DNA from: Acidobacteriota bacterium
GTDB lineage: Bacteria > Acidobacteriota > Terriglobia > Terriglobales > Acidobacteriaceae
Direction: 5' to 3'
Assembly (NCBI GenBank): GCA_025359885.1
Contig: JANYDG010000112.1
Coordinates: forward strand, 1-64,000
Length of the DNA stretch: 64,000 nt
In this document: in pieces, positions 1 to 64,000 of the stretch
How the letters are laid out: every line of letters starts with the position of its first letter
Numbering within the stretch: position 1 is the stretch's first letter
The notes under the pieces: model-generated
Told to the model about the DNA's origin: nothing
Databases searched by the model: none
The model's input: only the letters and a program-made list of their open reading frames with translations
Program-made: the position numbers and the translations under genes

Positions 1-389
1 AGGTAGAGGTACCAGCTCAGCAGGTTGATCTTCGGAAACGCCAGATCTTTCGCGCCAATCATGATCGGAATGAGGAAGTTGCCCAGCGTTGCCGGCACAG
101 ATGGCACCAGGAACAAGAAGATCATCACCACCCCGTGCATGGTGAAAATCTTGTTGTACGTATCGCTCGCCATCAGGTCCGATTGAGGCGTCAGCAACTC
201 CAGCCGGATTAACCCCGCCAACGCTCCCCCGATAAAAAAGAAGAACGTAATCGAGATTAGGTAAAGAATTGCGATCCGTTTGTGGTCGCCCGTCAGCAAC
301 CAGCTCATGATGCCGTTCTCGTTGTTCAGATAATTGCGCTTCGGTACCCGGGCCGTCGCCTGGTCGGGAAGATTCAGAATCGTACTCAT
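1..389 (-). CDS. ctaD: cytochrome c oxidase subunit I, N-terminal part
   Basis: This is the first ~129 codons of the haem-copper oxidase catalytic subunit; the rest lies beyond the left edge. The translation begins MSTILNLPDQATARVP, reaches a first membrane helix (RIAILYLISITFFFFIGGAL), and has the family signature around the low-spin haem histidine (KIFTMHGVVMIF) followed by GNFLIPIMIGAKDLAFP. The ATG at 389 overlaps the ctaC stop codon as ATGA, indicating translational coupling. It belongs to the caa3 oxidase encoded with ctaC and would reduce oxygen in the cytoplasmic membrane. Identity is secure; the C-terminal metal ligands cannot be seen. Confidence 0.95.
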   Translation of the reverse strand, partial: MSTILNLPDQATARVPKRNYLNNENGIMSWLLTGDHKRIAILYLISITFFFFIGGALAGLIRLELLTPQSDLMASDTYNKIFTMHGVVMIFLFLVPSVPATLGNFLIPIMIGAKDLAFPKINLLSWYLY

Positions 390-1453
390 GGCTTTGCTAC
401 CCCCTGCATACCTGCTCCCTTCATCGCTCCCTTGTCAGGTTGCTCTGGCAAAAGCTCCGTAGTATTCAACGTCTGCTGTACTCGGTAGTTCGAATTCAGG
501 TTCTTGATGTATTCGACCAATGAAATAAGACCCTCTTCGCTGATCTGCCCCTGGTACGTGGGCATGATGGGAGCGTACCCCTGCGTGATATGCGCCGAGG
601 GATTCAGAATTGCCTGCCGAAGATACGCCTCGTCCACCAGGACCGGGGAGCCCGTCGTCAGCGTCAACTTGGAGCCGTACACATTGGCGAGGCTCGGTCC
701 ACGCGAATCAGGTTGACCGTTATGGCAGGCACCGCAACTGAGGCTACTGAAAAGCCGCTCGCCATTCTGTGCCAGCGAAACGCCGCTGGTCGATCCCGCC
801 AGCCACATCTTGTAGTCCTCCGGCGTCTGTACCACGATGTCGCCAATCATCGCCGAGTGAGCCGTGCCGCAGTACTGCGTGCAGAAAAGGTGGTACGTCC
901 CCGGCGTCGTCGCTTCAAACCAGACGGTCGTGTAGCGCCCTGGAATTGCTTCTCTCTTCACCCGGAATGCCGGGATCGAGAAGCTGTGGAAGACATCCTG
1001 CGAAATCAGCGTCAACTGGATCGGCTTGTTAATCGGAATATGGAGTGAATTGATCTCATGCTGGCCACCCGGATGCTCTGCCTTCCACATCCACTGCTTG
1101 CCCACCACGTAGATATTCATCGCGTTCGGTGGAGGCGTGTAAATGCGGAAATACAGCACCGACCCCCACACAAACATCACCAGGAACAGGCCCAGCGGAA
1201 TGATCGTCCACGTCGCTTCAAGCAGCGTCGAGCCTTCAATCTGGGTTGGCACAGGGTTCCGCTCGCGCCGATACAAGATCGAAAACGTCGTCACCAGCAG
1301 GCCCACAAGGGTCAGCCCGACCAGGCTCACCAGCGTCATGAACACCAGCAGCGCGTCTACCTGCGGCGCAATCCGCGAAGCTTCCGGCGGAATGATCGCG
1401 AAGTTGACCATCCACTTTACGAGAAACTGCCAAATTACTGGACTCAATCCCAT
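386..1453 (-). CDS. ctaC: cytochrome c oxidase subunit II with fused cytochrome c (caa3 type)
   Basis: A 355-residue membrane protein. Two N-terminal helices (about residues 35-60 and 85-105) anchor a periplasmic cupredoxin domain. CuA ligands are visible in DVFHSFSIPAFRVKRE and CTQYCGTAHSAM (about residues 155-203). A C-terminal class I cytochrome c domain follows, with the haem motif CGACH near residue 241 and a likely axial Met in IMPTYQGQ. Domain order CuA then cytochrome c defines caa3-type oxidases, which receive electrons through the fused cytochrome. It follows the SCO1-like gene by 6 bases and overlaps ctaD by 4 bases, placing it in one transcript with the alternative complex III genes upstream. 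Confidence 0.95.
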   Translation of the reverse strand: MGLSPVIWQFLVKWMVNFAIIPPEASRIAPQVDALLVFMTLVSLVGLTLVGLLVTTFSILYRRERNPVPTQIEGSTLLEATWTIIPLGLFLVMFVWGSVLYFRIYTPPPNAMNIYVVGKQWMWKAEHPGGQHEINSLHIPINKPIQLTLISQDVFHSFSIPAFRVKREAIPGRYTTVWFEATTPGTYHLFCTQYCGTAHSAMIGDIVVQTPEDYKMWLAGSTSGVSLAQNGERLFSSLSCGACHNGQPDSRGPSLANVYGSKLTLTTGSPVLVDEAYLRQAILNPSAHITQGYAPIMPTYQGQISEEGLISLVEYIKNLNSNYRVQQTLNTTELLPEQPDKGAMKGAGMQGVAKP

Positions 1454-1459
1454 ATTCCG

Positions 1460-2413
1460 TTATCCGTTCCTCTTCGGTTCCTGCCCGCTCCTGGATTTAC
1501 CAGCAACGGCTCCAGCCGTACCAACCTGGGGCTTTTGCGCGTCCCGGCGAAACATCACAATCATGAACCCGCCCAACCCCAGCACCATCACCGCCCCACC
1601 CAGTTGCACCACCCGCGCAACCACCAGGCTGTGCGAGTTCGTCATGGGATCGTAGTGGTAGCAGTACGTCAAAATGTTATCGACCGGCGAACCGATCTTG
1701 TTCGCTGAAGCCTCAACCAGCCCCAGCCTCAAATCCTTGGGCGAATACTCCACCCCCATGTAGTATTGCGCTAACTTGCCCTCCGGCGTCACAATCTGAA
1801 TCGCACTTGCGTGCGCAAACTGCGTCAGCTTTCCATCCGGGCCCGGAATCTTCACATAACCAAAACCAACCGTTTTCGTCAGTTGGTCAATTTCCGCCTG
1901 CTTGCCCGTCAGGAAGTGCCAGCCATCGGCGGTCTCCGGGTGTCCGTAGCGATTCACATAGCTGCGCTTTTTTGCCGCCGCCAGATCCGGACCCTCGGTC
2001 GCATCAATGCTCACCACCACCACGTCAAAATCTTTGCCCGGCGTCAGCTTCACCATCCGCAGCGCCGAGGTCAACCCGTTCAACTCCTCAGAACACAACA
2101 TGGGACACTGAAAATACACCAGCGCGAGAATAGCCGGGTGCTTGCCAAAGTAGTCGCCCAGATGCACCGGCTTCGCAGCTTCATCCACAAAACCAAGCCC
2201 CAGCGGCAATTGCTGGTTCAGGTTCTGCGTAATCCCCACCTTGTCCAGAATCGCCGGCGGCTTGTCGTTGGTCGGTCCAATCTGCTTTTCGCCGGTCGGT
2301 GCAACCTGCGCAACCAACGAGGCAGCGCCCACGCATGCAAGTGCACAGGCCTGGACGAATGCCCTTGCCATGCGTGCCATGCGATTTGTCTCTGCCTGCT
2401 TCATTGGATTCAA
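1460..2413 (-). CDS. SCO1/SenC-family copper chaperone
   Basis: A 317-residue exported, membrane-held thioredoxin-fold protein. A signal-like segment (MARAFVQACALACVGAASLVAQ) is followed by the SCO copper-binding pair in FQCPMLCSEE (CxxxC, about residues 102-106). The third ligand is probably the His in KLTQFAHASAIQ near residue 203. A second hydrophobic helix near residue 270 (VVQLGGAVMVLGLGGFMIVMF) would anchor the C-terminus. SCO proteins deliver copper to the CuA site of subunit II, and this gene lies immediately upstream of ctaC, which fits that role. The first Met (MNPMKQAE) is used; the Met at residue 4 is an alternative. Confidence 0.88.
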   Translation of the reverse strand: MNPMKQAETNRMARMARAFVQACALACVGAASLVAQVAPTGEKQIGPTNDKPPAILDKVGITQNLNQQLPLGLGFVDEAAKPVHLGDYFGKHPAILALVYFQCPMLCSEELNGLTSALRMVKLTPGKDFDVVVVSIDATEGPDLAAAKKRSYVNRYGHPETADGWHFLTGKQAEIDQLTKTVGFGYVKIPGPDGKLTQFAHASAIQIVTPEGKLAQYYMGVEYSPKDLRLGLVEASANKIGSPVDNILTYCYHYDPMTNSHSLVVARVVQLGGAVMVLGLGGFMIVMFRRDAQKPQVGTAGAVAGKSRSGQEPKRNG

Positions 2414-2455
2414 GTCCGTTCTCTCACTGCTGGTGCCGGAAATTTGCGCGCTCGA

Positions 2456-3049
2456 TTACTCCGCCTTGTTCGCAGCAGCCTTCGCCATCTGCTCCTGCTC
2501 ATACCCGGTGCGTGCGAATCCGTCCGTCAGAGGAGCCTTGACCACCGGCAGCTCGGCTCCCGTGAGAACCTTGTCCGCCGCTGCCCCGGCTGGAACCACC
2601 GGAAGTCCGCGCGCGGCGATCAGTTCAATTGCCCGCTCAATTGGAATCCGCACCGTCCCCTTGCTGCGGTCAATATAGCTGTAGTTCTCCAGCAGCAGGT
2701 CTTCCTTGGCGTGCAAATCGGCAATTTCCTGGTACCCATCGTCGGTCTGCAGGCGTGGGGTAGGGAAGCGGTTGGCCAGTTGCGCAAACTGCTGTTGCAG
2801 CTCCGGCGAAGTAGCGAGGTTGCCCAGCTTGCGCACATCGACTGGGTGATTCCACTTCGTCGTGGGCCCATCGGCCTTGGCCAGCTGTGAGTTGATCACC
2901 TTGCCGATGCCGACGCAGAGCACCGCCGTCACCACCACAAAAATGCCAAGCGCGGTGAGAAACACCACGACGCCCGAGACACGTACATCGGACCCCTCGT
3001 AGCCTAGCGTTGCGTCAACCTTCGTTTCCTTCGGATCATGCGTGTGCAT
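2456..3049 (-). CDS. one-helix protein of the alternative complex III operon, function unknown
   Basis: A 197-residue protein with a short polar N-terminus rich in His and Asp, one membrane helix (about residues 24-50, VVVFLTALGIFVVVTAVLCV) and a hydrophilic periplasmic domain. The end of that domain contains a segment typical of proteins found beside actF (DRSKGTVRIPIERAIELIA). It overlaps actF by 14 bases and precedes the SCO1-like gene, so it is surely co-transcribed with the respiratory genes. I recognise no catalytic motif or haem site. A role as an accessory or assembly subunit of the complex III/oxidase supercomplex is inferred from position only. Confidence 0.75.
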   Translation of the reverse strand: MHTHDPKETKVDATLGYEGSDVRVSGVVVFLTALGIFVVVTAVLCVGIGKVINSQLAKADGPTTKWNHPVDVRKLGNLATSPELQQQFAQLANRFPTPRLQTDDGYQEIADLHAKEDLLLENYSYIDRSKGTVRIPIERAIELIAARGLPVVPAGAAADKVLTGAELPVVKAPLTDGFARTGYEQEQMAKAAANKAE

Positions 3050-4313
3050 GTTCAGGCTCCAGAATCTCCGCCAGATGCGGATCGTTGGTCGCGACCAGGG
3101 GACGCGTCGTCAGATTCGTAAAGTAATACGCCAACCAAAGCGCCGTCATCGCCACCGGCACCGCAGCGTACTCGAGGATGCCCCAGCTGAAGTGCAGGTT
3201 CCGAGCCGCGTCCTTGAAGTTCGGCTCGACCAGCCAGAACAGATCAAATGCTTTGGCAAAGATCATCCATTGGCAAACCCTGATCAGCCGCTTCTTGTTC
3301 CGCTTGATGTCCTTCGACAGCAGCAGCGAGAAGGGAATCAGCCAGTGAAACATGAAGTCCAGCGTGCAGATAATGCCCCAGTTCCCATTGATCCGGTTCA
3401 GGTACCACGGAATCTCTTCCGGCAGATTCCCCGACCAGATGATGAGGAACTGCGCAAATGCCAGGTACATGTTCAGCATCACGAAAGCAAAGGTAAACTT
3501 GCCGAGGTCATACTGCTCTGTCCCGCGCAAAATCGTCTTGAAGGGTTCGGCCTTCGAGAGGCTCAGCACCGTAATCAAAGACAGCGCCAGCACCGAATAC
3601 CCCTGGCCCACCAGGAAGAGCAACCCATACACCGACGAATACCAGGTCACGTCCATCGACATCACCCAGTAAATGACAGCCGCCGTCATGGTCAGCGAGT
3701 AAATCAGAATGCCCGCGCCCGAAAGGTTCTCCATCCGCTTGATCCACTGCGGCGTGTTCACCGGTGAATCGGCTTCTCGCTTCAGGCTCAGCGTATTCAT
3801 CTGCCATACAAAGAAGCCCCAGATGGCAAAGCAGATCAGGGCCACAATCCAATAGGAGCTCAGGTTGAGCATCGGATGCTTCCACTCGATCGCGTGCGCC
3901 TCGCCTTCACTCAGGCCAGCCTTCAGCGCTTCGGCTCCGGAACTATACTTCGCCCAGGCATACAGGTGCTTGGCAAACAAGGCCGAAATCACCCAATAGC
4001 CAAAGATCAGCGGCAGCGTCCGGCTCATCGCCTCAAGCGGCCTTCGCAGCAGCAGGCCCCACTTGCCGCCTGATACGTACTGCACCATCAGAAGCGTAAG
4101 CCCACCGCAGCAGAAGCCGAACGTCAGCATCAGGCCAACGACCCACGCCCGGTAGACGTGTTCCAGACCGTCCGCTCCGCCGAGGAACGCCAGCACAGCA
4201 GCGACCACGGTAAACAGGATTGAGACCATCAATGCCCGCGCGCGCCAGCCGTTCACAAACGGGGGTGCTGACAAATCCGCGGGAAGTACTTTTGCATGAG
4301 CAGCGTGTGCCAT
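3036..4313 (-). CDS. actF: alternative complex III membrane subunit ActF (NrfD-like)
   Basis: A 425-residue polytopic membrane protein with about ten hydrophobic segments, starting with ARALMVSILFTVVAAVLAFL near residue 25. Placement after actE and similarity in style to ActC identify it as ActF, the second NrfD-like quinol-interacting subunit of alternative complex III. Segments such as MSMDVTWYSSVYGLLFLVG and PWYLNRINGNWG are typical of the family. In known complexes ActC and ActF form the membrane core that carries quinol oxidation and possibly proton translocation. The gene is separated from actE by 17 bases and overlaps the following gene. Confidence 0.88.
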   Translation of the reverse strand: MAHAAHAKVLPADLSAPPFVNGWRARALMVSILFTVVAAVLAFLGGADGLEHVYRAWVVGLMLTFGFCCGGLTLLMVQYVSGGKWGLLLRRPLEAMSRTLPLIFGYWVISALFAKHLYAWAKYSSGAEALKAGLSEGEAHAIEWKHPMLNLSSYWIVALICFAIWGFFVWQMNTLSLKREADSPVNTPQWIKRMENLSGAGILIYSLTMTAAVIYWVMSMDVTWYSSVYGLLFLVGQGYSVLALSLITVLSLSKAEPFKTILRGTEQYDLGKFTFAFVMLNMYLAFAQFLIIWSGNLPEEIPWYLNRINGNWGIICTLDFMFHWLIPFSLLLSKDIKRNKKRLIRVCQWMIFAKAFDLFWLVEPNFKDAARNLHFSWGILEYAAVPVAMTALWLAYYFTNLTTRPLVATNDPHLAEILEPEHAHA

Positions 4314-4330
4314 CGGTTTTGCTCTGCTCC

Positions 4331-5185
4331 CTAATTCCCCGCCTTCGGCGCCACGGGCGCGTCAGGCAGCTTGCTGGAGGTCGTTGTTTTTGCAGCAGCC
4401 GAGTGGGGAACAAAAACCTTCGGGTCCCCCGGATACGCTGGTGCCATCGCCGGCGTGCCTTCGCTGGCATTTGCGGGATAGGCTTGAATCGCAGTGGTCG
4501 GCAAATCCCAGGGTCCGGCAAAACCTTCCGGCAATCCCTTGGCCGTTGCCACGTCTTTCAACTGCTCTACCCTGGCCCCCGCAGCTACGTCGGTCGCGGT
4601 CGCATTCTGGCTCAGTTGCAGTGCCCGGATATAGGCCGCTACCGACCACCGCTCCTCCGGAGTCAGTTGCGCCGAGTAGTCCGGCATCGCCCCATATCCA
4701 TGCGTCATCACATAGAAGTAGTGGCTGATTGGTTGCGACCGCCGTACCTGGTCGTTCAAATTGCCCGCCGGCTTGTAGCCCCGCTGCACAATCGCTCCCA
4801 ACCCGTTGCCGACGCGCGAATGGCAGGGCGTGCAGTAAATGTTGAACCGTTCCTGCCCCTTCTTGAGCACGGTCATCGTGGCCGGGAAAGGGAGCATATC
4901 CTTCTCTTCGCGGTAGCCGTTGGCGCCCTGGACCACGCCTGTATAGAAGTAGCTGTCTTCCTTCAACCCACCGCGCGCCACCGTGTTCTCCACCTGCGGC
5001 CTCGACGACCGGTGGTCAGTAAAGAATTCCGTGCCGCGCTGCGGAATGAACTTCGGCTGGTTGTGCATGTCCTGCCTGCAACCCACCACAAACAAGGCCA
5101 CGACACCCAGCAGCGCCAGACGGTTCGCCCGCTTTGCAAGAGCTGCGTACTGATCCCTGATCCCTGCCCCCTGATCTCTGGTCAT
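4331..5185 (-). CDS. actE: alternative complex III monohaem cytochrome c subunit ActE
   Basis: A 284-residue lipoprotein cytochrome c. The hydrophobic signal (RLALLGVVALFVVGC) ends in a lipobox Cys. The haem motif is CTPCH near residue 119, and the axial Met is probably in GAMPDYSAQL near residue 165. A long Pro/Ala-rich tail follows. ActE is the monohaem electron carrier of alternative complex III, passing electrons from pentahaem ActA towards the oxidase. The N-terminal peptide TRDQGAGIRDQ is encoded by a dispersed heptamer repeat, so the repeat has become part of the reading frame before the signal peptide. The start ATG overlaps the actD stop by one base. Confidence 0.9.
   Translation of the reverse strand: MTRDQGAGIRDQYAALAKRANRLALLGVVALFVVGCRQDMHNQPKFIPQRGTEFFTDHRSSRPQVENTVARGGLKEDSYFYTGVVQGANGYREEKDMLPFPATMTVLKKGQERFNIYCTPCHSRVGNGLGAIVQRGYKPAGNLNDQVRRSQPISHYFYVMTHGYGAMPDYSAQLTPEERWSVAAYIRALQLSQNATATDVAAGARVEQLKDVATAKGLPEGFAGPWDLPTTAIQAYPANASEGTPAMAPAYPGDPKVFVPHSAAAKTTTSSKLPDAPVAPKAGN
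5150..5180 (-). repeat. heptamer repeat tract inside the start of actE
   Basis: On the minus strand this reads as degenerate units of GGGATCA (for example GGGGGCAGGGATCAGGGATC). It begins within the first codons of actE and is translated as RDQGAGIRDQ. It is the same unit family as the tracts at 11932-12012 and 20973-21058. Confidence 0.75.
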
Positions 5186-5730
5186 CAGTACTCCACCTCC
5201 ACAACAGAATTCGGACCCATGCTCTCAAGGTAGGCACGCGTTCCCGAAGCGTCATACTTCGGGTCGAGCGCCTCCAGGCACAGGAAAAACTTGTCGTCCG
5301 TCGCCCCGTTGCGAAAATTCGGCGCATTGAACAGCGGATGATACAAACTCGGCAGCCCGTTCAGCGCAATCATGCCAAATGCCGCCGACAAGCCGGCAAA
5401 CAGGATCGTCCACTCATACGCCGGCACAATAAACGCCGGCCAGGAATACGTCGGCCGCCCGCCGATGTTCAGCGGATATGCCAGTGTCGAGATCCACGTT
5501 TCCAGTGAAAACATCGCGCACAGGCCCATCAGTCCGCCGGTCAACGTCAGCAGCGAAACCCGGTCCTTGTGAAACCCGATTGCCTCCGCCGCCTCTTCCA
5601 CCGGATAGGGCGTGTAGCAGTCCATGCGCCGCCAACCATCGTGGTAGGCCGCTTGCGCCGCCCGCACCAGGTCTGAGGGAGTTTCGAATTCGGCAATCAT
5701 GCCGTATGTTCCTTCTACAGCTACAGGCAT
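5185..5730 (-). CDS. actD: alternative complex III subunit ActD (DUF3341)
   Basis: A 181-residue membrane protein of the DUF3341/ActD family. The N-terminal soluble part begins MPVAVEGTYGMIAEFETPSDLVRAA and contains DGWRRMDCYTPYPVEEAAEAIG, a typical ActD signature. Two helices follow (about residues 60-80 and 105-128). The C-terminus includes NAPNFRNGATDDKFFLCLEA. In the complex ActD packs beside ActC. Stop/start overlaps of one base on both sides tie it to actC and actE. Confidence 0.9.
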   Translation of the reverse strand: MPVAVEGTYGMIAEFETPSDLVRAAQAAYHDGWRRMDCYTPYPVEEAAEAIGFHKDRVSLLTLTGGLMGLCAMFSLETWISTLAYPLNIGGRPTYSWPAFIVPAYEWTILFAGLSAAFGMIALNGLPSLYHPLFNAPNFRNGATDDKFFLCLEALDPKYDASGTRAYLESMGPNSVVEVEY

Positions 5731-7154
5731 CAGTCACCCGCCCCGACTGCCGGCTTGGCTTTCGCAGTAATCTTTGCCGAGGGCAGCATCATCTTGATTT
5801 CGTTCATGGGAATCATGGGCAGGAAGCGCACAAACAAGAGGAAGAGCGCCGTAAACAAGCCCATGGTGCCGAAATACGTCATGTAATCCCACTTGGTCGC
5901 GCGGTAGGTGCCCCACGACGACGGCAGAAAGTCGCGATACAAACTCGTCACAACAATGACAAACCGCTCAAACCACATGCCCGTGTTCACAATCAAGCTC
6001 ATCACAAACATGAATGTCATGTTGGTCCGCCACTTGCGTACCCAGAGCGTCGTCAGCGGAATCGCAATGTTACACAGAATCAGAACCCAGTAGCTCCAGC
6101 CCATCGGACCAAACATGCGGTTCCACATCATGAAGAATTCCCAGTGCGAGGCCGAGTACCACGCCATGAAGACTTCCATGCCGTACCCGTAGGCCACAAT
6201 CAGACCGGTGGTCAGCATGACCTTGCCCATGTTATCCATGTGGCGGTCAGTGACCAGTGCCTCCAGGTGATAGAACTTCCTGAGCGGAATGGCCAGCGTC
6301 AGCACCATCGCAAAGCCCGAGTACACCGCGCCCGCAACGAAGTAGGGCGGAAAGATCGTGGTGTGCCAGCCCGGAATCACCGCCACTGCAAAGTCGAAGC
6401 TGATGACCGTGTGGACCGAGAGCACCAGAGGCGTCGCCAATCCGGCCAGCAGCAGCGAAGCTGTTTCATACCGCACCCAATGGCGCACTGAACCGCGCCA
6501 GCCTAGCGAGAGAAGTCCGTAGATGTACGCCGCGAATTTGGTCTTGGCACGGTCACGCATGGTACCGAAGTCGGGAATCAGACCGACGTACCAGAAGACA
6601 ATCGAGATCGTTGCATACGTCGAAACGGCGAACACGTCCCACAGCAGCGGCGATCGGAACTGCGGCCAGACATTCATCGTGTTCGGCAGTGGGAACAGCC
6701 AGTAAGCCAGCCACGGACGCCCCACGTGAATCAGCGGGAACAGGCCTGCGCAGACCACAGCAAAGATCGTCATCGCCTCGGCAAACCGGTTGATCGAGTT
6801 CCGCCACTGCTGTTTGAAGAGCAGCAGAATCGCCGAAATCAGCGTTCCTGCATGGCCGATACCGATCCACCAGACAAAGTTGATGATGGCAAATCCCCAG
6901 CCCACCGGCTGCGAAACAGCCCAGATGCCGGTGCCTTTCAGGAACAGCCAGGTCACCGCGACGATGACCAGCGTCGCCACCGCCCCGCCCACGCTGAACA
7001 GGGCAAACCAGCCCAGCGAGGTCGTCGGCGTCAGCACAATGTCGGCAATCTTCGCCGTGACCGTCTTGAAGGTGAAGCCCGGCGCGAGTACCCGGAATTC
7101 GCCTGTCTTTGGGTCGATTCTTGGATCTTCGGGTTTGATGTCCTTCGTTGCCAT
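5730..7154 (-). CDS. actC: alternative complex III quinol-oxidising membrane subunit ActC (NrfD-like)
   Basis: A polytopic NrfD/PsrC-family protein of about 474 residues from the Met chosen here (MATKDIKPEDPRID). An in-frame Met 12 codons upstream (7190) would overlap actB, whereas the chosen start leaves a 16-base gap. Around ten helices are visible, with family-typical stretches such as FVWWIGIGHAGTLISAILLL near the N-terminus, HVGRPWLAYWLFPLPN and PYFVAGAVYSGFAMVLTLAI. ActC binds quinol near the interface with the iron-sulfur part of ActB and is thought to be the entry site for electrons. Confidence 0.9.
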   Translation of the reverse strand: MATKDIKPEDPRIDPKTGEFRVLAPGFTFKTVTAKIADIVLTPTTSLGWFALFSVGGAVATLVIVAVTWLFLKGTGIWAVSQPVGWGFAIINFVWWIGIGHAGTLISAILLLFKQQWRNSINRFAEAMTIFAVVCAGLFPLIHVGRPWLAYWLFPLPNTMNVWPQFRSPLLWDVFAVSTYATISIVFWYVGLIPDFGTMRDRAKTKFAAYIYGLLSLGWRGSVRHWVRYETASLLLAGLATPLVLSVHTVISFDFAVAVIPGWHTTIFPPYFVAGAVYSGFAMVLTLAIPLRKFYHLEALVTDRHMDNMGKVMLTTGLIVAYGYGMEVFMAWYSASHWEFFMMWNRMFGPMGWSYWVLILCNIAIPLTTLWVRKWRTNMTFMFVMSLIVNTGMWFERFVIVVTSLYRDFLPSSWGTYRATKWDYMTYFGTMGLFTALFLLFVRFLPMIPMNEIKMMLPSAKITAKAKPAVGAGD

Positions 7155-7170
7155 CGCCAGTTCGAGCCTC

Positions 7171-10100
7171 TCAGCCCTTCGCCGGGGCATGTTCCACAGG
7201 GGCCTCGGCGAGTTCGGGGTTGGGATTCAGCACCGCGGCCGTATACTGCGTCCGCGGGCGGGTGTTCAGGTCGGCCAACACCGAGTAGGTGCGCTCCTCT
7301 GCAAGCAGAGTTGCGACCTTGCTGGTCTTGTCGTTGATATTGCCAAAGGTGATCGCCGATGCCGGGCACGCCTGCTGGCAGGCCGTCACCACTTCACCGT
7401 CGCGGATCGCCCGGTTTTCCTTGTCCGCGTCAATCTTTGCTTCGGAGATGCGCTGCACGCAGTAACTGCACTTCTCCATCACGCCGCGCGACCGAACTGA
7501 AACGTCGGGATTACGCATCAGCTTCAGGCTCTCCGTCTCGTAGTCAGAGAAGAGCAGGAAGTTGAAGCGGCGAACCTTATATGGGCAGTTGTTGGCGCAG
7601 TAACGGGTACCAACGCAACGGTTGTACACCATCGTGTTGATGCCCTCCGGCGTATGTACCGTCGCGCCTACCGGGCAAACCTGTTCGCACGGCGCGTTTT
7701 CGCAGTGCTGGCAGGCCATTGGCTGGAAGTGCGCCTTCGGTGCCGCCAGATCCCCCTCGAAGTAGGTATCGATCCTCAGCCACTGCATATTCCGGCCGAT
7801 GCGTACCTGCTGCTTGCCAACCACCGCGATGTTGTTCTCCGCGTAGCAGCCAACAATACAGGCATTGCAGCCCGTGCAGCTGTTCAGATCAATCGACATG
7901 CCCCAGGCGTTGTCCTTGTACTCCCAGTTCGGGAACATCGAGTTGTCGCGCTCGACCTTGGGATGCTCTTCGCCTTCATTGGCAAAGCCGGGGTTCGCCT
8001 TGTACTCCTCAAGCGTCGCCGAGCGAATCACGCCCCGCGTCTCCGCTTCGTTGCCTTCGAGCGAATGCGTGCCTGAACCGTCGCCGCCCTCCATCTTCGA
8101 GCGGTGATCCTGGAAGTGGCTCTTGGTCACCGCAATGCCCCACTTGCCTTCGACCTTGACCGCAGAGCCGGTTGTATAGAAGGGAGCGTCCGAGGTCCGA
8201 ACCAGATAGGCGTTGAATCCAGTGCCCGAACCCACGCGTCCAGCAGCCTCGCGGCCATAGCCCAGATGCAGGGTCGCCGCGTTGTCCGGGTGTCCGGGAG
8301 CGACCAGCACCGGGGTCTTCACCTTGCGGCCGCCTACCGTGATTTCGAGAATTTCGCCTTCTTCGATACCCAGTTTCGTCAGCGTCGCGCCAGAGACCAG
8401 CGCCGCGTTGTCCCATGCCAGGTTGGTAACCGGCTTGGGCAGTTCCTGCAGCCAGCCGACGTTCGAGTAGCGACCATCGTAGATGTTCGGGTCTGGACGG
8501 AAGATCAGCTCAAAGGCTTCCTTCGGCAGTGGCGTCGGAACCTTTACCGCTCCCGGCTTCATCGAAGCTGCCACGGTGTTGGCCGTGCCGTCGATCCAGC
8601 CCTTGTGCAGGGCCTTGCGCCAGCCCAGTTCAAATTCGCCGCCCTTGGCGATGGTCGATTTCCACGTCGTGCGCACCGCTTCATACGCCGAGGTCTGCGG
8701 CTCGTCGAGCATCGCCTGGATCAGGTCGTGCGCCGTGTGTCCGCCGTAGAGCGGCTCAATCATCGGCTGAATTACCGAAACCGAGCCGTCGTACGCGCGG
8801 ACGTCAGACCACGATTCAAGATAATGTGCCGCCGGAACATGCCAGATTGCTTCTGCGCCCGTCTCGTCAATGTGCGAACCGAGATGGACGGAAACCTTCG
8901 CCTTGCCCAGGGCTGTTTTGAACTCAAGATCGGCAGGAGCGTCGTACACCGGGTTTGAATTCAGCATGACCAGCCAATCGACCTTGCCGGCATTCAAGTC
9001 CGCAACCAGCGCCTTCAGGTCGCCAATCTGGTCAGGCGAAGCGAATGGGAGACCGTCGGTTTCGACCAGCGCCGTTACGGTTTTGCCAACGTTCCCGAGC
9101 GCATCGTTGATCGCCAGCGCCAGTGCCGCGACCGACGGGTCCTGGTACAGCCCCGGGATGACGACCGACTTGCCGGCATTCGCCTTCAGGTCCTTTGCCA
9201 GCACTCCGAGAAACTTCGTCTGCTCCGCGCTCCAGCTATACGCAGGGGCCGAAATTCCAGCTGCGCCCACGGCCACAGCCAGGGCCGCCGCAAACGCAGG
9301 AATTTCACTCGCCCGCAGTCCCAGCCGATGCTCAGCCTTCAGTCCGGTCGTCGACGGCGTGCTCTCAACCGAGTAAAGCCGGTTCATCCCCTTGGCCGGG
9401 TTCTTCCGGCGCGCGGCGTACTCCCGCGTCAGTTTGTGGAAGCCCGGATACCCCGCGCCCGACAGGAAATCTGCGTCGAGGGCAACGATGACGTCGGCCC
9501 CTTCAAGCGAATACTGCGGACTCACGCCCTTGGAGAAGGCTGTTCCTGCCAGCGCCGGGTCATACTGCACCAGCCTGGCCTTGGGATAAGCCTTCTGCGC
9601 TTCAATCCACTGCCGTTGTAACGTTGGCGAGGTGAACGAGGTGCTCAGAAAATACAGTCCCTCGCCGCCATCTTTTTTACCTTCGTTCAGACGGTCCCGG
9701 TAGGCTCCCAGAAAATCGACGTATTCCGTCGTCGTGCCGCGCAGCGTGGCATGTTGCGAACGGTCCGGGTCATACAGGTCCAGCAGCGTTGCCTGGGCAA
9801 AGATGTCCGACGACCCCAGGTTGTACGGGTGGTCCGGGTTGCCATCCAGCTTGATCGGCCGATAGGCATCGGACTTGACCAGCAGCGGCAGCCCGCCGGT
9901 CGGAAACGGGTGCGCCGTCGCGAAGTAGTTTGCCTTCCCCAGCACCAGGTCTTCCGGCTGCCTGACATAGGGATAGATCGGCTCATCCGGCTGCTTTGTA
10001 CAACCGGCCAGTCCGGCCAATGCCAGGGACGCAGACATCAGCTTCAAAAAGCCGCGCCGCGAAACCGGATCAACCCACTCGGCTGCCGCGTCAGGAAATT

Positions 10101-10326
10101 CCTTGGCGACTGCCGCCTCAAACTCCGGCGTCCCTGCCAGCTCGTCGATCGAGCGCCAGTACCGCTTGCCCTTCACGCCCGACAGTTTTGTCCGAACCTG
10201 GTCAAGGGTCAGCGGAGCCTCCGCGGTTGAGGTTGCTTTTTGGGTGGTCATTCCTGCAGGGAATGCACTGCTGTCTTCAGCCCCCGAAACATCCTTGATC
10301 ATTCCGTTCCCATGCTCGCTGCTCAT
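7171..10326 (-). CDS. actB: alternative complex III molybdopterin-like/iron-sulfur subunit ActB
   Basis: A large periplasmic subunit of about 1,050 residues fusing a molybdopterin-oxidoreductase-like domain (no cofactor in known ActB) to a four-cluster ferredoxin domain. A twin-arginine lipoprotein signal lies near residue 90 (SRRGFLKLMSASLALAGLAG then Cys). The C-terminal part carries Cys motifs CTGCNACIVGC, CQHCENAPCEQVCP, CVGTRYCANNCP, CSYC and CQQACP, matching three 4Fe-4S clusters and one 3Fe-4S cluster. The start at 10326 is chosen because it forms a 4-base ATGA overlap with the actA stop; an upstream Met at 10335 is also in frame. It transfers electrons from ActC to ActA. Confidence 0.9.
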   Translation of the reverse strand: MSSEHGNGMIKDVSGAEDSSAFPAGMTTQKATSTAEAPLTLDQVRTKLSGVKGKRYWRSIDELAGTPEFEAAVAKEFPDAAAEWVDPVSRRGFLKLMSASLALAGLAGCTKQPDEPIYPYVRQPEDLVLGKANYFATAHPFPTGGLPLLVKSDAYRPIKLDGNPDHPYNLGSSDIFAQATLLDLYDPDRSQHATLRGTTTEYVDFLGAYRDRLNEGKKDGGEGLYFLSTSFTSPTLQRQWIEAQKAYPKARLVQYDPALAGTAFSKGVSPQYSLEGADVIVALDADFLSGAGYPGFHKLTREYAARRKNPAKGMNRLYSVESTPSTTGLKAEHRLGLRASEIPAFAAALAVAVGAAGISAPAYSWSAEQTKFLGVLAKDLKANAGKSVVIPGLYQDPSVAALALAINDALGNVGKTVTALVETDGLPFASPDQIGDLKALVADLNAGKVDWLVMLNSNPVYDAPADLEFKTALGKAKVSVHLGSHIDETGAEAIWHVPAAHYLESWSDVRAYDGSVSVIQPMIEPLYGGHTAHDLIQAMLDEPQTSAYEAVRTTWKSTIAKGGEFELGWRKALHKGWIDGTANTVAASMKPGAVKVPTPLPKEAFELIFRPDPNIYDGRYSNVGWLQELPKPVTNLAWDNAALVSGATLTKLGIEEGEILEITVGGRKVKTPVLVAPGHPDNAATLHLGYGREAAGRVGSGTGFNAYLVRTSDAPFYTTGSAVKVEGKWGIAVTKSHFQDHRSKMEGGDGSGTHSLEGNEAETRGVIRSATLEEYKANPGFANEGEEHPKVERDNSMFPNWEYKDNAWGMSIDLNSCTGCNACIVGCYAENNIAVVGKQQVRIGRNMQWLRIDTYFEGDLAAPKAHFQPMACQHCENAPCEQVCPVGATVHTPEGINTMVYNRCVGTRYCANNCPYKVRRFNFLLFSDYETESLKLMRNPDVSVRSRGVMEKCSYCVQRISEAKIDADKENRAIRDGEVVTACQQACPASAITFGNINDKTSKVATLLAEERTYSVLADLNTRPRTQYTAAVLNPNPELAEAPVEHAPAKG

Positions 10327-11150
10327 CGGTGGCATACCTCGCAGCTTGAAAGCTCATTCGGTTTGCGAATCTTGTAGTGGTCAATCAGGTAATTGCCCAA
10401 CGCGCGCTGGCTGGTGAACTTGGTATAGTTCGTGGCGGTCGGCAGCGTAATCCCGGCCATGCTCAGGCTGGCGACTTCGACCTTGCCCGATCCCGGTTCC
10501 GAAGTCTGGCAGTCCACGCTCTGGGCCGTTGGTTTGCCCGTCTTTTCGTCGCTCACCGAGCACCACACCGGCTTTTCCTTCGAAGGACCTTCCCAGGCCA
10601 TGTTGTACGCCTGGCTGACGGGACGAAGATTCTTTGCCGGGTCGCGGTGGCAGTTCAGGCACCACTCCATCTGCAAGGTGTTCTGCTGGTACATCAGCGG
10701 CATCAGGTCCACGCGTCCATGGCAGCTCGCACAGCCCAGCCCCTTATTCACATGGATCGAGTGATTGAAATAAACGTAGTCCGGCAGGTCGTGCACCTTG
10801 GTCCAGACGATTGATTCGTTGGTTGCCCAGCTCTTCCGCACCGGCTCCAGCAGATTCGCGTTGGTCCAGATCTGCGAGTGGCAGTTGATACATGTTTTGG
10901 TCGGCGGAATACCCGCGTAGCTCGACTTCTCAACGGAGGTATGACAGTACTGGCATTGCAGGCCCAGTCCCTGGACATGATGCTTGTGGCTGAATGGCAC
11001 CGGCTGGTCCGGCCTCTGTCCCTGCCGCGTTACCCACGGAGAGCGCTGCAACTGGTCCAGCGTCACGCCGAGGGAAATCACGATCAATCCCGTCAGGATC
11101 AGGCTCATCCTCGCCAGCGCGTTCGAGCTGCGTTCAAAAATCTGCGCCAT
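10323..11150 (-). CDS. actA: alternative complex III pentahaem cytochrome c subunit ActA
   Basis: A 275-residue multihaem cytochrome with an N-terminal membrane anchor (about residues 15-32, MSLILTGLIVISLGVTL). Five CxxCH haem motifs are visible: CQYCH, CINCH, CASCH, CLNCH and a terminal CEVCH just before the stop. ActA is the first gene of the alternative complex III operon and its product relays electrons from the ActB clusters to ActE. All downstream genes to ctaD are tightly spaced on the same strand, so this is probably the operon's first gene and the promoter lies in 11151-11400. Confidence 0.93.
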   Translation of the reverse strand: MAQIFERSSNALARMSLILTGLIVISLGVTLDQLQRSPWVTRQGQRPDQPVPFSHKHHVQGLGLQCQYCHTSVEKSSYAGIPPTKTCINCHSQIWTNANLLEPVRKSWATNESIVWTKVHDLPDYVYFNHSIHVNKGLGCASCHGRVDLMPLMYQQNTLQMEWCLNCHRDPAKNLRPVSQAYNMAWEGPSKEKPVWCSVSDEKTGKPTAQSVDCQTSEPGSGKVEVASLSMAGITLPTATNYTKFTSQRALGNYLIDHYKIRKPNELSSCEVCHR

Positions 11151-11661
11151 GAATGTTTCCCTGCTTCCGGTTTACTGTGTCTCTGCCTACCCGCAGGTCC
11201 CACAGGCTAGTCTCTACAGTCGTCCTGCCCAGGCCCACCCGCAAGACACCAAATCATCGCTCAAGTCTGGGCTAATCTCAATGCAAATGATGCGGCCGTT
11301 CAAAAATCTGCGGTCCGCCCACCCCTGGAATGCTTATCCGCTTCGGTGGGAAAGTGTCCAGATTAAGACACCCCCGAAAACTCAATATAGCAGTGAATCG
11401 TGACAATGGACACCTCCGGGCTCCGTCGGGCATAAAAAAAACATCCCGGTGGAATTCCCATAAGCAACTGAAAACAAAGAATATTCTGAATATGGGAATT
11501 TCACAGGGTGCAAGTCACCCCTGCTCCCCCTCTCCGTCCCAAAAAGCGGTAAGCCAGCCGCAGCCATGGGACTTCAGGCCTGAAACACACCATCTGTCAC
11601 ATCCGACTGACTTACCCACAATCCCTTGTAGAAACTTGCTTCGAAATCGGTGCAGTCCACC
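11151..11661. other. non-coding region upstream of the respiratory operon, with paired hairpins
   Basis: No convincing gene. Two adjacent hairpins stand out: AATTCCCATA (11453-11462) pairs with TATGGGAATT (11491-11500), enclosing the palindrome GAATATTC. Just downstream CAGGGTG (about 11504-11510) pairs with CACCCCTG (about 11516-11523). The stretch may be a structured RNA or the leader of actA on the minus strand, but I recognise no riboswitch class. Confidence 0.4.
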
Positions 11662-11922
11662 CTACGGGCCAACCTTCGTCACCACCGTCGGCGATGTTTC
11701 CGCAAGATAGTTCACATTTCCCGCGTACGAAGCATAAAGGGGCAAACTCCCCGCTACCTTGGGCGCCACCGCAGTCACCGTCCCCACCCCGCTGCCGTTC
11801 AGCGACATCGTCCCCACCAGCGTGTTATTCCAGTACAGTTTCACCGTCCCGCCCGCGGCCAGACCACCCACGGCTTTGCTGACTGTGACCTTCACCTGTA
11901 TCGGTTCAACCCGGTCAAGCAC
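11662..11922 (-). pseudogene. Ig-like (Big_3-type) domain fragment
   Basis: An 86-residue reading frame resembling a single bacterial Ig-like repeat: GTVKLYWNNTLVGTMSLNGS, then LYASYAGNVNYLAETSP near its end, a pattern (YxGDxNYxxSxS) shared with the large secreted protein at 32535-35024. It lacks a signal peptide, and its upstream end runs directly into a heptamer repeat tract, as if the N-terminal part of a larger surface protein had been lost. I regard it as a truncated remnant rather than an independent gene. Confidence 0.5.
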
Positions 11923-11931
11923 AATCGCAAC

Positions 11932-12012
11932 CTGACCCCTGAACCCTGACCCCTGACCCCTGAACCCTGATCCCTGATCCCTGATCCCTGAACCCTGAAC
12001 CCTGACCCCTGC
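11932..12012 (-). repeat. tandem heptamer repeat tract (GGGATCA type)
   Basis: About eleven imperfect tandem 7-base units; on the plus strand the units are CCCTGAC, CCCTGAA and CCCTGAT, on the minus strand GGGATCA, GGGTTCA and GGGGTCA. The tract sits immediately downstream of the aldehyde dehydrogenase stop. Confidence 0.9.
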
Positions 12013-12013
12013 T

Positions 12014-13456
12014 TCACATCCCCGTCATCACCAGCATCCGAGGCTCCGTCATCTCCTCAATCGCCCAGCGAATCCCCTCCCGGCCCAGCCCCGAATCCTT
12101 GATGCCCCCATACGGCATCGTGTCCATCCGCCACGTCGGCGTATCGCCCACAATCACCGCACCCACTTCAAGCTCGCGATAAGCCGTCATGATCCGCCCC
12201 GCATCCCGCGTATACAGTCCCGTCTGCAACCCGTACCGCGAACGGTTCACCATCGCCAGCGCGTCCTCAAAGTCGTCATACGCCTCAATTGTCACCACCG
12301 GGCCAAAGACTTCCTCGTCATGCAGCTTCATCCCCGGTTTCACTCCGCTCAAAATCATCGGCTCCATCACGCTGCCATCGCGCCCACCCCCTTCGACCAG
12401 CTTCGCGCCGCCCTCCAATGCTTCCTTTACCCACGCTTGAATTCGGTCCGCATCCGCTGGCCGAATTACCGGCCCAACCTCCACCGCCTCATCCAGCGGA
12501 TTGCCCCGCACCATCTTCTGCGCCAGGTCCACCACCTTCCACAGAAACGTCTGGAAAATCGGCCGCTGCACATACACCCGCTGCACGCTGATGCAGCTCT
12601 GCCCCGCATACCCAAACGCACCTACCGCGCACCGGTTCGCCGCGGTCTCCAGGTCCTGCCAGTCAGAATGCACAATCATCGCTGCATTCCCGCCCAGCTC
12701 CAGCGCCACCCGCTTCTTGCCGCTCTTGGCCTTCAACCCCCAGCCAACCCCTGCGGAACCAGTAAAACTCACCATCTTCAGCCGGTCTTCTCGCTCCGCC
12801 AGCCAGGCCGTGTCTTCATTGGACAGCGGCAACACGGCCAGCGCCTCCTCCGGCCAGCCCGCTTTCAAGATCACTTCGCCCAAAGCCAGCGCGGTAAACG
12901 GAGTCTGCGGAGCCGGCTTCAAAATCACCGGGCACCCCGCCGCAATCGCCGGAGCCACCTTGTGCGCCACCAGCATCAGCGGAAAATTGAACGGCGTGAT
13001 CGCCAGCACCGGACCCACCGGAAACCGCTGCACCAGCCCCCACCGTCCCTCATTGCCCTCCGTCAAATCCAGCGGAATCGACTCTCCCCCCAGCCGCACC
13101 GCCTCCTCCGCCGCCGTCTTGAAGGTCAAAATCGCCCGCTCCACCTCCATGCGCGCCATCCGAATTGGCTTCCCCGCCTCCGCCACAATCAACTGCGCAA
13201 ACCGCTCCTTCTGATCAATCAGGGCTGCCGCAATGTCCTCCAGAATCTCCTTCCGCTTCCACCGCGGCAGCGCCCGCGTCCGACGCATCGAGGCCGCAGC
13301 CTGCTTCACCGCCTCCCGCGCGTCCTTTCTCGAAGCAACCGTCACCCGCCCCACCAGACCCTGGTCAAAGGGCGACCGCACCTCCATCGCCTCCCCATCC
13401 GTCCATTCCTTACCACCCAGCAAAAATCCAGTCACTCCCCCAGGCCGCATCTTCAT
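12014..13456 (-). CDS. NAD(P)-dependent aldehyde dehydrogenase
   Basis: A full-length 480-residue ALDH-superfamily enzyme. Visible landmarks are the cofactor-binding ITPFNFPLMLVAHKVAPA and GCPVILKPAPQTP (about residues 152-186), the general base Glu in VALELGGNAAMIV (about 250), the catalytic Cys in GYAGQSCISVQRVYV (about 288), and EEVFGPVVTIEAYDD near 375. The GQSCISVQRVYV context resembles lactaldehyde and phosphonoacetaldehyde-type dehydrogenases more than betaine-aldehyde enzymes, but the substrate cannot be fixed from sequence alone. It stands alone, with a strong GGAGA ribosome site about 7 bases before the ATG. It ends beside a heptamer repeat tract. Confidence 0.9.
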   Translation of the reverse strand: MKMRPGGVTGFLLGGKEWTDGEAMEVRSPFDQGLVGRVTVASRKDAREAVKQAAASMRRTRALPRWKRKEILEDIAAALIDQKERFAQLIVAEAGKPIRMARMEVERAILTFKTAAEEAVRLGGESIPLDLTEGNEGRWGLVQRFPVGPVLAITPFNFPLMLVAHKVAPAIAAGCPVILKPAPQTPFTALALGEVILKAGWPEEALAVLPLSNEDTAWLAEREDRLKMVSFTGSAGVGWGLKAKSGKKRVALELGGNAAMIVHSDWQDLETAANRCAVGAFGYAGQSCISVQRVYVQRPIFQTFLWKVVDLAQKMVRGNPLDEAVEVGPVIRPADADRIQAWVKEALEGGAKLVEGGGRDGSVMEPMILSGVKPGMKLHDEEVFGPVVTIEAYDDFEDALAMVNRSRYGLQTGLYTRDAGRIMTAYRELEVGAVIVGDTPTWRMDTMPYGGIKDSGLGREGIRWAIEEMTEPRMLVMTGM

Positions 13457-13614
13457 CGCAATCTCTCCTCAGCAATGTCAGTCGCTCAATCCTACCGCCT
13501 CAGGTGAACCAAGAAAGAAACTTTTCGTCGTTCGTTCTCTTTTGAGTTTCTTACTCGCGAGGTTCCCAAATTCGAGCAAATGGCTCTATATCGGCGACAA
13601 TCCTCAGCCTCTAC

Positions 13615-13743
13615 ATGCAAAATAGAAAGGTGAAGGAAATCTCCGTACTTGAGCTGTGTGCAGGCGCTGGCGGTCAAGCTCTCGGCTTAAAATGCCGGTC
13701 CTGGTCATCCGTGCTAGCTGAAATCGGCAAGCGTTCAAAGTAA
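13615..13743 (+). pseudogene. remnant of a cytosine-C5 DNA methyltransferase (motif I only)
   Basis: A 42-codon frame, MQNRKVKEISVLELCAGAGG then QALGLK, matching the N-terminus and S-adenosylmethionine-binding motif I of Dcm-type methyltransferases. Recognisable but decayed sequence continues (VLAEIGKRSK, where intact enzymes have an Asp after the Ile) and then a TAA stop. Nothing of the catalytic PC motif or target-recognition region follows before the regulator gene 83 bases downstream. The rest of a gene normally around 350-450 codons has therefore been deleted. Its neighbours are a regulator, an HNH nuclease and a NaeI-type restriction enzyme, so it is the former modification gene of that system. 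Confidence 0.75.
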
Positions 13744-13777
13744 TTGATGTTATTGCACTGCACATCGATTATTGAGT

Positions 13778-13792
13778 GTTCTAAAGTAGAAC
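13778..13792. promoter_or_regulatory. candidate operator of the XRE regulator
   Basis: Perfect inverted repeat GTTCTA-AAG-TAGAAC, 33 bases before the GTG of the XRE gene. Position and symmetry resemble a C-box recognised by restriction-modification controller proteins; the assignment is inference. Confidence 0.35.
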
Positions 13793-13825
13793 GCTAATTC
13801 CTTCGTTGAGCATTACGCTTTCAAA

Positions 13826-14071
13826 GTGTCCCCCACCTCATACCCTCGAAATATCTGCGGCAGTCGAATAGCTGAAGCACGGGGCCGAGCGAAGCCTCCG
13901 CTCACGCAGGAAGCCTTGTCCGCGAAATTAGCTCTCCTCGGCGTAAACATGGATCGAGCTGCAATTGCAAAGGTAGAAAATCAACTTCGTCGAGTTCTCG
14001 ATTATGAATTAAAAGAGTTGTCAGCGGCCTTGGACGTATCTGTTGCATGGATGCTCGGTAGCGACCAGTGA
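13826..14071 (+). CDS. XRE-family transcriptional regulator (controller-protein-like)
   Basis: An 81-residue protein starting at GTG and consisting of a single helix-turn-helix domain: RIAEARGRAKPPLTQEALSA is followed by a recognition-helix-like VNMDRAAIAKVENQLRRVLD and a typical domain end (LSAALDVSVAWMLG). It overlaps the HNH gene by 4 bases (GTGA), so the two are translationally coupled. In restriction-modification loci such small XRE proteins often time expression of the endonuclease. A candidate palindromic operator lies 33 bases upstream. Confidence 0.78.
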   Translation: MSPTSYPRNICGSRIAEARGRAKPPLTQEALSAKLALLGVNMDRAAIAKVENQLRRVLDYELKELSAALDVSVAWMLGSDQ

Positions 14072-14721
14072 AGGACTCCACGTCACAATTACGCTCAGCG
14101 ACTAGGCGAGCGAAGTCTGACGTCGCCAACAAACTCATTAGCATGTTTCTTCATGAACTAAGTAGAGCCATATCCAAAGATTGGGTGCTACGAGTCGATC
14201 AGGAACAATATGGAGAACTCGTCCGGCAATACTTTTCCAATCGTTGCCCCTATTGCCTTATCGACCTGACAAATTCAACCGCAATCGTGGAACACTTAGA
14301 CGGAATGAACCGCTACCGAGCAGGTCTTCACGTTGTCGGTAATGTATTGGTCGCGTGTAGAAAGTGCAATAGTGAAAAGCGTCGTGATGACTCGCTGAAA
14401 GCCCTGACGTTAGCCTCTTCGGGTTGGGCGTCCTTCTTATCTCACGATGGAATGGCCTGCGCATCAGGCTGCAAAACCTGTCGTTATTGGGAATCCGTGT
14501 GGGTTGATCCCGGTGAGAGGAAAAAGAAGCTCACTGAGAACTTGCAACGTATTATCCAGTTCCGTGCCATTTTTCCCGAATTTCAGTTAGCCCTCCCCAC
14601 ACTGGCCCAAGCTCTGCCCATATCGCTTACGAAGCTGTACTCTGATTGTCAAATATTTGCAGAAACGGAGATCAAAACCCTCCTGTTGAATTTCATTGCG
14701 GCTTCAGAGAACCAATCCTAA
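14068..14721 (+). CDS. HNH endonuclease of the restriction island
   Basis: A 217-residue protein. The HNH/zinc signature occupies about residues 59-112: CPYCLIDLTN, then IVEHLDGMNRYRAGLHVVGN, then LVACRKCNSEKRRDD. Two CxxC pairs bracket the His and Asn catalytic core. A later CxxxCxxC-like cluster (CASGCKTCRYW) may bind a second zinc. It starts at GTG overlapping the regulator stop and faces the convergent NaeI-type gene. It could be a second endonuclease or a nicking/accessory enzyme of the system. The base composition is visibly less GC-rich than in flanking genes, which suggests acquisition by transfer. Confidence 0.78.
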   Translation: MKDSTSQLRSATRRAKSDVANKLISMFLHELSRAISKDWVLRVDQEQYGELVRQYFSNRCPYCLIDLTNSTAIVEHLDGMNRYRAGLHVVGNVLVACRKCNSEKRRDDSLKALTLASSGWASFLSHDGMACASGCKTCRYWESVWVDPGERKKKLTENLQRIIQFRAIFPEFQLALPTLAQALPISLTKLYSDCQIFAETEIKTLLLNFIAASENQS

Positions 14722-14770
14722 CTAACGAATAGTTTGCGCTTGCAAATCCCAGCCATATGGAGGGGATGGG

Positions 14771-15655
14771 CTAGTGAATGATAGCCGCAGATAGTGCTAT
14801 GAACTGAGTACCCTCACCCTCTGTCTCTTCCTCATACTGGCCGCTCGATCTACGCAGTACATTTTGCATTTCCAGCCCATTCCGGTCGCAGTAATGCGCA
14901 AAGTTAGTCATTAAGTCCGTAAGATTTTGGAGAGCCATCTCTCGACGCTCATCCTCTGTCGCATCGAAGTGGGGCGACTCTCCATAAAATTCAAAGAATT
15001 CAAGAACTTTACCGGCCCACTCTGCGCGCTCATCATTCATACAGTCGGGGTCCGCAGGCATTCGAGTCTTAACCTTGCCCGCCATGAAGTGTGCCTCCTT
15101 GATTTCAGGATAGCTCTGAAAGTTTGCATACGGTTCATCCCTCAAAAGCCAATGAACACTTTCCATCCCGATCTTTGAAATGGTTCGCTTACCGTCCCGA
15201 TTTTTACCCAGATTCAAAAGCGCATCGGTAATGACCACAATACCAAAGGAACAAGTTGCCTTCTCTTCATGCGCCTTCACAAGGAGGCAAGGGTGGCCCA
15301 CAGCCTCTTGCGGAATCGTCCAGTTAGTCCCAATCGTGTTCTTGATATCCACTTCAATACCGTCGATCGAGAGATCGAGTACCTTACCCTTGCTCATCTT
15401 CAGGTAGTTGCGGAGAAGTATCTCGATCTTCGTACCAAGATAGGTCTTCTCCGTTTTCTCAATTTCATCGAGTGTGAACCGGTTGGAACGAGCAGAGTCA
15501 ATTACCTCGTCAATAGCCCTGCGCAGCAAAGCGGAAAAATTCACCTTGAAATTCTCAAAGCCCTTCGCCTTTTGCAGAATTGCAGTTTCCAGGCGTTGAG
15601 TTTGCTCATAGTCTGGATGCGTCGGAGCAAGTCCGCGTGTATTACCTTCGACCAT
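14771..15655 (-). CDS. NaeI-family type II restriction endonuclease
   Basis: A 294-residue protein with the hallmark NaeI block IGTNWTIPQEAVGHPCLLVK followed by NLGKNRDGKRTISKIG. The PD-(D/E)xK site reads E78, D94, D103 and K105 (in KVLDLSIDGIEVDIKNT). This has exactly the spacing I recall for the NaeI catalytic set Glu70, Asp86, Asp95, Lys97, so the enzyme appears catalytically intact. NaeI cuts GCCGGC after binding two sites; whether this homologue shares that specificity is unknown. The gene converges on the HNH gene. The expected partner methyltransferase survives only as a fragment at 13615-13743. Confidence 0.88.
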   Translation of the reverse strand: MVEGNTRGLAPTHPDYEQTQRLETAILQKAKGFENFKVNFSALLRRAIDEVIDSARSNRFTLDEIEKTEKTYLGTKIEILLRNYLKMSKGKVLDLSIDGIEVDIKNTIGTNWTIPQEAVGHPCLLVKAHEEKATCSFGIVVITDALLNLGKNRDGKRTISKIGMESVHWLLRDEPYANFQSYPEIKEAHFMAGKVKTRMPADPDCMNDERAEWAGKVLEFFEFYGESPHFDATEDERREMALQNLTDLMTNFAHYCDRNGLEMQNVLRRSSGQYEEETEGEGTQFIALSAAIIH

Positions 15656-15843
15656 GTGTCATTCCGGTCATTCAAACTCCGTAGACAGCTAAATTAAGTG
15701 TTTTAAATCTACCACCCCATTGCCAATCTTACGAATCGTCAGATTCCCGAACCAGGATCCCAAGGCCCATTCCGAAATCTGCAACTAAAATCTATACCAC
15801 TCTGCTTTTAATCCTCGGTTTGGCGCCCTACCCTCAACCCAGC

Positions 15844-18102
15844 ATGTCCGCCGCCCTCCTCACCCCGATCCCAACCACCCTCGAAACAGCCCGCCTCCAA
15901 CACGCCCAAAACCACCTCCTCCAAGCCGCCCAGGCCTACAGCGAAACCCTCCTCACCGACCCACAAAACCACACCGCCCTGCTCGGCCTCAGCCTCCTCG
16001 CCCGTCAGTCCGGCCAGCCCCAGGCCGCGCTCTCGATGGCCCAGGCCGCGCTCGCCGCCCAGCAAAACTCTCCCCTCGCCTGGGCTAACTGCGGCGACAT
16101 CCTGCTTGCCCTCAGTGAACCAGCCCTCGCCCAATCCTCCTACCGTCACGCGCTCCAGCTCGACCCCGCCCTCGCCGCCGCCCACTTCGGCCTCGGCAAC
16201 GCCCTCGCCTCACAGGAGGATTACAACGCCGCTGCGCCCCACTTCGCCCGCGCCCTTCAGCAGGCGACTCACTGTCCTGAGGTCCACTTCGCCCTCGCTT
16301 TCGCCCTTGCCAAACTCGCCCGGTTCCCCCATGCCCTCGCCCTCTACCGCCAGGCCATCCAGCTTCGCCCCACCTTTGCCGCCGCCTGGCTCAACCTCGG
16401 CGTCGCCCTCATCGCCCACGGCCTGCCTCAACTCGCCCCGCCCTGCTATACGCAGGCCCTCACCGCCGAGCCAGAAAACCACCAGGTCCAGATCTCCGCC
16501 CATCTCAACCTCGGCCACCTCCTCCGCTCCCAGGGCGACTTCGCGGCCGCCCAGCAGCACTATGAATCAGCCCTCAACCTGGTTTCAGGCTCGGCTTCGC
16601 TCCAAGACCCCTCACGCCTCCCCGAAGTCCACATCGCCTTCACCTACCTCCACCTCGAACAAAATCATTTCCCCCAGGCCCATCACGCCCTCCGCCAGGC
16701 TCAGGCCGCCGATCCCAGCCACGAAAACCCGGAAATCCCCAACGCCCGCGGCATCCTCCTCCTCGCCGAAGACTCCGCGACCTCACCACTCCGGCCGCCC
16801 CAGGTCCCGACCCTGGCGCCTGAGACTGACCTCTCCCAGTCCCTCACCCAGTCCCTCAGCCACCAGGCCATCACCGCCTTCACCCACGCTGAATCCCTCG
16901 GCCACAAAACCGCCCCCAGCAACCGCGGTAACGCCCTGCTCCGCCTCGGTCGCCTCCCCGAAGCCCTCGCCGCCCACGAAAAAGCCGTAGCCCTCGACCC
17001 CCTCCACCCCGGCCTCCGCTACAACCTCGCCCTCACCCAGCTCCGCTCCGGCGACTTCCTCCACGGCTGGCTCAACTACGAGGCCCGCTGGCTCTTTCGC
17101 GAAGTGCACCCCAGCCCCCGCCTCTTCGCCCAACCCCGCTGGCAGGGCTCGCCCGTTCCCGCCCTCCTCGTCTACTGCGAACAAGGCCTCGGCGACACCC
17201 TCCAGTACCTCCGCTTCCTCCCCCAGGTCGCCCAACGCCTCTCCGCAAATCCGAGTCAAGACGCGAGTGCCCCAGGCCCCGACCCTGGGACTTGCGTTTC
17301 CCCCCAACCTCGCCTCATTCTCGAGGTCCAACCCGCCCTCATGCGGCTCCTCACCCCATGGCTGCATCATTTCCGCCAGTCCCATTCCGCCCTCACCATC
17401 CAACTGCTCCCCCTCGCCGCACCCCTGCCCCCCTTCACCCACCACATCCCCCTCCTCAGCCTCCCCGCCCTCTTCGAAACCACCCTCGAAACCATCCCAA
17501 CCCCGATCCCCTACCTCTTCCCTGACCCCCAGCTCACGGCGCAGCGCGCCGCAGAATTACCCCAGCACTCCCGCCCAAAAATCGGCATCAAAAAAATCGG
17601 CATCAATTGGGCCGGCAATCCCCTTTACCGTGCCGACCACGAGCGTTCCACCCACCTTTCCACCTTTCGCCCCCTGCTCCATCTCCCCCACATCCTCTGG
17701 GTCTCGCTTCAAAACGGCCCCGCGGCAGCCCAGATTGCCCAGCTTCCCCAGCTTTCCCGGGCCATCCAGCTCATCAACGCCAGCGAAAACGACCTCGACC
17801 TCGCCTCAACCGCCGCCCTCATCGCCAATCTCGACCTCATCATCACCACCGACACCGCGATCGCCCACCTCGCCGGAGCTCTCGCGAAACCCCTCTGGCT
17901 CCTTCTCCCCTGGCAATCTGACTGGCGCTGGATGCAGCACACTCTCTCCACCCCCTGGTACCCCTCCGCCCGCCTCTTCCGCCAATCCAGCCCCCACAAC
18001 TGGCCTGAGCTCATCGACCGCGTCTCCCACGAACTCCGCCTCTGGCTCTCCTCCAACCACCCAAACTCTCATGCAAACTCCGCACCAGCCGCTCGTCTGT
18101 GA
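15844..18102 (+). CDS. TPR protein fused to a glycosyltransferase-9-like domain
   Basis: A protein of about 752 residues. The N-terminal half is a run of around ten tetratricopeptide repeats, for example ALAQSSYRHALQLDPALAAA and ALALYRQAIQLRPTFAAAWL. The C-terminal part resembles heptosyltransferase-like TPR fusions: YCEQGLGDTLQYLRFLPQVA, IGINWAGNPLYRADHERST, TDTAIAHLAGALAKPLWLLL and DWRWM. It probably modifies a surface glycan or protein; the acceptor is unknown. The ATG at 15844 is preferred over a TTG at 15820. Two copies of a palindromic repeat (16797-16825 and 17268-17295) lie in frame and encode Pro-rich linkers (PPQVPTLAPE and APGPDPG). Its GTG-adjacent end nearly touches the ROK gene. 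Confidence 0.78.
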   Translation: MSAALLTPIPTTLETARLQHAQNHLLQAAQAYSETLLTDPQNHTALLGLSLLARQSGQPQAALSMAQAALAAQQNSPLAWANCGDILLALSEPALAQSSYRHALQLDPALAAAHFGLGNALASQEDYNAAAPHFARALQQATHCPEVHFALAFALAKLARFPHALALYRQAIQLRPTFAAAWLNLGVALIAHGLPQLAPPCYTQALTAEPENHQVQISAHLNLGHLLRSQGDFAAAQQHYESALNLVSGSASLQDPSRLPEVHIAFTYLHLEQNHFPQAHHALRQAQAADPSHENPEIPNARGILLLAEDSATSPLRPPQVPTLAPETDLSQSLTQSLSHQAITAFTHAESLGHKTAPSNRGNALLRLGRLPEALAAHEKAVALDPLHPGLRYNLALTQLRSGDFLHGWLNYEARWLFREVHPSPRLFAQPRWQGSPVPALLVYCEQGLGDTLQYLRFLPQVAQRLSANPSQDASAPGPDPGTCVSPQPRLILEVQPALMRLLTPWLHHFRQSHSALTIQLLPLAAPLPPFTHHIPLLSLPALFETTLETIPTPIPYLFPDPQLTAQRAAELPQHSRPKIGIKKIGINWAGNPLYRADHERSTHLSTFRPLLHLPHILWVSLQNGPAAAQIAQLPQLSRAIQLINASENDLDLASTAALIANLDLIITTDTAIAHLAGALAKPLWLLLPWQSDWRWMQHTLSTPWYPSARLFRQSSPHNWPELIDRVSHELRLWLSSNHPNSHANSAPAARL
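16797..16825 (+). repeat. in-frame palindromic repeat (CCCCAGGTCCCGACCCTGG type)
   Basis: Reads GCCCCAGGTCCCGACCCTGG and encodes PPQVPTLAPE inside the TPR protein. Related copies are at 17268-17295 in the same gene and at 21599-21630 in the amidotransferase-like gene. The arms CCAGG and CCTGG are complementary. Confidence 0.6.
17268..17295 (+). repeat. second in-frame copy of the CCCCAGG palindrome
   Basis: Contains GCCCCAGGCCCCGACCCTGG and encodes APGPDPG in the middle of the glycosyltransferase half of the TPR protein, between two conserved family segments, where it probably extends a surface loop. Confidence 0.6.
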
Positions 18103-18128
18103 TACAACGGTCTCGCGGAGCCGCTGCC

Positions 18129-19160
18129 ATGCCCCTGTCCTCTGAAATCTCCCCTCTCCCTCTTCCCGTCCTGGCCTATGACATAGGCGGCAGCCATATC
18201 GCGGCCGCCATCTGCCTCTACACCCCGGCGACCCAGGCCAATCCCGCTGCCTACGCGCTCCTCGGCCTCGCCCGTGCGCCCCTCCCGGCCGATGCACCCG
18301 AGGGAGCAGGGCACTTCTCCGCCGCCAGCTTCGTCCGCCTCCTCGCCACCCTCGGCCACGCTGCCGCCAACTCCGCCAATATCGATTTCACAACCGTCGT
18401 CGGAGCCAGCTTCGCCTTCCCGGGTCCCTTTGACTTCGCCAACGGCGTCAGCCACATGCAGCACAAGCTGCAGGGGCTCTACGGCTTCCATCTCAAATCC
18501 GCCCTCGCCACCCGCTTTCAGTGGCAGCCCCATCAGCTCAATTTCCTCAAAGACGCCGACGCCTTCCTCCTCGGCGAAATCGCTGCCGGCGCAGCTCTCG
18601 CCGCCGACCGCGCCATCGGCATCACCCTCGGCACCGGCATCGGATGCGCTTTCGGCCTCCACGGGCTCATCACCACTTCCGCGCCCGGCGTCCCACCCGA
18701 CGGCGAAATCTGGAATCTCCCCTACAACGGCGCTACCGTCGAAGACTTCGTCTCCACCCGCTTCCTCCGCCAGCACTACCAAACCCTCACCGGCCTCGAA
18801 GCAGAAGTCGCCACCATCGCCGACACCGCCAAAGACCCCGCAGCCTGTAGAGAAGTGAACCAATTCGAAGCCCATTGCCGCGCCCGCCAGGCCTTTCAGG
18901 ATTTCGGCAACCACCTCGGCCTCGCCCTCAACCAGATCGCCGCCGAGTTCAACCCCGAGGTCATCGTCCTCGGCGGAGGCATCAGCCGCGCCGCCAGCCT
19001 CTTCCTCCCCGCCACCCGCGCCGCCCTCACCGACTTCCACCCCCGCATCGCGGTCTCAACTCTCCTCGACCAGGCTCCTCTCGTCGGTGCAGCCCACCAC
19101 TTCTTCCAGCACTTTTTCTCTGCCCCAGACAAAAGCGGCCAGACCCCCGAAAGGGCCTGA
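18129..19160 (+). CDS. ROK-family sugar kinase/regulator-like protein
   Basis: About 343 residues from the ATG at 18129, which has a GGAG ribosome site 8 bases upstream; an in-frame GTG at 18099 would overlap the preceding stop by 4 bases. The ATPase fold is marked by LAYDIGGSHIAAAIC at the N-terminus, a second phosphate loop IGITLGTGIGCAFGLHG and PEVIVLGGGISRAA near the C-terminus. The Cys-rich zinc motif of classical ROK proteins is missing, so it is an atypical member. Sugar phosphorylation, perhaps glucokinase activity, is likely but the substrate is not determinable here. Confidence 0.75.
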   Translation: MPLSSEISPLPLPVLAYDIGGSHIAAAICLYTPATQANPAAYALLGLARAPLPADAPEGAGHFSAASFVRLLATLGHAAANSANIDFTTVVGASFAFPGPFDFANGVSHMQHKLQGLYGFHLKSALATRFQWQPHQLNFLKDADAFLLGEIAAGAALAADRAIGITLGTGIGCAFGLHGLITTSAPGVPPDGEIWNLPYNGATVEDFVSTRFLRQHYQTLTGLEAEVATIADTAKDPAACREVNQFEAHCRARQAFQDFGNHLGLALNQIAAEFNPEVIVLGGGISRAASLFLPATRAALTDFHPRIAVSTLLDQAPLVGAAHHFFQHFFSAPDKSGQTPERA

Positions 19161-19180
19161 CCGCCAAAGGACTCTAGCCA

Positions 19181-19270
19181 CTAAAGCATTTTCAGGAATG
19201 GTAAAAAGCGAGGCCGCACCGCTGGCTGGATTTTTGATCAAGAAAAATCCAGCCTCGCGAATGCTGGACA
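19181..19270 (+). mobile_element. partial copy of a MITE-like element
   Basis: Begins with CTAAAGCATTTTCAGG (19181-19196) and contains the internal palindrome GGATTTTTGATCAAGAAAAA. It aligns as reverse complement with the complete 118-base element at 61268-61385. Homology fades after about 19270, so the far terminal repeat is missing. Confidence 0.65.
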
Positions 19271-19334
19271 AGTTTTTAGCTTTCAGCTAAAAAATCACTC
19301 ACCACGACCACCCTGAGTGCAAAGGTCATTCCAC

Positions 19335-19362
19335 AAATGTGGTCATCCTGAGCAAAGCGAGC
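19335..19362 (+). repeat. dispersed GTCATCCTGAGCAAAGC repeat, copy 1
   Basis: Shares GTCATCCTGAGCAAAGC with 22006-22022. Intergenic, between the MITE-like copy and a secreted-protein gene; a CACACTTCACACGCACACT tract follows at about 19386. Confidence 0.7.
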
Positions 19363-19409
19363 ATCTGCTGTTGCCCTTGCTTTTCACACTTCACACGCAC
19401 ACTGGCTCT

Positions 19410-19937
19410 TCACCGCGTAATCGTTACATAGCGCCGACCAGCAAAGAGCCGGAAACCATCCGCCGCCCCGACCATCTTCAACGGCGTCGGCCGCTTCATC
19501 TCCGCATCCGTCTTCGAGCTCACCGTGAACAAGTCATGCGCGCCCACATCCAACACGATAAACTTGTCCCCGCCAATGAATCCAATACCGTAGATCCCCG
19601 CCGGCAGCTCGTGGCCCTCCACCTTTATCGCCACCTCGGTGATGAAATAAGCCTGGTACTTGGCCTGCACATCCGTCGAGTACCCGCTCGTATCTACCAG
19701 AGTCGAAAGCACATACATCCCATCAGCGAACTTCACCCCGCCTGAATTGCGCAGTTGCGTTGTCGCCGATTGCCCGCGGAAAAATACACTCGCCGGCAGC
19801 AGCTTCGTCGTCTCCGCCGCCGTCAACACCTGGTCCTTCGCCGCCGCCGCCTGTGCCATACCAACCTGCGCCAGACCCAACACACTCACAACTGCTATCA
19901 ACGCCGCCAATCCCAACTTGCCCAATCCAATCCGCAT
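19410..19937 (-). CDS. secreted protein of unknown function
   Basis: A 175-residue protein starting MRIGLGKLGLAALIAVVSVL, a clear signal peptide ending near AQVGMAQAAA. The start is fixed by a GGAGG site 8 bases before this ATG; upstream in-frame codons lack one. The mature part is mostly beta-like, with LLPASVFFRGQSATTQLRNS and ELPAGIYGIGFIGGDKFIVL. I recognise no catalytic motif. It stands alone, convergent with the ROK gene and divergent from the next gene. Confidence 0.68.
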   Translation of the reverse strand: MRIGLGKLGLAALIAVVSVLGLAQVGMAQAAAAKDQVLTAAETTKLLPASVFFRGQSATTQLRNSGGVKFADGMYVLSTLVDTSGYSTDVQAKYQAYFITEVAIKVEGHELPAGIYGIGFIGGDKFIVLDVGAHDLFTVSSKTDAEMKRPTPLKMVGAADGFRLFAGRRYVTITR

Positions 19938-20239
19938 TCTCGTTCCTCCCATAATTTCTGCCGCTATCGCAGCAACCGGAGTATACCCCACCGCCCACTA
20001 CCTCGACCCATCCGCTCAACCCCTGCAGTCCCGTGTTCGATTCAGACCATCGCATTTCCCGGTTTCCGCGTATCTTTAAGCTAGCTCCCTTTTGCTCCCA
20101 CAAGAGTCAAACCTCCCGTACCCCCTCACCCATGCGTATGTACCAGAAACCCGCAAGCGTAAACCCGCGAAAGGTGTGCCCGATGAGTGCCATCCAACCC
20201 CAAAGCATCCCGTCCAAACCCTTCCCCCGGAGCGCCCCC

Positions 20240-20971
20240 ATGTCCAGAACTCTTCCCCTATCCCTCCTCTCTGCCCTCATCCTCGCCATCTCCGTCGCAG
20301 CAGCACCGGCAGCTGAATTGCCAGACGCTCCCCAGCCGGCAACCCTCCAGGCCGCCGCCGCGCCGGCCCCACCGACCACGCCGGCCATCGACGCCGGCCC
20401 CTGTGTCGTAGAACCCAACCAGCCCGCCGACCCCCTCACCTTCCATATCCGCACCATCTGCCTCGTTCACCGCACCTTTAATATCGGAGCCATCGTCAGC
20501 CCCGCCATCGGTGCCGCCATCGAAATGGCCCGCCCCCCCGACCACTACCCCCGCGAGTGGAAAGATGGCGCTGAAGCTTTCGGCCGGAACTACGGCGATC
20601 GCGCCGCCCGCCACACCGCCTCCGGCCTCGCCAACTTCACCATCGCGGCCATTGACCGCGAAGATCCCCGCTACCACGCCAGCGCAAATCCCGAATTCGC
20701 CCACCGCGTCTTCCACGCCGTCATCTTCTCCGTCATCAACCAGTCCCAATCCGGACACCGCACCCTCGCCCTCAGCAACTTCGCCGGGGCATCCGCTGCG
20801 GGATTCGTCGGCATGGCCTACCTCCCGCGCGGCTACGACGACGTCACACACGGCTACCAGCACTCCGCCACAGAATTCGTCTCCTTCGCCGGCCAGAACC
20901 TCATCTCAGAGTTCTACCCGGAATTCGTCCGCCTCGCCCACAAACTCCACCTCCCCACCCCCAAACCCTAA
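20240..20971 (+). CDS. exported protein of unknown function
   Basis: About 243 residues from the ATG at 20240, chosen because it starts the signal peptide MSRTLPLSLLSALILAISVA and has GGAG 9 bases upstream. In-frame Met codons at 20132 and 20183 would add an unlikely basic leader. The mature protein is Ala/Pro-rich at first, then has conserved-looking stretches: DHYPREWKDGAEAFGRNYGD, IAAIDREDPRYHAS and GHRTLALSNFAGASAAGFVG. A helix-rich envelope protein is plausible. A heptamer repeat tract begins right after the stop. Confidence 0.65.
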   Translation: MSRTLPLSLLSALILAISVAAAPAAELPDAPQPATLQAAAAPAPPTTPAIDAGPCVVEPNQPADPLTFHIRTICLVHRTFNIGAIVSPAIGAAIEMARPPDHYPREWKDGAEAFGRNYGDRAARHTASGLANFTIAAIDREDPRYHASANPEFAHRVFHAVIFSVINQSQSGHRTLALSNFAGASAAGFVGMAYLPRGYDDVTHGYQHSATEFVSFAGQNLISEFYPEFVRLAHKLHLPTPKP

Positions 20972-20972
20972 T

Positions 20973-21058
20973 CCCTGACCCCTGACCCCTGACCCCTGAT
21001 CCCTGATCCCTAGTCCTGACCCCTGACCCCTGACCCCTGACCCCTGATCCCTCGTCCC
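20973..21058 (-). repeat. tandem heptamer repeat tract (GGGATCA type)
   Basis: About twelve units of CCCTGAC or CCCTGAT on the plus strand (GGGGTCA and GGGATCA on the minus strand). It fills most of the spacer between an exported-protein gene and the amidotransferase-like gene. Confidence 0.9.
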
Positions 21059-21097
21059 TCGCCTCTATAATTCCCCTCAAGGAAGAGAGACCCCAAC

Positions 21098-21943
21098 ATG
21101 CCCATTCACATCGCCATCCCGGAACCAACCAGCCCGCTCTACGTTCCTGATTCCGCTCCCTACAACCAGCGCTCCCTTCCCCAATACCTCCACGCACTCA
21201 TCTCCGCAGGAGCCGTGCCCATCCCCATCCCGCTCCACGAATCACCCCACCGCGTCGCCAAAATCCTCGCCACCTGTCAAGGAATCTGCCTCCCCGGCTC
21301 AGGCGCCGATATCGATCCTCAAAAATACGGCGAAGCCCCCCTCCCCCTGTCCGCGCCCCCCGACCCCGCCCGCGCCGCCGTCGATGAACTCCTCATCCAG
21401 GACGCCTTCAACCTCCGCAAACCCATCCTCGGCATCTGCTACGGCACCCAGACCCTCAACGTCTGGTGCGGCGGCTCCATCATTCAAGACATCCCCACCC
21501 AAATCGGAGCCTCGGTGAATCACACGCCGGGGAGAACGATGATGGACGCCCACCCCATTCAAGTCACCCCAAATACCCGTCTGGCCACCCTCCTGCCGGC
21601 GCCTCAGGTCCCGACTTTGGGGCCTGGGCTGGAGAAGGGACCGGGTTCAGAGAAGGTCCTCCCCATCATCCCCCGTCACCTCCCCGAATACGTCAACTCC
21701 AGCCACCACCAGGCCATCCGCACCCCCGGCGACAACCTCATCGTCTCCGCCATCAGCCCCCAGGACGGCGTCATCGAGGCCATCGAACTCGCCTCCCCAA
21801 ACCACTTCGTCCTCGCCGTCCAATGGCACCCCGAACGCAGCTACGACCACTCCCAACTCTCCCGCAACATCTTCCACGCCTTCCTCCAGGCCGCAGAATC
21901 ATGGCACCCAAGGCACATCGAAGACTCCGTCCTCCACGCCTGA
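21098..21943 (+). CDS. class I glutamine-amidotransferase-like hydrolase (PuuD-like, peptidase C26)
   Basis: A 281-residue enzyme with the C26 layout. GICLPGSGADIDPQKYGE is near residue 65, the nucleophile Cys in ILGICYGTQTLNVWCGGSI near 111, and the His-Glu of the triad in VLAVQWHPERS near 248. The closest known relatives are gamma-glutamyl-gamma-aminobutyrate hydrolases, which remove glutamate from gamma-glutamyl amides; a specific substrate is not assigned. An in-frame palindromic repeat (21599-21630) inserts APQVPTLGPG within the protein. It is preceded by a short spacer with a heptamer tract and an AGGAAGAGAG-type ribosome site. Confidence 0.82.
   Translation: MPIHIAIPEPTSPLYVPDSAPYNQRSLPQYLHALISAGAVPIPIPLHESPHRVAKILATCQGICLPGSGADIDPQKYGEAPLPLSAPPDPARAAVDELLIQDAFNLRKPILGICYGTQTLNVWCGGSIIQDIPTQIGASVNHTPGRTMMDAHPIQVTPNTRLATLLPAPQVPTLGPGLEKGPGSEKVLPIIPRHLPEYVNSSHHQAIRTPGDNLIVSAISPQDGVIEAIELASPNHFVLAVQWHPERSYDHSQLSRNIFHAFLQAAESWHPRHIEDSVLHA
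21599..21630 (+). repeat. in-frame CCTCAGGTCCCGACTTTGG repeat in the amidotransferase-like gene
   Basis: Encodes APQVPTLGPG. It is related to the two copies in the TPR gene (16797-16825 and 17268-17295) and is placed between the glutaminase core and the segment leading to the His-Glu pair. Confidence 0.6.
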
Positions 21944-22001
21944 AAAAGCTCCTCAGCATGACAAGTTCAGGATTACAAGTTCTGGATGACAAGTAATTTT
22001 G

Positions 22002-22076
22002 TTTGTCATCCTGAGCAAAGCAAAGGACCTGCTTCTCCCACTTCACACTCACACTTCACACTCACACTCGCTTCTG
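22002..22076 (+). repeat. dispersed repeats upstream of rsmG
   Basis: A second GTCATCCTGAGCAAAGC copy (22006-22022, continuing AAAGGACCTGC) is followed by a tandem CACTTCACACTCACA tract (about 22039-22072). The reading frame stays open through both, which would give rsmG a spurious 31-residue extension. Confidence 0.75.
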
Positions 22077-22091
22077 TCCACGTGCCAAAAG

Positions 22092-22709
22092 ATGCCCACT
22101 CGCCTCAACCAACTCCTCGAGGAATCCGGCAGTACCCCCCTGCCGCCTGATCTACACGAAAAATTCGCCGCCTACCTGGCCCTCCTGCTCAAATGGAACG
22201 CCAAAACCAATCTCACCGCCATCCGCGATGAAGAGGGCATTCTCAGCCGCCACTTCCTCGAATCCATCCTCTGCGCCCGCGCCCTCCCCTCCGGCATCAC
22301 CACCCTGCTCGATTTCGGCTCCGGCGCAGGATTCCCCGGCCTGCCCATCGCCCTCCTCCGCCCCGACATCGCCGTCACCCTCGCCGAATCCCAGAACAAA
22401 AAATCCGCCTTCCTCCGCGAAGCCATCCGCACACTCGGGGTCACAGCCGCCGTCCACTCCGCCCGCGCCGAAACCCTCACCGCCAGATTCGACTGCGTCA
22501 CCCTCCGCGCCGTCGACAACATGCAGCAAGCCATCCCCGCGGCCCTTCAGCTCCTCGCCCCCAAGGGCACCCTCGCCGTCCTCACCACCCTCGACAACAT
22601 TCCCATGATCCAGTCCCTCGCCGCCGCAACCACCTCCCTCCAGTGGCTCCCACCCCACCCCCTCCCGCGTGGAACAAACCGCATTCTGCTTCTGTCAAAA
22701 AGCACATAA
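22092..22709 (+). CDS. rsmG: 16S rRNA (guanine-527-N7)-methyltransferase
   Basis: A 205-residue RsmG/GidB enzyme that methylates N7 of G527 in 16S rRNA. Family signatures are LLKWNAKTNLTAIRDEEGIL, RHFLESILCARAL, the S-adenosylmethionine-binding LLDFGSGAGFPGLPIAL and VTLAESQNKKSAFLREA, and FDCVTLRAVDNM. The start at 22092 (MPTRLNQLLEESG) matches the family N-terminus; the longer open frame upstream translates intergenic repeats and is rejected. rsmG next to parA-parB is the classic origin-proximal arrangement, consistent with the composition switch just downstream. Confidence 0.95.
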   Translation: MPTRLNQLLEESGSTPLPPDLHEKFAAYLALLLKWNAKTNLTAIRDEEGILSRHFLESILCARALPSGITTLLDFGSGAGFPGLPIALLRPDIAVTLAESQNKKSAFLREAIRTLGVTAAVHSARAETLTARFDCVTLRAVDNMQQAIPAALQLLAPKGTLAVLTTLDNIPMIQSLAAATTSLQWLPPHPLPRGTNRILLLSKST

Positions 22710-22769
22710 TTACCATTCAACCAACGATTTTCGCACTTCAACCCATATGTCTCGCATTTCGCCGAAAAA

Positions 22770-22785
22770 TGTCACACGTGTAACA
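22770..22785. promoter_or_regulatory. parS-like palindrome, copy 1 (TGTCACACGTGTAACA)
   Basis: One mismatch from the perfect palindrome TGTCACACGTGTGACA. It lies in the rsmG-parA spacer. Confidence 0.6.
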
Positions 22786-22818
22786 TTCCTCCCGGCCCCC
22801 GAAAAACACCCCGTTCTT

Positions 22819-22844
22819 GCAAATGTCACACGTGTGACATTTGC
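22819..22844. promoter_or_regulatory. parS-like palindrome, copy 2 (perfect, extended)
   Basis: The core TGTCACACGTGTGACA (22824-22839) is extended by GCAAA and TTTGC to a perfect 26-base palindrome. It lies 340 bases upstream of parA. Confidence 0.65.
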
Positions 22845-22927
22845 AGCTCTCGCTCCAGTTTCAACCCAGATTTACTCCAGACCAACTCCAGACCAGACCC
22901 GACTCGACCTGACTAGACCGCCAGTAC

Positions 22928-22957
22928 CAGAGAATGTTCCATGTGGAACATTCTCTG
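22928..22957. promoter_or_regulatory. near-canonical parS-like site (TGTTCCATGTGGAACA)
   Basis: The core at 22935-22950 differs from the widespread parS consensus TGTTTCACGTGAAACA by the CC/GG pair and the central TG. Complementary arms extend to 14 bases on each side (CAGAGAATGTTCCA and its mirror). Confidence 0.6.
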
Positions 22958-23179
22958 AAAAGTCGAAAAATTAATCTTCTTTTCTCGCGACATTTCCACC
23001 GCGATTCACCGCCCTGTGGATTCTTTTTGACCGCTCTCGATGCCACAAAACCCCAATCAAATCAATCGGTTTCAGCACCAGCTCCAAAGCAGATGCTCAA
23101 GTTCTCCACAGGCCTGCTCGCTCAAAACCGCTGTCAAGTCGCTTTCGCTTCCTGACCGTTCCAGATACTCTTGACTTCC

Positions 23180-24043
23180 ATGGGCAAAATTCTAGGAATC
23201 GTCAATCAAAAAGGCGGCGTGGGAAAAACCACCACCGCCATCAACCTCGCCGCCTGCCTCGCCCTCGATGGACTCAAAATCCTTCTAGCCGATTGCGACC
23301 CCCAGGCAAATGCCACTTCCGGGGTCGGTGTGCAGCGCGACGACAATCGCCACTCCATCTACGACGTACTGATGGGCGACGCTCCGGCCGCACAAGTACT
23401 GTTGCCTACTGAGATCGGCAACCTCACATTGCTGCCCGGCAGCAAAAACCTGACTGGCGCAAACATTGAGTTGGCCGGCGCGGAAGACCGCGCCCTGCGC
23501 CTGCGCAAGGCTCTTGCGCCCATTCAAGGCGATTTCGATCTGGTCGTTCTTGACTGCCCGCCGGCGCTGGATCTTCTGACGTTGAATTCGCTTGCAGCCG
23601 CCGACAGCCTGGTCGTGCCGATGCAGGCAGAGTACTTTGCACTCGAAGGAATCTCGGAGCTGGTCTCAACCCTGGAGCGAGTGCGGGCAGCGTTCAATCC
23701 GCGGCTGACGATTGAGGGTGTGCTGCTGACGATGTACGACGATCGGACGAATCTGGCGCAGCAGGTGACGGAGACATTGCGGGAGTATTTCAAAGATCGG
23801 CTGTTTCGGACAGTGATTCCGCGGAATATTCGATTGGCAGAGGCGCCGAGCCACGGGAAGCCGGTGGCTTTGTATGATGCGCGTTCGAGGGGAACTGAGG
23901 CCTATTTTGAGTTGGCGGCCGAGTTTATGGAGCGGAACAAGATTCCGAATCCCAGGGCAGAGGCGCGGAAGCTGGCGGCTGCCGAGGCGGAGCAGATGGC
24001 GAGCCGGACGGGCAAGACGGTAAAGTTCTGGCCGTACGGTTGA
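23180..24043 (+). CDS. parA: chromosome partitioning ATPase ParA/Soj
   Basis: A 287-residue ParA-type ATPase. The start MGKILGIVNQKGGVGKTTTA carries the deviant Walker A motif with its signature lysine. LLADCDPQANATSG is the A' motif, and FDLVVLDCPPALDLLTLNSL the Walker B region. ATP-driven ParA dimers on the nucleoid move ParB-bound origins apart. The ATG at 23180 is used, not the TTG 9 bases earlier. Codon usage changes within the gene: the first half prefers C-ending codons and the last half G-ending codons, marking the strand-composition switch. parB follows after a 271-base spacer with three parS-like sites. Confidence 0.95.
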   Translation: MGKILGIVNQKGGVGKTTTAINLAACLALDGLKILLADCDPQANATSGVGVQRDDNRHSIYDVLMGDAPAAQVLLPTEIGNLTLLPGSKNLTGANIELAGAEDRALRLRKALAPIQGDFDLVVLDCPPALDLLTLNSLAAADSLVVPMQAEYFALEGISELVSTLERVRAAFNPRLTIEGVLLTMYDDRTNLAQQVTETLREYFKDRLFRTVIPRNIRLAEAPSHGKPVALYDARSRGTEAYFELAAEFMERNKIPNPRAEARKLAAAEAEQMASRTGKTVKFWPYG

Positions 24044-24068
24044 GCGGGCCGTTTTGGTGGGGGCAAAA

Positions 24069-24084
24069 TGTTACACGTGTGACA
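24069..24084. promoter_or_regulatory. parS-like palindrome, copy 3 (TGTTACACGTGTGACA)
   Basis: One mismatch to the consensus palindrome; 26 bases after the parA stop. Confidence 0.6.
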
Positions 24085-24131
24085 TTTTCAGGATAGGGGC
24101 TGATTTGGGGTGGGTTTGAGGTTCAGGCAAA

Positions 24132-24147
24132 TGTCACACGTGTGACA
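24132..24147. promoter_or_regulatory. parS-like palindrome, copy 4 (TGTCACACGTGTGACA)
   Basis: A perfect palindrome flanked by AAA and TTT, in the parA-parB spacer. Confidence 0.65.
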
Positions 24148-24263
24148 TTTGAGCCGGTCCTGGTGGAATTGTAAGGGACTGAGTGGGTATTGTCGGCAAG
24201 GTCTGGACCTTTTTACCTCGGGCTCAACAGAGATTGGGGCAGGAACTTGATTTGGAAGGAGAA

Positions 24264-24279
24264 TGTCACACGTGTGACA
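24264..24279. promoter_or_regulatory. parS-like palindrome, copy 5 (TGTCACACGTGTGACA)
   Basis: A perfect palindrome 36 bases before the parB start, where bound ParB could also repress its own gene. Confidence 0.65.
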
Positions 24280-24314
24280 TTTTGGAATCTGGTTTGGATT
24301 GGGAGAGATGAGAG

Positions 24315-25226
24315 ATGGTGACAGCAGAGAATAAACGACCGGGAGCGGGGCGCCTCGCACTTGGAAAAGGGTTGGACTCACTTTTGCCGCGTGTAGTGGC
24401 TGCGGCGACGCCGGAGGCAGAAACAGCTTCAACAGGCAAGCCGCTGGAGATTCCGGTCGGGGAGATTGAGCGCAATCCCTTTCAGACGCGCATGCACTTT
24501 GATGAAAAACTGTTGGCGGAACTGGCGGAATCAATCCAGGCGAATGGCGTCGTGCAGCCCATCCTGGTGCGGGCGTTGCCGGATGGGCGCTACCAACTGA
24601 TCGCTGGCGAGCGACGGTTAATGGCTTCAAAGCAGGCGGGAAAGGCGACAATCCCGGCGATTCTGCGGCAGGTCTCGGACGAGCAGGCGATGGAGATCAC
24701 CATCGTTGAGAACCTGCAGCGGGCCGACCTGAATCCAATCGAGCAGGCGCGGGCCTACGAACGGCTGGGCCGCGAGTTTGGCATGACGCAGGAGCAGATG
24801 GCGTACCGGACAGGCAAGGAACGCGGGACGGTTGGAAACTTTCTTCGGCTTTTGAAATTGCCGACCAGCGTACAGGACAAGATCGGTTCGGGTGTGTTGA
24901 GTTTCAGCCACGCACGGGTTTTGCTGACGTTGGACCACCTGGAAGATGCTGAGGACGTCACAGCCAAGATTCTAGCACTTTCGCTTTCTGTTCGCCAAGC
25001 TGAAAGCTACGTCCAGAATCAAATGTTCGGGGAAAGGCCGGAAAAAAAGCAGCCGGTACAGCTGCCGCTGGTTGACCCTAATGTGAAGGAAGCACAGCAG
25101 CGGTTGCAGCGAGCGCTGGGGTTGCGGGTGAGGATTGAGGATAAGAACGGACGGGGGCGGGTGATTATCGAATACAGCGGCCTGGAGGACTTTGACGGGC
25201 TGCTGGAGCGGATTGTTAACGAGTAG
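24315..25226 (+). CDS. parB: chromosome partitioning CTPase/DNA-binding protein ParB
   Basis: A 303-residue ParB. The N-terminal Soj-interacting peptide is LALGKGLDSLLPR near residue 15. The CTP-binding ParB core includes IPVGEIERNPFQTRMHFDEK, VVQPILVRALPDGRYQLIAG, GERRLMASKQAG and ITIVENLQRADLNPIEQARA. A helix-turn-helix follows (FGMTQEQMAYRTGKERGTVG), and a C-terminal dimerisation segment ends the protein. It loads at parS and spreads as a clamp. The local parS-like sequences deviate from the common consensus, so the specificity residues in the recognition region deserve comparison with other ParB proteins. Confidence 0.95.
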   Translation: MVTAENKRPGAGRLALGKGLDSLLPRVVAAATPEAETASTGKPLEIPVGEIERNPFQTRMHFDEKLLAELAESIQANGVVQPILVRALPDGRYQLIAGERRLMASKQAGKATIPAILRQVSDEQAMEITIVENLQRADLNPIEQARAYERLGREFGMTQEQMAYRTGKERGTVGNFLRLLKLPTSVQDKIGSGVLSFSHARVLLTLDHLEDAEDVTAKILALSLSVRQAESYVQNQMFGERPEKKQPVQLPLVDPNVKEAQQRLQRALGLRVRIEDKNGRGRVIIEYSGLEDFDGLLERIVNE

Positions 25227-25333
25227 GGACGAGCTGGCGGGGTATAGGGAAAAGGGAGTTGCTGCGGAGAATCCAAGGCAATTCTTTGGTAATGTACATG
25301 ACTGACTATGCGATTTCCTGAACTGTCGATTTT

Positions 25334-25940
25334 ATGGAACTGATTAAGACTCTTGTCGATGCCAAGCACTTTGCCGACCCTGAGAGCTGCCACAAGTTCA
25401 TGATTGCGGTACCTTGGGCCGACGGGGTTCGACGTTACCCATGCTGCGGAACTACTAAGCTAACGTGGCCTGCAAAGGCGAAAGTGTATCGCTGCTATAG
25501 CGACCATCCGAACAGAAGTTCTCGCTTAAGGTTGGGACCGTATTTGAGGATTCGGCGATTAGGCTGGATAAATGGTGGCCAGCGGTTTGACTCATCTCAA
25601 ATTGCAAAAACGGAATCAGCAGCTAGGAGCTGGGCCGCTATATCGGCGTTACCCAAAAAACGGCATGGTTCATGCTTCACCGTATCCGAATGGCGATGCG
25701 GACCAACTCGTATCTGAAGGTTGGCGGAAACGGTGCACCGGTCGAAGTTGACGAGACATTCATAGGCGTCAAGGCTAGGAATATGCACCGCAACAAACGC
25801 AAGGAAGCGATGGGATACAGGCACAAAGGGAAGACTTTAGTGCTCGGCATTCTTGAGTGCGGCGGCAAGGTCCGGGCTGAGACTATCACGGACCGGGATA
25901 AGCCCACCCTGCACGGCAAGATCAATGGCAGAGATTCAGC
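25334..25940 (+). pseudogene. broken IS1595-family (ISXO2-like) transposase
   Basis: Three stretches can be joined by eye. An N-terminal zinc-ribbon part runs from MELIKTLVDAKHFADPESC and is frameshifted near 25505. The second stretch, KVGTVFEDSAIRLDKWWPAV, is interrupted by TGA at 25588 and TAG at 25624. The DDE-like part, VEVDETFIGVKARNMHRNKR then GKTLVLGILECGGKVRAETI, breaks off near 25920, where the remaining C-terminal half is missing. No clear terminal inverted repeats were seen. The coding sequence cannot produce an active transposase. The DUF3800 gene begins just past the break. Confidence 0.78.
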
Positions 25941-25967
25941 CCGACAGGTTTCGCAGGAGGCATTTTT

Positions 25968-26783
25968 ATGCTGCTACACGGATACATGGACGAGAGCTAC
26001 GGCAAAGACCAAAATATATTTTCCTTCTCATGTCTTTTGGCGAGAAGAAAAGATTGGGACGACTTGGAGAGGCGATGGAAACGTCATATCGACGCCAAAA
26101 ACAAGCAGCTCAGCAACGAGGGCAGGCCGGTAATTAGCCGCTACCATGCCTCCGATTGCAGCGGATGTCGCGGGGAATTTAAGGGATGGGATCGCGACGA
26201 GCGAGACGCATTCGTCCTGAGACTATTCGAGGCTTTCAAGCTGTTTCCTTCGCATACAGTTGCAATTGAGATGCAGCTCAATGATCTTTGCGAGGTATTC
26301 CCTGAATGGGCCAACGATCGATTGAAGGCGGGGTATCACGTTTTCACTCAATTCATCATGCTCCAAATTGTTGAGGACGTGCGACGCAATAGCGTCAAAA
26401 ATGCTTCCACTAAGGTGAAGCTGTTTCACGACCGGACTGGAGGAAACGGTAAAGGAAACGGCAAATATGACCCGACTATCCTCCAAGCCTTCAATCAGCT
26501 GGTCAACAATCAAGGATTCGATGGGAGTGATTACTTCACGACCATCGCCCCGCTGAGATGGGAGCATTCAATCGCTCTTCAGCCTGCCGATTTGGTGGCC
26601 TTCGAGTGCTTCAAGATGGCTGAAGCAAAGCTGGAAGTTAGGAACGCCAGAAAGTCATTCACGGCTCTATATGACATGGAGACGTTCGGAATTCATGCGA
26701 TGGGATTTCGCAAGGAACATATGGTTGAATGGAGGGGAAAGCTTGAAGCTGGAAGGGTGACGGAACCGACCGACGAGGAGTAG
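25968..26783 (+). CDS. DUF3800 protein
   Basis: A 271-residue protein with the N-terminal acidic DUF3800 signature LHGYMDESYGKDQNIFSFSC and the later block IALQPADLVAFECFKMAEAK, which carries the Asp expected near the end of this RNase H-like family. Members are frequent in mobile and defence islands; no activity is established for this one. It has a good ribosome site (GGAGG 9 bases before ATG) and an intact frame, so it is probably expressed. Low GC relative to neighbours and contact with a dead transposase point to recent acquisition. Confidence 0.75.
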   Translation: MLLHGYMDESYGKDQNIFSFSCLLARRKDWDDLERRWKRHIDAKNKQLSNEGRPVISRYHASDCSGCRGEFKGWDRDERDAFVLRLFEAFKLFPSHTVAIEMQLNDLCEVFPEWANDRLKAGYHVFTQFIMLQIVEDVRRNSVKNASTKVKLFHDRTGGNGKGNGKYDPTILQAFNQLVNNQGFDGSDYFTTIAPLRWEHSIALQPADLVAFECFKMAEAKLEVRNARKSFTALYDMETFGIHAMGFRKEHMVEWRGKLEAGRVTEPTDEE

Positions 26784-26968
26784 AGAGAACCATTTTCTAT
26801 GGTTAGTCAGTCACGTATATTATTACCAATACCTTCTTCATCTTCGAATCAATCAATTCGATTTGAAAGGTACATGGATCCTGACTTTGTAAATTTATTG
26901 CGATAGACGAAATGACTGATTGCTGTGCGGCCCACCTTGGCCTATAGTTGCTGCGAGGTTCTTCCCCT
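26784..26968. other. AT-rich spacer, nothing recognised
   Basis: Contains a TCGAATC/ATTCGA inverted pair around 26844-26861. No gene, terminator or known repeat was recognised. Low GC suggests it belongs to the inserted stretch. Confidence 0.4.
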
Positions 26969-27778
26969 ATGAAATTTCTCAACTACTGCGACTGGTGGAG
27001 TCGCAGGAATGCTCCCCTTGTCATCGACAACGCTGAAGCGACGTTTACCACGAGTGCTCTGCCGGGTGTGGGAGTGATGAAGGCCTTCCGGGCGTTGTCG
27101 CACCCCGGGGACACGGAAGCAATGAAGGCCGAACTCCTCTTTCAAGTGTATGTACAGTGGCTGCATAAGTCTGGCTGGACGTGGGCTGGCGGTGGCTCGT
27201 GCGGTTCACCGCTGGTGCTGGATAACCCTCCCGGGGAGAAAGAGTGCCAGGCCTTTGCGGTGGGCTTGAAGACCCTGATGATCGCGCCGTGGCCGTTTGG
27301 GCTTGGGATAGCGGAAGCTGGGGTGACTGTGACGCCTTATTCGGGACCTCTGCTCGGGGGGTCGAAAGTTGGATTTGTGTCACTGCACCCGACCGCTGGC
27401 GTGCTGAATCTGAAGCCGAACGTGACGCGGGGCGGGATCGTGGACGACGACCTCGGCAACCAGGGGTTGTACCGCTGGGACAACCACAAGGTGGTGTTGT
27501 ACGGAGGGAAGTATTTTGACCCTTCGTATGGATGCCAATACCTGACGCTGGCGGATATGGCTTACCAAACGGTGGTGGGATTTGGTTTAACCGGGGGAGC
27601 AGCGCCTGCAACCTACGATGCCTGGGATCTTGCAGCCGACAATGACCAGACGGGGAACTACTACCTGGTGTGCCGGTCTGCGCTGGGACGGCAGTACCAC
27701 CTGAAGGTGCGGAAGCTTTCGTTACGACCCTCGATTACGCAATGGTACGACGGGCCAGTGGCGGCTGTGGTGGGGTGA
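26969..27778 (+). CDS. transglutaminase-like fold protein (tentative)
   Basis: About 269 residues from the ATG at 26969 (MKFLNYCDWWSRRNAPLVID); a TTG 21 bases earlier is in frame. No signal peptide. A Cys-His-Asp arrangement resembling transglutaminase-like peptidases can be read: ECQAFAVGLKTLM as the nucleophile helix, then YRWDNHKVVLYGGKYFDPSY supplying His and Asp. Order and spacing fit that fold, but overall similarity was not tested. It converges on a NucA/NucB-type nuclease gene. Confidence 0.5.
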   Translation: MKFLNYCDWWSRRNAPLVIDNAEATFTTSALPGVGVMKAFRALSHPGDTEAMKAELLFQVYVQWLHKSGWTWAGGGSCGSPLVLDNPPGEKECQAFAVGLKTLMIAPWPFGLGIAEAGVTVTPYSGPLLGGSKVGFVSLHPTAGVLNLKPNVTRGGIVDDDLGNQGLYRWDNHKVVLYGGKYFDPSYGCQYLTLADMAYQTVVGFGLTGGAAPATYDAWDLAADNDQTGNYYLVCRSALGRQYHLKVRKLSLRPSITQWYDGPVAAVVG

Positions 27779-27803
27779 GACATAATTGAGGGATGGTGCA
27801 TGC

Positions 27804-27828
27804 GAGGCCGGGGCGATACCCCGGCCTC
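27804..27828. terminator. hairpin between convergent genes
   Basis: GAGGCCGGGG-CGATA-CCCCGGCCTC, a perfect 10-base stem with a 5-base loop between two convergent stops. There is no T-run, so it may be a repeat palindrome rather than an intrinsic terminator. Confidence 0.4.
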
Positions 27829-27844
27829 TGAAGCCGGGGGGAGC

Positions 27845-28288
27845 TCATGGACGGACGGGGCCCTTGGGGTGGTTGATGACGCGGACCTCAAACTTGCGGT
27901 TTTCGCCGGTGGCGCTGATCCCGTTCTTCTTAATGAACGCAGCAATCATGCCACCCTGGACGGAGTTCTCTCTGGGAGGGACTGAGCCTACCCAGGGTTC
28001 GCGCCCGCCAAACATGGAAGCCCCTTCGACAGTACAGGCGAAGGGATACTCGTCGCGTGAATTGAAGGCTGCGTTTGGTGTGCCTTTGGGAAAGGTCGGG
28101 ATCTGGTATGTCTTCCCACTGACCTCATACAACATGGTTTGCTTGCGGATCTCACGGCTGTCTTCGGTGGGGAGGGGTCCGCGATAGGTGAGAACGCGTT
28201 CCCAGCCAGCCATTTGAGCCTGCCAGATGTTGTCGGCGATGTTGGGGAGGAGATCCCAGTCGAATTCAAGGACGGGGTAAGAAGGCAT
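27845..28288 (-). CDS. NucA/NucB-type deoxyribonuclease domain protein
   Basis: About 147 residues from the ATG at 28288, which has GGAG 8 bases upstream. The C-terminal half matches the NucA/NucB pattern: SRDEYPFACTVEGASMFGG, then GSVPPRENSVQGGMIAAFI and a closing beta segment FEVRVINHP. In Bacillus these enzymes are secreted non-specific DNases. Here no signal peptide is visible, so the protein may be an intracellular effector or exported another way. Its convergent partner at 26969 is a possible transglutaminase-like protein. Any functional link is inference. Confidence 0.6.
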   Translation of the reverse strand: MPSYPVLEFDWDLLPNIADNIWQAQMAGWERVLTYRGPLPTEDSREIRKQTMLYEVSGKTYQIPTFPKGTPNAAFNSRDEYPFACTVEGASMFGGREPWVGSVPPRENSVQGGMIAAFIKKNGISATGENRKFEVRVINHPKGPVRP

Positions 28289-28538
28289 GATGCACACTCC
28301 AGTTGTAAGTGCGGTCGCTTCCCGATGACAAACAACTTATACCAGATTGACGGAAATCATCCATCGAGGGCTCATCTAGGGCTCATCTGTATTCACTCGA
28401 TTGACTTTATGTAAGGACTGCACCCTTCAACCTATTGATGCCAGTGCGCAATGGGACGGGCCTTCCGCACTCTCTTCCCTCAAACCTGCAATCCTGACCG
28501 AGCCCGATGGGCTGGTGGCCTCGTGGGTGAACCGGGCG
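28289..28538. other. spacer, nothing recognised
   Basis: A short direct repeat of AGGGCTCATCT near 28366-28388 is the only pattern seen; no gene was found. Confidence 0.4.
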
Positions 28539-29663
28539 TTACGGTTGTTTTGACTCATCCTCTGCTGCTTTGCTGCCAGATACGGGCTTGTATTGCCTTT
28601 CGAGGATGCTTTGGATGTAGCGGCTGCGCTCGGGATACTTGAGTCGTGCAGGGTTTTTGGGAAGCTGGGCGGGCTCCAGGAGCCGCCACGACTCGGGTGC
28701 CTGGTGAGGATCGAATCCTACATCGGCCATGTAGGAGAGGGCCATTCTGCTCAACTCGTGCTCCACCGAGCTTTTGACCTTATGACGGATGACCATCTCT
28801 CCTGCCTCACCCACCACGCCGGGCACCCAGCCCCCGAATCCCATCAGATATGGGGCCATTTCCGCGGCGTCTTTCAGGGTGAATCCACGCGCTGCCTCGA
28901 CCTGCTGTTGCAATTCACCGGCGATGCCCTCGGCCAAAACGGCGGCGAGCTGGTCTTCATTCTGCAGGCGATGGACGACTTCTATTGGGACGAGGATCAG
29001 GCCTTTGCCGCAGAAGATCGCGGATCGGATTTCCGTTTCTTCGACGAGGTAGAAGCGGAATGGAATCTTTGTGGGGTCGTTGTCTGGAAGTTCGCGCTGA
29101 TATTGCGGGACAAGTTTTTGTCCGAGGCGAATCATTGATTCCTGCATTGCCGGGTCGCTGGGGACGTAATACCATCCGCACCACCCGCCGTGGTCTTCTT
29201 TGAGGAACGCTTTGGGACCGGTGGCGAAACCAGTGGAGCCATCAATTCTGTTTCCTGGCAGGGGCGTGGTGAACTGCAGCGCATTGGGATCGGGTTTGCT
29301 TTTGTGCAGATTGAGTTTGACAAATGCAGCTTTGGTGGCCACGATGGTGCCGGAATCGTCGGGCTCTCCGGAAAAGATCGCCAAGGTATTGGTAGACACC
29401 TCTCTCAGGGCCTGCAGGCCCTTTCCGAAGTGCAACTCGGTGGTGGGGAGGATGCGAATGGTGTATCCGTCGGCTCGGAAGACGGATGCGGAGCCGGGTT
29501 GGGAGCCGGCGTCTGGGATGCGGGCCGGGATGCGGTCAATGATGCCAGCGCCGGTGATGGGCTTGTTGGTGTCGGGGCGGGGAGAGGCGGCCTTCAGGGA
29601 AGGAGTTACAAGCACGCAGAGGAGAAGGACCAGAAAGCGCTTCGAGATAGGAAATGGGTTCAT
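28539..29663 (-). CDS. secreted M48-like protein with degenerate zinc site
   Basis: A 374-residue exported protein starting MNPFPISKRFLVLLLCVLVT, a signal peptide. The region NEDQLAAVLAEGIAGELQQQ aligns with the M48 metalloprotease helix, which is normally VLAHEIAHxxxxH; here HEIAH is replaced by EGIAG, so the zinc ligands are absent. A later stretch, LSRMALSYMADVGFDPHQAP, resembles the M48 third-ligand region without its usual Glu-x-x-x-Asp. It is therefore likely a catalytically dead relative, perhaps a structural or chaperone-like envelope protein. The longer open frame upstream is only an antisense shadow of dnaN. Confidence 0.65.
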   Translation of the reverse strand: MNPFPISKRFLVLLLCVLVTPSLKAASPRPDTNKPITGAGIIDRIPARIPDAGSQPGSASVFRADGYTIRILPTTELHFGKGLQALREVSTNTLAIFSGEPDDSGTIVATKAAFVKLNLHKSKPDPNALQFTTPLPGNRIDGSTGFATGPKAFLKEDHGGWCGWYYVPSDPAMQESMIRLGQKLVPQYQRELPDNDPTKIPFRFYLVEETEIRSAIFCGKGLILVPIEVVHRLQNEDQLAAVLAEGIAGELQQQVEAARGFTLKDAAEMAPYLMGFGGWVPGVVGEAGEMVIRHKVKSSVEHELSRMALSYMADVGFDPHQAPESWRLLEPAQLPKNPARLKYPERSRYIQSILERQYKPVSGSKAAEDESKQP

Positions 29664-29758
29664 GAAGATTCGTAAGATACGGAGGACTATAGCATGACCT
29701 TCGATGGAGGGTAACTTACGGAATGCTGAAGCTGATTCCCATGAGGGGAAAGCCAAGG

Positions 29759-30898
29759 TCAGATGCGCATGGGCATGAGGACGTAGCGGTATTTGTATTC
29801 GCCGCCGGGGTCGTCGGCGCCTGCTTCGGGGCGCATCTGGCCGGCGGATTGGCCGTCTTTGAATTCGAGGCGAACTTCGCCGTCGTTGCCGAGCGCTTTG
29901 AGGAAGTCGAGCATGTAGCTGGAGTTGAATCCTACGACGAGTGGGTCGTTGGTGTAGGGGGTCTCGATGGTGTCTTCTGACTCGCCGGACTCGTTGGACT
30001 GGGCGGAGATCCTGACTTCGTTTTGCTCGAGCTTGATGCGAACGGCGCCGGAGCGTTCGTCGGCAAACTGGGCAACGCGGCCGATGGCGGCGGCGAGTTC
30101 GGAGTTCCGGACGACGACGAAGCGGGTGTTGTCTTTGGGCATGACTGCTTCGTAATTGGGGAACTGGCCGGTGAGTTTGCGGCTGGAGAGGGTGCGATGG
30201 CCGATGCGGAAGAAGAGCCAAAGGTCGTCGTCGGCGAACTCGATATGGGTGGCGTCGGTGCTGGAGAGCAGGGACTGGAGTTCGGCGAGGGCTTTGCGCG
30301 GGATGAGGATGCGCTTTTCACCGGAGACGCCGTCGAAGAGTTCTTCAGCTTTTTCGACGAAGGCGAGGCGGTGGCCGTCGGTGGCGACCATGGCGATGGA
30401 TTCAGCCTTGAGGATGAGGAGGGCGCCGTTGAGGGTGTAGCGCGACTCTTCGTTGGAGATGGAGAAGATGGTGCGCGCGATGAGTGCCTTGAGGACGGCG
30501 ACGGGGATTTTGGTGCTGGAAACTGTGGGCAGCTCGGGGACCTGGGGGTAGTTAGCGCGGCCGAGGCCGACCATCTTGGTGTTGGACCGGCCGGAGCGGA
30601 TCTGGACCCAGTGGTTTTCGAGGAGCTTGATGGAGATATCACCGTCGGCGAGGAGCTTGACGTAGTCAAATAGCTTGCGGGCGGGGATGGTGCAGGCACC
30701 GGCTTTTTTGACCTTGGCCTTGAGGCTGGTGCGGATGGCCTGGTCGAGATCGGTGGCGGTGATGTGGACGATATCGGCGTCGGGGTCTACTTCAATGAGG
30801 AAGTTGGAGAGGATGGGGATGGTGGTTTTGCGCTCGACGACGGACTGAATGGCGGTGAGTTCCTTGAGGAGGTCCTGGCGGGTTACGGTGATTTCCAT
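29759..30898 (-). CDS. dnaN: DNA polymerase III sliding clamp (beta subunit)
   Basis: A 379-residue clamp, starting MEITVTRQDLLKELTAIQSV with GGAGG 5 bases upstream of the ATG; longer in-frame starts at 30967 and 31012 are rejected for this reason. Family landmarks include ERKTTIPILSNFLIEV, the middle-domain MVATDGHRLAFVEK and the C-terminal YVLMPMRI forming the partner-binding pocket. It tethers the replicative polymerase to DNA. Its proximity to rsmG and parAB fits an origin-linked location; dnaA, often upstream, is not in the window. The gene lies on the lagging strand if the origin is near 23.5 kb. Confidence 0.95.
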   Translation of the reverse strand: MEITVTRQDLLKELTAIQSVVERKTTIPILSNFLIEVDPDADIVHITATDLDQAIRTSLKAKVKKAGACTIPARKLFDYVKLLADGDISIKLLENHWVQIRSGRSNTKMVGLGRANYPQVPELPTVSSTKIPVAVLKALIARTIFSISNEESRYTLNGALLILKAESIAMVATDGHRLAFVEKAEELFDGVSGEKRILIPRKALAELQSLLSSTDATHIEFADDDLWLFFRIGHRTLSSRKLTGQFPNYEAVMPKDNTRFVVVRNSELAAAIGRVAQFADERSGAVRIKLEQNEVRISAQSNESGESEDTIETPYTNDPLVVGFNSSYMLDFLKALGNDGEVRLEFKDGQSAGQMRPEAGADDPGGEYKYRYVLMPMRI

Positions 30899-31690
30899 GG
30901 TTCCTCCCGGGGCGACCGGACTGGTAGAGAAGTTTGATTCGAGAACGTCGATTTCGAGCCCTGACATGGTTGATTCCTCTCGTGGAGCGAGCATTTGCGG
31001 GCGTGATGCCAATGTACACCACGGAGGTCGCGGAACGCCTGTTCTGTCTTGATTGTATTGATTTTGGTGCGTGAGGGTTGGTGGAAAACGGGGGGCGAAA
31101 TGTCGGAAATGGGTGTGGAGATGAAGTTAGTGGATGGGGTGGAGCCGGGGTTGAGGGAGTGGGACGTTGGCGGCGGGTGAAAAGGGGGGTACGGGTACTA
31201 AGGAAAAGAAGAAGAAATAGATATGTAAGAGCCGTAGTAGTACCCGTTCGCGGTGGGAAAGTGGAAATGAGAGGGGAAACGTCGATTGACGGGGGTTTGG
31301 GGCAGGGGTGAGTTTTCTAAAAAAAGACTGTGGAATTGAGGGTAAGTGGAAAGCTGGATTTTCAGGGGGAGAAGCGTACCCGGGGATGCACGGTTTGCAC
31401 AGTGAGGATGGCTGGGTATGTGGATTTGTGGGTGAGTGGAGTGGAAAGGTGGGAAGAGGGCAGGATTGATGCGGGGATTGAGGAGAGAAGATTTGCACCG
31501 GGGAGGGGATGTCCACGGTTTACACAGGGGATGGGCAGGCTGGTGAGAAAGCGGGTCTCCCAATCTTTTGGAGCAACTCTGGCAAAGGCAGTTCAGCTTG
31601 CCTCAGGGGCTAAAGCCCTGCAATTTTCGCTGGATGTATGTACGGGCTGAAGCCCGTACCCTTCGGAAACTCGACTCGATCAGAAGTTCC
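30899..31690. other. long spacer upstream of dnaN with intergenic palindromes
   Basis: G-rich non-coding DNA with no convincing gene. Two palindromes of one type are at 31604-31620 (CAGGGGCTAAAGCCCTG) and 31640-31659 (GTACGGGCTGAAGCCCGTAC). Two DnaA-box-like words, TTTGCACA (31394-31401) and TTTACACA (31519-31526), are too weak to call an origin. The dnaN promoter should lie at the left end. Confidence 0.5.
31604..31659. repeat. pair of GGGCTxAAGCCC palindromes
   Basis: CAGGGGCTAAAGCCCTG and GTACGGGCTGAAGCCCGTAC, separated by 19 bases. The second has 9-base arms around GA. They lie downstream of the ADOP-remnant stop. Confidence 0.65.
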
Positions 31691-31900
31691 TCAGTCTTCG
31701 CGGAGGGTTTTGGCGGGGTCGATTTTGGCGATTCTGAGGGTGGGCAGGGTGGAGGCGAAGAAGGTGACCGCGGCGAGGCGGGCTTTTTCGGGGCTGAGGC
31801 CTTCGGCCTGGAGGTCGTCGACCTCGAGGGCGAGGTGGGCGCAAATCTCTTCGGCGAAGTCTTCGGGGGAGCGGTGGGAGGGTTTGGGAGGCTTGGCCAT
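31691..31900 (-). pseudogene. ADOP-type permease collapsed to 69 codons by internal deletion
   Basis: The first ~45 residues (FAEEICAHLALEVDDLQAEG then LSPEKARLAAVT) match the cytoplasmic prefix domain at the start of acidobacterial duplicated orphan permeases. The last ~20 residues (LPTLRIAKIDPAKTLRED) match the extreme C-terminus of the same proteins, normally some 800 residues long. The in-frame junction implies a clean internal deletion of nearly the whole transporter. The frame starts 10 bases after the PadR gene with an intact GGAG ribosome site. It is thus a deletion relic that still could be translated. Confidence 0.7.
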
Positions 31901-31910
31901 GGCGAGGCTC

Positions 31911-32324
31911 CTACTCAGGTTGGGGGGTTGATTCGGGATAGAGGATGAGGCTGATTGCGCGGGCGAGCTTGTGCCACTGGCGGGTGCGGGCGGCGAGTTC
32001 GGCGCGTCCCTGGGGGGTGAGGGTGTAGAAGCGGGCTTTGCGGTTGTTTTCAGAGACGCCCCATTGGGCAGAGATCATGGCGCGGTCTTCCAGGCGCTGG
32101 AGGGCGAGGTAGAGGGAGCCGTGGTCGACGAGAAGGGTGTCTTCAGATTGGCGCTGGATGGTGCGGGCGATGCCCTGCCCGTGGTGGGATCCGGGGGCGA
32201 GGGTGCGGAGGATGAGGAGGTCGAGGGTTCCCTGGAGGAGGGCGACGCGGTCTGTCTCGGCCCGGGAATGGGGCTGGGCCGGGTGGGGGTGATTCGCAGC
32301 GAATTTTGGGTCTTGGGTCGGCAT
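31911..32324 (-). CDS. PadR-family transcriptional regulator
   Basis: A 137-residue winged-helix regulator. The PadR core is LLQGTLDLLILRTLAPGSHH, GQGIARTIQRQSEDTLLVDH, GSLYLALQRLEDRAMISAQW and a wing ending KARFYTLTPQGRAEL. In acidobacteria this type of PadR gene commonly precedes an ADOP permease; here only a collapsed remnant of that target follows 10 bases downstream. The first ~25 residues are Pro/His-rich and may not be part of the protein; the Met at the annotated start is the only good candidate. Confidence 0.85.
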   Translation of the reverse strand: MPTQDPKFAANHPHPAQPHSRAETDRVALLQGTLDLLILRTLAPGSHHGQGIARTIQRQSEDTLLVDHGSLYLALQRLEDRAMISAQWGVSENNRKARFYTLTPQGRAELAARTRQWHKLARAISLILYPESTPQPE

Positions 32325-32436
32325 CCGAGATGAGTGTGCGCTTGTCTTGGGTCGGATCTCAAGGGGAAAGGGGAACAGGTGGCGGCGGATTTGTGGAGGT
32401 TGGGTTGCAGGTGGTTGAGAGAGATTTGCGGGATGG

Positions 32437-32463
32437 ACCAGGAGCCCGTTGAGGGCTCCTGGT
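32437..32463. terminator. strong hairpin downstream of the NHL/Ig-like protein gene
   Basis: ACCAGGAGCCC-GTTGA-GGGCTCCTGGT, an 11-base perfect stem located 72 bases past the stop of the minus-strand gene at 32535. No T-run follows on either strand, so efficiency as an intrinsic terminator is uncertain. Confidence 0.45.
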
Positions 32464-32534
32464 TGATTGTCAGTGAAGCGATGCAGGTGTGGTTGGTAGG
32501 ACGATTCCGAAGACGAATCGCCGTGCTCGGGGGT

Positions 32535-35024
32535 TCAGGGCCGGAGGTCTAGTTGGGCGGCGGAGAGTGTCACTCTGCCAGTGCCGCAGGTGGTGCCGGA
32601 GACGGGGATGGTCACGTTGAGGGGTGTGGAGGCGGCTGGGAGGTGGGTGGTGTCTCCGCTGTAACGGGCAGTGAATGTGTGCACGCCTGACTGAAGCTTA
32701 TTGATGGAGAGTGTGGCGAAGCCTTTGGTCAGGGTAGTGGAGGCGACGAGGGCGGTTCCGCTCTTTAACTGGATTGTTCCGGTGGGGACAGCTCCGGGGG
32801 CGGCGACGTGGACCAGGAAGGCTGTGGAACTGCAGGAGGTAGTGACCGGACCTCGCGAGAGGCTGACGGCTGCTGCGACCTTTTTGGCGGTGATGACGAG
32901 ACTTTGGGTGACGGTGACGGGGGCGAAGTTGGCATCGCCGCTATAGACAGCGGAGAGGGAATACGTGGCCGCTGTGGATTGAGTGAAGGTGGTCGAAGCG
33001 ACCCCGGAGACGGAGAGGGCGACGGGGCTGCCGATGGCCGCTCCATTGACTTTGAAAGTGACCGTGCCAGTCGGTATCGGTGAGGAGGTGGATGTGACTG
33101 TGACTGCGAAGGTTACGGTGGAGCCGGCTGTGGCCGTCGCACCGAGGGTTGGTGAAGTGACCTTGATGATGGGGGCGGCGAGCGTTCCGGTGCCTGTGAC
33201 GCTGATGCGGTTGGATCCGGTGACGGTGTTATCGAGCAGGTTGAGGAATGCGGAGCGGGAGCCGCCGGCCGAGGGAGTAAATTTGATTCCGATGAAACAG
33301 CTATGGCCGGCAGGGAGGGTTGCTCCGAGGGTGAGAACGCAATTGGTGGCGGTGGAGTCGATGGAAAAGTCGGAGGGATTTGCACCTGTGAATGCGGTGT
33401 TTGCGGCGAGTGTGAGATCACTGTTGCCGGTATTGGAGACGGTGAAGACTTTGGTGGCGCTTGTGGTGCCTTTGAGCTGGGGATTGTAGCTCCAATAGCC
33501 GAGGGTGCCGACTTTGCGCAGGACCTGGGTGGGGCCGACTGTGGGAGCGTTGCTGAGGATGTAGACCTGGCCCTGCGAGTCGACGGCGAGGCCGGTGGGA
33601 CTGGCGATGGTTGCGGTGGTGGCTGAACCGCCGTCGCCGGAATAGCCAGCGGTGCCGTTGCCGGCGATGGTGTTGATGATTCCGGTGGAAGCATCGATGC
33701 GGCGGATGCGCTGATTGCCGGCATCGGCGAAGTAGAGATTGCCGGCGCTGTCGAAGGCGATCTGGCCGACTGTTCTGCTGATTTCGGCGCCTCGGGCCTG
33801 GCCGCCGTCGCCGGAGAAGCCGCAGTTGACTCCGCCGGCGACGCGCTTTGCGACGGGCGCGTATGTCGCACTGTAGGCCGACTCAGTCTGAAGAATGCAG
33901 GTGGTCGAGAAGGTGTAGAAGTTGTAGAGGTTGTCGTTGGGATCAACGGCGAAGGGAGCGGGACTGCCAGAAGCGTAGGTAAACTGGTTGTACAAATACC
34001 AGAGGCTGAGGCCTCCGTTGCCCCCGGCAAGATTGGCAACTGGCATCTCGGCAGCACCTCTGGTTCCTTCCTCAAAGAAGAGGTTGTCACTGGGGTCCAT
34101 ACTTAGGTTGGCGGGACGGGACAAACCGACGGACCCCAAGGAGCAGGGTGCGCTGGGAGTGCAGGTTGCGGGGGCGTAAGTAGTTCCATAGGCAGTTTCA
34201 GAGCCCCAGGGGGTGAGGAAGCCGAAGTAGTAAAAGTTGGCGGGCGTGTTTGCGAAGTAGAGGCTGCCGGCACTGTCGGCAGCAATGGACGCGGGGGTAT
34301 TTAAGAAGAAGCTCAACGTTTTGATCGCTCCGGAGGAGTCAATCTCCTTGACGTTGATATTTCCGATATCGGGAACGTACAGGATATCGCCACCGTCGAT
34401 GGCGAGATTGGTGGAACTCTTGATGGTTCCAACGGAGGCGGCGACGGTTCCGGCGACGGTGGAGATCTGCGATGGGGTGAAGCTGATGACGGGCGCGTAG
34501 CCGTTGCCGGTGAGGCCGACAAACATGGGAGACGCCTCGGCGCTGTGAGCGATGTTGATGGAGCCGGAACGATGGCCTGGGCCCTGGGGATTGAAGCGGA
34601 CCGAGAGTGAACAGCTATCGCCCTGCTTGTAGGTGTTGCCCACGTGACAGGTGCCGCCGGATTCGACGACGAAGTCCTTGTTTTTCGACTGGATACTGGT
34701 CAAACGGGTGGAGGCTTCGAAGCTGAGACGGAGGTTTTCAACGCCCGAGTCTTCTCCGACGGTGGCGGCGGCGAAGACGTGATAGCCGGTGGGGAGATGT
34801 TCGAAGGTAGCGTCGTGGGGGTTTCGGGCGAGGAGTTGCCCCTGCGGACGGGGCGTGGAGGCGAGGTGGATGATGGAAGGGGGCGGTGAGGCAGGCTCAA
34901 TTTTGGATTGGACGATTTGGGCGTTGAGGGCGGGGATGGCGAAGAGCGCCAGGAGGATGGGGGTGATTGCGGTGGAACGGACTGAGAATGGGAAGCATGG
35001 GGAGGATGGGGACATGGGGATCAA
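32535..35024 (-). CDS. large secreted protein with NHL-type repeats and Ig-like domains
   Basis: An 829-residue exported protein with an N-terminal signal (ITPILLALFAIPALNAQ). An abnormal-spindle-like/choice-of-anchor domain follows (about 110-180, CSLSVRFNPQGPGHRSGSIN). The centre holds NHL-like beta-propeller repeats, for example GQIAFDSAGNLYFADAGNQR and PTGLAVDSQGQVYILS. A second anchor-type domain precedes two Ig-like repeats at the C-terminus: PTGTVTFKVNGAAIGSPVAL and YSGDANFAPVTVTQS. Proteins of this plan are common at acidobacterial cell surfaces; ligand unknown. The Ig-like fragment at 11662-11922 resembles its C-terminal repeats. Confidence 0.8.
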   Translation of the reverse strand: MIPMSPSSPCFPFSVRSTAITPILLALFAIPALNAQIVQSKIEPASPPPSIIHLASTPRPQGQLLARNPHDATFEHLPTGYHVFAAATVGEDSGVENLRLSFEASTRLTSIQSKNKDFVVESGGTCHVGNTYKQGDSCSLSVRFNPQGPGHRSGSINIAHSAEASPMFVGLTGNGYAPVISFTPSQISTVAGTVAASVGTIKSSTNLAIDGGDILYVPDIGNINVKEIDSSGAIKTLSFFLNTPASIAADSAGSLYFANTPANFYYFGFLTPWGSETAYGTTYAPATCTPSAPCSLGSVGLSRPANLSMDPSDNLFFEEGTRGAAEMPVANLAGGNGGLSLWYLYNQFTYASGSPAPFAVDPNDNLYNFYTFSTTCILQTESAYSATYAPVAKRVAGGVNCGFSGDGGQARGAEISRTVGQIAFDSAGNLYFADAGNQRIRRIDASTGIINTIAGNGTAGYSGDGGSATTATIASPTGLAVDSQGQVYILSNAPTVGPTQVLRKVGTLGYWSYNPQLKGTTSATKVFTVSNTGNSDLTLAANTAFTGANPSDFSIDSTATNCVLTLGATLPAGHSCFIGIKFTPSAGGSRSAFLNLLDNTVTGSNRISVTGTGTLAAPIIKVTSPTLGATATAGSTVTFAVTVTSTSSPIPTGTVTFKVNGAAIGSPVALSVSGVASTTFTQSTAATYSLSAVYSGDANFAPVTVTQSLVITAKKVAAAVSLSRGPVTTSCSSTAFLVHVAAPGAVPTGTIQLKSGTALVASTTLTKGFATLSINKLQSGVHTFTARYSGDTTHLPAASTPLNVTIPVSGTTCGTGRVTLSAAQLDLRP

Positions 35025-35205
35025 CCTTTCGTGTGGGATAAACCCTGGGGGAGTTCAATCGTTGAATGACGTACCACAAGGATAGTGCGAAAGGAGTTTA
35101 TTCGTGGCATCCCTGGAGGATTTTTGCTATGACTTTGGGTATGGAGCAAATTCTGTCAAACCGATGACGCGAAAGAGTTGGCGTATCTATTTGATATTGC
35201 GATGA

Positions 35206-35234
35206 TTAGAGTTTTTATCAGGATTGCGTATAAT
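35206..35234 (+). promoter_or_regulatory. candidate promoter for the phage-derived cluster
   Basis: A perfect -10 hexamer TATAAT (35229-35234) lies 17 bases after a weak -35 (TTAGAG) in an AT-rich pocket within G-rich DNA. It is the only promoter-like sequence I noticed upstream of the plus-strand run of genes. Confidence 0.35.
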
Positions 35235-35396
35235 TCTGGGCGCGTGGGTTAGTCTTGGGACACTTGCAAAAGAAGGCGGGGAGGGGTGCGATGGCGCCGC
35301 TCTCCGCTTTTATTTTGCGAGGAATCAGTGTCGGGCGGCTCTGGGGAGTTGCGCGCGGCGTGCTGGATGCTGCCTGGGCATGAGAATGGCGGTGGA

Positions 35397-35735
35397 ATGG
35401 CCGACGAGGTAAAGACAGCGGAAGCGGCACCTAAGGGGAGCACGGAGCTTGCGATGAGCGGGTTGGGTCCGGAGATAGACCTGACAAATTGGCAGGAGAA
35501 GTTGCTTTCAGAGACGTTGAGGCAGTTAAGAACAGAGTTGAGGATGGTAGCGGGGAGCATCATCGAGGGCTTGAAGAAAGGGCAGGTTTCAAGTTTCAAG
35601 ATGCTCGACGATATGTCTGAAAGCGTGTTGGCCGGTAGGGAGGTGCCGCAGGAGGCGTATGACAGCCTGGCTGCGGTGCTTTGGAAATCGCATCAGGCGC
35701 AACAACAAGTGCAGGAAACGGGCAATCGGGAGTAG
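35397..35735 (+). CDS. small acidic protein at the head of the phage-derived cluster, unknown function
   Basis: About 112 residues from ATG 35397 (MADEVKTAEAAPKGSTELAM); the longer in-frame extension upstream translates G-rich spacer. The centre is helical (DLTNWQEKLLSETLRQLRTE then LRMVAGSIIEGLKKG). No motif recognised. It is tempting to see a small terminase subunit because the large terminase lacks an obvious partner, but there is no helix-turn-helix and the gene is far from it, so I leave it unassigned. It ends 3 bases before the giant fibre-like gene. Confidence 0.55.
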   Translation: MADEVKTAEAAPKGSTELAMSGLGPEIDLTNWQEKLLSETLRQLRTELRMVAGSIIEGLKKGQVSSFKMLDDMSESVLAGREVPQEAYDSLAAVLWKSHQAQQQVQETGNRE

Positions 35736-35738
35736 GGA

Positions 35739-38700
35739 ATGGCCGCCTGGGTCTTCTTTTGGGAGACCTGGGCGGCTGCTGTGGTGAATGGACTTTTTGG
35801 AGACGGAAGGGTGCTTACTGTGACGACATTGCTGCGAATGTTTGCTGGAAACCGTGCTGTAGGGATGGGACGCGTGGTTGGGGTGTGGCTGGTGTGCCTG
35901 TTTGGCGTGTGCCTGATGCAGCCAGCGAAGGCGCAGTCGGTGGCGACAACGACGGTACAGGGTACGGTGTACCAGGCGAACGGGCAGCCGGGGACGGGAA
36001 CTCTGCTGGTGAGCTGGCCTGCGTTCACGACAGCGGGAAACCAGGCTGTGGCGGCGGGGCGGACGGTGGTGCAGATTGGGACAGATGGTTTTGTGAGCGT
36101 GAACCTAGCTCCGAACCTGGGGGCGACGCCTGCGGGGGAGTATTACACGGCGGTGTATCACCTGGCGGATGGGACGGTGAACACGGAGTACTGGGTGGTG
36201 CCGGCGGGCGCGACGGCGACGATTGCGGCGGTGCGGGCGCAGGTGCTGCCAGCGGCGCAGGCGGTGCAGGCGGTGAGCAAGGCGTATGTGGATGCGGCGA
36301 TTGCGCAGTTGCAGGGGAGTTTGCTGACGGCGAATGGTGGGACCCTGACGGGCCCTCTGATTTTGGCAGGGGACCCGACGACTCCGCTGATGGCGGCGGA
36401 CAAGCACTATGTGGATGCGGTGGCGGGCGGAGGTTTGCAGGGGACGGGGGGGAATGTGCTGGGTCCGTTGAATGCGGCGGCGCTGAATGGGGTGTATGCG
36501 CCGCTGGCGGGCACGGCGCAGACCACCTTGCAGACGACACAGGCTGCTGCTGCCGCAGCAGGCGGGGCGATGCTGGTGCCGCCGACGTATGGGGGGACGG
36601 ACACGTTCAGCAATACGGCGGGGGTGCGCGTGGAGGATCTTCGCGCGAGTGGGGCTCAGCAGCATGAGCGGAGCGTGAAGGAGTTTGGCGCAGTCTGCGA
36701 TGGGGTGACGGATGATACGGCGGCGCTGCAGGCGGCGTTGAACTTTGCGCAGACGGCGTATGGGGCTGGTCATGGGGTGGCACTGGTGCTGCCGGCGGGG
36801 GTTTGCAAGACGCATCAGTTGAGCTGGCACCTGGAGTCGATTGGGGGGCAGGGTCGGCAGGTTTCGGGGCTGATGGGTTTCCCGGGCGAGGATGTGCTGG
36901 CGACGGCGACGGATGCGACGGGCTTGCTGGGGAATACGCGGCTGCATGATTTTTCGATTTATGTGGACCAGAGTCTGGATGTGAGCTGTTCGCCGGCTGA
37001 GGGCAGGGCTGCTGCGGGGAGCTGCGGGGTGAACCGTCCGATTGAGGCGGGTTCGATTTTCTCTTCTGGCGGGAATGGTCTTGCGGGGACGGCGGGGACG
37101 GGGGCAGGTTGGTCGATTGGGAATTGCGCGATTGCCATGCCTGCTGCACTGGGGACGGGCGGGAATGGGCTGCAGCAGGCGGTGGTTGAAAACCTGGCGA
37201 TTGCGACGGTGGGCGCGGACCCGCTGGCGACGTACGTGGGAGCGGATTCGACGCATACCTGCGGGATTTACCTGGGGCAGTGGCCGGTGGGCACGTATTT
37301 CCGAGCGATTGACATTCGCGGGGTGGGGACGGGGATAGCGATGCCAGCGCTTGGGGGTGCGACACCTGCCGGGCTGGTTGCAGATGGGAACCGCTGGGAG
37401 GGAGTGTCGATCGCGGCGGTGCATGGGTTCGTCGCTGCGGTTGGTTCGAATGGGGTTCTGGACGGGGTGGTGGTGAGTGCCCAGAATTCGGCAGCGGCGG
37501 GGGAGAGCCCGACGGGTCTGGTGCTGGACTTTGCGGGATTGCAGCAGGGCTGGACGGTGAGGAATGCGCAGGTGGCGCCGGTATGGTCGGCGGTGGCTCC
37601 GCGGCTGACGGTGAGTGCATCGGGTGGCGCAGTGACGGGGGTTGTGGTTGGTCCGGAGCATGGGCTGGGGTATGAGGGGTATGGGGTCGCGCTGCCGTTG
37701 AGTTTTTCGGGTAGCTGCACGGCGACGGCTACGGTGGCCGTGAATTCGGATGGTTCTCTGGGCGCGGTGACGGTGGGGTCGGGAGGGTTTGGTTGCTCGG
37801 GGACGACGACGGCGGCGGTGAATGTTGCTCGGACGACGCTCGGGGCAAAGCCGGTGAATCTGATCGCGGGGCGGAATATGACGCTGCTCGGGGGAAATCT
37901 GCTGAATGGAAGCGGCGGATACACGGTATGGACGGCGGCTGGTTCGCGCGCGGTGGGGACGCAGATGGGTGGTGGCGGGACGCTGACAGCCTCGGCGACG
38001 CCTTACCCGTCGCTGGTTGTCGAGGCGATTGCCGGTGGAACGGGAGCGTACACGGGTTCGGCAAACCGGTTTGAGGGACTGTCGCTTGCCTCGGCGGGGA
38101 GTTTGCTGGATTTGGGTTTGGGGAATGGGGTGGTGCAGCAAAGCGCAACGGGAGCGGGGACGGTGGGTCTTGAGGCGGCGCGGGCTGCTTCGAACACGGT
38201 TTCGGCGGACTTTGCGCTGCTGAGCGGAGGCGGGACGAATCCTTTAACGGCCAGCCAGGCATTTACGAGCTTGAATGATCTGTTTTTTTCGGCCGAGGAT
38301 TTGTATTCGCAGGTGGGCGAGAGCGTGGCGACGGGGAGTGTGTTCGGGAAGGATGCTGCGGCGCCGGTGACGGGGAGCTACGTGAAAGCGGTGGGTGGCG
38401 CCTGGGACTCGTCGGGCGCGTGGACAGTGCGCGGAGTTGCGAATGGGTTGGTGCTGGGGAAGGGATTCCCGGTGGGCACAGGAACCTGGGAGGTGGCGGC
38501 GAAGGCGGATGCGGCGACGACGCAGGAGCTGAAGCTGGTGGGGACGACGGGAACGCAGAGCTGTGTGTTTGCGGACCAGACGGTGAGTTTGACGACGAGC
38601 TGGCAAGTATTCCGGATCCCCTACAACACGGTGACCGGGAACTCGGCGTGTGATGCGCAGACGGGCGGAACGCAGGGGAATGCGGTGAGCGCTGTGGGGC

Positions 38701-41700
38701 TTAGCCCGAGCGTTGGGACGAACGTGGAGACGGCGTTTGTGGCCTTTGTGCCGGCGTATCAGCAGCTGCTGCTGGCGAATGCTCCGGTGACGGGAGCGCA
38801 GGCGGCGAACAAGGCGTATGTGGATGCACAGATCGCGAGCCAGATTGTGAATGGCGGCGGTGCGCTGCCGATTACGGGCGGGACGCTGACGGGCGCATTG
38901 AATGCTCCGGTGATGGATGGGACGACGGATTGCGGGTTGTCGTCGAGTGTGGCGAGTTGTGTTGCGGGTGCGACTTCGGCCTTGATTCCGCCGGGAACGA
39001 CGGGGACTTATGCGCAGGCGGCGGCTTTGCAGGCGACGGCGCAGTGTGTGTATGACCCGACGCAGGGGGGCAGGATCACGGGTGTGTTGCCGGGGCAACT
39101 GGGTCAAGGGTACGTGACGACCCCTTCGCTTTCGATTTCTGGCGGTGGTGGTTCAGGGCTGGCGGTGACGCCGGTGGTCGCGGGCGGGCAGGTGACGAGT
39201 TACACGGTGACGAACGGGGGATCGGGGTATACGGCCTGTCCGACGATTGCAGTGGCACAGCCGCCGGCTGCAGCAGCGCCGATTCCGGTGCTGGACCAGA
39301 GACGTGGGGGTACGAGTTATTCCGCCGAGGTGCGGGTGGATGATTTTGGGTGCGCGGCGGATGGGGTGACGGATGATACGCAGTGCTTCAACGACGCGAT
39401 CAACTTTGTCACGCAGGGGGGTACGCGGACGGGTGCGCTGACGCTGAGCCAGGGGAAGACGTACTTTATCGGGACGATTTCGGGCTACATGCAGACGGCG
39501 TGGGACGACGGAACGGCGCCGGCGACAGATACCTGCGGCGGGGTGGCTTGTACGAATATTGCGCCGGAGACGCCGGGGTATGTGGGCTATGCGGTGAAGG
39601 TGCAGAGTTCGCAGGCGAACCCGCTGACGATCTATGGAAATGGGGCAACGATCGTGTCGAGCTACTCGACGGCAGCGGCTGGTGCGGCGACTTATGGGCT
39701 TGGTTCGCCCTACTTTGCGGTGTTTGGTTCAGACCAGCCGGTGGCGGGATGGAATCTGTATGACCTGAACATCAACCGAGCGTTCATTGGAGCCATGACG
39801 AAGAGCGCGGGGTACTGGCGTTGGGAACGGGTGAGCATGAATACGGTGGGAATGGTTGCGCTGCTGGGGTCGAGCCAGTATGACAGCTTCCGAGACATGA
39901 TTATCCAGAACGGACAGTCTGGAATCATCATTGGCGGCTGGTGGGGAAATCGTGCGCCGACCACGAGTCCCAGTGGCCAGATCTACCTGAACCAGGAGAA
40001 CCTGGGGGATGCGACGAACCTGGATGGCATGGTGTTTTACGGGATGAACTGGGCGGCACTGAGCCAGTCACAGACGGCGCAGAATGCATTGGACACGTGG
40101 TTTAACACGTATTTCTTTCATGTGGGCGACAACCAGACGCGGTTGACAGACCAGAACCAGGCGCAACTGGGGGTGGTGACGGACTCGATGTGGCGTGGCA
40201 TCTATCACGTGATGTTTGCGACGTATTCGCGGTATGGGCGGCCGGTACTTGGCGTGACGGTGCACAACGCGAATGTGAAGAGCACGCAGAATTATCCAAT
40301 TGTGGCGACGTCGGCGATTCAATGGGTGATTGATGGATTGGGGATGGAGAAGGTGGGATCGTGCAATGCGAGTGCGACCTATGGGGCATTTGGATCGACA
40401 ACGTGTCCGAGCCCGTATGACAGCGTGAATAACGAGCTGCCCGGAGCGATTCTGCTGTACCAATTCCAGAACATGTATGTGAAGGATGTTGTGGCGGGAG
40501 GCAGCCCGATACTGGAGGCAGTGGCTGAGCCGCAGCAGGTGAGTGCGGCGCAGCAGTTGCAGGATTTTCGGGTAGGACTGACGAACATTCAGAGCTCTGT
40601 GGCGTCATCGGTGGTGCCTCGGGTGCAGCCGGTGCCGACGGGGCGGCTGATTCTGGGGCCGCCGAATGCGTCCTTTCCGGCGGGCGTGACCAATGCGGAT
40701 TCCAGTGAACTTTGCCTGAAGGGGACCAATGTCGGGTTTGCGGATGAGTGGTGCCTTCGGTCGGTGGAGCAGGCGTATGTGAGCGGAAATGGGATGCCGC
40801 GGTACCTGACGCTCGAGAATACGGGGTATTCCGGATTCACGGGTCTAACTGCGGTGCAGATGCCTGGTTTGCGGGTGAGGCCAGGGCCGATTGGCGGCGG
40901 GGATGGGACGCTGCCGGTGACGGATTTTGCGGAGCAGGCGTTTACGATTGCGGGCGGAGCGGTGCTGGGTGAGACGTGCGCGACGGTGCCGGGGATTTCG
41001 CTGGGGAATGCGGTAGCTACGGACGGTGTGCTGTTTGTGAAACCACCTGCGGCGGCTGCGCCGTTGCAGTTGAGTGGAGCTGTGACGGCAGCGGGCACGA
41101 TGGCGCTGACGGTGTGCAATCCGAGTACGACGGCGGTGAGTTATCCGGCAGGTACGTATTATGCGTTTTTGCTGGCGGGAGCTGGCGCTGCGACGAACCC
41201 GGCGGTGAGTGGGGGGACGCCGACGGGGACCAATCCGCTGACGACGAGCCAGGGGGACCTGGTGGTGGGGGATGTGAACGGGAACCCTGGCCGGCTGGCG
41301 GGGAACACGTCAACAACGCAGGCGGTGCTGGTGCAGTCGGGAACGGGAACGGGGGCGGGTGCACCGGTGTGGTCAACGGCACCGACGTTTTATGGCGGGA
41401 ATCTGACGGGTATCAATGCGGGGAATATTACAACGGGGACGGTGCCGATTGGCAGTGGCGGCACGGGAGCGACGACGGCGGCGCAGGCGCTGGCGAACCT
41501 GGGTGGGGCGAGTCTGGCGGCTACGGTTTCTGATTTTGCCGGGGTGGTTTCGGGGAAGCAACTGGGTGGGCTGTACCAGGTGGACCAGTTTGCGGGTGCT
41601 GATTTTGGGGCGAAGCTGTCGGCCTGCGAGGCGGGGTTGAGCGGGTCGTATGGCGGGGTGTGTGATGCGCGGGCGTTTACCGGGACGGTCGGGATGAGCG

Positions 41701-44700
41701 CGACCGTGACACTTTCGACGGCGAACACGGTGGTGTACCTGCCGTGCGGGACGATTGCGACGACGGCCTCGATTGTGGTGCCGGCTGCGGTAAGGAACGT
41801 GACGCTGCATGGGTGCGGGTTGCGAGGTGCCTCGGGGGCGAGCGGGAGCCAGGGTGGGACGGTGCTGCTGTATTCAGGAGCGGGCGCGGCTGTGCAGGTG
41901 GGTGACCCGACGTATGCGGTGGATACGATGGGATTTCACCTGGACAATGTGGTGATCAATACGACGGGTTCGACGGCGGCTACGACGACGGGTGTCACGG
42001 CGACCCGGGTGCAGGAGATGGAGCTGGCGGGGCTGTACATGCTGGGGAACGCGAACCAGACAGGACTGTTGCTGGACGGGACGGGGAACTATACGGGTGG
42101 GACGTTTTATGACCTGGCGTTCAACGGGTTTCAGACGGCGGTGAGCGGGATAGGTCACCAGGTGGCGAATGCGGCGACGACGGACTGGCTGAATGCGAGC
42201 ACGTTTTTGCGGCTGCATATTGATTGCCCAACCAGTGGTGGGAGCCCGGTGACGGGGACGACGGGAATCAACCTGGCGCAGGGGGATGGGAACACGTTCA
42301 CGGGCGGGGATGTGGAGGGGTGTGCAATGGCACTGCATCTGGGCCCGAACGCGGTGAACAACACGCTGGTGGGGGTAAGGAATGAGAATTCGACGAGCCA
42401 GGTGGTGGCGGATTCTGGTTCGAGCTACAACTCGTGGATTACGGGCGGAACGATGTTTACCGGGGCGTTGACGGATAACGGGACGCGGAACTCGTTTCTG
42501 GATGCGTTTCACAGGACGTTCAACGGGATGAACGGGGACTGGTATGGGAGCCAGAAGGATGCGACGGTGACCAACAAGTGGCGTCTTGGGACGGGTGCGG
42601 GGAATGAGCGGGGACTCTTGAACCGGGTGCAGACGGACTTTGGATACCGGTGGACGTATGGGTTCAGCGATGCGGGGGCCGGGGAGCAGTTTTACCAGAT
42701 ATTGGATGAGCTGAACTCTGTCTACCGGGTATCAATTGGGCAGTACAACGCGGGGAATGCGAATACGAATAACCAGACGGTGATCAACGCGGCAGGGACG
42801 GGAGCGGTGGTGCTGAACGGGTCGAACAATTCTGGAACGGGCGGTCTGGTATTGGGCTCGGGAGGTGCGACGGAGACGACGGTGGCGACGGTAGATGGTG
42901 GCGGCAATGCGAACTTTACCGGGACGATGCAGGTGGGTGGGGTGACGACGGCGGTGGGTTCGGTGACAGTCAAGAACCAGGCGAATGTGGAGATTGATTC
43001 GACGCTTTGGGCGGGTTTGACGACGGCGCAGAAGGAGAGCTTCATCTACAAGGACTGGAACGGGAACAGCCAGTGGTACCTGGTGAAGGATCTTGCGAAC
43101 AACTGGGCGTTGAATTCGGCCATTGACGGGACGGATCACTTGAAGGCTTACCAAAACGGGGAGACGATGCTGAATTCAAATGGCACGGCTGCGGTGACGG
43201 TAAACCGGGAGGCGAGCGGGGGAACGGGCGGTCTGGTGGTGTATTCGGGAGGGGCAACGCCGATTCAGGTGGCGAAGGTGGATGCGGCCGGGAATATCAC
43301 GAATGCGGGAACGCAGGTGAGTACGGGGAATGTAACGGTGCAGAATGGGGCAAATGCCGAGGCGGATGTGGTGGTACAGCCGGGATTGTCGGCGGAGCAG
43401 AACGGTGCTTTTCAACTGAACAGCATGGCGGGCGTTGCGCAGTGGAAGCTGAAGAAGGACGCGAGCAATTTCTTCCGGCTGAGTGATGCGGTGAATTCGC
43501 TGGACCGGGTGGTGCTGTTTCAGAACGGCAACACGAATGTGAATGCCGGGGCAGGTGCGAATGCATTGGTGGTGAACTCGACGGCGAACTCAGGGACGGG
43601 TGGTTTGCTGGTGTATTCGGGGGGTGCAACGCCGGCGCAGGTGGCGAAGATTGATGGGAGCGGGAACCTGACGGTGACGAGTTGTGCGGGTTGCGTGGCG
43701 GCGGGAACGGGTGGGACGGTGAGCGCGGGAACGGCGGGGCAACTGGCGTATTACGCGGCCGGGGGCACGGTAGTAAGCGGGGAGACGGTTTCAGGGGATC
43801 TGACGCTGGCTGCGGGTGGGGCGGCGACGCTGGCGACGGTGAATGCGAATGCGGGTAGTTTTGGGACTTCGACGGCGATTCCGACCTTTACGGTGAACGG
43901 GAAGGGGCTGATTACGGCGGCTGGTTCGAGCGCGGTGGTGGCCCCGGCGGGGACGTTGTCGGGGACGACGCTGGCGGCGAATGTGACGGGATCTTCGCTG
44001 GCGGGGGTGGGAACGATTACGAGCGGAACGTGGCAGGGGACGGCGATTGCGAATGCTTACCTGGGGAATGCTGCGGTGACGGTGGCGGGGCAGACGTGCA
44101 CACTGGGCGCGAGCTGTGCGATTGCGGCGGCAAACCTGAGCAATGGAGTGAGCGGGAGCGGGGCGGTGGCGCTGGTGAATGGGCCAACGTTTACGGGGAC
44201 TGCGACGTTTTCAGGGGGAGCAACGTTTGCCGGGAACACGACGACGACTGGGAATACGACGACGTGGGCGAATGGTGCAGCGGCCTCAGACTACCTGGTG
44301 ATTCAACCGGGTACGGGGACGACGGATCAGATTGGGGCGCTGGAGTTTGCCAACTATGCGGGGACGAGCCAGTGGGAGATTCGCAAGGATGGGTCGAACT
44401 ATTTCCGGATACGGGATGCGGTGAATGGGGCGGACCGGGTGGTGGAGTATCCGGCGGGGGAGACGATTTTGAATGCGGGGACGGGGTCGAATCTGGTGGG
44501 GATCAATAACACTTCCGGATCGGGTACGGGCGGGCTGGTGGTGTATGGAGGGGGCACTTCGAACTACAACACGGCTGAGCTGACGGTGACGGGGAGTGGG
44601 AACGTGACGGCGAATGGGTTTATCGCAGCGAAGACCCATAGCGGTTCCGGGACGATGACGCTGGCGGCGGGAGCGGCGGCGGGGACTTCCCCGACGATTG

Positions 44701-44972
44701 GGTGCGCGACGAGCCATGTATGCGATGGGGTGAGCGGAACGGTGACGCTGACGACGGGTACGAGCCCGACGACGGGGACGCTGGCGACTCTGACGTTTCC
44801 GAGCGCGCATACCAACCAGGCGAACTGCGTGGTGGGGGTGCAGCTGGCATCGGCGGGGATGATCACGAATGTGAGCTGGAGCGAGACGACGACGGCGTTG
44901 ACGCTGACGGCGAATGGGGTGCTGGCGGCGGGGACGGGGTATTCGGTGCGGTACTGGTGTGGGGGAAATTAA
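35739..44972 (+). CDS. giant phage tail-fibre/spike-like protein with pectin-lyase-fold domains and a signal peptide
   Basis: Up to 3,077 residues. A signal-peptide-like stretch (VVGVWLVCLFGVCLMQPAKA, ending near residue 66) suggests the real start is a Met near residue 43 (35865) or a nearby codon. Three right-handed beta-helix modules are introduced by KEFGAVCDGVTDDTAALQAA (about 314), VDDFGCAADGVTDDTQCFND (about 1201) and DQFAGADFGAKLSACEAGL (about 1950). Between them are tail-fibre repeats of the type NKAYVDAQIASQI and GGTLTGPL. The C-terminal third has four ~140-residue modules ending in SGTGGLVVYSGGA-like motifs. It probably binds or degrades a surface polysaccharide. It precedes the terminase gene by 200 bases. 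Confidence 0.78.
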   Translation: MAAWVFFWETWAAAVVNGLFGDGRVLTVTTLLRMFAGNRAVGMGRVVGVWLVCLFGVCLMQPAKAQSVATTTVQGTVYQANGQPGTGTLLVSWPAFTTAGNQAVAAGRTVVQIGTDGFVSVNLAPNLGATPAGEYYTAVYHLADGTVNTEYWVVPAGATATIAAVRAQVLPAAQAVQAVSKAYVDAAIAQLQGSLLTANGGTLTGPLILAGDPTTPLMAADKHYVDAVAGGGLQGTGGNVLGPLNAAALNGVYAPLAGTAQTTLQTTQAAAAAAGGAMLVPPTYGGTDTFSNTAGVRVEDLRASGAQQHERSVKEFGAVCDGVTDDTAALQAALNFAQTAYGAGHGVALVLPAGVCKTHQLSWHLESIGGQGRQVSGLMGFPGEDVLATATDATGLLGNTRLHDFSIYVDQSLDVSCSPAEGRAAAGSCGVNRPIEAGSIFSSGGNGLAGTAGTGAGWSIGNCAIAMPAALGTGGNGLQQAVVENLAIATVGADPLATYVGADSTHTCGIYLGQWPVGTYFRAIDIRGVGTGIAMPALGGATPAGLVADGNRWEGVSIAAVHGFVAAVGSNGVLDGVVVSAQNSAAAGESPTGLVLDFAGLQQGWTVRNAQVAPVWSAVAPRLTVSASGGAVTGVVVGPEHGLGYEGYGVALPLSFSGSCTATATVAVNSDGSLGAVTVGSGGFGCSGTTTAAVNVARTTLGAKPVNLIAGRNMTLLGGNLLNGSGGYTVWTAAGSRAVGTQMGGGGTLTASATPYPSLVVEAIAGGTGAYTGSANRFEGLSLASAGSLLDLGLGNGVVQQSATGAGTVGLEAARAASNTVSADFALLSGGGTNPLTASQAFTSLNDLFFSAEDLYSQVGESVATGSVFGKDAAAPVTGSYVKAVGGAWDSSGAWTVRGVANGLVLGKGFPVGTGTWEVAAKADAATTQELKLVGTTGTQSCVFADQTVSLTTSWQVFRIPYNTVTGNSACDAQTGGTQGNAVSAVGLSPSVGTNVETAFVAFVPAYQQLLLANAPVTGAQAANKAYVDAQIASQIVNGGGALPITGGTLTGALNAPVMDGTTDCGLSSSVASCVAGATSALIPPGTTGTYAQAAALQATAQCVYDPTQGGRITGVLPGQLGQGYVTTPSLSISGGGGSGLAVTPVVAGGQVTSYTVTNGGSGYTACPTIAVAQPPAAAAPIPVLDQRRGGTSYSAEVRVDDFGCAADGVTDDTQCFNDAINFVTQGGTRTGALTLSQGKTYFIGTISGYMQTAWDDGTAPATDTCGGVACTNIAPETPGYVGYAVKVQSSQANPLTIYGNGATIVSSYSTAAAGAATYGLGSPYFAVFGSDQPVAGWNLYDLNINRAFIGAMTKSAGYWRWERVSMNTVGMVALLGSSQYDSFRDMIIQNGQSGIIIGGWWGNRAPTTSPSGQIYLNQENLGDATNLDGMVFYGMNWAALSQSQTAQNALDTWFNTYFFHVGDNQTRLTDQNQAQLGVVTDSMWRGIYHVMFATYSRYGRPVLGVTVHNANVKSTQNYPIVATSAIQWVIDGLGMEKVGSCNASATYGAFGSTTCPSPYDSVNNELPGAILLYQFQNMYVKDVVAGGSPILEAVAEPQQVSAAQQLQDFRVGLTNIQSSVASSVVPRVQPVPTGRLILGPPNASFPAGVTNADSSELCLKGTNVGFADEWCLRSVEQAYVSGNGMPRYLTLENTGYSGFTGLTAVQMPGLRVRPGPIGGGDGTLPVTDFAEQAFTIAGGAVLGETCATVPGISLGNAVATDGVLFVKPPAAAAPLQLSGAVTAAGTMALTVCNPSTTAVSYPAGTYYAFLLAGAGAATNPAVSGGTPTGTNPLTTSQGDLVVGDVNGNPGRLAGNTSTTQAVLVQSGTGTGAGAPVWSTAPTFYGGNLTGINAGNITTGTVPIGSGGTGATTAAQALANLGGASLAATVSDFAGVVSGKQLGGLYQVDQFAGADFGAKLSACEAGLSGSYGGVCDARAFTGTVGMSATVTLSTANTVVYLPCGTIATTASIVVPAAVRNVTLHGCGLRGASGASGSQGGTVLLYSGAGAAVQVGDPTYAVDTMGFHLDNVVINTTGSTAATTTGVTATRVQEMELAGLYMLGNANQTGLLLDGTGNYTGGTFYDLAFNGFQTAVSGIGHQVANAATTDWLNASTFLRLHIDCPTSGGSPVTGTTGINLAQGDGNTFTGGDVEGCAMALHLGPNAVNNTLVGVRNENSTSQVVADSGSSYNSWITGGTMFTGALTDNGTRNSFLDAFHRTFNGMNGDWYGSQKDATVTNKWRLGTGAGNERGLLNRVQTDFGYRWTYGFSDAGAGEQFYQILDELNSVYRVSIGQYNAGNANTNNQTVINAAGTGAVVLNGSNNSGTGGLVLGSGGATETTVATVDGGGNANFTGTMQVGGVTTAVGSVTVKNQANVEIDSTLWAGLTTAQKESFIYKDWNGNSQWYLVKDLANNWALNSAIDGTDHLKAYQNGETMLNSNGTAAVTVNREASGGTGGLVVYSGGATPIQVAKVDAAGNITNAGTQVSTGNVTVQNGANAEADVVVQPGLSAEQNGAFQLNSMAGVAQWKLKKDASNFFRLSDAVNSLDRVVLFQNGNTNVNAGAGANALVVNSTANSGTGGLLVYSGGATPAQVAKIDGSGNLTVTSCAGCVAAGTGGTVSAGTAGQLAYYAAGGTVVSGETVSGDLTLAAGGAATLATVNANAGSFGTSTAIPTFTVNGKGLITAAGSSAVVAPAGTLSGTTLAANVTGSSLAGVGTITSGTWQGTAIANAYLGNAAVTVAGQTCTLGASCAIAAANLSNGVSGSGAVALVNGPTFTGTATFSGGATFAGNTTTTGNTTTWANGAAASDYLVIQPGTGTTDQIGALEFANYAGTSQWEIRKDGSNYFRIRDAVNGADRVVEYPAGETILNAGTGSNLVGINNTSGSGTGGLVVYGGGTSNYNTAELTVTGSGNVTANGFIAAKTHSGSGTMTLAAGAAAGTSPTIGCATSHVCDGVSGTVTLTTGTSPTTGTLATLTFPSAHTNQANCVVGVQLASAGMITNVSWSETTTALTLTANGVLAAGTGYSVRYWCGGN

Positions 44973-44974
44973 CA

Positions 44975-45101
44975 CCCCGCAAACGGTGGACCTGTTTGCG
45001 GGGACCCCGGGTGAGAACACCCCACAAACGGTGGACCTGTTTGCGGGGACCCCGGGGACGAGCCACCCCAGCGACGTGGACCTGTCGCCGGGGGACGGGG
45101 G
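44975..45101 (+). repeat. three adjacent hairpin repeats (CCCCGCAAAC...GTTTGCGGGG type)
   Basis: Copy 1 pairs CCCCGCAAAC (44975-44984) with GTTTGCGGGG (44994-45003) around GGTGGACCT, 2 bases after the giant gene's stop. Copy 2 (45020-45059) is nearly identical. Copy 3 (45064-45101) has CCCCAGCGAC and GTCGCCGGGG. All end in GGGGACCCCGG-like sequence. Related copies are at 48587-48625 and 53418-53451. Confidence 0.8.
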
Positions 45102-45173
45102 AGTAGAGACGGGGCAGCAGGGACGGGGGAGCAGCGGAGCTTGCGGAGTTGGCGGAGCTGGGGGGTGGTGGCG

Positions 45174-46760
45174 ATGGGGATTGGGCGGCGGGTGGTTGGG
45201 TTTGGGGCGAGGGACCGGGAGGAGCTTGAGATGTTGGGGCGGATGATGGAGGGGCCCTGGGTGGGGTTGGCGGAGCTGGGGGGACGGAGTGTGGGGGAGT
45301 TTCTGGCCGAGGCATTGCTGAAGGTGAGGGGGAAGGATGGGCAGCTGCATCCGCTGCGGGAAAACGCGGTGCAGCGGGCGTATGAGCAGGGGCGGGGGGC
45401 GGGAAACATTGTGCTGAAGGCGCGTCAGATGGGGATGACGACGTGGGTGGCCGGGCGGATGCTGCTGAAGACGGTGACGCGGCCGGGTACGCTGACGCTG
45501 CTGGTGGCGCATACGCAGGATTCGGCGGAGGAGATCTTGCGGATTGTGCATCGGTTTGTGGAGCATTTGCCGGCGGGGCTGAAGGCCGGTGCGCTGGAGA
45601 CGGGGCGGGCGAATGTGCGGCAGATTGGGTTTCCTGCGATTGACTCGGAGTTTCGCGTGGAGAGCGCGGCGGACCGGAATGCGGGGAGGGGCCTGACATT
45701 TCAAAATCTGCATTGCTCGGAGGTGGCGCGTTGGGGTGGCGAAGCGGGGATGACGCTTGCGGGCTTGCGCGCGGGCCTGGCCCCGGACGGGGAGCAGGTG
45801 CTGGAGTCGACGCCGAATGGGACGGGTGGGTGCTTTTACGAGGAGTGGCAGCGGGCGGATGAGACGGGGTTGACGCGTCATTTTTTTCCTTGGTGGCTGG
45901 AGCCGGGGTACCGATTGGCGACCCCGGTGCCGGAGACGACGCTGACGGCGGACGAGCGGGCGTTGATGGAGCGGGTGGGACTGGATCTGGGCCAGGTGAG
46001 TTTTCGGCGGCAGTTGCGGGCTCATCAACTGGGGATGGCGCGGCAGGAGTATGCCGAGGATGCGGAGAGCTGCTTTCGGGTTTCGGGCGAGCCATATTTT
46101 GACATGGAGTCGGTGGAGCGTCGGTTGCTTGAGGTGGATGAGGCGATTCCATGGAAGCAGGCGGGCATTGAGGGGTACTGGGAGAAATACGGCGGAGGCC
46201 TAGAGGTCTGGCTGCCTCCTGTAGCCGGGAACCGTTACCTGGTGGCGGTGGACCCGGCCGGGGGTGGGCCGGAGGGGGACTGGTCGGTGGCGGAGGTACT
46301 GGATATTGACCAGGGGATACAGTGCGCGGAGTTTGCCGGGCATGTTGGGAGTACGGAGCTGCGGGATACGGTGCTGAGCCTGGCGCGGGATTACGGCGGC
46401 GCGATGGTGGTGGTGGAGCGGAACAACCATGGGTCTGGATTGTTGAGTTTGCTGGCGGATCGGGGATATGAGCGGATTTTCAAGGGGGATGACCGGCAGG
46501 CTGGGTTTCTGACGACCTCGGTGAGCCGGCCGGCGATCCTGGCGCGGCTGGGGGCGGCGCTGGTGGAGGAGCCGAGGTTGTTTCAGAGCCGGAGATTTCT
46601 GGTCGAGTGCCGGAGCTTTGTCCGGCTGAGGAACGGGGCGGTGGGGGCGCGGAGCGGGGCGCATGATGACCGGGTGATGGCGATGGCGATTGGGCTGGCG
46701 GCGCGGGTGGAGATTTTGGGAGGGACGAGGGAATCGGGGCGGGTGGTGAGTGATTGGTGA
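45174..46760 (+). CDS. phage terminase large subunit
   Basis: About 528 residues from ATG 45174; an in-frame TTG lies 33 bases upstream inside a spacer repeat. The ATPase domain shows a deviant Walker A (IVLKARQMGMTTWVAGR, about 85-100) and Walker B-like FQNLHCSEVARWGG (about 178). The RNase H-like nuclease domain has RYLVAVDPAGGGPEGDWSVA (about 353), GGAMVVVERNNHG and SGAHDDRVMAMAIG near the end. TerL would package DNA through the portal encoded downstream. No clear small terminase is adjacent. The HipA-like/DUF3037 pair separates it from portal, which is unusual. Confidence 0.88.
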   Translation: MGIGRRVVGFGARDREELEMLGRMMEGPWVGLAELGGRSVGEFLAEALLKVRGKDGQLHPLRENAVQRAYEQGRGAGNIVLKARQMGMTTWVAGRMLLKTVTRPGTLTLLVAHTQDSAEEILRIVHRFVEHLPAGLKAGALETGRANVRQIGFPAIDSEFRVESAADRNAGRGLTFQNLHCSEVARWGGEAGMTLAGLRAGLAPDGEQVLESTPNGTGGCFYEEWQRADETGLTRHFFPWWLEPGYRLATPVPETTLTADERALMERVGLDLGQVSFRRQLRAHQLGMARQEYAEDAESCFRVSGEPYFDMESVERRLLEVDEAIPWKQAGIEGYWEKYGGGLEVWLPPVAGNRYLVAVDPAGGGPEGDWSVAEVLDIDQGIQCAEFAGHVGSTELRDTVLSLARDYGGAMVVVERNNHGSGLLSLLADRGYERIFKGDDRQAGFLTTSVSRPAILARLGAALVEEPRLFQSRRFLVECRSFVRLRNGAVGARSGAHDDRVMAMAIGLAARVEILGGTRESGRVVSDW

Positions 46761-46909
46761 TGGGTGTGCGTTTGGAATGGGGGTGCTTTGCCTTGTTCTC
46801 GAGGACAACTTCCAGGGGCTGAAGAAAGTGTGGGGAGGTTGCCGATGATTATTGGGGGTTCGGGTAGAATTCGTTCATTGATCGGGAGCAGGGAATTGGG
46901 GAGCTGAAT

Positions 46910-47731
46910 TTGGCGGTGCTGGCGGTGCAGCATATCCGGCGGATGCGGGGCGGTGCGCAGGGTCAGCTGATGCTGGGCTCGGATGGGAACCTGTGGGTGG
47001 TGAAGTTTCAGAACAACCCGCAGCATGTACGGGTGCTTGCGAACGAGATGCTGGCAACGCGGCTTGCGGCGGCTGCGGGATTGACGGTGCCGCAGACGGC
47101 GGTCGTGGAAGTGAGCCGCTGGCTGATCGAGAATACGCCGGAGCTGGAAGTGGACCTGGGTCGGAGGCGGGAGCGTTTCCGTGCGGGCCTGCAGTTTGGG
47201 GCACGGTATCTGGGTGGGCTGATGCCGGGGCAGGTGGTCGACTACCTGCCGGAGGAGCAATTCCTGCAGACGAGGAATCTGGAGGAGTTTTGCGGGATTC
47301 TGGCGCTGGACAAGTGGACGGGAAACGTGAATGGGCGGCAAGCGGTGTTCACGCGGAAGGCGCGGGAAAGACGGTATCGCTGTTGCTTTATCGACCAGGG
47401 CTATTGTTTTCACGCGGGGGAGTGGCGGTTTGAGGATGTTCCGTTGCGGGGAGTGTATCCGAGGAACCTGGTTTACCGGGAGGTTTCGGGTTGGGAGAGC
47501 TTTGAGCCTTGGCTGACGCGGCTGGAGACGATGGACGCGGGGGTGGTGTGGGGAGCGGCGGCGGAGATTCCGCCGGAGTGGTGCGGTGGGGATCTGGGCG
47601 ATCTGGAGCGTCTTGTTGAAACGCTGCTGAAGCGGCGAGGTCGGATTCGCGAGTGGATTGAGGTGTTTGGACGGACGGAGCGGGTGCCATTTCCCAAATG
47701 GGTGGGGATGGGGCGGAGAATTTTGCAGTAG
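46910..47731 (+). CDS. HipA-like kinase-domain protein
   Basis: About 273 residues, starting at TTG preceded by GGGGAG 8 bases upstream. The N-terminal LGSDGNLWVVKFQNNPQHVR supplies the ATP-binding Lys, followed by LANEMLATRLAAAAGLTVPQ. The catalytic-loop-like ALDKWTGNVNGRQAVF and the metal-binding FIDQGYCF lie near 140-165. This is the short HipA_2-type kinase family, which typically sits beside a DUF3037 gene, as here. HipA kinases phosphorylate translation factors; the target of this type is not known to me. The embedding between terminase and portal suggests a cargo or regulatory module of the element. Confidence 0.72.
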   Translation: MAVLAVQHIRRMRGGAQGQLMLGSDGNLWVVKFQNNPQHVRVLANEMLATRLAAAAGLTVPQTAVVEVSRWLIENTPELEVDLGRRRERFRAGLQFGARYLGGLMPGQVVDYLPEEQFLQTRNLEEFCGILALDKWTGNVNGRQAVFTRKARERRYRCCFIDQGYCFHAGEWRFEDVPLRGVYPRNLVYREVSGWESFEPWLTRLETMDAGVVWGAAAEIPPEWCGGDLGDLERLVETLLKRRGRIREWIEVFGRTERVPFPKWVGMGRRILQ

Positions 47732-47768
47732 AGGTGGAACGGGTTGAGGATGGGGGTAGGATGGTGGG

Positions 47769-47831
47769 GAAGTGTGAGTGTGAAGTGTGAGTGTGGGCAG
47801 GTTGTTCACACTCCCACTTCACACTCCCACT
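47769..47831 (+). repeat. inverted AGTGTGAAGTGTGAGTGTG / CACACTCCCACTTCACACT tract
   Basis: GTGAGTGTGAAGTGTGAGTG (about 47773-47792) faces TTCACACTCCCACTTCACAC (about 47807-47826) and could fold into a long hairpin between the HipA-like and DUF3037 genes. Related tracts are at 22039-22072 and about 19386. Confidence 0.7.
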
Positions 47832-47841
47832 GAGGGTTGTG

Positions 47842-48819
47842 ATGTCTGAGCGGCGTGAGTGCGAGTTCTTTCTGGTGCGGTATGTGCCGGACCCGGTGCG
47901 CGATGAATTCGTTCATGTGGGGGTGATTTTGCGTGGGGCGGGGAGCGGGTCGACGCGCCCGGCGGGCGGGGGGCAACAGGTGGCGTTGCGGTTCACTTCG
48001 GACTGGCGGCGGGTGCGGTGCCTTGATCCGGACGCGGACACGGAGATGCTGGAGGGGCTGGAGAGCGAGTTGCGGCGGCGGTTTGCCGGGGAGCCGGATG
48101 GGAATCTGATGCATGTGCTGGAGGATTCGTTTTCCAATTGCGTGCAGGTTACGCGGGCGAAGGCGTTTCTGGTGGAGAGCATGGAGTCGGGGGTGGAGGA
48201 GCTGATGCGGTTGTATGTGGAGCCGCAGCGGCGGGAGCGGGTTTCGAAGCTGGCGGGGCGGGCGGCGATACAGTCGGCGATGCGCGGGGAGTTTGAGCGG
48301 GCCGGGGTATGGGATCTTCTGCGGAAGCGGATTGCGGCTTCAGCGTACACGCGGCCGGGGGACCCGCTGCGGCTGGATTGCGGGTACCGGGTGGGGAGCG
48401 GGTTTGAACCGGCGGGAGTGATCCGGATGTTCCAGGCGGTGACGCTGGAGTCTTCTTCGGGCGTGGGGCTGGAGATGGCGAAGATCCTGGCGTTTTCCGA
48501 GGCTTCGCTGCGGGCCGGAGTGCGGCGCGTGGAGGGGGCGGAGCTGGAGTTGACGGCGGTGGTGGAGCCTTTACGACAGGGATCAGCCACCCCAGCGAGC
48601 AAAGACCGCTCGCCGGGGGCCCCGGCAGGGGTCAGGGATCAGGGGTCTGGAGGCAGGGGGCAGGCAGCAGACAGAGAACAGGGAACAGACGAGGAGTCGG
48701 AAAGATTGGCGGCTTACCGGTTTTCAGTCGATACGATGGAGGAGCATCGGATCCGGGTGGTGACGACTGCGGATCTGGGGCGGGTAGCGGAGACGGCGCG
48801 GCGGGAGATGGCGGTTTAG
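47842..48819 (+). CDS. DUF3037 protein paired with the HipA-like kinase
   Basis: About 325 residues from ATG 47842; the open frame extends upstream through a repeat tract, which is rejected. The start MSERRECEFFLVRYVPDPVR is followed by DEFVHVGVILRG, a typical DUF3037 opening. The middle is helical. Near residues 250-290 two unrelated dispersed repeats are translated in frame: a hairpin repeat giving ATPASKDRSPGAPAG and a heptamer tract giving GVRDQGSGGRGQ. After these the family-like C-terminus resumes (YRFSVDTMEEHRIRVVTTAD). Function unknown; partnership with the upstream kinase is by conserved adjacency. Confidence 0.72.
   Translation: MSERRECEFFLVRYVPDPVRDEFVHVGVILRGAGSGSTRPAGGGQQVALRFTSDWRRVRCLDPDADTEMLEGLESELRRRFAGEPDGNLMHVLEDSFSNCVQVTRAKAFLVESMESGVEELMRLYVEPQRRERVSKLAGRAAIQSAMRGEFERAGVWDLLRKRIAASAYTRPGDPLRLDCGYRVGSGFEPAGVIRMFQAVTLESSSGVGLEMAKILAFSEASLRAGVRRVEGAELELTAVVEPLRQGSATPASKDRSPGAPAGVRDQGSGGRGQAADREQGTDEESERLAAYRFSVDTMEEHRIRVVTTADLGRVAETARREMAV
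48587..48690 (+). repeat. two dispersed repeats inside the DUF3037 gene
   Basis: 48587-48625 is a hairpin repeat (CCCCAGCGAGC ... GCTCGCCGGGG then CCCCGG). 48630-48690 is a degenerate GGGATCA/GGGGTCA heptamer tract. Together they add about 35 residues. Confidence 0.7.
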
Positions 48820-49008
48820 CGTTGCTGGCGGGTTTAGCGGAGCCAGGGAAGGCAGTGTCGTTCGCGAGAGGGGTTTGAGTCGCTCCGCTCGCAACGCCAA
48901 CTGGCTGACTGGGCTGAGATTTTGCTTTGAAATGCAGCAGTGATGAAGGGCATGGCCTTATTGGCTGTGCCTTTTTCTTTTTGGGCGCGAGATTGGGATG
49001 GGGAAAGG
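48820..49008 (+). other. spacer before portal with TTAGCGGAG-type words
   Basis: Contains GCTGGCGGGTTTAGCGGAGC near 48825. An in-frame ATG at 48940 could extend the portal protein, but a hydrophobic leader on a portal would be odd. Confidence 0.4.
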
Positions 49009-50316
49009 ATGGCGACTGTGAGTGTTGCGGAGCGGATGAGGGCGGTTTGGAAACTGGCGGGTATGGGCGGCAATGAGGGCCGGGGCCGGGCTGCAGAACT
49101 GGAAGCGGCGGGGGAGCTGGCGAAGCGGCGGACGCTGGCGCTGCCTTCGATTCTCACTCCTTATGGGGGCGGGGCGACGGGCGCGGTGATGCCGAAGCCG
49201 ACGCAGGCGAATCTACGGCGGTTTGCGGAGACTCCGCTGGTACGGCGGGCGATCAATGTGATCAAGGACCGGATTGTGGCGATGGACTGGCAGGTGCGGG
49301 TGCGGCGGGGCATCACGGCGGGGGACCTGGGGAGCGATGCAGCGGCGCGGACGAAACTGGCGGCGCTGCGGCGGACGCTGGAGGAGCCGAATGCGACGGA
49401 CAGTTTCAGGACGCTGATGGAGCAGGTGATTGAGGATGCGCTGACGGGCGGGTATGGCGCCATTGAAATGGAAGCGACGGGCGATGTGGAAGTGCCGGCG
49501 CAGATGTGGGCGGTGGATGGGGCGACGATCCGGGTGAATGCACGGTGGGATGGGTCGGCGGAGGCTCCGCGATACTCGCAGAGCGCGAGGGATCAGGGAT
49601 CAGGGATCAGGGATCAGACCGTTGATCTGCGGGATGACCAGTTGATGTATGTGCGGATGAATCCGCGGAGTTTTACGCCGTTTGGACTGGGGCCGCTGGA
49701 GGTGGCGTTTGAGACGGTGAACCAGTTTTTGAGTGCGCACCGTTTTGCGGGGAAGCTGGCGGCGAATTCGGTGGTGCAGTATGCGTTGTGGCTGAATGAG
49801 GCGACGCCGGCGCAGCATGACCGGATGATCCGTTGGTGGCAGGACGAGATTGAAGGGACGGGTCGGGTGCCGTTGATTTCGACGGAGCAGAAGCCGGAGG
49901 TTCTTCGGTTTGCTCAGGGGACGGACGCGGATCTGCGGCTGGAGTGGCAGCGGTTTTTGATTCGGATGGTGGCGAATGCGTTTGGGCTGCCACCGTTGTT
50001 GCTGGGCCTGGAGGGGGATGTGAACCGGGCGACGGCTTCGGAGTTGGCGGACGAGGCGTTTCGGGGAGCGATTGAACCGTTGGCGAAGCTGATCGCGGAG
50101 CATATTACGCGGGATTTGTTTTCGAAGTGCATTGGTTGGCGGGAGTTTGAGTTTGTGTTCAATGACCTGAATGCGCGGGATGAGGCGACGGAGCTGGCGA
50201 TTCAAACGCAGTTGCTGGCGGCGGGGGTGTACACGGTGAACGAGGTGCGAGGGATGCGTGGTTTGGGGCCGATTGGGGCGGCGGGGGAAGTGCAGATCCA
50301 AGGGGAGCGGAGCTAG
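49009..50316 (+). CDS. phage portal protein
   Basis: About 435 residues from ATG 49009 (MATVSVAERMRAVWKLAG); an earlier in-frame ATG at 48940 is possible. HK97-type portal features include ETPLVRRAINVIKDRIVAMD, SFTPFGLGPLEVAFETVNQF, NSVVQYALWLNEATPAQHDR, FLIRMVANAFGLPPLLLGLE and a C-terminal EATELAIQTQLLAAGVYTVN. The portal is the dodecameric channel through which TerL packages DNA. Around residue 190 a translated heptamer repeat (SARDQGSGIRDQ, 49588-49617) interrupts an otherwise phage-like sequence. The frame is intact, so it tolerates the insertion. Confidence 0.85.
   Translation: MATVSVAERMRAVWKLAGMGGNEGRGRAAELEAAGELAKRRTLALPSILTPYGGGATGAVMPKPTQANLRRFAETPLVRRAINVIKDRIVAMDWQVRVRRGITAGDLGSDAAARTKLAALRRTLEEPNATDSFRTLMEQVIEDALTGGYGAIEMEATGDVEVPAQMWAVDGATIRVNARWDGSAEAPRYSQSARDQGSGIRDQTVDLRDDQLMYVRMNPRSFTPFGLGPLEVAFETVNQFLSAHRFAGKLAANSVVQYALWLNEATPAQHDRMIRWWQDEIEGTGRVPLISTEQKPEVLRFAQGTDADLRLEWQRFLIRMVANAFGLPPLLLGLEGDVNRATASELADEAFRGAIEPLAKLIAEHITRDLFSKCIGWREFEFVFNDLNARDEATELAIQTQLLAAGVYTVNEVRGMRGLGPIGAAGEVQIQGERS
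49588..49617 (+). repeat. heptamer repeat inside the portal gene
   Basis: Four clean GGGATCA units in frame, translated RDQGSGIRDQ. Same family as 5150-5180, 11932-12012 and 20973-21058. Confidence 0.85.
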
Positions 50317-50460
50317 GGGGGCTTGCGGAGCCAGGGGCATTTTCTGGTTCCGCTGGTTTTGCTGAGAGACAGGGGAGCGGTGTTACCGGGGTTAGCGGAG
50401 CTGGGAAAGGTGGCTAGCGCCGCAGACTCCGCCAGCCCCGCTGGAAAACAGGGAGAGTGG

Positions 50461-50988
50461 ATGCGATTGGATGCGATGGCGGTGAGGTTTCCTCCGGTAA
50501 AAGGACATCCGAACAGGGTGGACTTTGAGGGGGTGTTGACGCTGGTGGATGCGGCCAGCGATCGTGCTCCAGCGGGAGCGAGAGGGCATAGAGTGATGCT
50601 GACGAGGGAGGCAGCGGAGGCGGCATTGCCGTCGTTGTTGGGGATGGCGGTGGACTACCGGCCGGGTTGGGATGGGCACGATGCGAAGCGGAAGATCGGG
50701 CTGATAACCGAGGCGGATGTGGTGGGGCGGCGGCTGCTGGTGAAGGGGTATCTTTACGGGCGGGATTTTCCGGAGGCGACGGAGGCGATACGGGCGGGTG
50801 CTCCTGAGGCGATGGGGATGAGCTATGAGCTGGCGGACGCCCAGGTGGCGGATATGCGGGCGGAGATATGGAAGCTGACGAAGGCGACATTTACGGGAGC
50901 GGCGATCTTGCTGCGGGAGAAGGCGGCTTACCGGGCGACAAGTTTTCGACTGAGCGAGTTGGCGCGGGATAGCAAGTTGGCGAGTTAG
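50461..50988 (+). CDS. prohead protease-like protein
   Basis: About 175 residues from ATG 50461, with GGAGAG 6 bases upstream; the open frame extends upstream through repeat-rich spacer. A His in GWDGHDAKRKIGLITEADVV and a Ser in PEAMGMSYELADAQV, followed by WKLTKATFTGAAIL, match the order of His and Ser in HK97-type prohead proteases. Position between portal and capsid supports this. It would cleave scaffold and capsid during head maturation. Sequence similarity is weak, so the call rests largely on order and the two candidate catalytic residues. Confidence 0.6.
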   Translation: MRLDAMAVRFPPVKGHPNRVDFEGVLTLVDAASDRAPAGARGHRVMLTREAAEAALPSLLGMAVDYRPGWDGHDAKRKIGLITEADVVGRRLLVKGYLYGRDFPEATEAIRAGAPEAMGMSYELADAQVADMRAEIWKLTKATFTGAAILLREKAAYRATSFRLSELARDSKLAS

Positions 50989-51045
50989 CAGGTTGGCGAG
51001 CTAGCGGAGTTGGGACGTGGTTTGAGTTTTGTTATGGAGGATGAG

Positions 51046-51471
51046 ATGGAAATACATGCGGATTTGGTGGGGCGGCTGGAGTTGGCTGCTTCTTTGCTGG
51101 AAAGGACGCTTGCTTCGGTGGAGGAGCGGCAGCGGTTTTTGAGTGGGGAGGTGGAGCGGATTTCGGCGACGGTGGAGACATCGCGCCGGGAGGAAGAGCT
51201 GGTGTCACAGTTGGCGGAGGTGAAGCGGGAGCTGTCGGAGGCGCGGGCTGCGGTTTCTATCGAAGCCGGAGCGACAGCAGCGGAGTTGCCCAAGAGTTTG
51301 CAGCCGCTGCGTCGGACTTTGCCTTCAGCTACGGCAGAGATGCTGGCCAAGCATGGGATTGGCGAGGGAGTTGTGGATGTGCGGGCGCTGGATGCGGCGC
51401 TTGTGGGTCTGAGCCTGGAGCAGCGGATTGCGGTGAAGAGCCAGTTGCGCAGAGTGGGCGCGGTGGGCTAG
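51046..51471 (+). CDS. coiled-coil protein, scaffold-like
   Basis: About 141 residues from ATG 51046 (MEIHADLVGRLELAASLLER), with GGAGGATGAG directly upstream; another in-frame ATG is 12 bases earlier. The first 85 residues form a heptad-rich coiled coil (LVSQLAEVKRELSEARAAVS). The C-terminus has RRTLPSATAEMLAKHGIGEG and a short helical end. Located between the protease-like gene and the major capsid gene, where phages encode scaffolds; no further evidence. Confidence 0.6.
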   Translation: MEIHADLVGRLELAASLLERTLASVEERQRFLSGEVERISATVETSRREEELVSQLAEVKRELSEARAAVSIEAGATAAELPKSLQPLRRTLPSATAEMLAKHGIGEGVVDVRALDAALVGLSLEQRIAVKSQLRRVGAVG

Positions 51472-51708
51472 ACAACTGTGCCAGCGGGGTTAGCGGTGCT
51501 GGCGGGGTTGGCGGGGCTGGTGAAACCCACATCTCGAGTGAGCGATGTGAGGTATGCGGCTTCTCGCTATGAGCTGCACTTTTGGAATTGGGGATGGAGG
51601 GGCTTCTGCGGCGATTGCTGCGGAGGCTTTTTTGTTTTCAGTGATGGGGAACGATGGGGCAAGTTTTGACCCGGCCCGGGGGAATGGGCAGAAGGAAACA
51701 GAAGGACT

Positions 51709-52677
51709 ATGGACGTACGATTTGCGGACATTCATGCAGCGGCTGACTATATCGGACCTGGAGCGATCGAGGTTCCGTTGTACCAGACGGAGATTTTTGA
51801 TATTTGCCGGCGTTCGAGCCCGTTTGGTCAGCGGATCAAACAGGTACCGGCAACGGGCCATCCTTCGCGATTTTTCGAAGAGACGGCGTTGCCGAATCCT
51901 GGTTCGGCAGGTTTTGTGAATCCGCGCAGCATTGTGCCGACTGTGGTTTCGCCGACCAGGGTGGAGCGGAGTGTGCCTTTGAAGGCACTGGTTTCGCAGA
52001 TCAACTACAACCTGTTTGATGTGGAGCTGGGGCAGCAGCAGCAGCAGTTTGCCTATTTGCAGGCGAAGGATCTGGCCGACACGGTGAGCGGTCTGATGGT
52101 GGAGCACGATGTGGCGTTGTGGAATGGCAATGACACGAGCCTGAGCGCTCCGACAACTACGCAGTACTTTGGCGTGGCGGGTCAGATTGCAGCGGGCGGT
52201 CAGACGACAACGATTGGCACGACCGCCTCGATTGTGGACGGGATCAAGTCGGCGGTGGCGCAGATGGTGGCGATGAACGGCTACCAGGTGCGTCCTTCGG
52301 CGATTTATGCCAATCCGGTGCTGCTGGACCTGATTGACCGGGAGATGAAGTCGGCGTTCAACGTGGTGTTGAACACGGAATCGATCACGGGTGGGGTACG
52401 GGCGAAGATGCTGTCGACGCAGGCGGGCGATCTGCCGCTGATTCCTGACTGGAGTTTGAGTTATACGGGAACTCCGGGTTCGGGGACGGCGGTGCTGCCG
52501 GCTTACATCGTGACGGAGGACCTGATTGAGTACCACTGGCTGGGCGATCCGACACCGCGGGTCTTCGAGTTGGGGCGCCCAAATTCGCTGGCACAGCAGT
52601 ATGTGGCGGTGAAGTTTGGCGCGGTGGTGGTGAAGGGCGCGAATTATGCGCACTATCAGGTGCTGGTGGATCGGTAG
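51709..52677 (+). CDS. major capsid protein (HK97-fold type)
   Basis: A 322-residue protein, MDVRFADIHAAADYIGPGAI at the start. The N-terminal arm region has LVSQINYNLFDVELGQQQQQ and a glutamine run. The central P-domain-like helix DGIKSAVAQMVAMNGYQVRP is followed by SAIYANPVLLDLIDREMKSA, the usual capsid pattern, and the protein ends in VAVKFGAVVVKGANYAHYQV. Length and position after portal/protease/scaffold agree with a major head protein. The upstream spacer (51472-51708) holds only repeat-like words. Confidence 0.8.
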   Translation: MDVRFADIHAAADYIGPGAIEVPLYQTEIFDICRRSSPFGQRIKQVPATGHPSRFFEETALPNPGSAGFVNPRSIVPTVVSPTRVERSVPLKALVSQINYNLFDVELGQQQQQFAYLQAKDLADTVSGLMVEHDVALWNGNDTSLSAPTTTQYFGVAGQIAAGGQTTTIGTTASIVDGIKSAVAQMVAMNGYQVRPSAIYANPVLLDLIDREMKSAFNVVLNTESITGGVRAKMLSTQAGDLPLIPDWSLSYTGTPGSGTAVLPAYIVTEDLIEYHWLGDPTPRVFELGRPNSLAQQYVAVKFGAVVVKGANYAHYQVLVDR

Positions 52678-52790
52678 GTAGCGGAGCTAGCGCTGTTAGC
52701 GGAGTTAGCGAGTGCAAGTACTGGCTCGCTGGCTCTGCTGAATCCGCTAAGACTGCTTTCGGACAACACGGTTTCGAGTGAGGGAGAGCA

Positions 52791-53414
52791 ATGGCGTATT
52801 TGTTGCCGGGGGATTATGGGAATTTTGGGTTGCCTGCGGGGACAACACCGGATTGGGTGACGGCGGCTACGGCTTTGATCAACAGTTTTTGTCGGCGGCC
52901 GGATTTGAATGTTGTGGAGTACCAGGAGCGGTTGCGGTTGGTGCGAGGTGCGCAGACGGTGCTGTTGAGTTATCTACCGCTTGCACCGCTGGGGACGGCG
53001 ACGAGTCCGCTGGTGGCGATTGAGGGTAAGTTTGCGGTGCCGCGGCGCGGTGAGGGTGGAGTGGAGCCGCTGACGGATATTGCGTTGGCGTTTTCGCTGC
53101 CGGGGGCATGGACTTCAATTGACCTGACGGTGGTGGATGTGGCGCTGGACACGGGAGAGTTGACGCTGCCGTGGAATTTGCTGGGATTGCCGTACAGCGA
53201 GGTGCGGGTGACGTATACGGCGGGGCTGGCGGTGATTGGGGACGATGTGAAGTCAGCGTGCGCCCAGATTGTCAGAAATGCGCAGGCTCAGCCGGCGTTG
53301 AATGCGAAGAAGTCGCGCTTGGATACGTTGCAGATGGAGTATTTTTCTGGTTCGCTGCTGGATGAGACGGTGAAGGCGATGTTGCGGCCTTATGTGGCGA
53401 ATCGACTGGGGTAG
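52791..53414 (+). CDS. head-tail connector-like protein
   Basis: A 207-residue protein, MAYLLPGDYGNFGLPAGTTP. The N-terminal helices (DWVTAATALINSFCRRPDLN) and C-terminal helix with DDVKSACAQIVRNAQAQPAL resemble gp6-type connectors. A central beta insertion (LPYSEVRVTYTAGLAVIG) is typical of these adaptors. It lies directly after the capsid gene. Preceded by a spacer rich in TTAGCGGAG words (52678-52755). Confidence 0.6.
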   Translation: MAYLLPGDYGNFGLPAGTTPDWVTAATALINSFCRRPDLNVVEYQERLRLVRGAQTVLLSYLPLAPLGTATSPLVAIEGKFAVPRRGEGGVEPLTDIALAFSLPGAWTSIDLTVVDVALDTGELTLPWNLLGLPYSEVRVTYTAGLAVIGDDVKSACAQIVRNAQAQPALNAKKSRLDTLQMEYFSGSLLDETVKAMLRPYVANRLG

Positions 53415-53417
53415 ACG

Positions 53418-53451
53418 ACCCCACGGACTGAGACCTGTCGGCGGGGGCCCC
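53418..53451 (+). repeat. hairpin repeat copy (CCCCACGGAC ... GTCGGCGGGG)
   Basis: Fourth-family copy of the repeat at 44975-45101, ending GGGGGCCCCGG; intergenic. Confidence 0.6.
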
Positions 53452-53492
53452 GGCGAGGACGAGCAAGTAGGACTGGGGAATAGGGAGATGAG

Positions 53493-53927
53493 ATGAGCGA
53501 TACGGCTAGCAGGAATTTCAATGCGGCTTCGCAGATGCTGGCGGATGCGCTGTTGCGGACGGTGGCGGGGACGACGGCCTATTTGCGGGTGACGGGGACG
53601 AATCCGAATACGGACCAAAGCCAGTTAGGGCTGGTGGCTACGACGTTTGCAGAGGTGGCGGTATCGCCGGTGGTGATGCGGCGTCTGAAGCCGGAGTGGA
53701 AAGAGGGAGGGCAGGCGAAGTGGGAGCTGCTGGTTTCAGCCACGGGGGTGGAGAGCCAGGTGAACACGCTGCAACTGGACTCAGCGAAGAGTCTGTTTTC
53801 GATGACGTTGGCGGTGACGGTGGGGGGGCAGGACTACCTGATTGAGTCGATTTCGGCGAATGAGGCGTTGGGTGCGGTGTATTTGTACCGGGTGTTGTTG
53901 CGGGAGGCGGGTGGAGAAGCAGTTTGA
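53493..53927 (+). CDS. head-completion/tail-joining protein, tentative
   Basis: A 144-residue mainly beta protein, MSDTASRNFNAASQMLADAL. Stretches such as VVMRRLKPEWKEGGQAKWEL and MTLAVTVGGQDYLIESISAN fit a head-closure or stopper subunit by size and position only. Preceded by a hairpin repeat copy at 53418-53451. Confidence 0.5.
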   Translation: MSDTASRNFNAASQMLADALLRTVAGTTAYLRVTGTNPNTDQSQLGLVATTFAEVAVSPVVMRRLKPEWKEGGQAKWELLVSATGVESQVNTLQLDSAKSLFSMTLAVTVGGQDYLIESISANEALGAVYLYRVLLREAGGEAV

Positions 53928-54026
53928 GAGTGAAGCGTGAGAGTAGGAGAAGCTGGGCTAGCGGGGCTCAGGGAGCTAGCGGAGTTGGAAGCTGGGAGCT
54001 AGAGGCTAGAGGCTAGGAGCTGGTGA

Positions 54027-54521
54027 ATGCAGAATGCGAAGGACTCGTTTTATGTGGCTTTGAGGGCGCGGTTGGTGGCGATCAATCCGGCGCGGACGGT
54101 GTTGATGCGATCGGTGGTGCGGCCGGGGATTTTGGTGGAGGAGGCGGAGGCACCTTTTGGGCAACTGCCGGCGGATGTATTTGTATTGCGGTGGCTGGGG
54201 CTTGGAGTGGACCAGGATTTACCGAGCACGCTGGTGGCCGAAGAGGTGGAGATTGTGTATTCGACGCTGGGGACGCAGAGCTTTGGTGGGCTGGACCGGG
54301 GGCGGAAGCTGAGCGCGATGGATGAAGAGGTGTTGGGGATACTGACGCCGTTCTGTACGCCGAAGCTGAACTACACGGCTACGCCTGCGACGGTGATGTT
54401 GACGAAGGTTTTCTGGGATGAACCGGTATTTGGGGCGGTGACAGGTGTGCGTGACAGGTTGACACGATCGGTGCGGGTGGTGGTGTATAGCTACGCGGAA
54501 GGCAGCGGGCCAGCGAGTTAG
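54027..54521 (+). CDS. tail-terminator-like protein, tentative
   Basis: A 164-residue protein, MQNAKDSFYVALRARLVAIN. It contains DLPSTLVAEEVEIVYSTLGT and a C-terminal beta stretch RSVRVVVYSYAEG. Order between the head-completion-like and tail-tube-like genes suggests a tail terminator; no specific motif. Confidence 0.5.
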   Translation: MQNAKDSFYVALRARLVAINPARTVLMRSVVRPGILVEEAEAPFGQLPADVFVLRWLGLGVDQDLPSTLVAEEVEIVYSTLGTQSFGGLDRGRKLSAMDEEVLGILTPFCTPKLNYTATPATVMLTKVFWDEPVFGAVTGVRDRLTRSVRVVVYSYAEGSGPAS

Positions 54522-54584
54522 CGGTGCCGGCGGGGTTCGCGGAGCTTGTGAGTGTTGAGTGTTGAGTGATTGGTGGGGGATGGG

Positions 54585-55580
54585 ATGACTGCAACTTCAT
54601 ATTTGGCGGCGGCACCGGTGGTGCGGCGGGTGCGTGGGTATTTTGCGCCGGTTAACCGGGTGGCGGGGTTGCCGGTGGTATTTGATGCGGCGGCGCTTGG
54701 TGGATTTGGGCTGGATGCGCCGCCGGCACCGTGGATTGGTCTGGGGTGGATCAAGGACTTTGCGCGGGTTTCGGGGAGCAAGGTGGGGTCGGTGCTGACG
54801 GGGGTTCCGGCGGGGGTGCTGGAGCAGGTGCGGGAGACGGTGGAGGCGGAGGTGCGTTTTCACTTTTTGAGTTGGACGAAGCTGACGATGGCTCTGGCGA
54901 CGGGTTCGCAGCACATGAACCTGCTGGTGCCGGCGGCGGGCGCGGGTTTGGCTGTGGATGGGGGACGTGCAGCGGCTGCGGTTTCGATACAGAGCGGGGC
55001 GACGGCGACGCTGCTGCCGATGGCGAGTGTAGACGCGGCGAAGTTTACTGCTGGGCAGATGGTGGCGGTGGATGTGGATTATGCGGGGCAGGTGGGGTTT
55101 GTGGGGACGCCGGTGGCGGGGGCGTATGTGCGGGCCGGGGTAACGGATGTGGATTATGTGCGGCGGGTGACGTTCAACGTGGCGCGGGTGGCGTCGGTGG
55201 CGACGACGGGAGCGTCGGGATTGACGCTGGCGGAGGCGTTGCCTGGGGGTGTGCCGGTGACCTCAGGGAGCGGGGCGATGAAGGTGCAGGCGCTGGCCGG
55301 TTTTGTGGACCGGGAGGGTGGGAGTTTCTTTCAGGAGTGGTCGGGGTTGTTTGTGCTGGAGGGTGGGCAGGGGGAGCGGATTTTCTTTTACTACCCGCGG
55401 TTGCAGTCCCTGGGCGGTGCGGTGGAGGCGACGGCTGCGCTCGATGGGAAGAGGGGCGGGACGCTGGAGAGGGTGATGCTCTCGGGTGTGTTTCGCGCGT
55501 TGCCGGTGACGGATGGGCTGGATGGGGAGCGGGTGGTCTGTTTTCGGAGCTTTTTACCGGCGGCGGGGAGTCTGGTTTAG
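54585..55580 (+). CDS. major tail protein-like (tail tube), tentative
   Basis: About 331 residues from ATG 54585 (MTATSYLAAAPVVRRVRGYF). Gly/Ala/Val-rich beta protein with GQMVAVDVDYAGQVGFVGTP and ERIFFYYPRLQSLGG. Size, position and composition fit a tail-tube or tail-sheath-free major tail subunit. If the tail is of siphovirus type a tape-measure gene should follow, but none is present before the hub-like gene. Confidence 0.5.
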   Translation: MTATSYLAAAPVVRRVRGYFAPVNRVAGLPVVFDAAALGGFGLDAPPAPWIGLGWIKDFARVSGSKVGSVLTGVPAGVLEQVRETVEAEVRFHFLSWTKLTMALATGSQHMNLLVPAAGAGLAVDGGRAAAAVSIQSGATATLLPMASVDAAKFTAGQMVAVDVDYAGQVGFVGTPVAGAYVRAGVTDVDYVRRVTFNVARVASVATTGASGLTLAEALPGGVPVTSGSGAMKVQALAGFVDREGGSFFQEWSGLFVLEGGQGERIFFYYPRLQSLGGAVEATAALDGKRGGTLERVMLSGVFRALPVTDGLDGERVVCFRSFLPAAGSLV

Positions 55581-55631
55581 GGACGAGGGCATAGGGAATC
55601 GCTGGGGAACCTGGGCAAGGTTGGGGGTGGG

Positions 55632-57998
55632 ATGAGGATTTCGATCAACAATTTGGACTATACGGCTGGGCTGGATGGGGTGCGGCCGTTGGTGATTGAG
55701 CGGAAGCTGAACGCACCCTCGGTGTGCCGGTTGTGGGTGGCGCTTGGGCAGGGGTCGGCTTTGGCGGCACCGATGCGGAACCAAGCCCTGGTGGTTTCAG
55801 GGGATGACGGAACGCTTTACTTTACGGGGTACCTGGCGGTTTCGCCGTTTGCGGAGTATGTGGGTGTGGGTGTGGACGGGCCGAAATACCGGTGGGAACT
55901 GGAGGCGGTAAGCGACGAGATTCTGCTGGATACCCAGCTTTTGCCGCCGAGTGCGGGCGCGACGGGTGTGACGGCGGGCAATCTGTTGAAGGGGATGGTG
56001 GCGCGGACGGGCGCGACGGCTTTGGCGACGAGTGGGCTGACGCTGGCGACGCAGTTGGGGAATTTCGTACCGGAGGCGGGGCGGAAGTTCAGTGAAGTGG
56101 CGGGGCAGGCGGCGACCGAGGTGCGAGCAGCTTACCGGGCGGTGAATGGGGCGTTGACGCTGGCGACAGTTGGAACGGTGGTGCATGCGCTGAGCGAGGG
56201 GAATGGGACGCTTTCGATGGCGGGGCTGACTTTGACGCCCAGGGTGGAGCGGGCGCTGGCGAATGATGTGACGGTGTGTGGTGCGGACGAGCCGGTTGCG
56301 TATGTGACGGAGTATTTGCTGGGGGATGGAGTGACGCTGCTGTTTCCGCTGACAGAGGCGCCGTTTTTTGGGCCGACGGCTCAAGAGCGGGTGATCCGGG
56401 AGCTTTTCCAGGAGGCGGCGATCGACCGGCGGCGGTGGGGGTTTGCAGGGAATCCCGCTTATTTTTCAATCACCGGGGCGGGGCTCACGTTGAACGGCGG
56501 GAACGGGATTGACGGGCAGGCGGCACTGGTGTGGAACGACGCGGTGGAGGCGGGCGGGACGCTGCTGGTGGAAGCGGTGGGGGTGAATCTTTCGCCTGGA
56601 TCGGCGGGGACGGTGGCGGGACTTTACAGCGGGGATGTGCTGACGGCGGATTGTGTGGCGGGATTTCAAGTGACTTCAGCGACAGGTACGGGTGTGGTGA
56701 GTTTAGCCCCGCTGGTGCAGGGGGCGGTTGCGGGGGCACGTTATGTGCTGAATCCTGCGCATGGATACACGCTGCGGATGCGGGTGCATTGCGCGGAGGT
56801 GGAGCGGGTAACGCAGGCGTACCGGACAACGGGTGACTCGGGCACGGTGCTCTTTGGTGGCGGCGGGGTGGTGGCGACAGCGAACCTTTTGATGGAGATT
56901 GAGGAGTTTGTGAATGGCGTGGCGGGGATGCCGGTGGTGCTGTATGACGGGGCGATCGGCTCTGTTCCGGGGAGCTATACGGTGGCGGCGGCGAGCAGTC
57001 TGAACCTGATCGGTTCGATGCGGAGCTTGTTTATCAAGAGGCTGGGGACCGGTTGGGTGACGAGTGTGGCCGCTGGTGGAGCGATCGGAAGTGGCCGGAC
57101 GCGACGGCTGGGGAGCATCACGGATGGAGGTGAGTGCGTGCTTAGCAGGACGGGATTTTTGACATTTTACAAGGGGCTGGCACCGGCGCTGGGGGAGAAG
57201 GTGGTGGTGCGGTACCGGACTGTGGGTCGGGCAGTAGGCCGGGCGGTGAATGCGGCGAGCCAGGCCGCCTTGCAGGCGGTGGGAAATCCTCCGGTGGCGG
57301 TGTGGACGGGGTCGGTGACGGCTCCGGTGGCTCGGAGCAGCCGGGATTGCCGAAATGCGGCCCAGGCGCTGGTGGCGGCGGCGAGCAGTGTGAGTGCGGC
57401 ATGGAGCGGGGAGTACAAGACGACGAATGTGGGGCTGGGGCTGGCTGCGAGCGGGGATGTTTGGCCGGGGGATGCGCTGGGGTTGACGGCTCCCTCATTG
57501 CCGTTGGCGAGTGGCGGCGGGTTGAATGCGCAGGTGGTGGTGCGGCAGGTGCGGCTGGAATATGGTTCGACAGTGCCGGATGTAGTGCGGTACACAATCG
57601 AATTTTCAAATGACTGGGCGAATGATTTGTCAGTGAAGACGAGTTTGCTAGTTCCGGCGGATGCGCTGCTGCCGGCGGTGGTGGGGCCGACGTACCTGGC
57701 GAACCTGACGGGCCTGACGGTGACCGCGATTACGGCGACGGCGGTGACGGTGACGACGGGAGTGGCGGCTCCGACGGGTGGGGGGTTTGAGGTGCGGCGG
57801 AGGGATTTTGCGTTTGGGGCCTCGCCGAGTTCGGGACAGGATGTGGACCTGGTGATTCGGTCGGTGGTGGAGACGTTTGATATTCCGCGAGCGACGGAGA
57901 GTGACCGTTTTTTTGTGCGGATGTTTGACGGGGCAGTGCCGGCGAATTATTCGGAGTTTTCGGTGGGGTTGTTTGTGAATCTGCCTTTAGCGAGTTAG
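55632..57998 (+). CDS. baseplate hub/tail-tip-like protein
   Basis: A 788-residue protein starting MRISINNLDYTAGLDGVRPL. The N-terminal half resembles hub proteins (DGTLYFTGYLAVSPFAEYVG, EAVSDEILLDTQLLPP, AGNLLKGMVARTGATALATS). The C-terminal half has RYRTVGRAVGRAVNAASQAA and a fibronectin-like end (ATAVTVTTGVAAPTGGGFEV). It would contact the host surface and connect to the fibre. It is the last large gene of the cluster. Function by position and weak similarity. Confidence 0.55.
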   Translation: MRISINNLDYTAGLDGVRPLVIERKLNAPSVCRLWVALGQGSALAAPMRNQALVVSGDDGTLYFTGYLAVSPFAEYVGVGVDGPKYRWELEAVSDEILLDTQLLPPSAGATGVTAGNLLKGMVARTGATALATSGLTLATQLGNFVPEAGRKFSEVAGQAATEVRAAYRAVNGALTLATVGTVVHALSEGNGTLSMAGLTLTPRVERALANDVTVCGADEPVAYVTEYLLGDGVTLLFPLTEAPFFGPTAQERVIRELFQEAAIDRRRWGFAGNPAYFSITGAGLTLNGGNGIDGQAALVWNDAVEAGGTLLVEAVGVNLSPGSAGTVAGLYSGDVLTADCVAGFQVTSATGTGVVSLAPLVQGAVAGARYVLNPAHGYTLRMRVHCAEVERVTQAYRTTGDSGTVLFGGGGVVATANLLMEIEEFVNGVAGMPVVLYDGAIGSVPGSYTVAAASSLNLIGSMRSLFIKRLGTGWVTSVAAGGAIGSGRTRRLGSITDGGECVLSRTGFLTFYKGLAPALGEKVVVRYRTVGRAVGRAVNAASQAALQAVGNPPVAVWTGSVTAPVARSSRDCRNAAQALVAAASSVSAAWSGEYKTTNVGLGLAASGDVWPGDALGLTAPSLPLASGGGLNAQVVVRQVRLEYGSTVPDVVRYTIEFSNDWANDLSVKTSLLVPADALLPAVVGPTYLANLTGLTVTAITATAVTVTTGVAAPTGGGFEVRRRDFAFGASPSSGQDVDLVIRSVVETFDIPRATESDRFFVRMFDGAVPANYSEFSVGLFVNLPLAS

Positions 57999-58044
57999 CG
58001 CCGCTCGGCGGCAAAGCAGGTTAACAAGTTAGCGGGGGGTGGGG

Positions 58045-58272
58045 ATGCGGATGATGAATGAGTTTGAGGCGCAGGTGTTGAGTGATCTGTGTGTTTTGAA
58101 GTCTCAGATGACGGGGCTGGTGGGGGATGGAACGGCGGGCCGGATGGGGGAGCTGGAGCGGCGGATGGAGCGGCATGAGCAGCACTGGCAGCGGGCGAAG
58201 GGGTTCATGGCGGCGGTGAGTGTGGTGTTTGCGGTGATTGAGGTGGCGGTGGAGGCGATTCGGAGGCATTGA
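58045..58272 (+). CDS. small coiled-coil membrane protein (XhlA/holin-accessory-like)
   Basis: About 75 residues from ATG 58045. An N-terminal amphipathic coiled coil (AGRMGELERRMERHEQHW) precedes one membrane helix (FMAAVSVVFAVIEVAVEAI). This layout matches XhlA-like haemolysin/holin-accessory proteins at the end of phage tail operons. No endolysin follows; purE starts 60 bases later. Confidence 0.5.
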   Translation: MRMMNEFEAQVLSDLCVLKSQMTGLVGDGTAGRMGELERRMERHEQHWQRAKGFMAAVSVVFAVIEVAVEAIRRH

Positions 58273-58273
58273 T

Positions 58274-58304
58274 GTCGAGGGACAAGGGACAAGGGCGAGG
58301 GATG
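58274..58304 (+). repeat. degenerate GGGACAA/GGGATGA heptamers
   Basis: GAGGGACAAGGGACAAGGGC fills most of the spacer between the phage-derived cluster and purE; same strand polarity as the other right-arm heptamers. Confidence 0.6.
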
Positions 58305-58333
58305 ACAACGGCAGGCGGACTTATAATTTTTGG

Positions 58334-58840
58334 ATGAGTGAGCAGGTTTTGGTGGGTGTGGTGATGGGCAGCAAGAGCGACCTGGCGGTGATGGAAGCCG
58401 CGGTTGCGGTGCTGCGGGAGTTTGGCGTGGCGCATGAGGTGCGGGTGGTGAGCGCACACCGAACTCCAGATTTGCTGTTTGCCTATGGGGCTGAGGCGGC
58501 GGGGCGCGGGCTGCGGGCGATTGTGGCTGGCGCGGGCGGGGCGGCGCATTTGCCGGGGATGCTGGCAGCGAAGACGACTGTTCCGGTGCTGGGTGTGCCG
58601 GTGCCAGCCACGAGTTTGCAGGGGCTGGATTCGCTGCTGTCGATTGTGCAGATGCCCAAAGGTGTTCCCGTGGCGACGTTTGCGATTGGGCGGGCTGGGG
58701 CGGCGAATGCGGCTCTGTTTGCGGTGGCGATGCTGGCGGGGACCGACGCAGGGCTGGCGGAGAGATTGGCGGCTTGGCGGCAGGCTCGGACGGATGAGGT
58801 TCTGGCGCAGGTCATTGACCAGGGGCAGCCAGGTGAGTAG
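58334..58840 (+). CDS. purE: 5-(carboxyamino)imidazole ribonucleotide mutase
   Basis: A 168-residue PurE. VLVGVVMGSKSDLAVMEAAV is at the start, with the signature VRVVSAHRTPDLLFAYG and the active-site GAGGAAHLPGMLAAKT. It rearranges N5-CAIR to CAIR in de novo purine synthesis. The start at 58334 (MSEQVLVG) is fixed by homology; upstream in-frame codons extend into the repeat spacer. It overlaps purK by 8 bases, the usual purEK pair. Confidence 0.95.
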   Translation: MSEQVLVGVVMGSKSDLAVMEAAVAVLREFGVAHEVRVVSAHRTPDLLFAYGAEAAGRGLRAIVAGAGGAAHLPGMLAAKTTVPVLGVPVPATSLQGLDSLLSIVQMPKGVPVATFAIGRAGAANAALFAVAMLAGTDAGLAERLAAWRQARTDEVLAQVIDQGQPGE

Positions 58841-59993
58841 CGGCCGGGTGATTGCGCCGGGTGGACTGATCGGGATTCTGGGTGGCGGGCAACTGGGCCG
58901 GATGACAGCGATGGCGGCTCGGACGATGGGGTACCGGGTGCGTGTGATGGACCCGGAGGCTGGCTGCCCGGCGAGCTTTGTGGTGGACGAGGTTGTCGTC
59001 GGCAAGTGGGATGATGTGGCAGCGGCGCGGCGGCTGGCGGCTGGCGTGGACGCGGTGACGCTGGAGATTGAGCAGATTGGCGTGGATGCGCTGCGGTCGG
59101 TGGCGGAGGTGGCTCCCCTGAGGCCGGGGGTGGAGCCGATCCGGGTGATTCAGGACAAAATCCTTCAAAAATTGTGGCTGCGCGAGCATGGGTTCCCGGT
59201 TGGGGATTTTTGCGTGGTGCGGGCTGAAGAGGAATTGCAGAGAGCGGTGGCGGAGCTGGGGGGACGGGTCTTTCTCAAGGTTGCGCGCGGGGGGTATGAC
59301 GGGCGGGGGCAGGCGCGGATCGGGTTTGCGGGCGCTGCGACCGAGGGGGAAGTTGCTGAAGCGTGGGCAAGTCTCAGTGGCAGGCCTGCGGTGGCAGAGC
59401 GGGCGCTGGAGCTGGATTTTGAGATCAGCGTGATGGCGGCTCGTTCGCCGAATGGGGAAGTGCGGAGTTATCCTGCGGCGCGGAACCATCATGTGGACCA
59501 GATACTGGCCTGGAGTGTGTTGCCGGCGGGAATTTCGGATGAGTTAGAAGAGAAGGCGCGAGGTATTGCGCAGGGGATTATTGCGAAGTTCGACCTAGAG
59601 GGGTTGTTGTGTATTGAAATGTTTGTGACGCGCGATGGTGAGCTGCTGGTGAATGAGCTCGCTCCCAGGCCGCATAACAGTTACCACCAGAGTGAGCGTG
59701 CGTGCGCGACGAGCCAGTTTGAGCAGTTAGTGCGGACGACGTGCAACTTGCCGCTGGGAGCAACTGAGGTGCTGATGCCAGCGGCGATTGTGAATCTGCT
59801 TGGGGAGGTGTGGTTGCAGGCCCCGAATGGTGAGCCAGACTTTGCGGCGGCGCTGACTGTGCCTGGGGTGCGGCTGCACTTGTACGAGAAAAAAGAGGCG
59901 CGTGCGGGGCGGAAGATGGGGCATCTTTCGGCGACAGGGGCGACGTTGGAAGAGGCGCTGGGCCGAGTGCTGGAGGCAAAGGGGCGGCTTTAA
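58833..59993 (+). CDS. purK: 5-(carboxyamino)imidazole ribonucleotide synthase
   Basis: A 386-residue ATP-grasp enzyme that carboxylates AIR to N5-CAIR using ATP and bicarbonate. Landmarks are LIGILGGGQLGRMTAMAART, QDKILQKLWLREHGFPVGDF, the ATP-grasp FLKVARGGYDGRGQARIG, and LLVNELAPRPHNSYHQSERA. The GTG start at 58833 overlaps the purE stop (GTGAGTAG), so translation is probably coupled. The much longer open frame upstream in the same phase runs inside purE and is rejected. Confidence 0.95.
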   Translation: MSSGRVIAPGGLIGILGGGQLGRMTAMAARTMGYRVRVMDPEAGCPASFVVDEVVVGKWDDVAAARRLAAGVDAVTLEIEQIGVDALRSVAEVAPLRPGVEPIRVIQDKILQKLWLREHGFPVGDFCVVRAEEELQRAVAELGGRVFLKVARGGYDGRGQARIGFAGAATEGEVAEAWASLSGRPAVAERALELDFEISVMAARSPNGEVRSYPAARNHHVDQILAWSVLPAGISDELEEKARGIAQGIIAKFDLEGLLCIEMFVTRDGELLVNELAPRPHNSYHQSERACATSQFEQLVRTTCNLPLGATEVLMPAAIVNLLGEVWLQAPNGEPDFAAALTVPGVRLHLYEKKEARAGRKMGHLSATGATLEEALGRVLEAKGRL

Positions 59994-60154
59994 GTAGATT
60001 TGGATTCAGCATTGTGGGCTGGTTAGGGTAGGCTTAATACGTCTTTCCATGGGCAATCTGTCGCGGACGACGAAGCTGGTTCGCCGGGTCCTCATCGAGG
60101 CAAGAACGTCTTGAAAAACATCGTCTGGAGGAATCCCCGTTATGAGGTGCGTCC

Positions 60155-61978
60155 ATGCTTATCTCAAAGTGCCGAACTGCGCGCGGGTTGAAGTTGATCG
60201 CGAGCAAACGGGTGGGAGTGCTGCTGGCACTTCTTGCGATTGCTGCTGCTTTGCCTGCGATTGCGCGTGCGGATGAGGAGCCATTTCCTTTACCGGCCCA
60301 GATGGATACGGTCGCGACGACGGCCTATGCGGCGCTACCGGAAGCGCCGGCTCCGATGCTTGATGCTGAGCGTGAGGTCGAACCTGCTGCCGATGCTGCG
60401 TTGGAATCGAATCCGGACCAGTGGATCTCCAGTGGGGTTGAGACGGCGGCCCCGGGCTTAGTGCGGTTGCAGGATTGCCCTTTTGACCAGACGAAGGCGC
60501 TGGAATGCCGGATGCACTGGATGCCGCTGCTGGCGAGCGCTTCAACTTTTTTGGCACTGCAAAACACAGCCAACCTGTATACGAGCTACTGGTACCGCTA
60601 CGAGACGATGCACGGCAAGTGGTGGGATCGCTATGTGGACTCGGTGGCGCGGTGGCGGTGGGATCACTGGAAAGATGACAACCCGTTTCTGGATGACTAT
60701 ATCGGTCACGGGATGATGGGCGCGATCACCAACAGCCTTTGGATTGAGAACGATCCCAAGGGGATGACGCTGGTTCAATCGAATCGCTGGCCTTACTGGC
60801 GGAGCCGACTGAGGGCAATGGAGTGGTCAACACTGTACAGCTTTGAATAGAAACTGGGGCCGGTTGGGGAGGCAGGGATTGGGCATAATGGCGACCACTT
60901 TTTCACCGACCATGGGGTGAGGACGAACGAGACAGGCTGGGTGGAGCTGGTGACGACGCCGGTGGTGGGGATGGGGTGGACGCTGGCGGAGGACGCGTTG
61001 GACCGGCATGTTGTGCGAGGGCTGGAGGAGCGGAGCCGGAATCCGATTCTGCTTTCGCTCTACCAGTTTTTGACGCCGGCCCGAGGGGTTGCAAATATCT
61101 TGCGATTTCGTGCGCCGTGGTACCGGGACTCGCGGGTGGTGAGGGCAGAGGGATTCTTTGCCGATGCAGGTGAGGGGTATTCGGTGAGCACGGCGGAGGC
61201 GATGCGAGGGGCAGGGCGAAAGCTGGGTGCGGTCGCTAATCTGGGGCGGTCGTCAGGGGGCGAGGGGCTAGAGCATTTTCAGGCATACCGTGAAGTGTCT
61301 AGCTTTCGCGAGGATGGATTTTTCTTGATGAAAAATCCAGTCAGCGGTGCGGCCTCCCTTTATACCCTTCCTGAAAATGCTTTAGAGGGTGACGCTGGGG
61401 TGGAGCCACGGACAAGACTGAATCCACGCTGGGCCGGCCCGGGTGGCAAACATGAGGTTGGGCTGGCGTGGGGGCTTTCGCTGATGAGCGGGCATGTTTT
61501 TGGGTATGCCGGCGGGGTGAAGTACATGCCTATTGTGGTGCGTTACTCGTATGAGTTTGCGCGGCATCGGGAGCTTTGGCGGCTGCGGTATTCGCCGGAA
61601 GTGACGGCGCTGGCGATGATGGACTGGCCGACGCCGAAGGGCAAGACGGTGTTTACAAAGCGCGAAAGGGTGTATGGCAGCGGGGTGAGCCCGGTGAGTT
61701 TGCAGATGGAGTTCAGGCCATTGAGCCGGATGCAGCCATTTGTGGGGATGAACGGCGGGTTTGTGTACTTTGCCGACCGGGTGCTGAACGCGCATGGATC
61801 GCAGTTCATGTACACGATTGGCCCGGCGGTCGGGGTGAACCTCTTTCGACTGAAACGGCAGGCGGTGACGATTGGATACCGGTACGATCATCTGTCGAAC
61901 GCGAACATCAGCCTGCATAACCCTGGGACGGACGCGAATGTGTTTTATTTGGGGATTTCGCGGTTTCGGACGCGTTAG
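60155..61978 (+). pseudogene. exported PagL-like (lipid A deacylase) barrel protein, broken by an in-frame stop
   Basis: One gene in a single phase, interrupted by TAG at 60848-60850. The first part has a signal peptide (VGVLLALLAIAAALPAIARA) and a conserved-looking domain ending MEWSTLYSFE. After the stop the same frame continues without a start as KLGPVGEAGIGHNGDHFFTD, then TGWVELVTTPVVGMGW, and finishes with a PagL-type barrel: PFVGMNGGFVYFADRVLNAH and YRYDHLSNANISLHNPG, containing the His-x-Ser pair of lipid A 3-O-deacylases. A 118-base MITE-like element (61268-61385) is translated in the linker. The downstream half alone would lack a signal peptide, so the gene is probably non-functional unless the stop is read through. 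Confidence 0.72.
61268..61385 (+). mobile_element. complete MITE-like element with 16-base terminal inverted repeats
   Basis: The left end CTAGAGCATTTTCAGG (61268-61283) and right end CCTGAAAATGCTTTAG (61370-61385) match at 15 of 16 positions when inverted. The centre is a palindrome GGATTTTTC-TTGAT-GAAAAATCC (about 61316-61338). It lies inside the PagL-like gene and is translated SFREDGFFLMKNPVSGAA. A partial second copy is at 19181-19270 in the opposite orientation. Confidence 0.75.
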
Positions 61979-62200
61979 GAATGAGCGGCTTGTTTGGCGG
62001 CACGGTGAACAGCAGATTCCCTGCAGGAATGACAGAAAGAAAAGCCAGTACAAGGGCAGGACGAGGAAGCCAGGCTGGGATTGATCATTCCCACCCTTCG
62101 ATGCGGTGTGGCTGCGTCGAAGGATGTGGCACCCAGATTTGGGACGATTGCGAGAACGGTGAAAGCAGATGATTCACCTTGTTCCTGATGACAAATCCTT
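61979..62200. other. spacer between convergent genes
   Basis: Contains CAGCAGATTCCCTGCAGGAA (about 62009-62028), a known-looking dispersed repeat word with a CCTGCAGG palindrome. No gene or clear terminator seen. Confidence 0.4.
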
Positions 62201-63826
62201 CTATCCGGTTGTCAGGCGATTTTTGGAGATTGGAGTTAGCTGCCACATGCTGAGGTGGGTGATGTCGGCTTTGTTGCCGGTGATGCTGGCGACGATTTCG
62301 GGGGCGGTGGGGCCGGGGTAGTAGAAGCGCCTGGTGAATGTGGCTTGATTGTTCACAAATAGTTCGATGACAGAACCATCGATATAGAAGTGAAGTTGAA
62401 GCGGCTCGTGGGCTGCCAACTGGATCGGTATCCTCTGCTGATCGACGACGATTTCCCCTGGATTGGCCTGGCTGTAGCGGATGGAGAGGTAGCTGGCGTC
62501 GATGGGTTTGTTTGCGTTTACCTGGGCATTTACGAGATCCAGGGTGAAGGGTTCGCTGCTGGGTTTGAGAATGCAGATGAGCTCGCCGCAGGCCTGCTTG
62601 AGGTTAGCGGAGGCGAGGAGGGTTTTGCTGGCGGTGCTTGAAGAGGGGGGTGCGGGGGTGAGCGAGAGCTTTTGCTCGTGCTGGCGGAGTTTCTGCGCGG
62701 CGGGAAGGGGGGCGATGCGGAGGCGGTCGTCTGTGCCGAGCGTGAGGACGCGGGGAATGGACATGAGGCCGGCCCAGCCGGAAGCGCTGAATTCTGCCTC
62801 GGGGCGGGTTTCTGGAATCCAGCCCCAGAGGATGCGGTTGCCGGATTTGTCGAGTTGAGTTTTGGGCGCGTAGAAGCTGCCGTAGTCGAGCAGGCCGGTG
62901 TGGAGCGGCGAGAAGACGAGGTTCTGGTGATCGATGGTGCCGGATTGCCAAAAGACTTTGCCTTGCGTGGAGTAGATGAGCACGTGCTTTCCGTTACCGA
63001 GCGGAAAAACATCGGGACACTCCCACATTTCGCCTGAATCGACGGGGTTGGTGGCGCTGGTGGCTTGGGTCGTGCCGGAGTGGAGGGGGTGGAGGTATTC
63101 CCAGTTTTCGAGGTCGGTGGATTTGTAGAGGAGGACGAGGCCCCCTTTTTTTGATTCGCCGGAGCCGACGGCGAGCAGCCAGCCGTCTTTGTAGAGCGCC
63201 GGTTCGCGCCAGGGGGCGGGGTCGCGGAAGCCGGTGACCTTGAGGCCGGTCGGCGGCAGGGGGATGATGGGGGCGGAGCGCTTGGTCCAAGTCTTGAGGT
63301 CGGGGTCGGTGGAGGTGGCGAGGAGCTGGGTTTCGCGGAAGTCGTTGTGGCCATCGCGGAGGGTGGCTTCGGCCTCGGCGCGGTCGGCGGGGACTTTTTG
63401 GACGCCGGTGTAGATGAAGTGGACGGTTTTGTCTTTAACGAGGGCGGTGCCAGAGAAGCAGCCGTCGGCGTCGGGGCCGCCCGGGGTGGGGGCGAGGGCA
63501 ATTGGCATGTGCTGCCAATGGATCATGTCGCGGGAGACGGAGTGGTACCAGTGCATATCTCCCCAGACGGCGGCGTGGGGGTTGTACTGGAAGAACATGT
63601 GGTATTTGCCGTTCCAATAGATGGGGCCGTTGGGGTCGTTCATCCAGTTGGCGGCGGGGAGCAGGTGGAACTGTGGCCGGCGGGGGTCATTCTGAAGATC
63701 TGCTGCGAGCGCCGGCGGTGTCGCGGCGAGGGCGCGAAGGAGGCGGGGATTCAGCAGGGCGGCGGCGGCGAGGGATTGCGCGGCGCCGGTAAGGATGCGG
63801 CGGCGGGTCAGATGCTCAAGGGTCAT
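62201..63826 (-). CDS. glycoside hydrolase family 32 (levanase/fructan hydrolase-like), Tat-exported
   Basis: About 541 residues from ATG 63826 (MTLEHLTRRRILTGAAQSLA, a twin-arginine signal); the open frame extends 84 bases upstream. GH32 hallmarks: nucleophile Asp in NWMNDPNGPIYWNGKYHMFF, the RDP motif in GFRDPAPW and acid/base Glu in MWECPDVFPLG. A C-terminal beta-sandwich ends SITGNKADITHLSMWQL. Members split beta-fructosides such as levan, inulin or sucrose; the precise substrate is not determinable. Confidence 0.88.
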   Translation of the reverse strand: MTLEHLTRRRILTGAAQSLAAAALLNPRLLRALAATPPALAADLQNDPRRPQFHLLPAANWMNDPNGPIYWNGKYHMFFQYNPHAAVWGDMHWYHSVSRDMIHWQHMPIALAPTPGGPDADGCFSGTALVKDKTVHFIYTGVQKVPADRAEAEATLRDGHNDFRETQLLATSTDPDLKTWTKRSAPIIPLPPTGLKVTGFRDPAPWREPALYKDGWLLAVGSGESKKGGLVLLYKSTDLENWEYLHPLHSGTTQATSATNPVDSGEMWECPDVFPLGNGKHVLIYSTQGKVFWQSGTIDHQNLVFSPLHTGLLDYGSFYAPKTQLDKSGNRILWGWIPETRPEAEFSASGWAGLMSIPRVLTLGTDDRLRIAPLPAAQKLRQHEQKLSLTPAPPSSSTASKTLLASANLKQACGELICILKPSSEPFTLDLVNAQVNANKPIDASYLSIRYSQANPGEIVVDQQRIPIQLAAHEPLQLHFYIDGSVIELFVNNQATFTRRFYYPGPTAPEIVASITGNKADITHLSMWQLTPISKNRLTTG

Positions 63827-64000
63827 GACGGGGTAATGCCTCCGGTTAGGGCTGTTTGCGTGGGACCGCGCGGCTGCGTGGCGGCGGGGTTCGTTCAGCC
63901 TTGCGGCCATGATACGCCGGGAGGGTAGTGTCCCGTGAGCGGAATGAATCGTGCGTTCGACACGCCGCTAGTTGGCGAGCATGGCGGCGAGGAGGGCCGT

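Follow-up and report, generated by a model that had tools for sequence, protein, structure and literature searches.

The locus occupies positions 13,615 to 15,655 of the window (by which we mean the whole 64,000-nucleotide stretch of acidobacterial DNA that was analysed). Re-checking the ORF positions confirmed the gene order and coordinates that had been predicted: the stub of a C5 methyltransferase (MTase), an XRE-family regulator, an HNH nuclease and a convergent NaeI-type gene. The intact part of the locus is the XRE-HNH cassette, a 0.95-kb pair. The features are:

13615-13743, plus strand: ORF of 42 codons with the MTase stub
13615..13740, plus strand: MTase remnant, the beginning of a GCCGGC-type C5 methyltransferase (first ~25-40 codons, with motif I), its frame kept to ~codon 25
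13778..13792, no strand: palindrome GTTCTA-AAG-TAGAAC, the probable XRE operator (predicted)
13814..13819, plus strand: TACGCT, a -10-like element directly before the GTG start
13826..14071, plus strand: XRE-family regulator, 81 aa, GTG start (HTH_3, E=0.0013)
14068..14721, plus strand: HNH nuclease, 217 aa, overlapping the XRE stop (HNH_5, E=0.003)
14245-14391, plus strand: HNH core, residues 60-108
14771-15655, minus strand: whole NaeI-type ORF, 294 aa, the NaeI fragment with a foreign C-terminus
14771..15085, minus strand: small accessory protein, ~105 aa, in frame with the NaeI fragment, with a possible ATG of its own at 15083-15085
15086..15655, minus strand: NaeI endonuclease-domain fragment, residues 1 to ~183, Topo/effector domain missing

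The island is poor in GC (48%, against 63-67% in the flanking genes), and restriction genes are absent from the syntenic slot beside an aldehyde dehydrogenase gene in five same-genus genomes; both the low GC and the acquired origin given in the original prediction thus hold. In relatives, the slot is occupied by different genes. An assembly artefact is unlikely, the identical architecture being present in a second genus (locus L017); the window has the L017 arrangement in another genus, with an MTase stub, the cassette and a convergent cut NaeI gene. The count of GCCGGC in the window (64 seen, 72 expected) reveals no avoidance and is uninformative. About 9 kb from the island, positions 21999-31012 hold rsmG-, parA-, parB- and dnaN-like genes (names that we assigned by reading the sequences) and the GC skew changes sign near 23 kb, probably marking a replication origin region. 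Just after parB, at 25334-26133, overlapping ORFs resemble a broken transposase, which by eye we take to be IS1595-like.

The MTase stub is a genuine C5-MTase remnant reduced to motif I, as had been proposed. It matches the PADLOC C5-MTase models (E=2e-6) and is 57-75% identical to its relatives, with ~25 codons in frame, then indels, and homology that fades by ~codon 40; its first 60 bp are little decayed. A longer MTase trace, sought before the palindrome, gave chance scores only. No intact cognate C5 MTase accompanies this stub of 25-40 codons: a genome-wide Pfam search of the 94.8%-complete genome detected no other copy, and the MTase type associated with NaeI and NgoMIV was not detected there, which agrees with the earlier reading. 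The sole C5 MTase that this search found elsewhere adjoins an EcoRII-type enzyme (L001, contig C28 of the same genome), the two forming a complete pair of C5 MTase and EcoRII-N/C enzyme. The suggestion that another methyltransferase protects the genome is thus not supported within the C5 class to which the search was confined.

The NaeI-type gene is likewise broken. It matches the Pfam NaeI family at E=1e-33, with the match confined to residues 40-175, and is therefore half an enzyme with a foreign C-terminus; similarity to NaeI stops near residue 175-186, leaving the pair of endonuclease and Topo domains incomplete. Over the first ~180-200 residues the fragment shares 45-64% identity with most NaeI relatives and 36% with L025, the most distant of them, and it keeps E78, D94, D103 and K105, which align with the catalytic residues of NaeI. 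The window's half violates 0.1 of 35 invariant positions, and may represent either a recent break or a fragment still under selection; since it keeps the invariant residues and decay is slight in the initial 60 bp of the MTase stub too, one recent break would explain both. The NaeI fragment in L017 (L017:5247-5813), unlike the window's copy, has lost the aligned catalytic residues and 11 of the 35 invariant positions. In NaeI, the domain missing from the window's copy binds a second DNA site. The enzyme is of Type IIE and is stimulated through such a second site (PMC4081073). With the domain that binds the stimulatory site gone, the remaining half is predicted to be probably inactive.

The C-terminal ~100 residues of this ORF have no relation to NaeI. 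They match a small free-standing ORF found beside other XRE-HNH copies (28.5% identity to that of L051, E=6e-8). The 294 aa may form a functional fusion of NaeI and small protein. This ~105-aa protein, with a LLADLMHWCDR motif, recurs at the cassette in L048, L049, L051, L053 and L058 in three arrangements; it has no Pfam family and has distant matches on five mobilizable plasmids.

Intact versions of the restriction system show what has been lost. In the stretches examined, nine relatives encode a NaeI-type enzyme together with a full MTase of about 315-325 aa, and Vsr is seen in most; in a sister system, an MTase of the same type accompanies NgoMIV (PF09015, E=3e-121) and Vsr. NaeI recognises GCCGGC. 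The recognition site of NgoMIV is the same (PMC4081073). These GCCGGC systems with Vsr are the source of the MTase, NaeI and Vsr remnants, whose gene order is that of the intact relatives; they differ from the window, where MTase and NaeI are both truncated. The MTase has lost its 3' end and NaeI its Topo domain, so that this is probably a dead restriction system, for which no cognate MTase is needed; with both genes broken, it is unlikely that an active NaeI faces a chromosome lacking protection. The lethality that the original prediction expected from loss of the modification gene mostly disappears, NaeI being truncated too and parts of both genes removed. Its suggestion of a silent nuclease fits NaeI best, and that of a methylation-independent system under XRE control best fits the HNH half: the XRE-controlled nuclease still looks functional (as predicted), but XRE and HNH form a separate cassette, found in many broken loci, and are not parts of the NaeI system.

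In the cassette, the XRE and HNH genes share four bases, and wherever the upstream side was recovered the neighbour of HNH is an XRE gene of 81-82 aa; the window's XRE is 51-65% identical to 11 cassette homologues. The 15-bp palindrome GTTCTA-N3-TAGAAC lies 33-34 bp upstream of the GTG start in all 14 cassettes with a readable start (with one mismatch in L017), occurs once in the 4.2-Mb genome and had zero chance occurrences in shuffles. Between palindrome and GTG, most cassettes have a TAC.CT-like element at conserved spacing; a standard sigma-70 scan found no promoter, and the position of the -10-like element just before GTG suggests a leaderless XRE-HNH message. XRE would then probably bind the palindrome overlapping the cassette promoter and set the level of this message, with the HNH nuclease as the presumed effector. 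The arrangement of XRE and operator follows controller-type regulation (PMC2997769). Cassette ends are sharp, neither the sequence left of the palindrome nor that right of the HNH stop being conserved.

The HNH residues are invariant in 14 sequences, and all 14 members match PtuB-type HNH models; a single-sequence structure prediction of HNH (mean pLDDT 47) was set aside. For cassette copies close enough to measure, the dN/dS of XRE and HNH is 0.11-0.20, and at the level of codon substitution both genes are under selection in the family. In the sample of the order, 20 of 397 genomes have a match to HNH, in some cases partial or weak, and all 20 belong to one bacterial family; a phylum-wide set of 396 genomes has full-length matches in that family only. 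No match to HNH came from plasmids, phages or viral contigs.

Fragments of MTase, NaeI or Vsr lie near the cassette in 12 of 16 loci, and within 80 bp in 10; the other four cassettes (L052, L054, L057 and L058) have no restriction remnant. In two of these, L057 and L058, from two genera, the cassette stands directly upstream of a dnaG-like gene. Where MTase is present at a cassette it is always the 5' part alone, with no clear C-terminal remnant at any cassette and no functional, intact MTase beside any of the 16. Conversely, an even draw of 398 genomes contained 27 intact and five truncated MTases of the NaeI/NgoMIV-associated type, and four of the five truncated copies are beside a cassette; the fifth (G380:C65) lies at the end of a contig, where it passes into a repeated element. 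Most of the genomes surveyed are drafts. The remnant search used MTase, NaeI, NgoMIV, Vsr and the accessory protein as its only references, so that specificity for the GCCGGC restriction type is suggestive only. Related ORFs of unknown nature (KIHLxIVEVMKRFP...; L049:7965-8531 and L060:1988-2572), without a Pfam match, lie near two cassettes and are perhaps the N-terminus of another nuclease.

The truncations are separate events, two of them strongly supported, because the MTase tree sets truncated copies among intact ones: that of L056 groups with its own genus's intact copy (support 100/98) and that of L017 with the intact copies of its genus (98/85), while further truncated copies fall in other places of the tree. 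Uninvaded alleles exist in relatives, L138 for L056 and L020/L021 for L017. L138 (intact) and L056 (cassette), from one genus, agree at 84% in the 5' part of MTase and at 79% in Vsr from ~residue 33. The 1.55 kb of L138 that separates these two regions (the MTase 3' part, NgoMIV and the Vsr 5' end) has no counterpart in L056, where the cassette and ~0.4 kb of unrelated DNA lie instead; as the wider flanks differ, the comparison is of the restriction system rather than of the chromosomal site. The pairs L018/L025 and L017/L021 fit this picture of replacement: L018 has kept the last ~53 NaeI codons and a full Vsr (81% identity to L025), and L017 has kept MTase residues 1-131, 92% identical to an intact copy, beside a decayed NaeI. 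The cassette occurs in both orientations relative to MTase (L056 and L059), is inverted within a single context between L048/L051 and L053, and L049 has two copies, one broken and one intact and inverted. A single insertion site, as a fixed truncation of MTase at residues about 103-145 might imply, was rejected: the exact ends differ and G380:C65 enters a repeated element, so that we claim no precise site.

On balance we lean towards reading the locus as a broken GCCGGC-type system whose middle was replaced by an autoregulated XRE-HNH nuclease cassette, possibly through homing-like spread. In one bacterial family the core of these restriction systems has given way to the cassette several times, each time independently. 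The copying step, we infer, would begin with HNH cutting inside the MTase 3' region or the restriction gene of an uninvaded allele, after which imprecise repair would copy the cassette in and trim both sides. The stronger proposal, that XRE-HNH is a chromosomal homing cassette that targets GCCGGC-type MTase and restriction genes, replacing and so disarming them, we put forward tentatively, as less likely than not. The cassette does possess a nuclease domain of a homing class (HNH). Against strict homing, junctions are not at one exact site, 0.9-1.5 kb is lost and four copies are without remnants; and where precise insertion keeps both target halves, here the MTase 3' part and neighbouring sequence are always lost.

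The main rival is a general-purpose defence gene settling in dispensable loci: XRE-HNH would be a small defence module of the usual kind, gained and lost in the variable slots between core genes, for which restriction loci are tolerant landing sites and no targeting is needed. The resemblance of the HNH core to PtuB and other defence HNH proteins, the four cassettes that sit between housekeeping genes without remnants and the differing gene content of the window's slot in relatives are all consistent with this. Yet the remnants identified, within the limited reference set, are all of one restriction class, and the near-constant presence of a cassette at truncated MTases of the NaeI/NgoMIV-associated type is not predicted by tolerance alone; we regard this rival as rather unlikely. 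Less probable still is that HNH is a Type IV enzyme attacking the 5-methylcytosine DNA made by the MTase, with the cassette viable only where the MTase is dead and therefore seen at sites of its destruction, much as methyl-specific nucleases exclude MTase genes by killing in the case of McrBC (PMC2614495). HNH is weakly similar to Type IV models, and no cassette genome in the surveys has an intact MTase of this type; but zero co-occurrences against about one expected is not significant, the window's genome retains its EcoRII-type C5 MTase, and, as the NaeI/NgoMIV-associated MTase type is missing from most of the genomes drawn, the majority of cassettes would be expected at other places. That XRE and HNH are the controller and restriction enzyme of a Type II system of their own, with the MTase stubs as decayed partner, we rejected as very improbable despite a controller-like anatomy as in PvuII (palindrome, leaderless-looking start, overlap with the nuclease gene; PMC2997769), since no intact example exists among 16 cassettes, yet XRE and HNH are under selection, and the MTase fragments are separate truncations of distinct NaeI or NgoMIV systems.

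If the middle of the system was indeed replaced by the cassette, the missing protective gene is explained by repeated breakage of GCCGGC-type systems by an XRE-HNH pair, and the seeming paradox, a restriction gene that has lost its protector, is resolved. Type II restriction systems act like addictive elements and resist being lost. Here nearly every broken MTase of one type has the same small nuclease cassette beside it, a natural experiment repeated across a family, and XRE-HNH is a candidate element that can be tested directly for the ability to displace restriction systems. A targeted search of partial literature found no description of an XRE-HNH pair that does so.

Several known systems share parts of this design. 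Controller-protein operons such as PvuII likewise have a small HTH gene that overlaps the nuclease gene, an upstream palindrome and a probable leaderless message, but at the cassettes a functional MTase partner is absent. The HNH core is similar to that of Septu PtuB (best E 2.6e-8 in the family), with the similarity spanning ~55-60 residues only; XRE stands in place of the PtuA ATPase, and no ATPase was noticed when the ORFs listed around HNH were inspected. Free-standing homing endonucleases of the HNH class in T4-like phages (the mob genes) are alike in being small HNH genes that recur at one locus class, with uninvaded alleles, and in such intronless homing the cut may lie away from the insertion (PMC2988022). 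XRE-HNH differs in being chromosomal, in having its own regulator and in its imprecise junctions, and cutting is here only a proposed activity. There is an earlier case of an unrelated gene replacing a restriction system: in Helicobacter pylori, hrgC, predicted to encode a transmembrane protein, takes the place of HpyAXII (PMC10273834); there one system is replaced in one species, whereas here a nuclease pair, XRE-HNH, replaces several systems in several genera.
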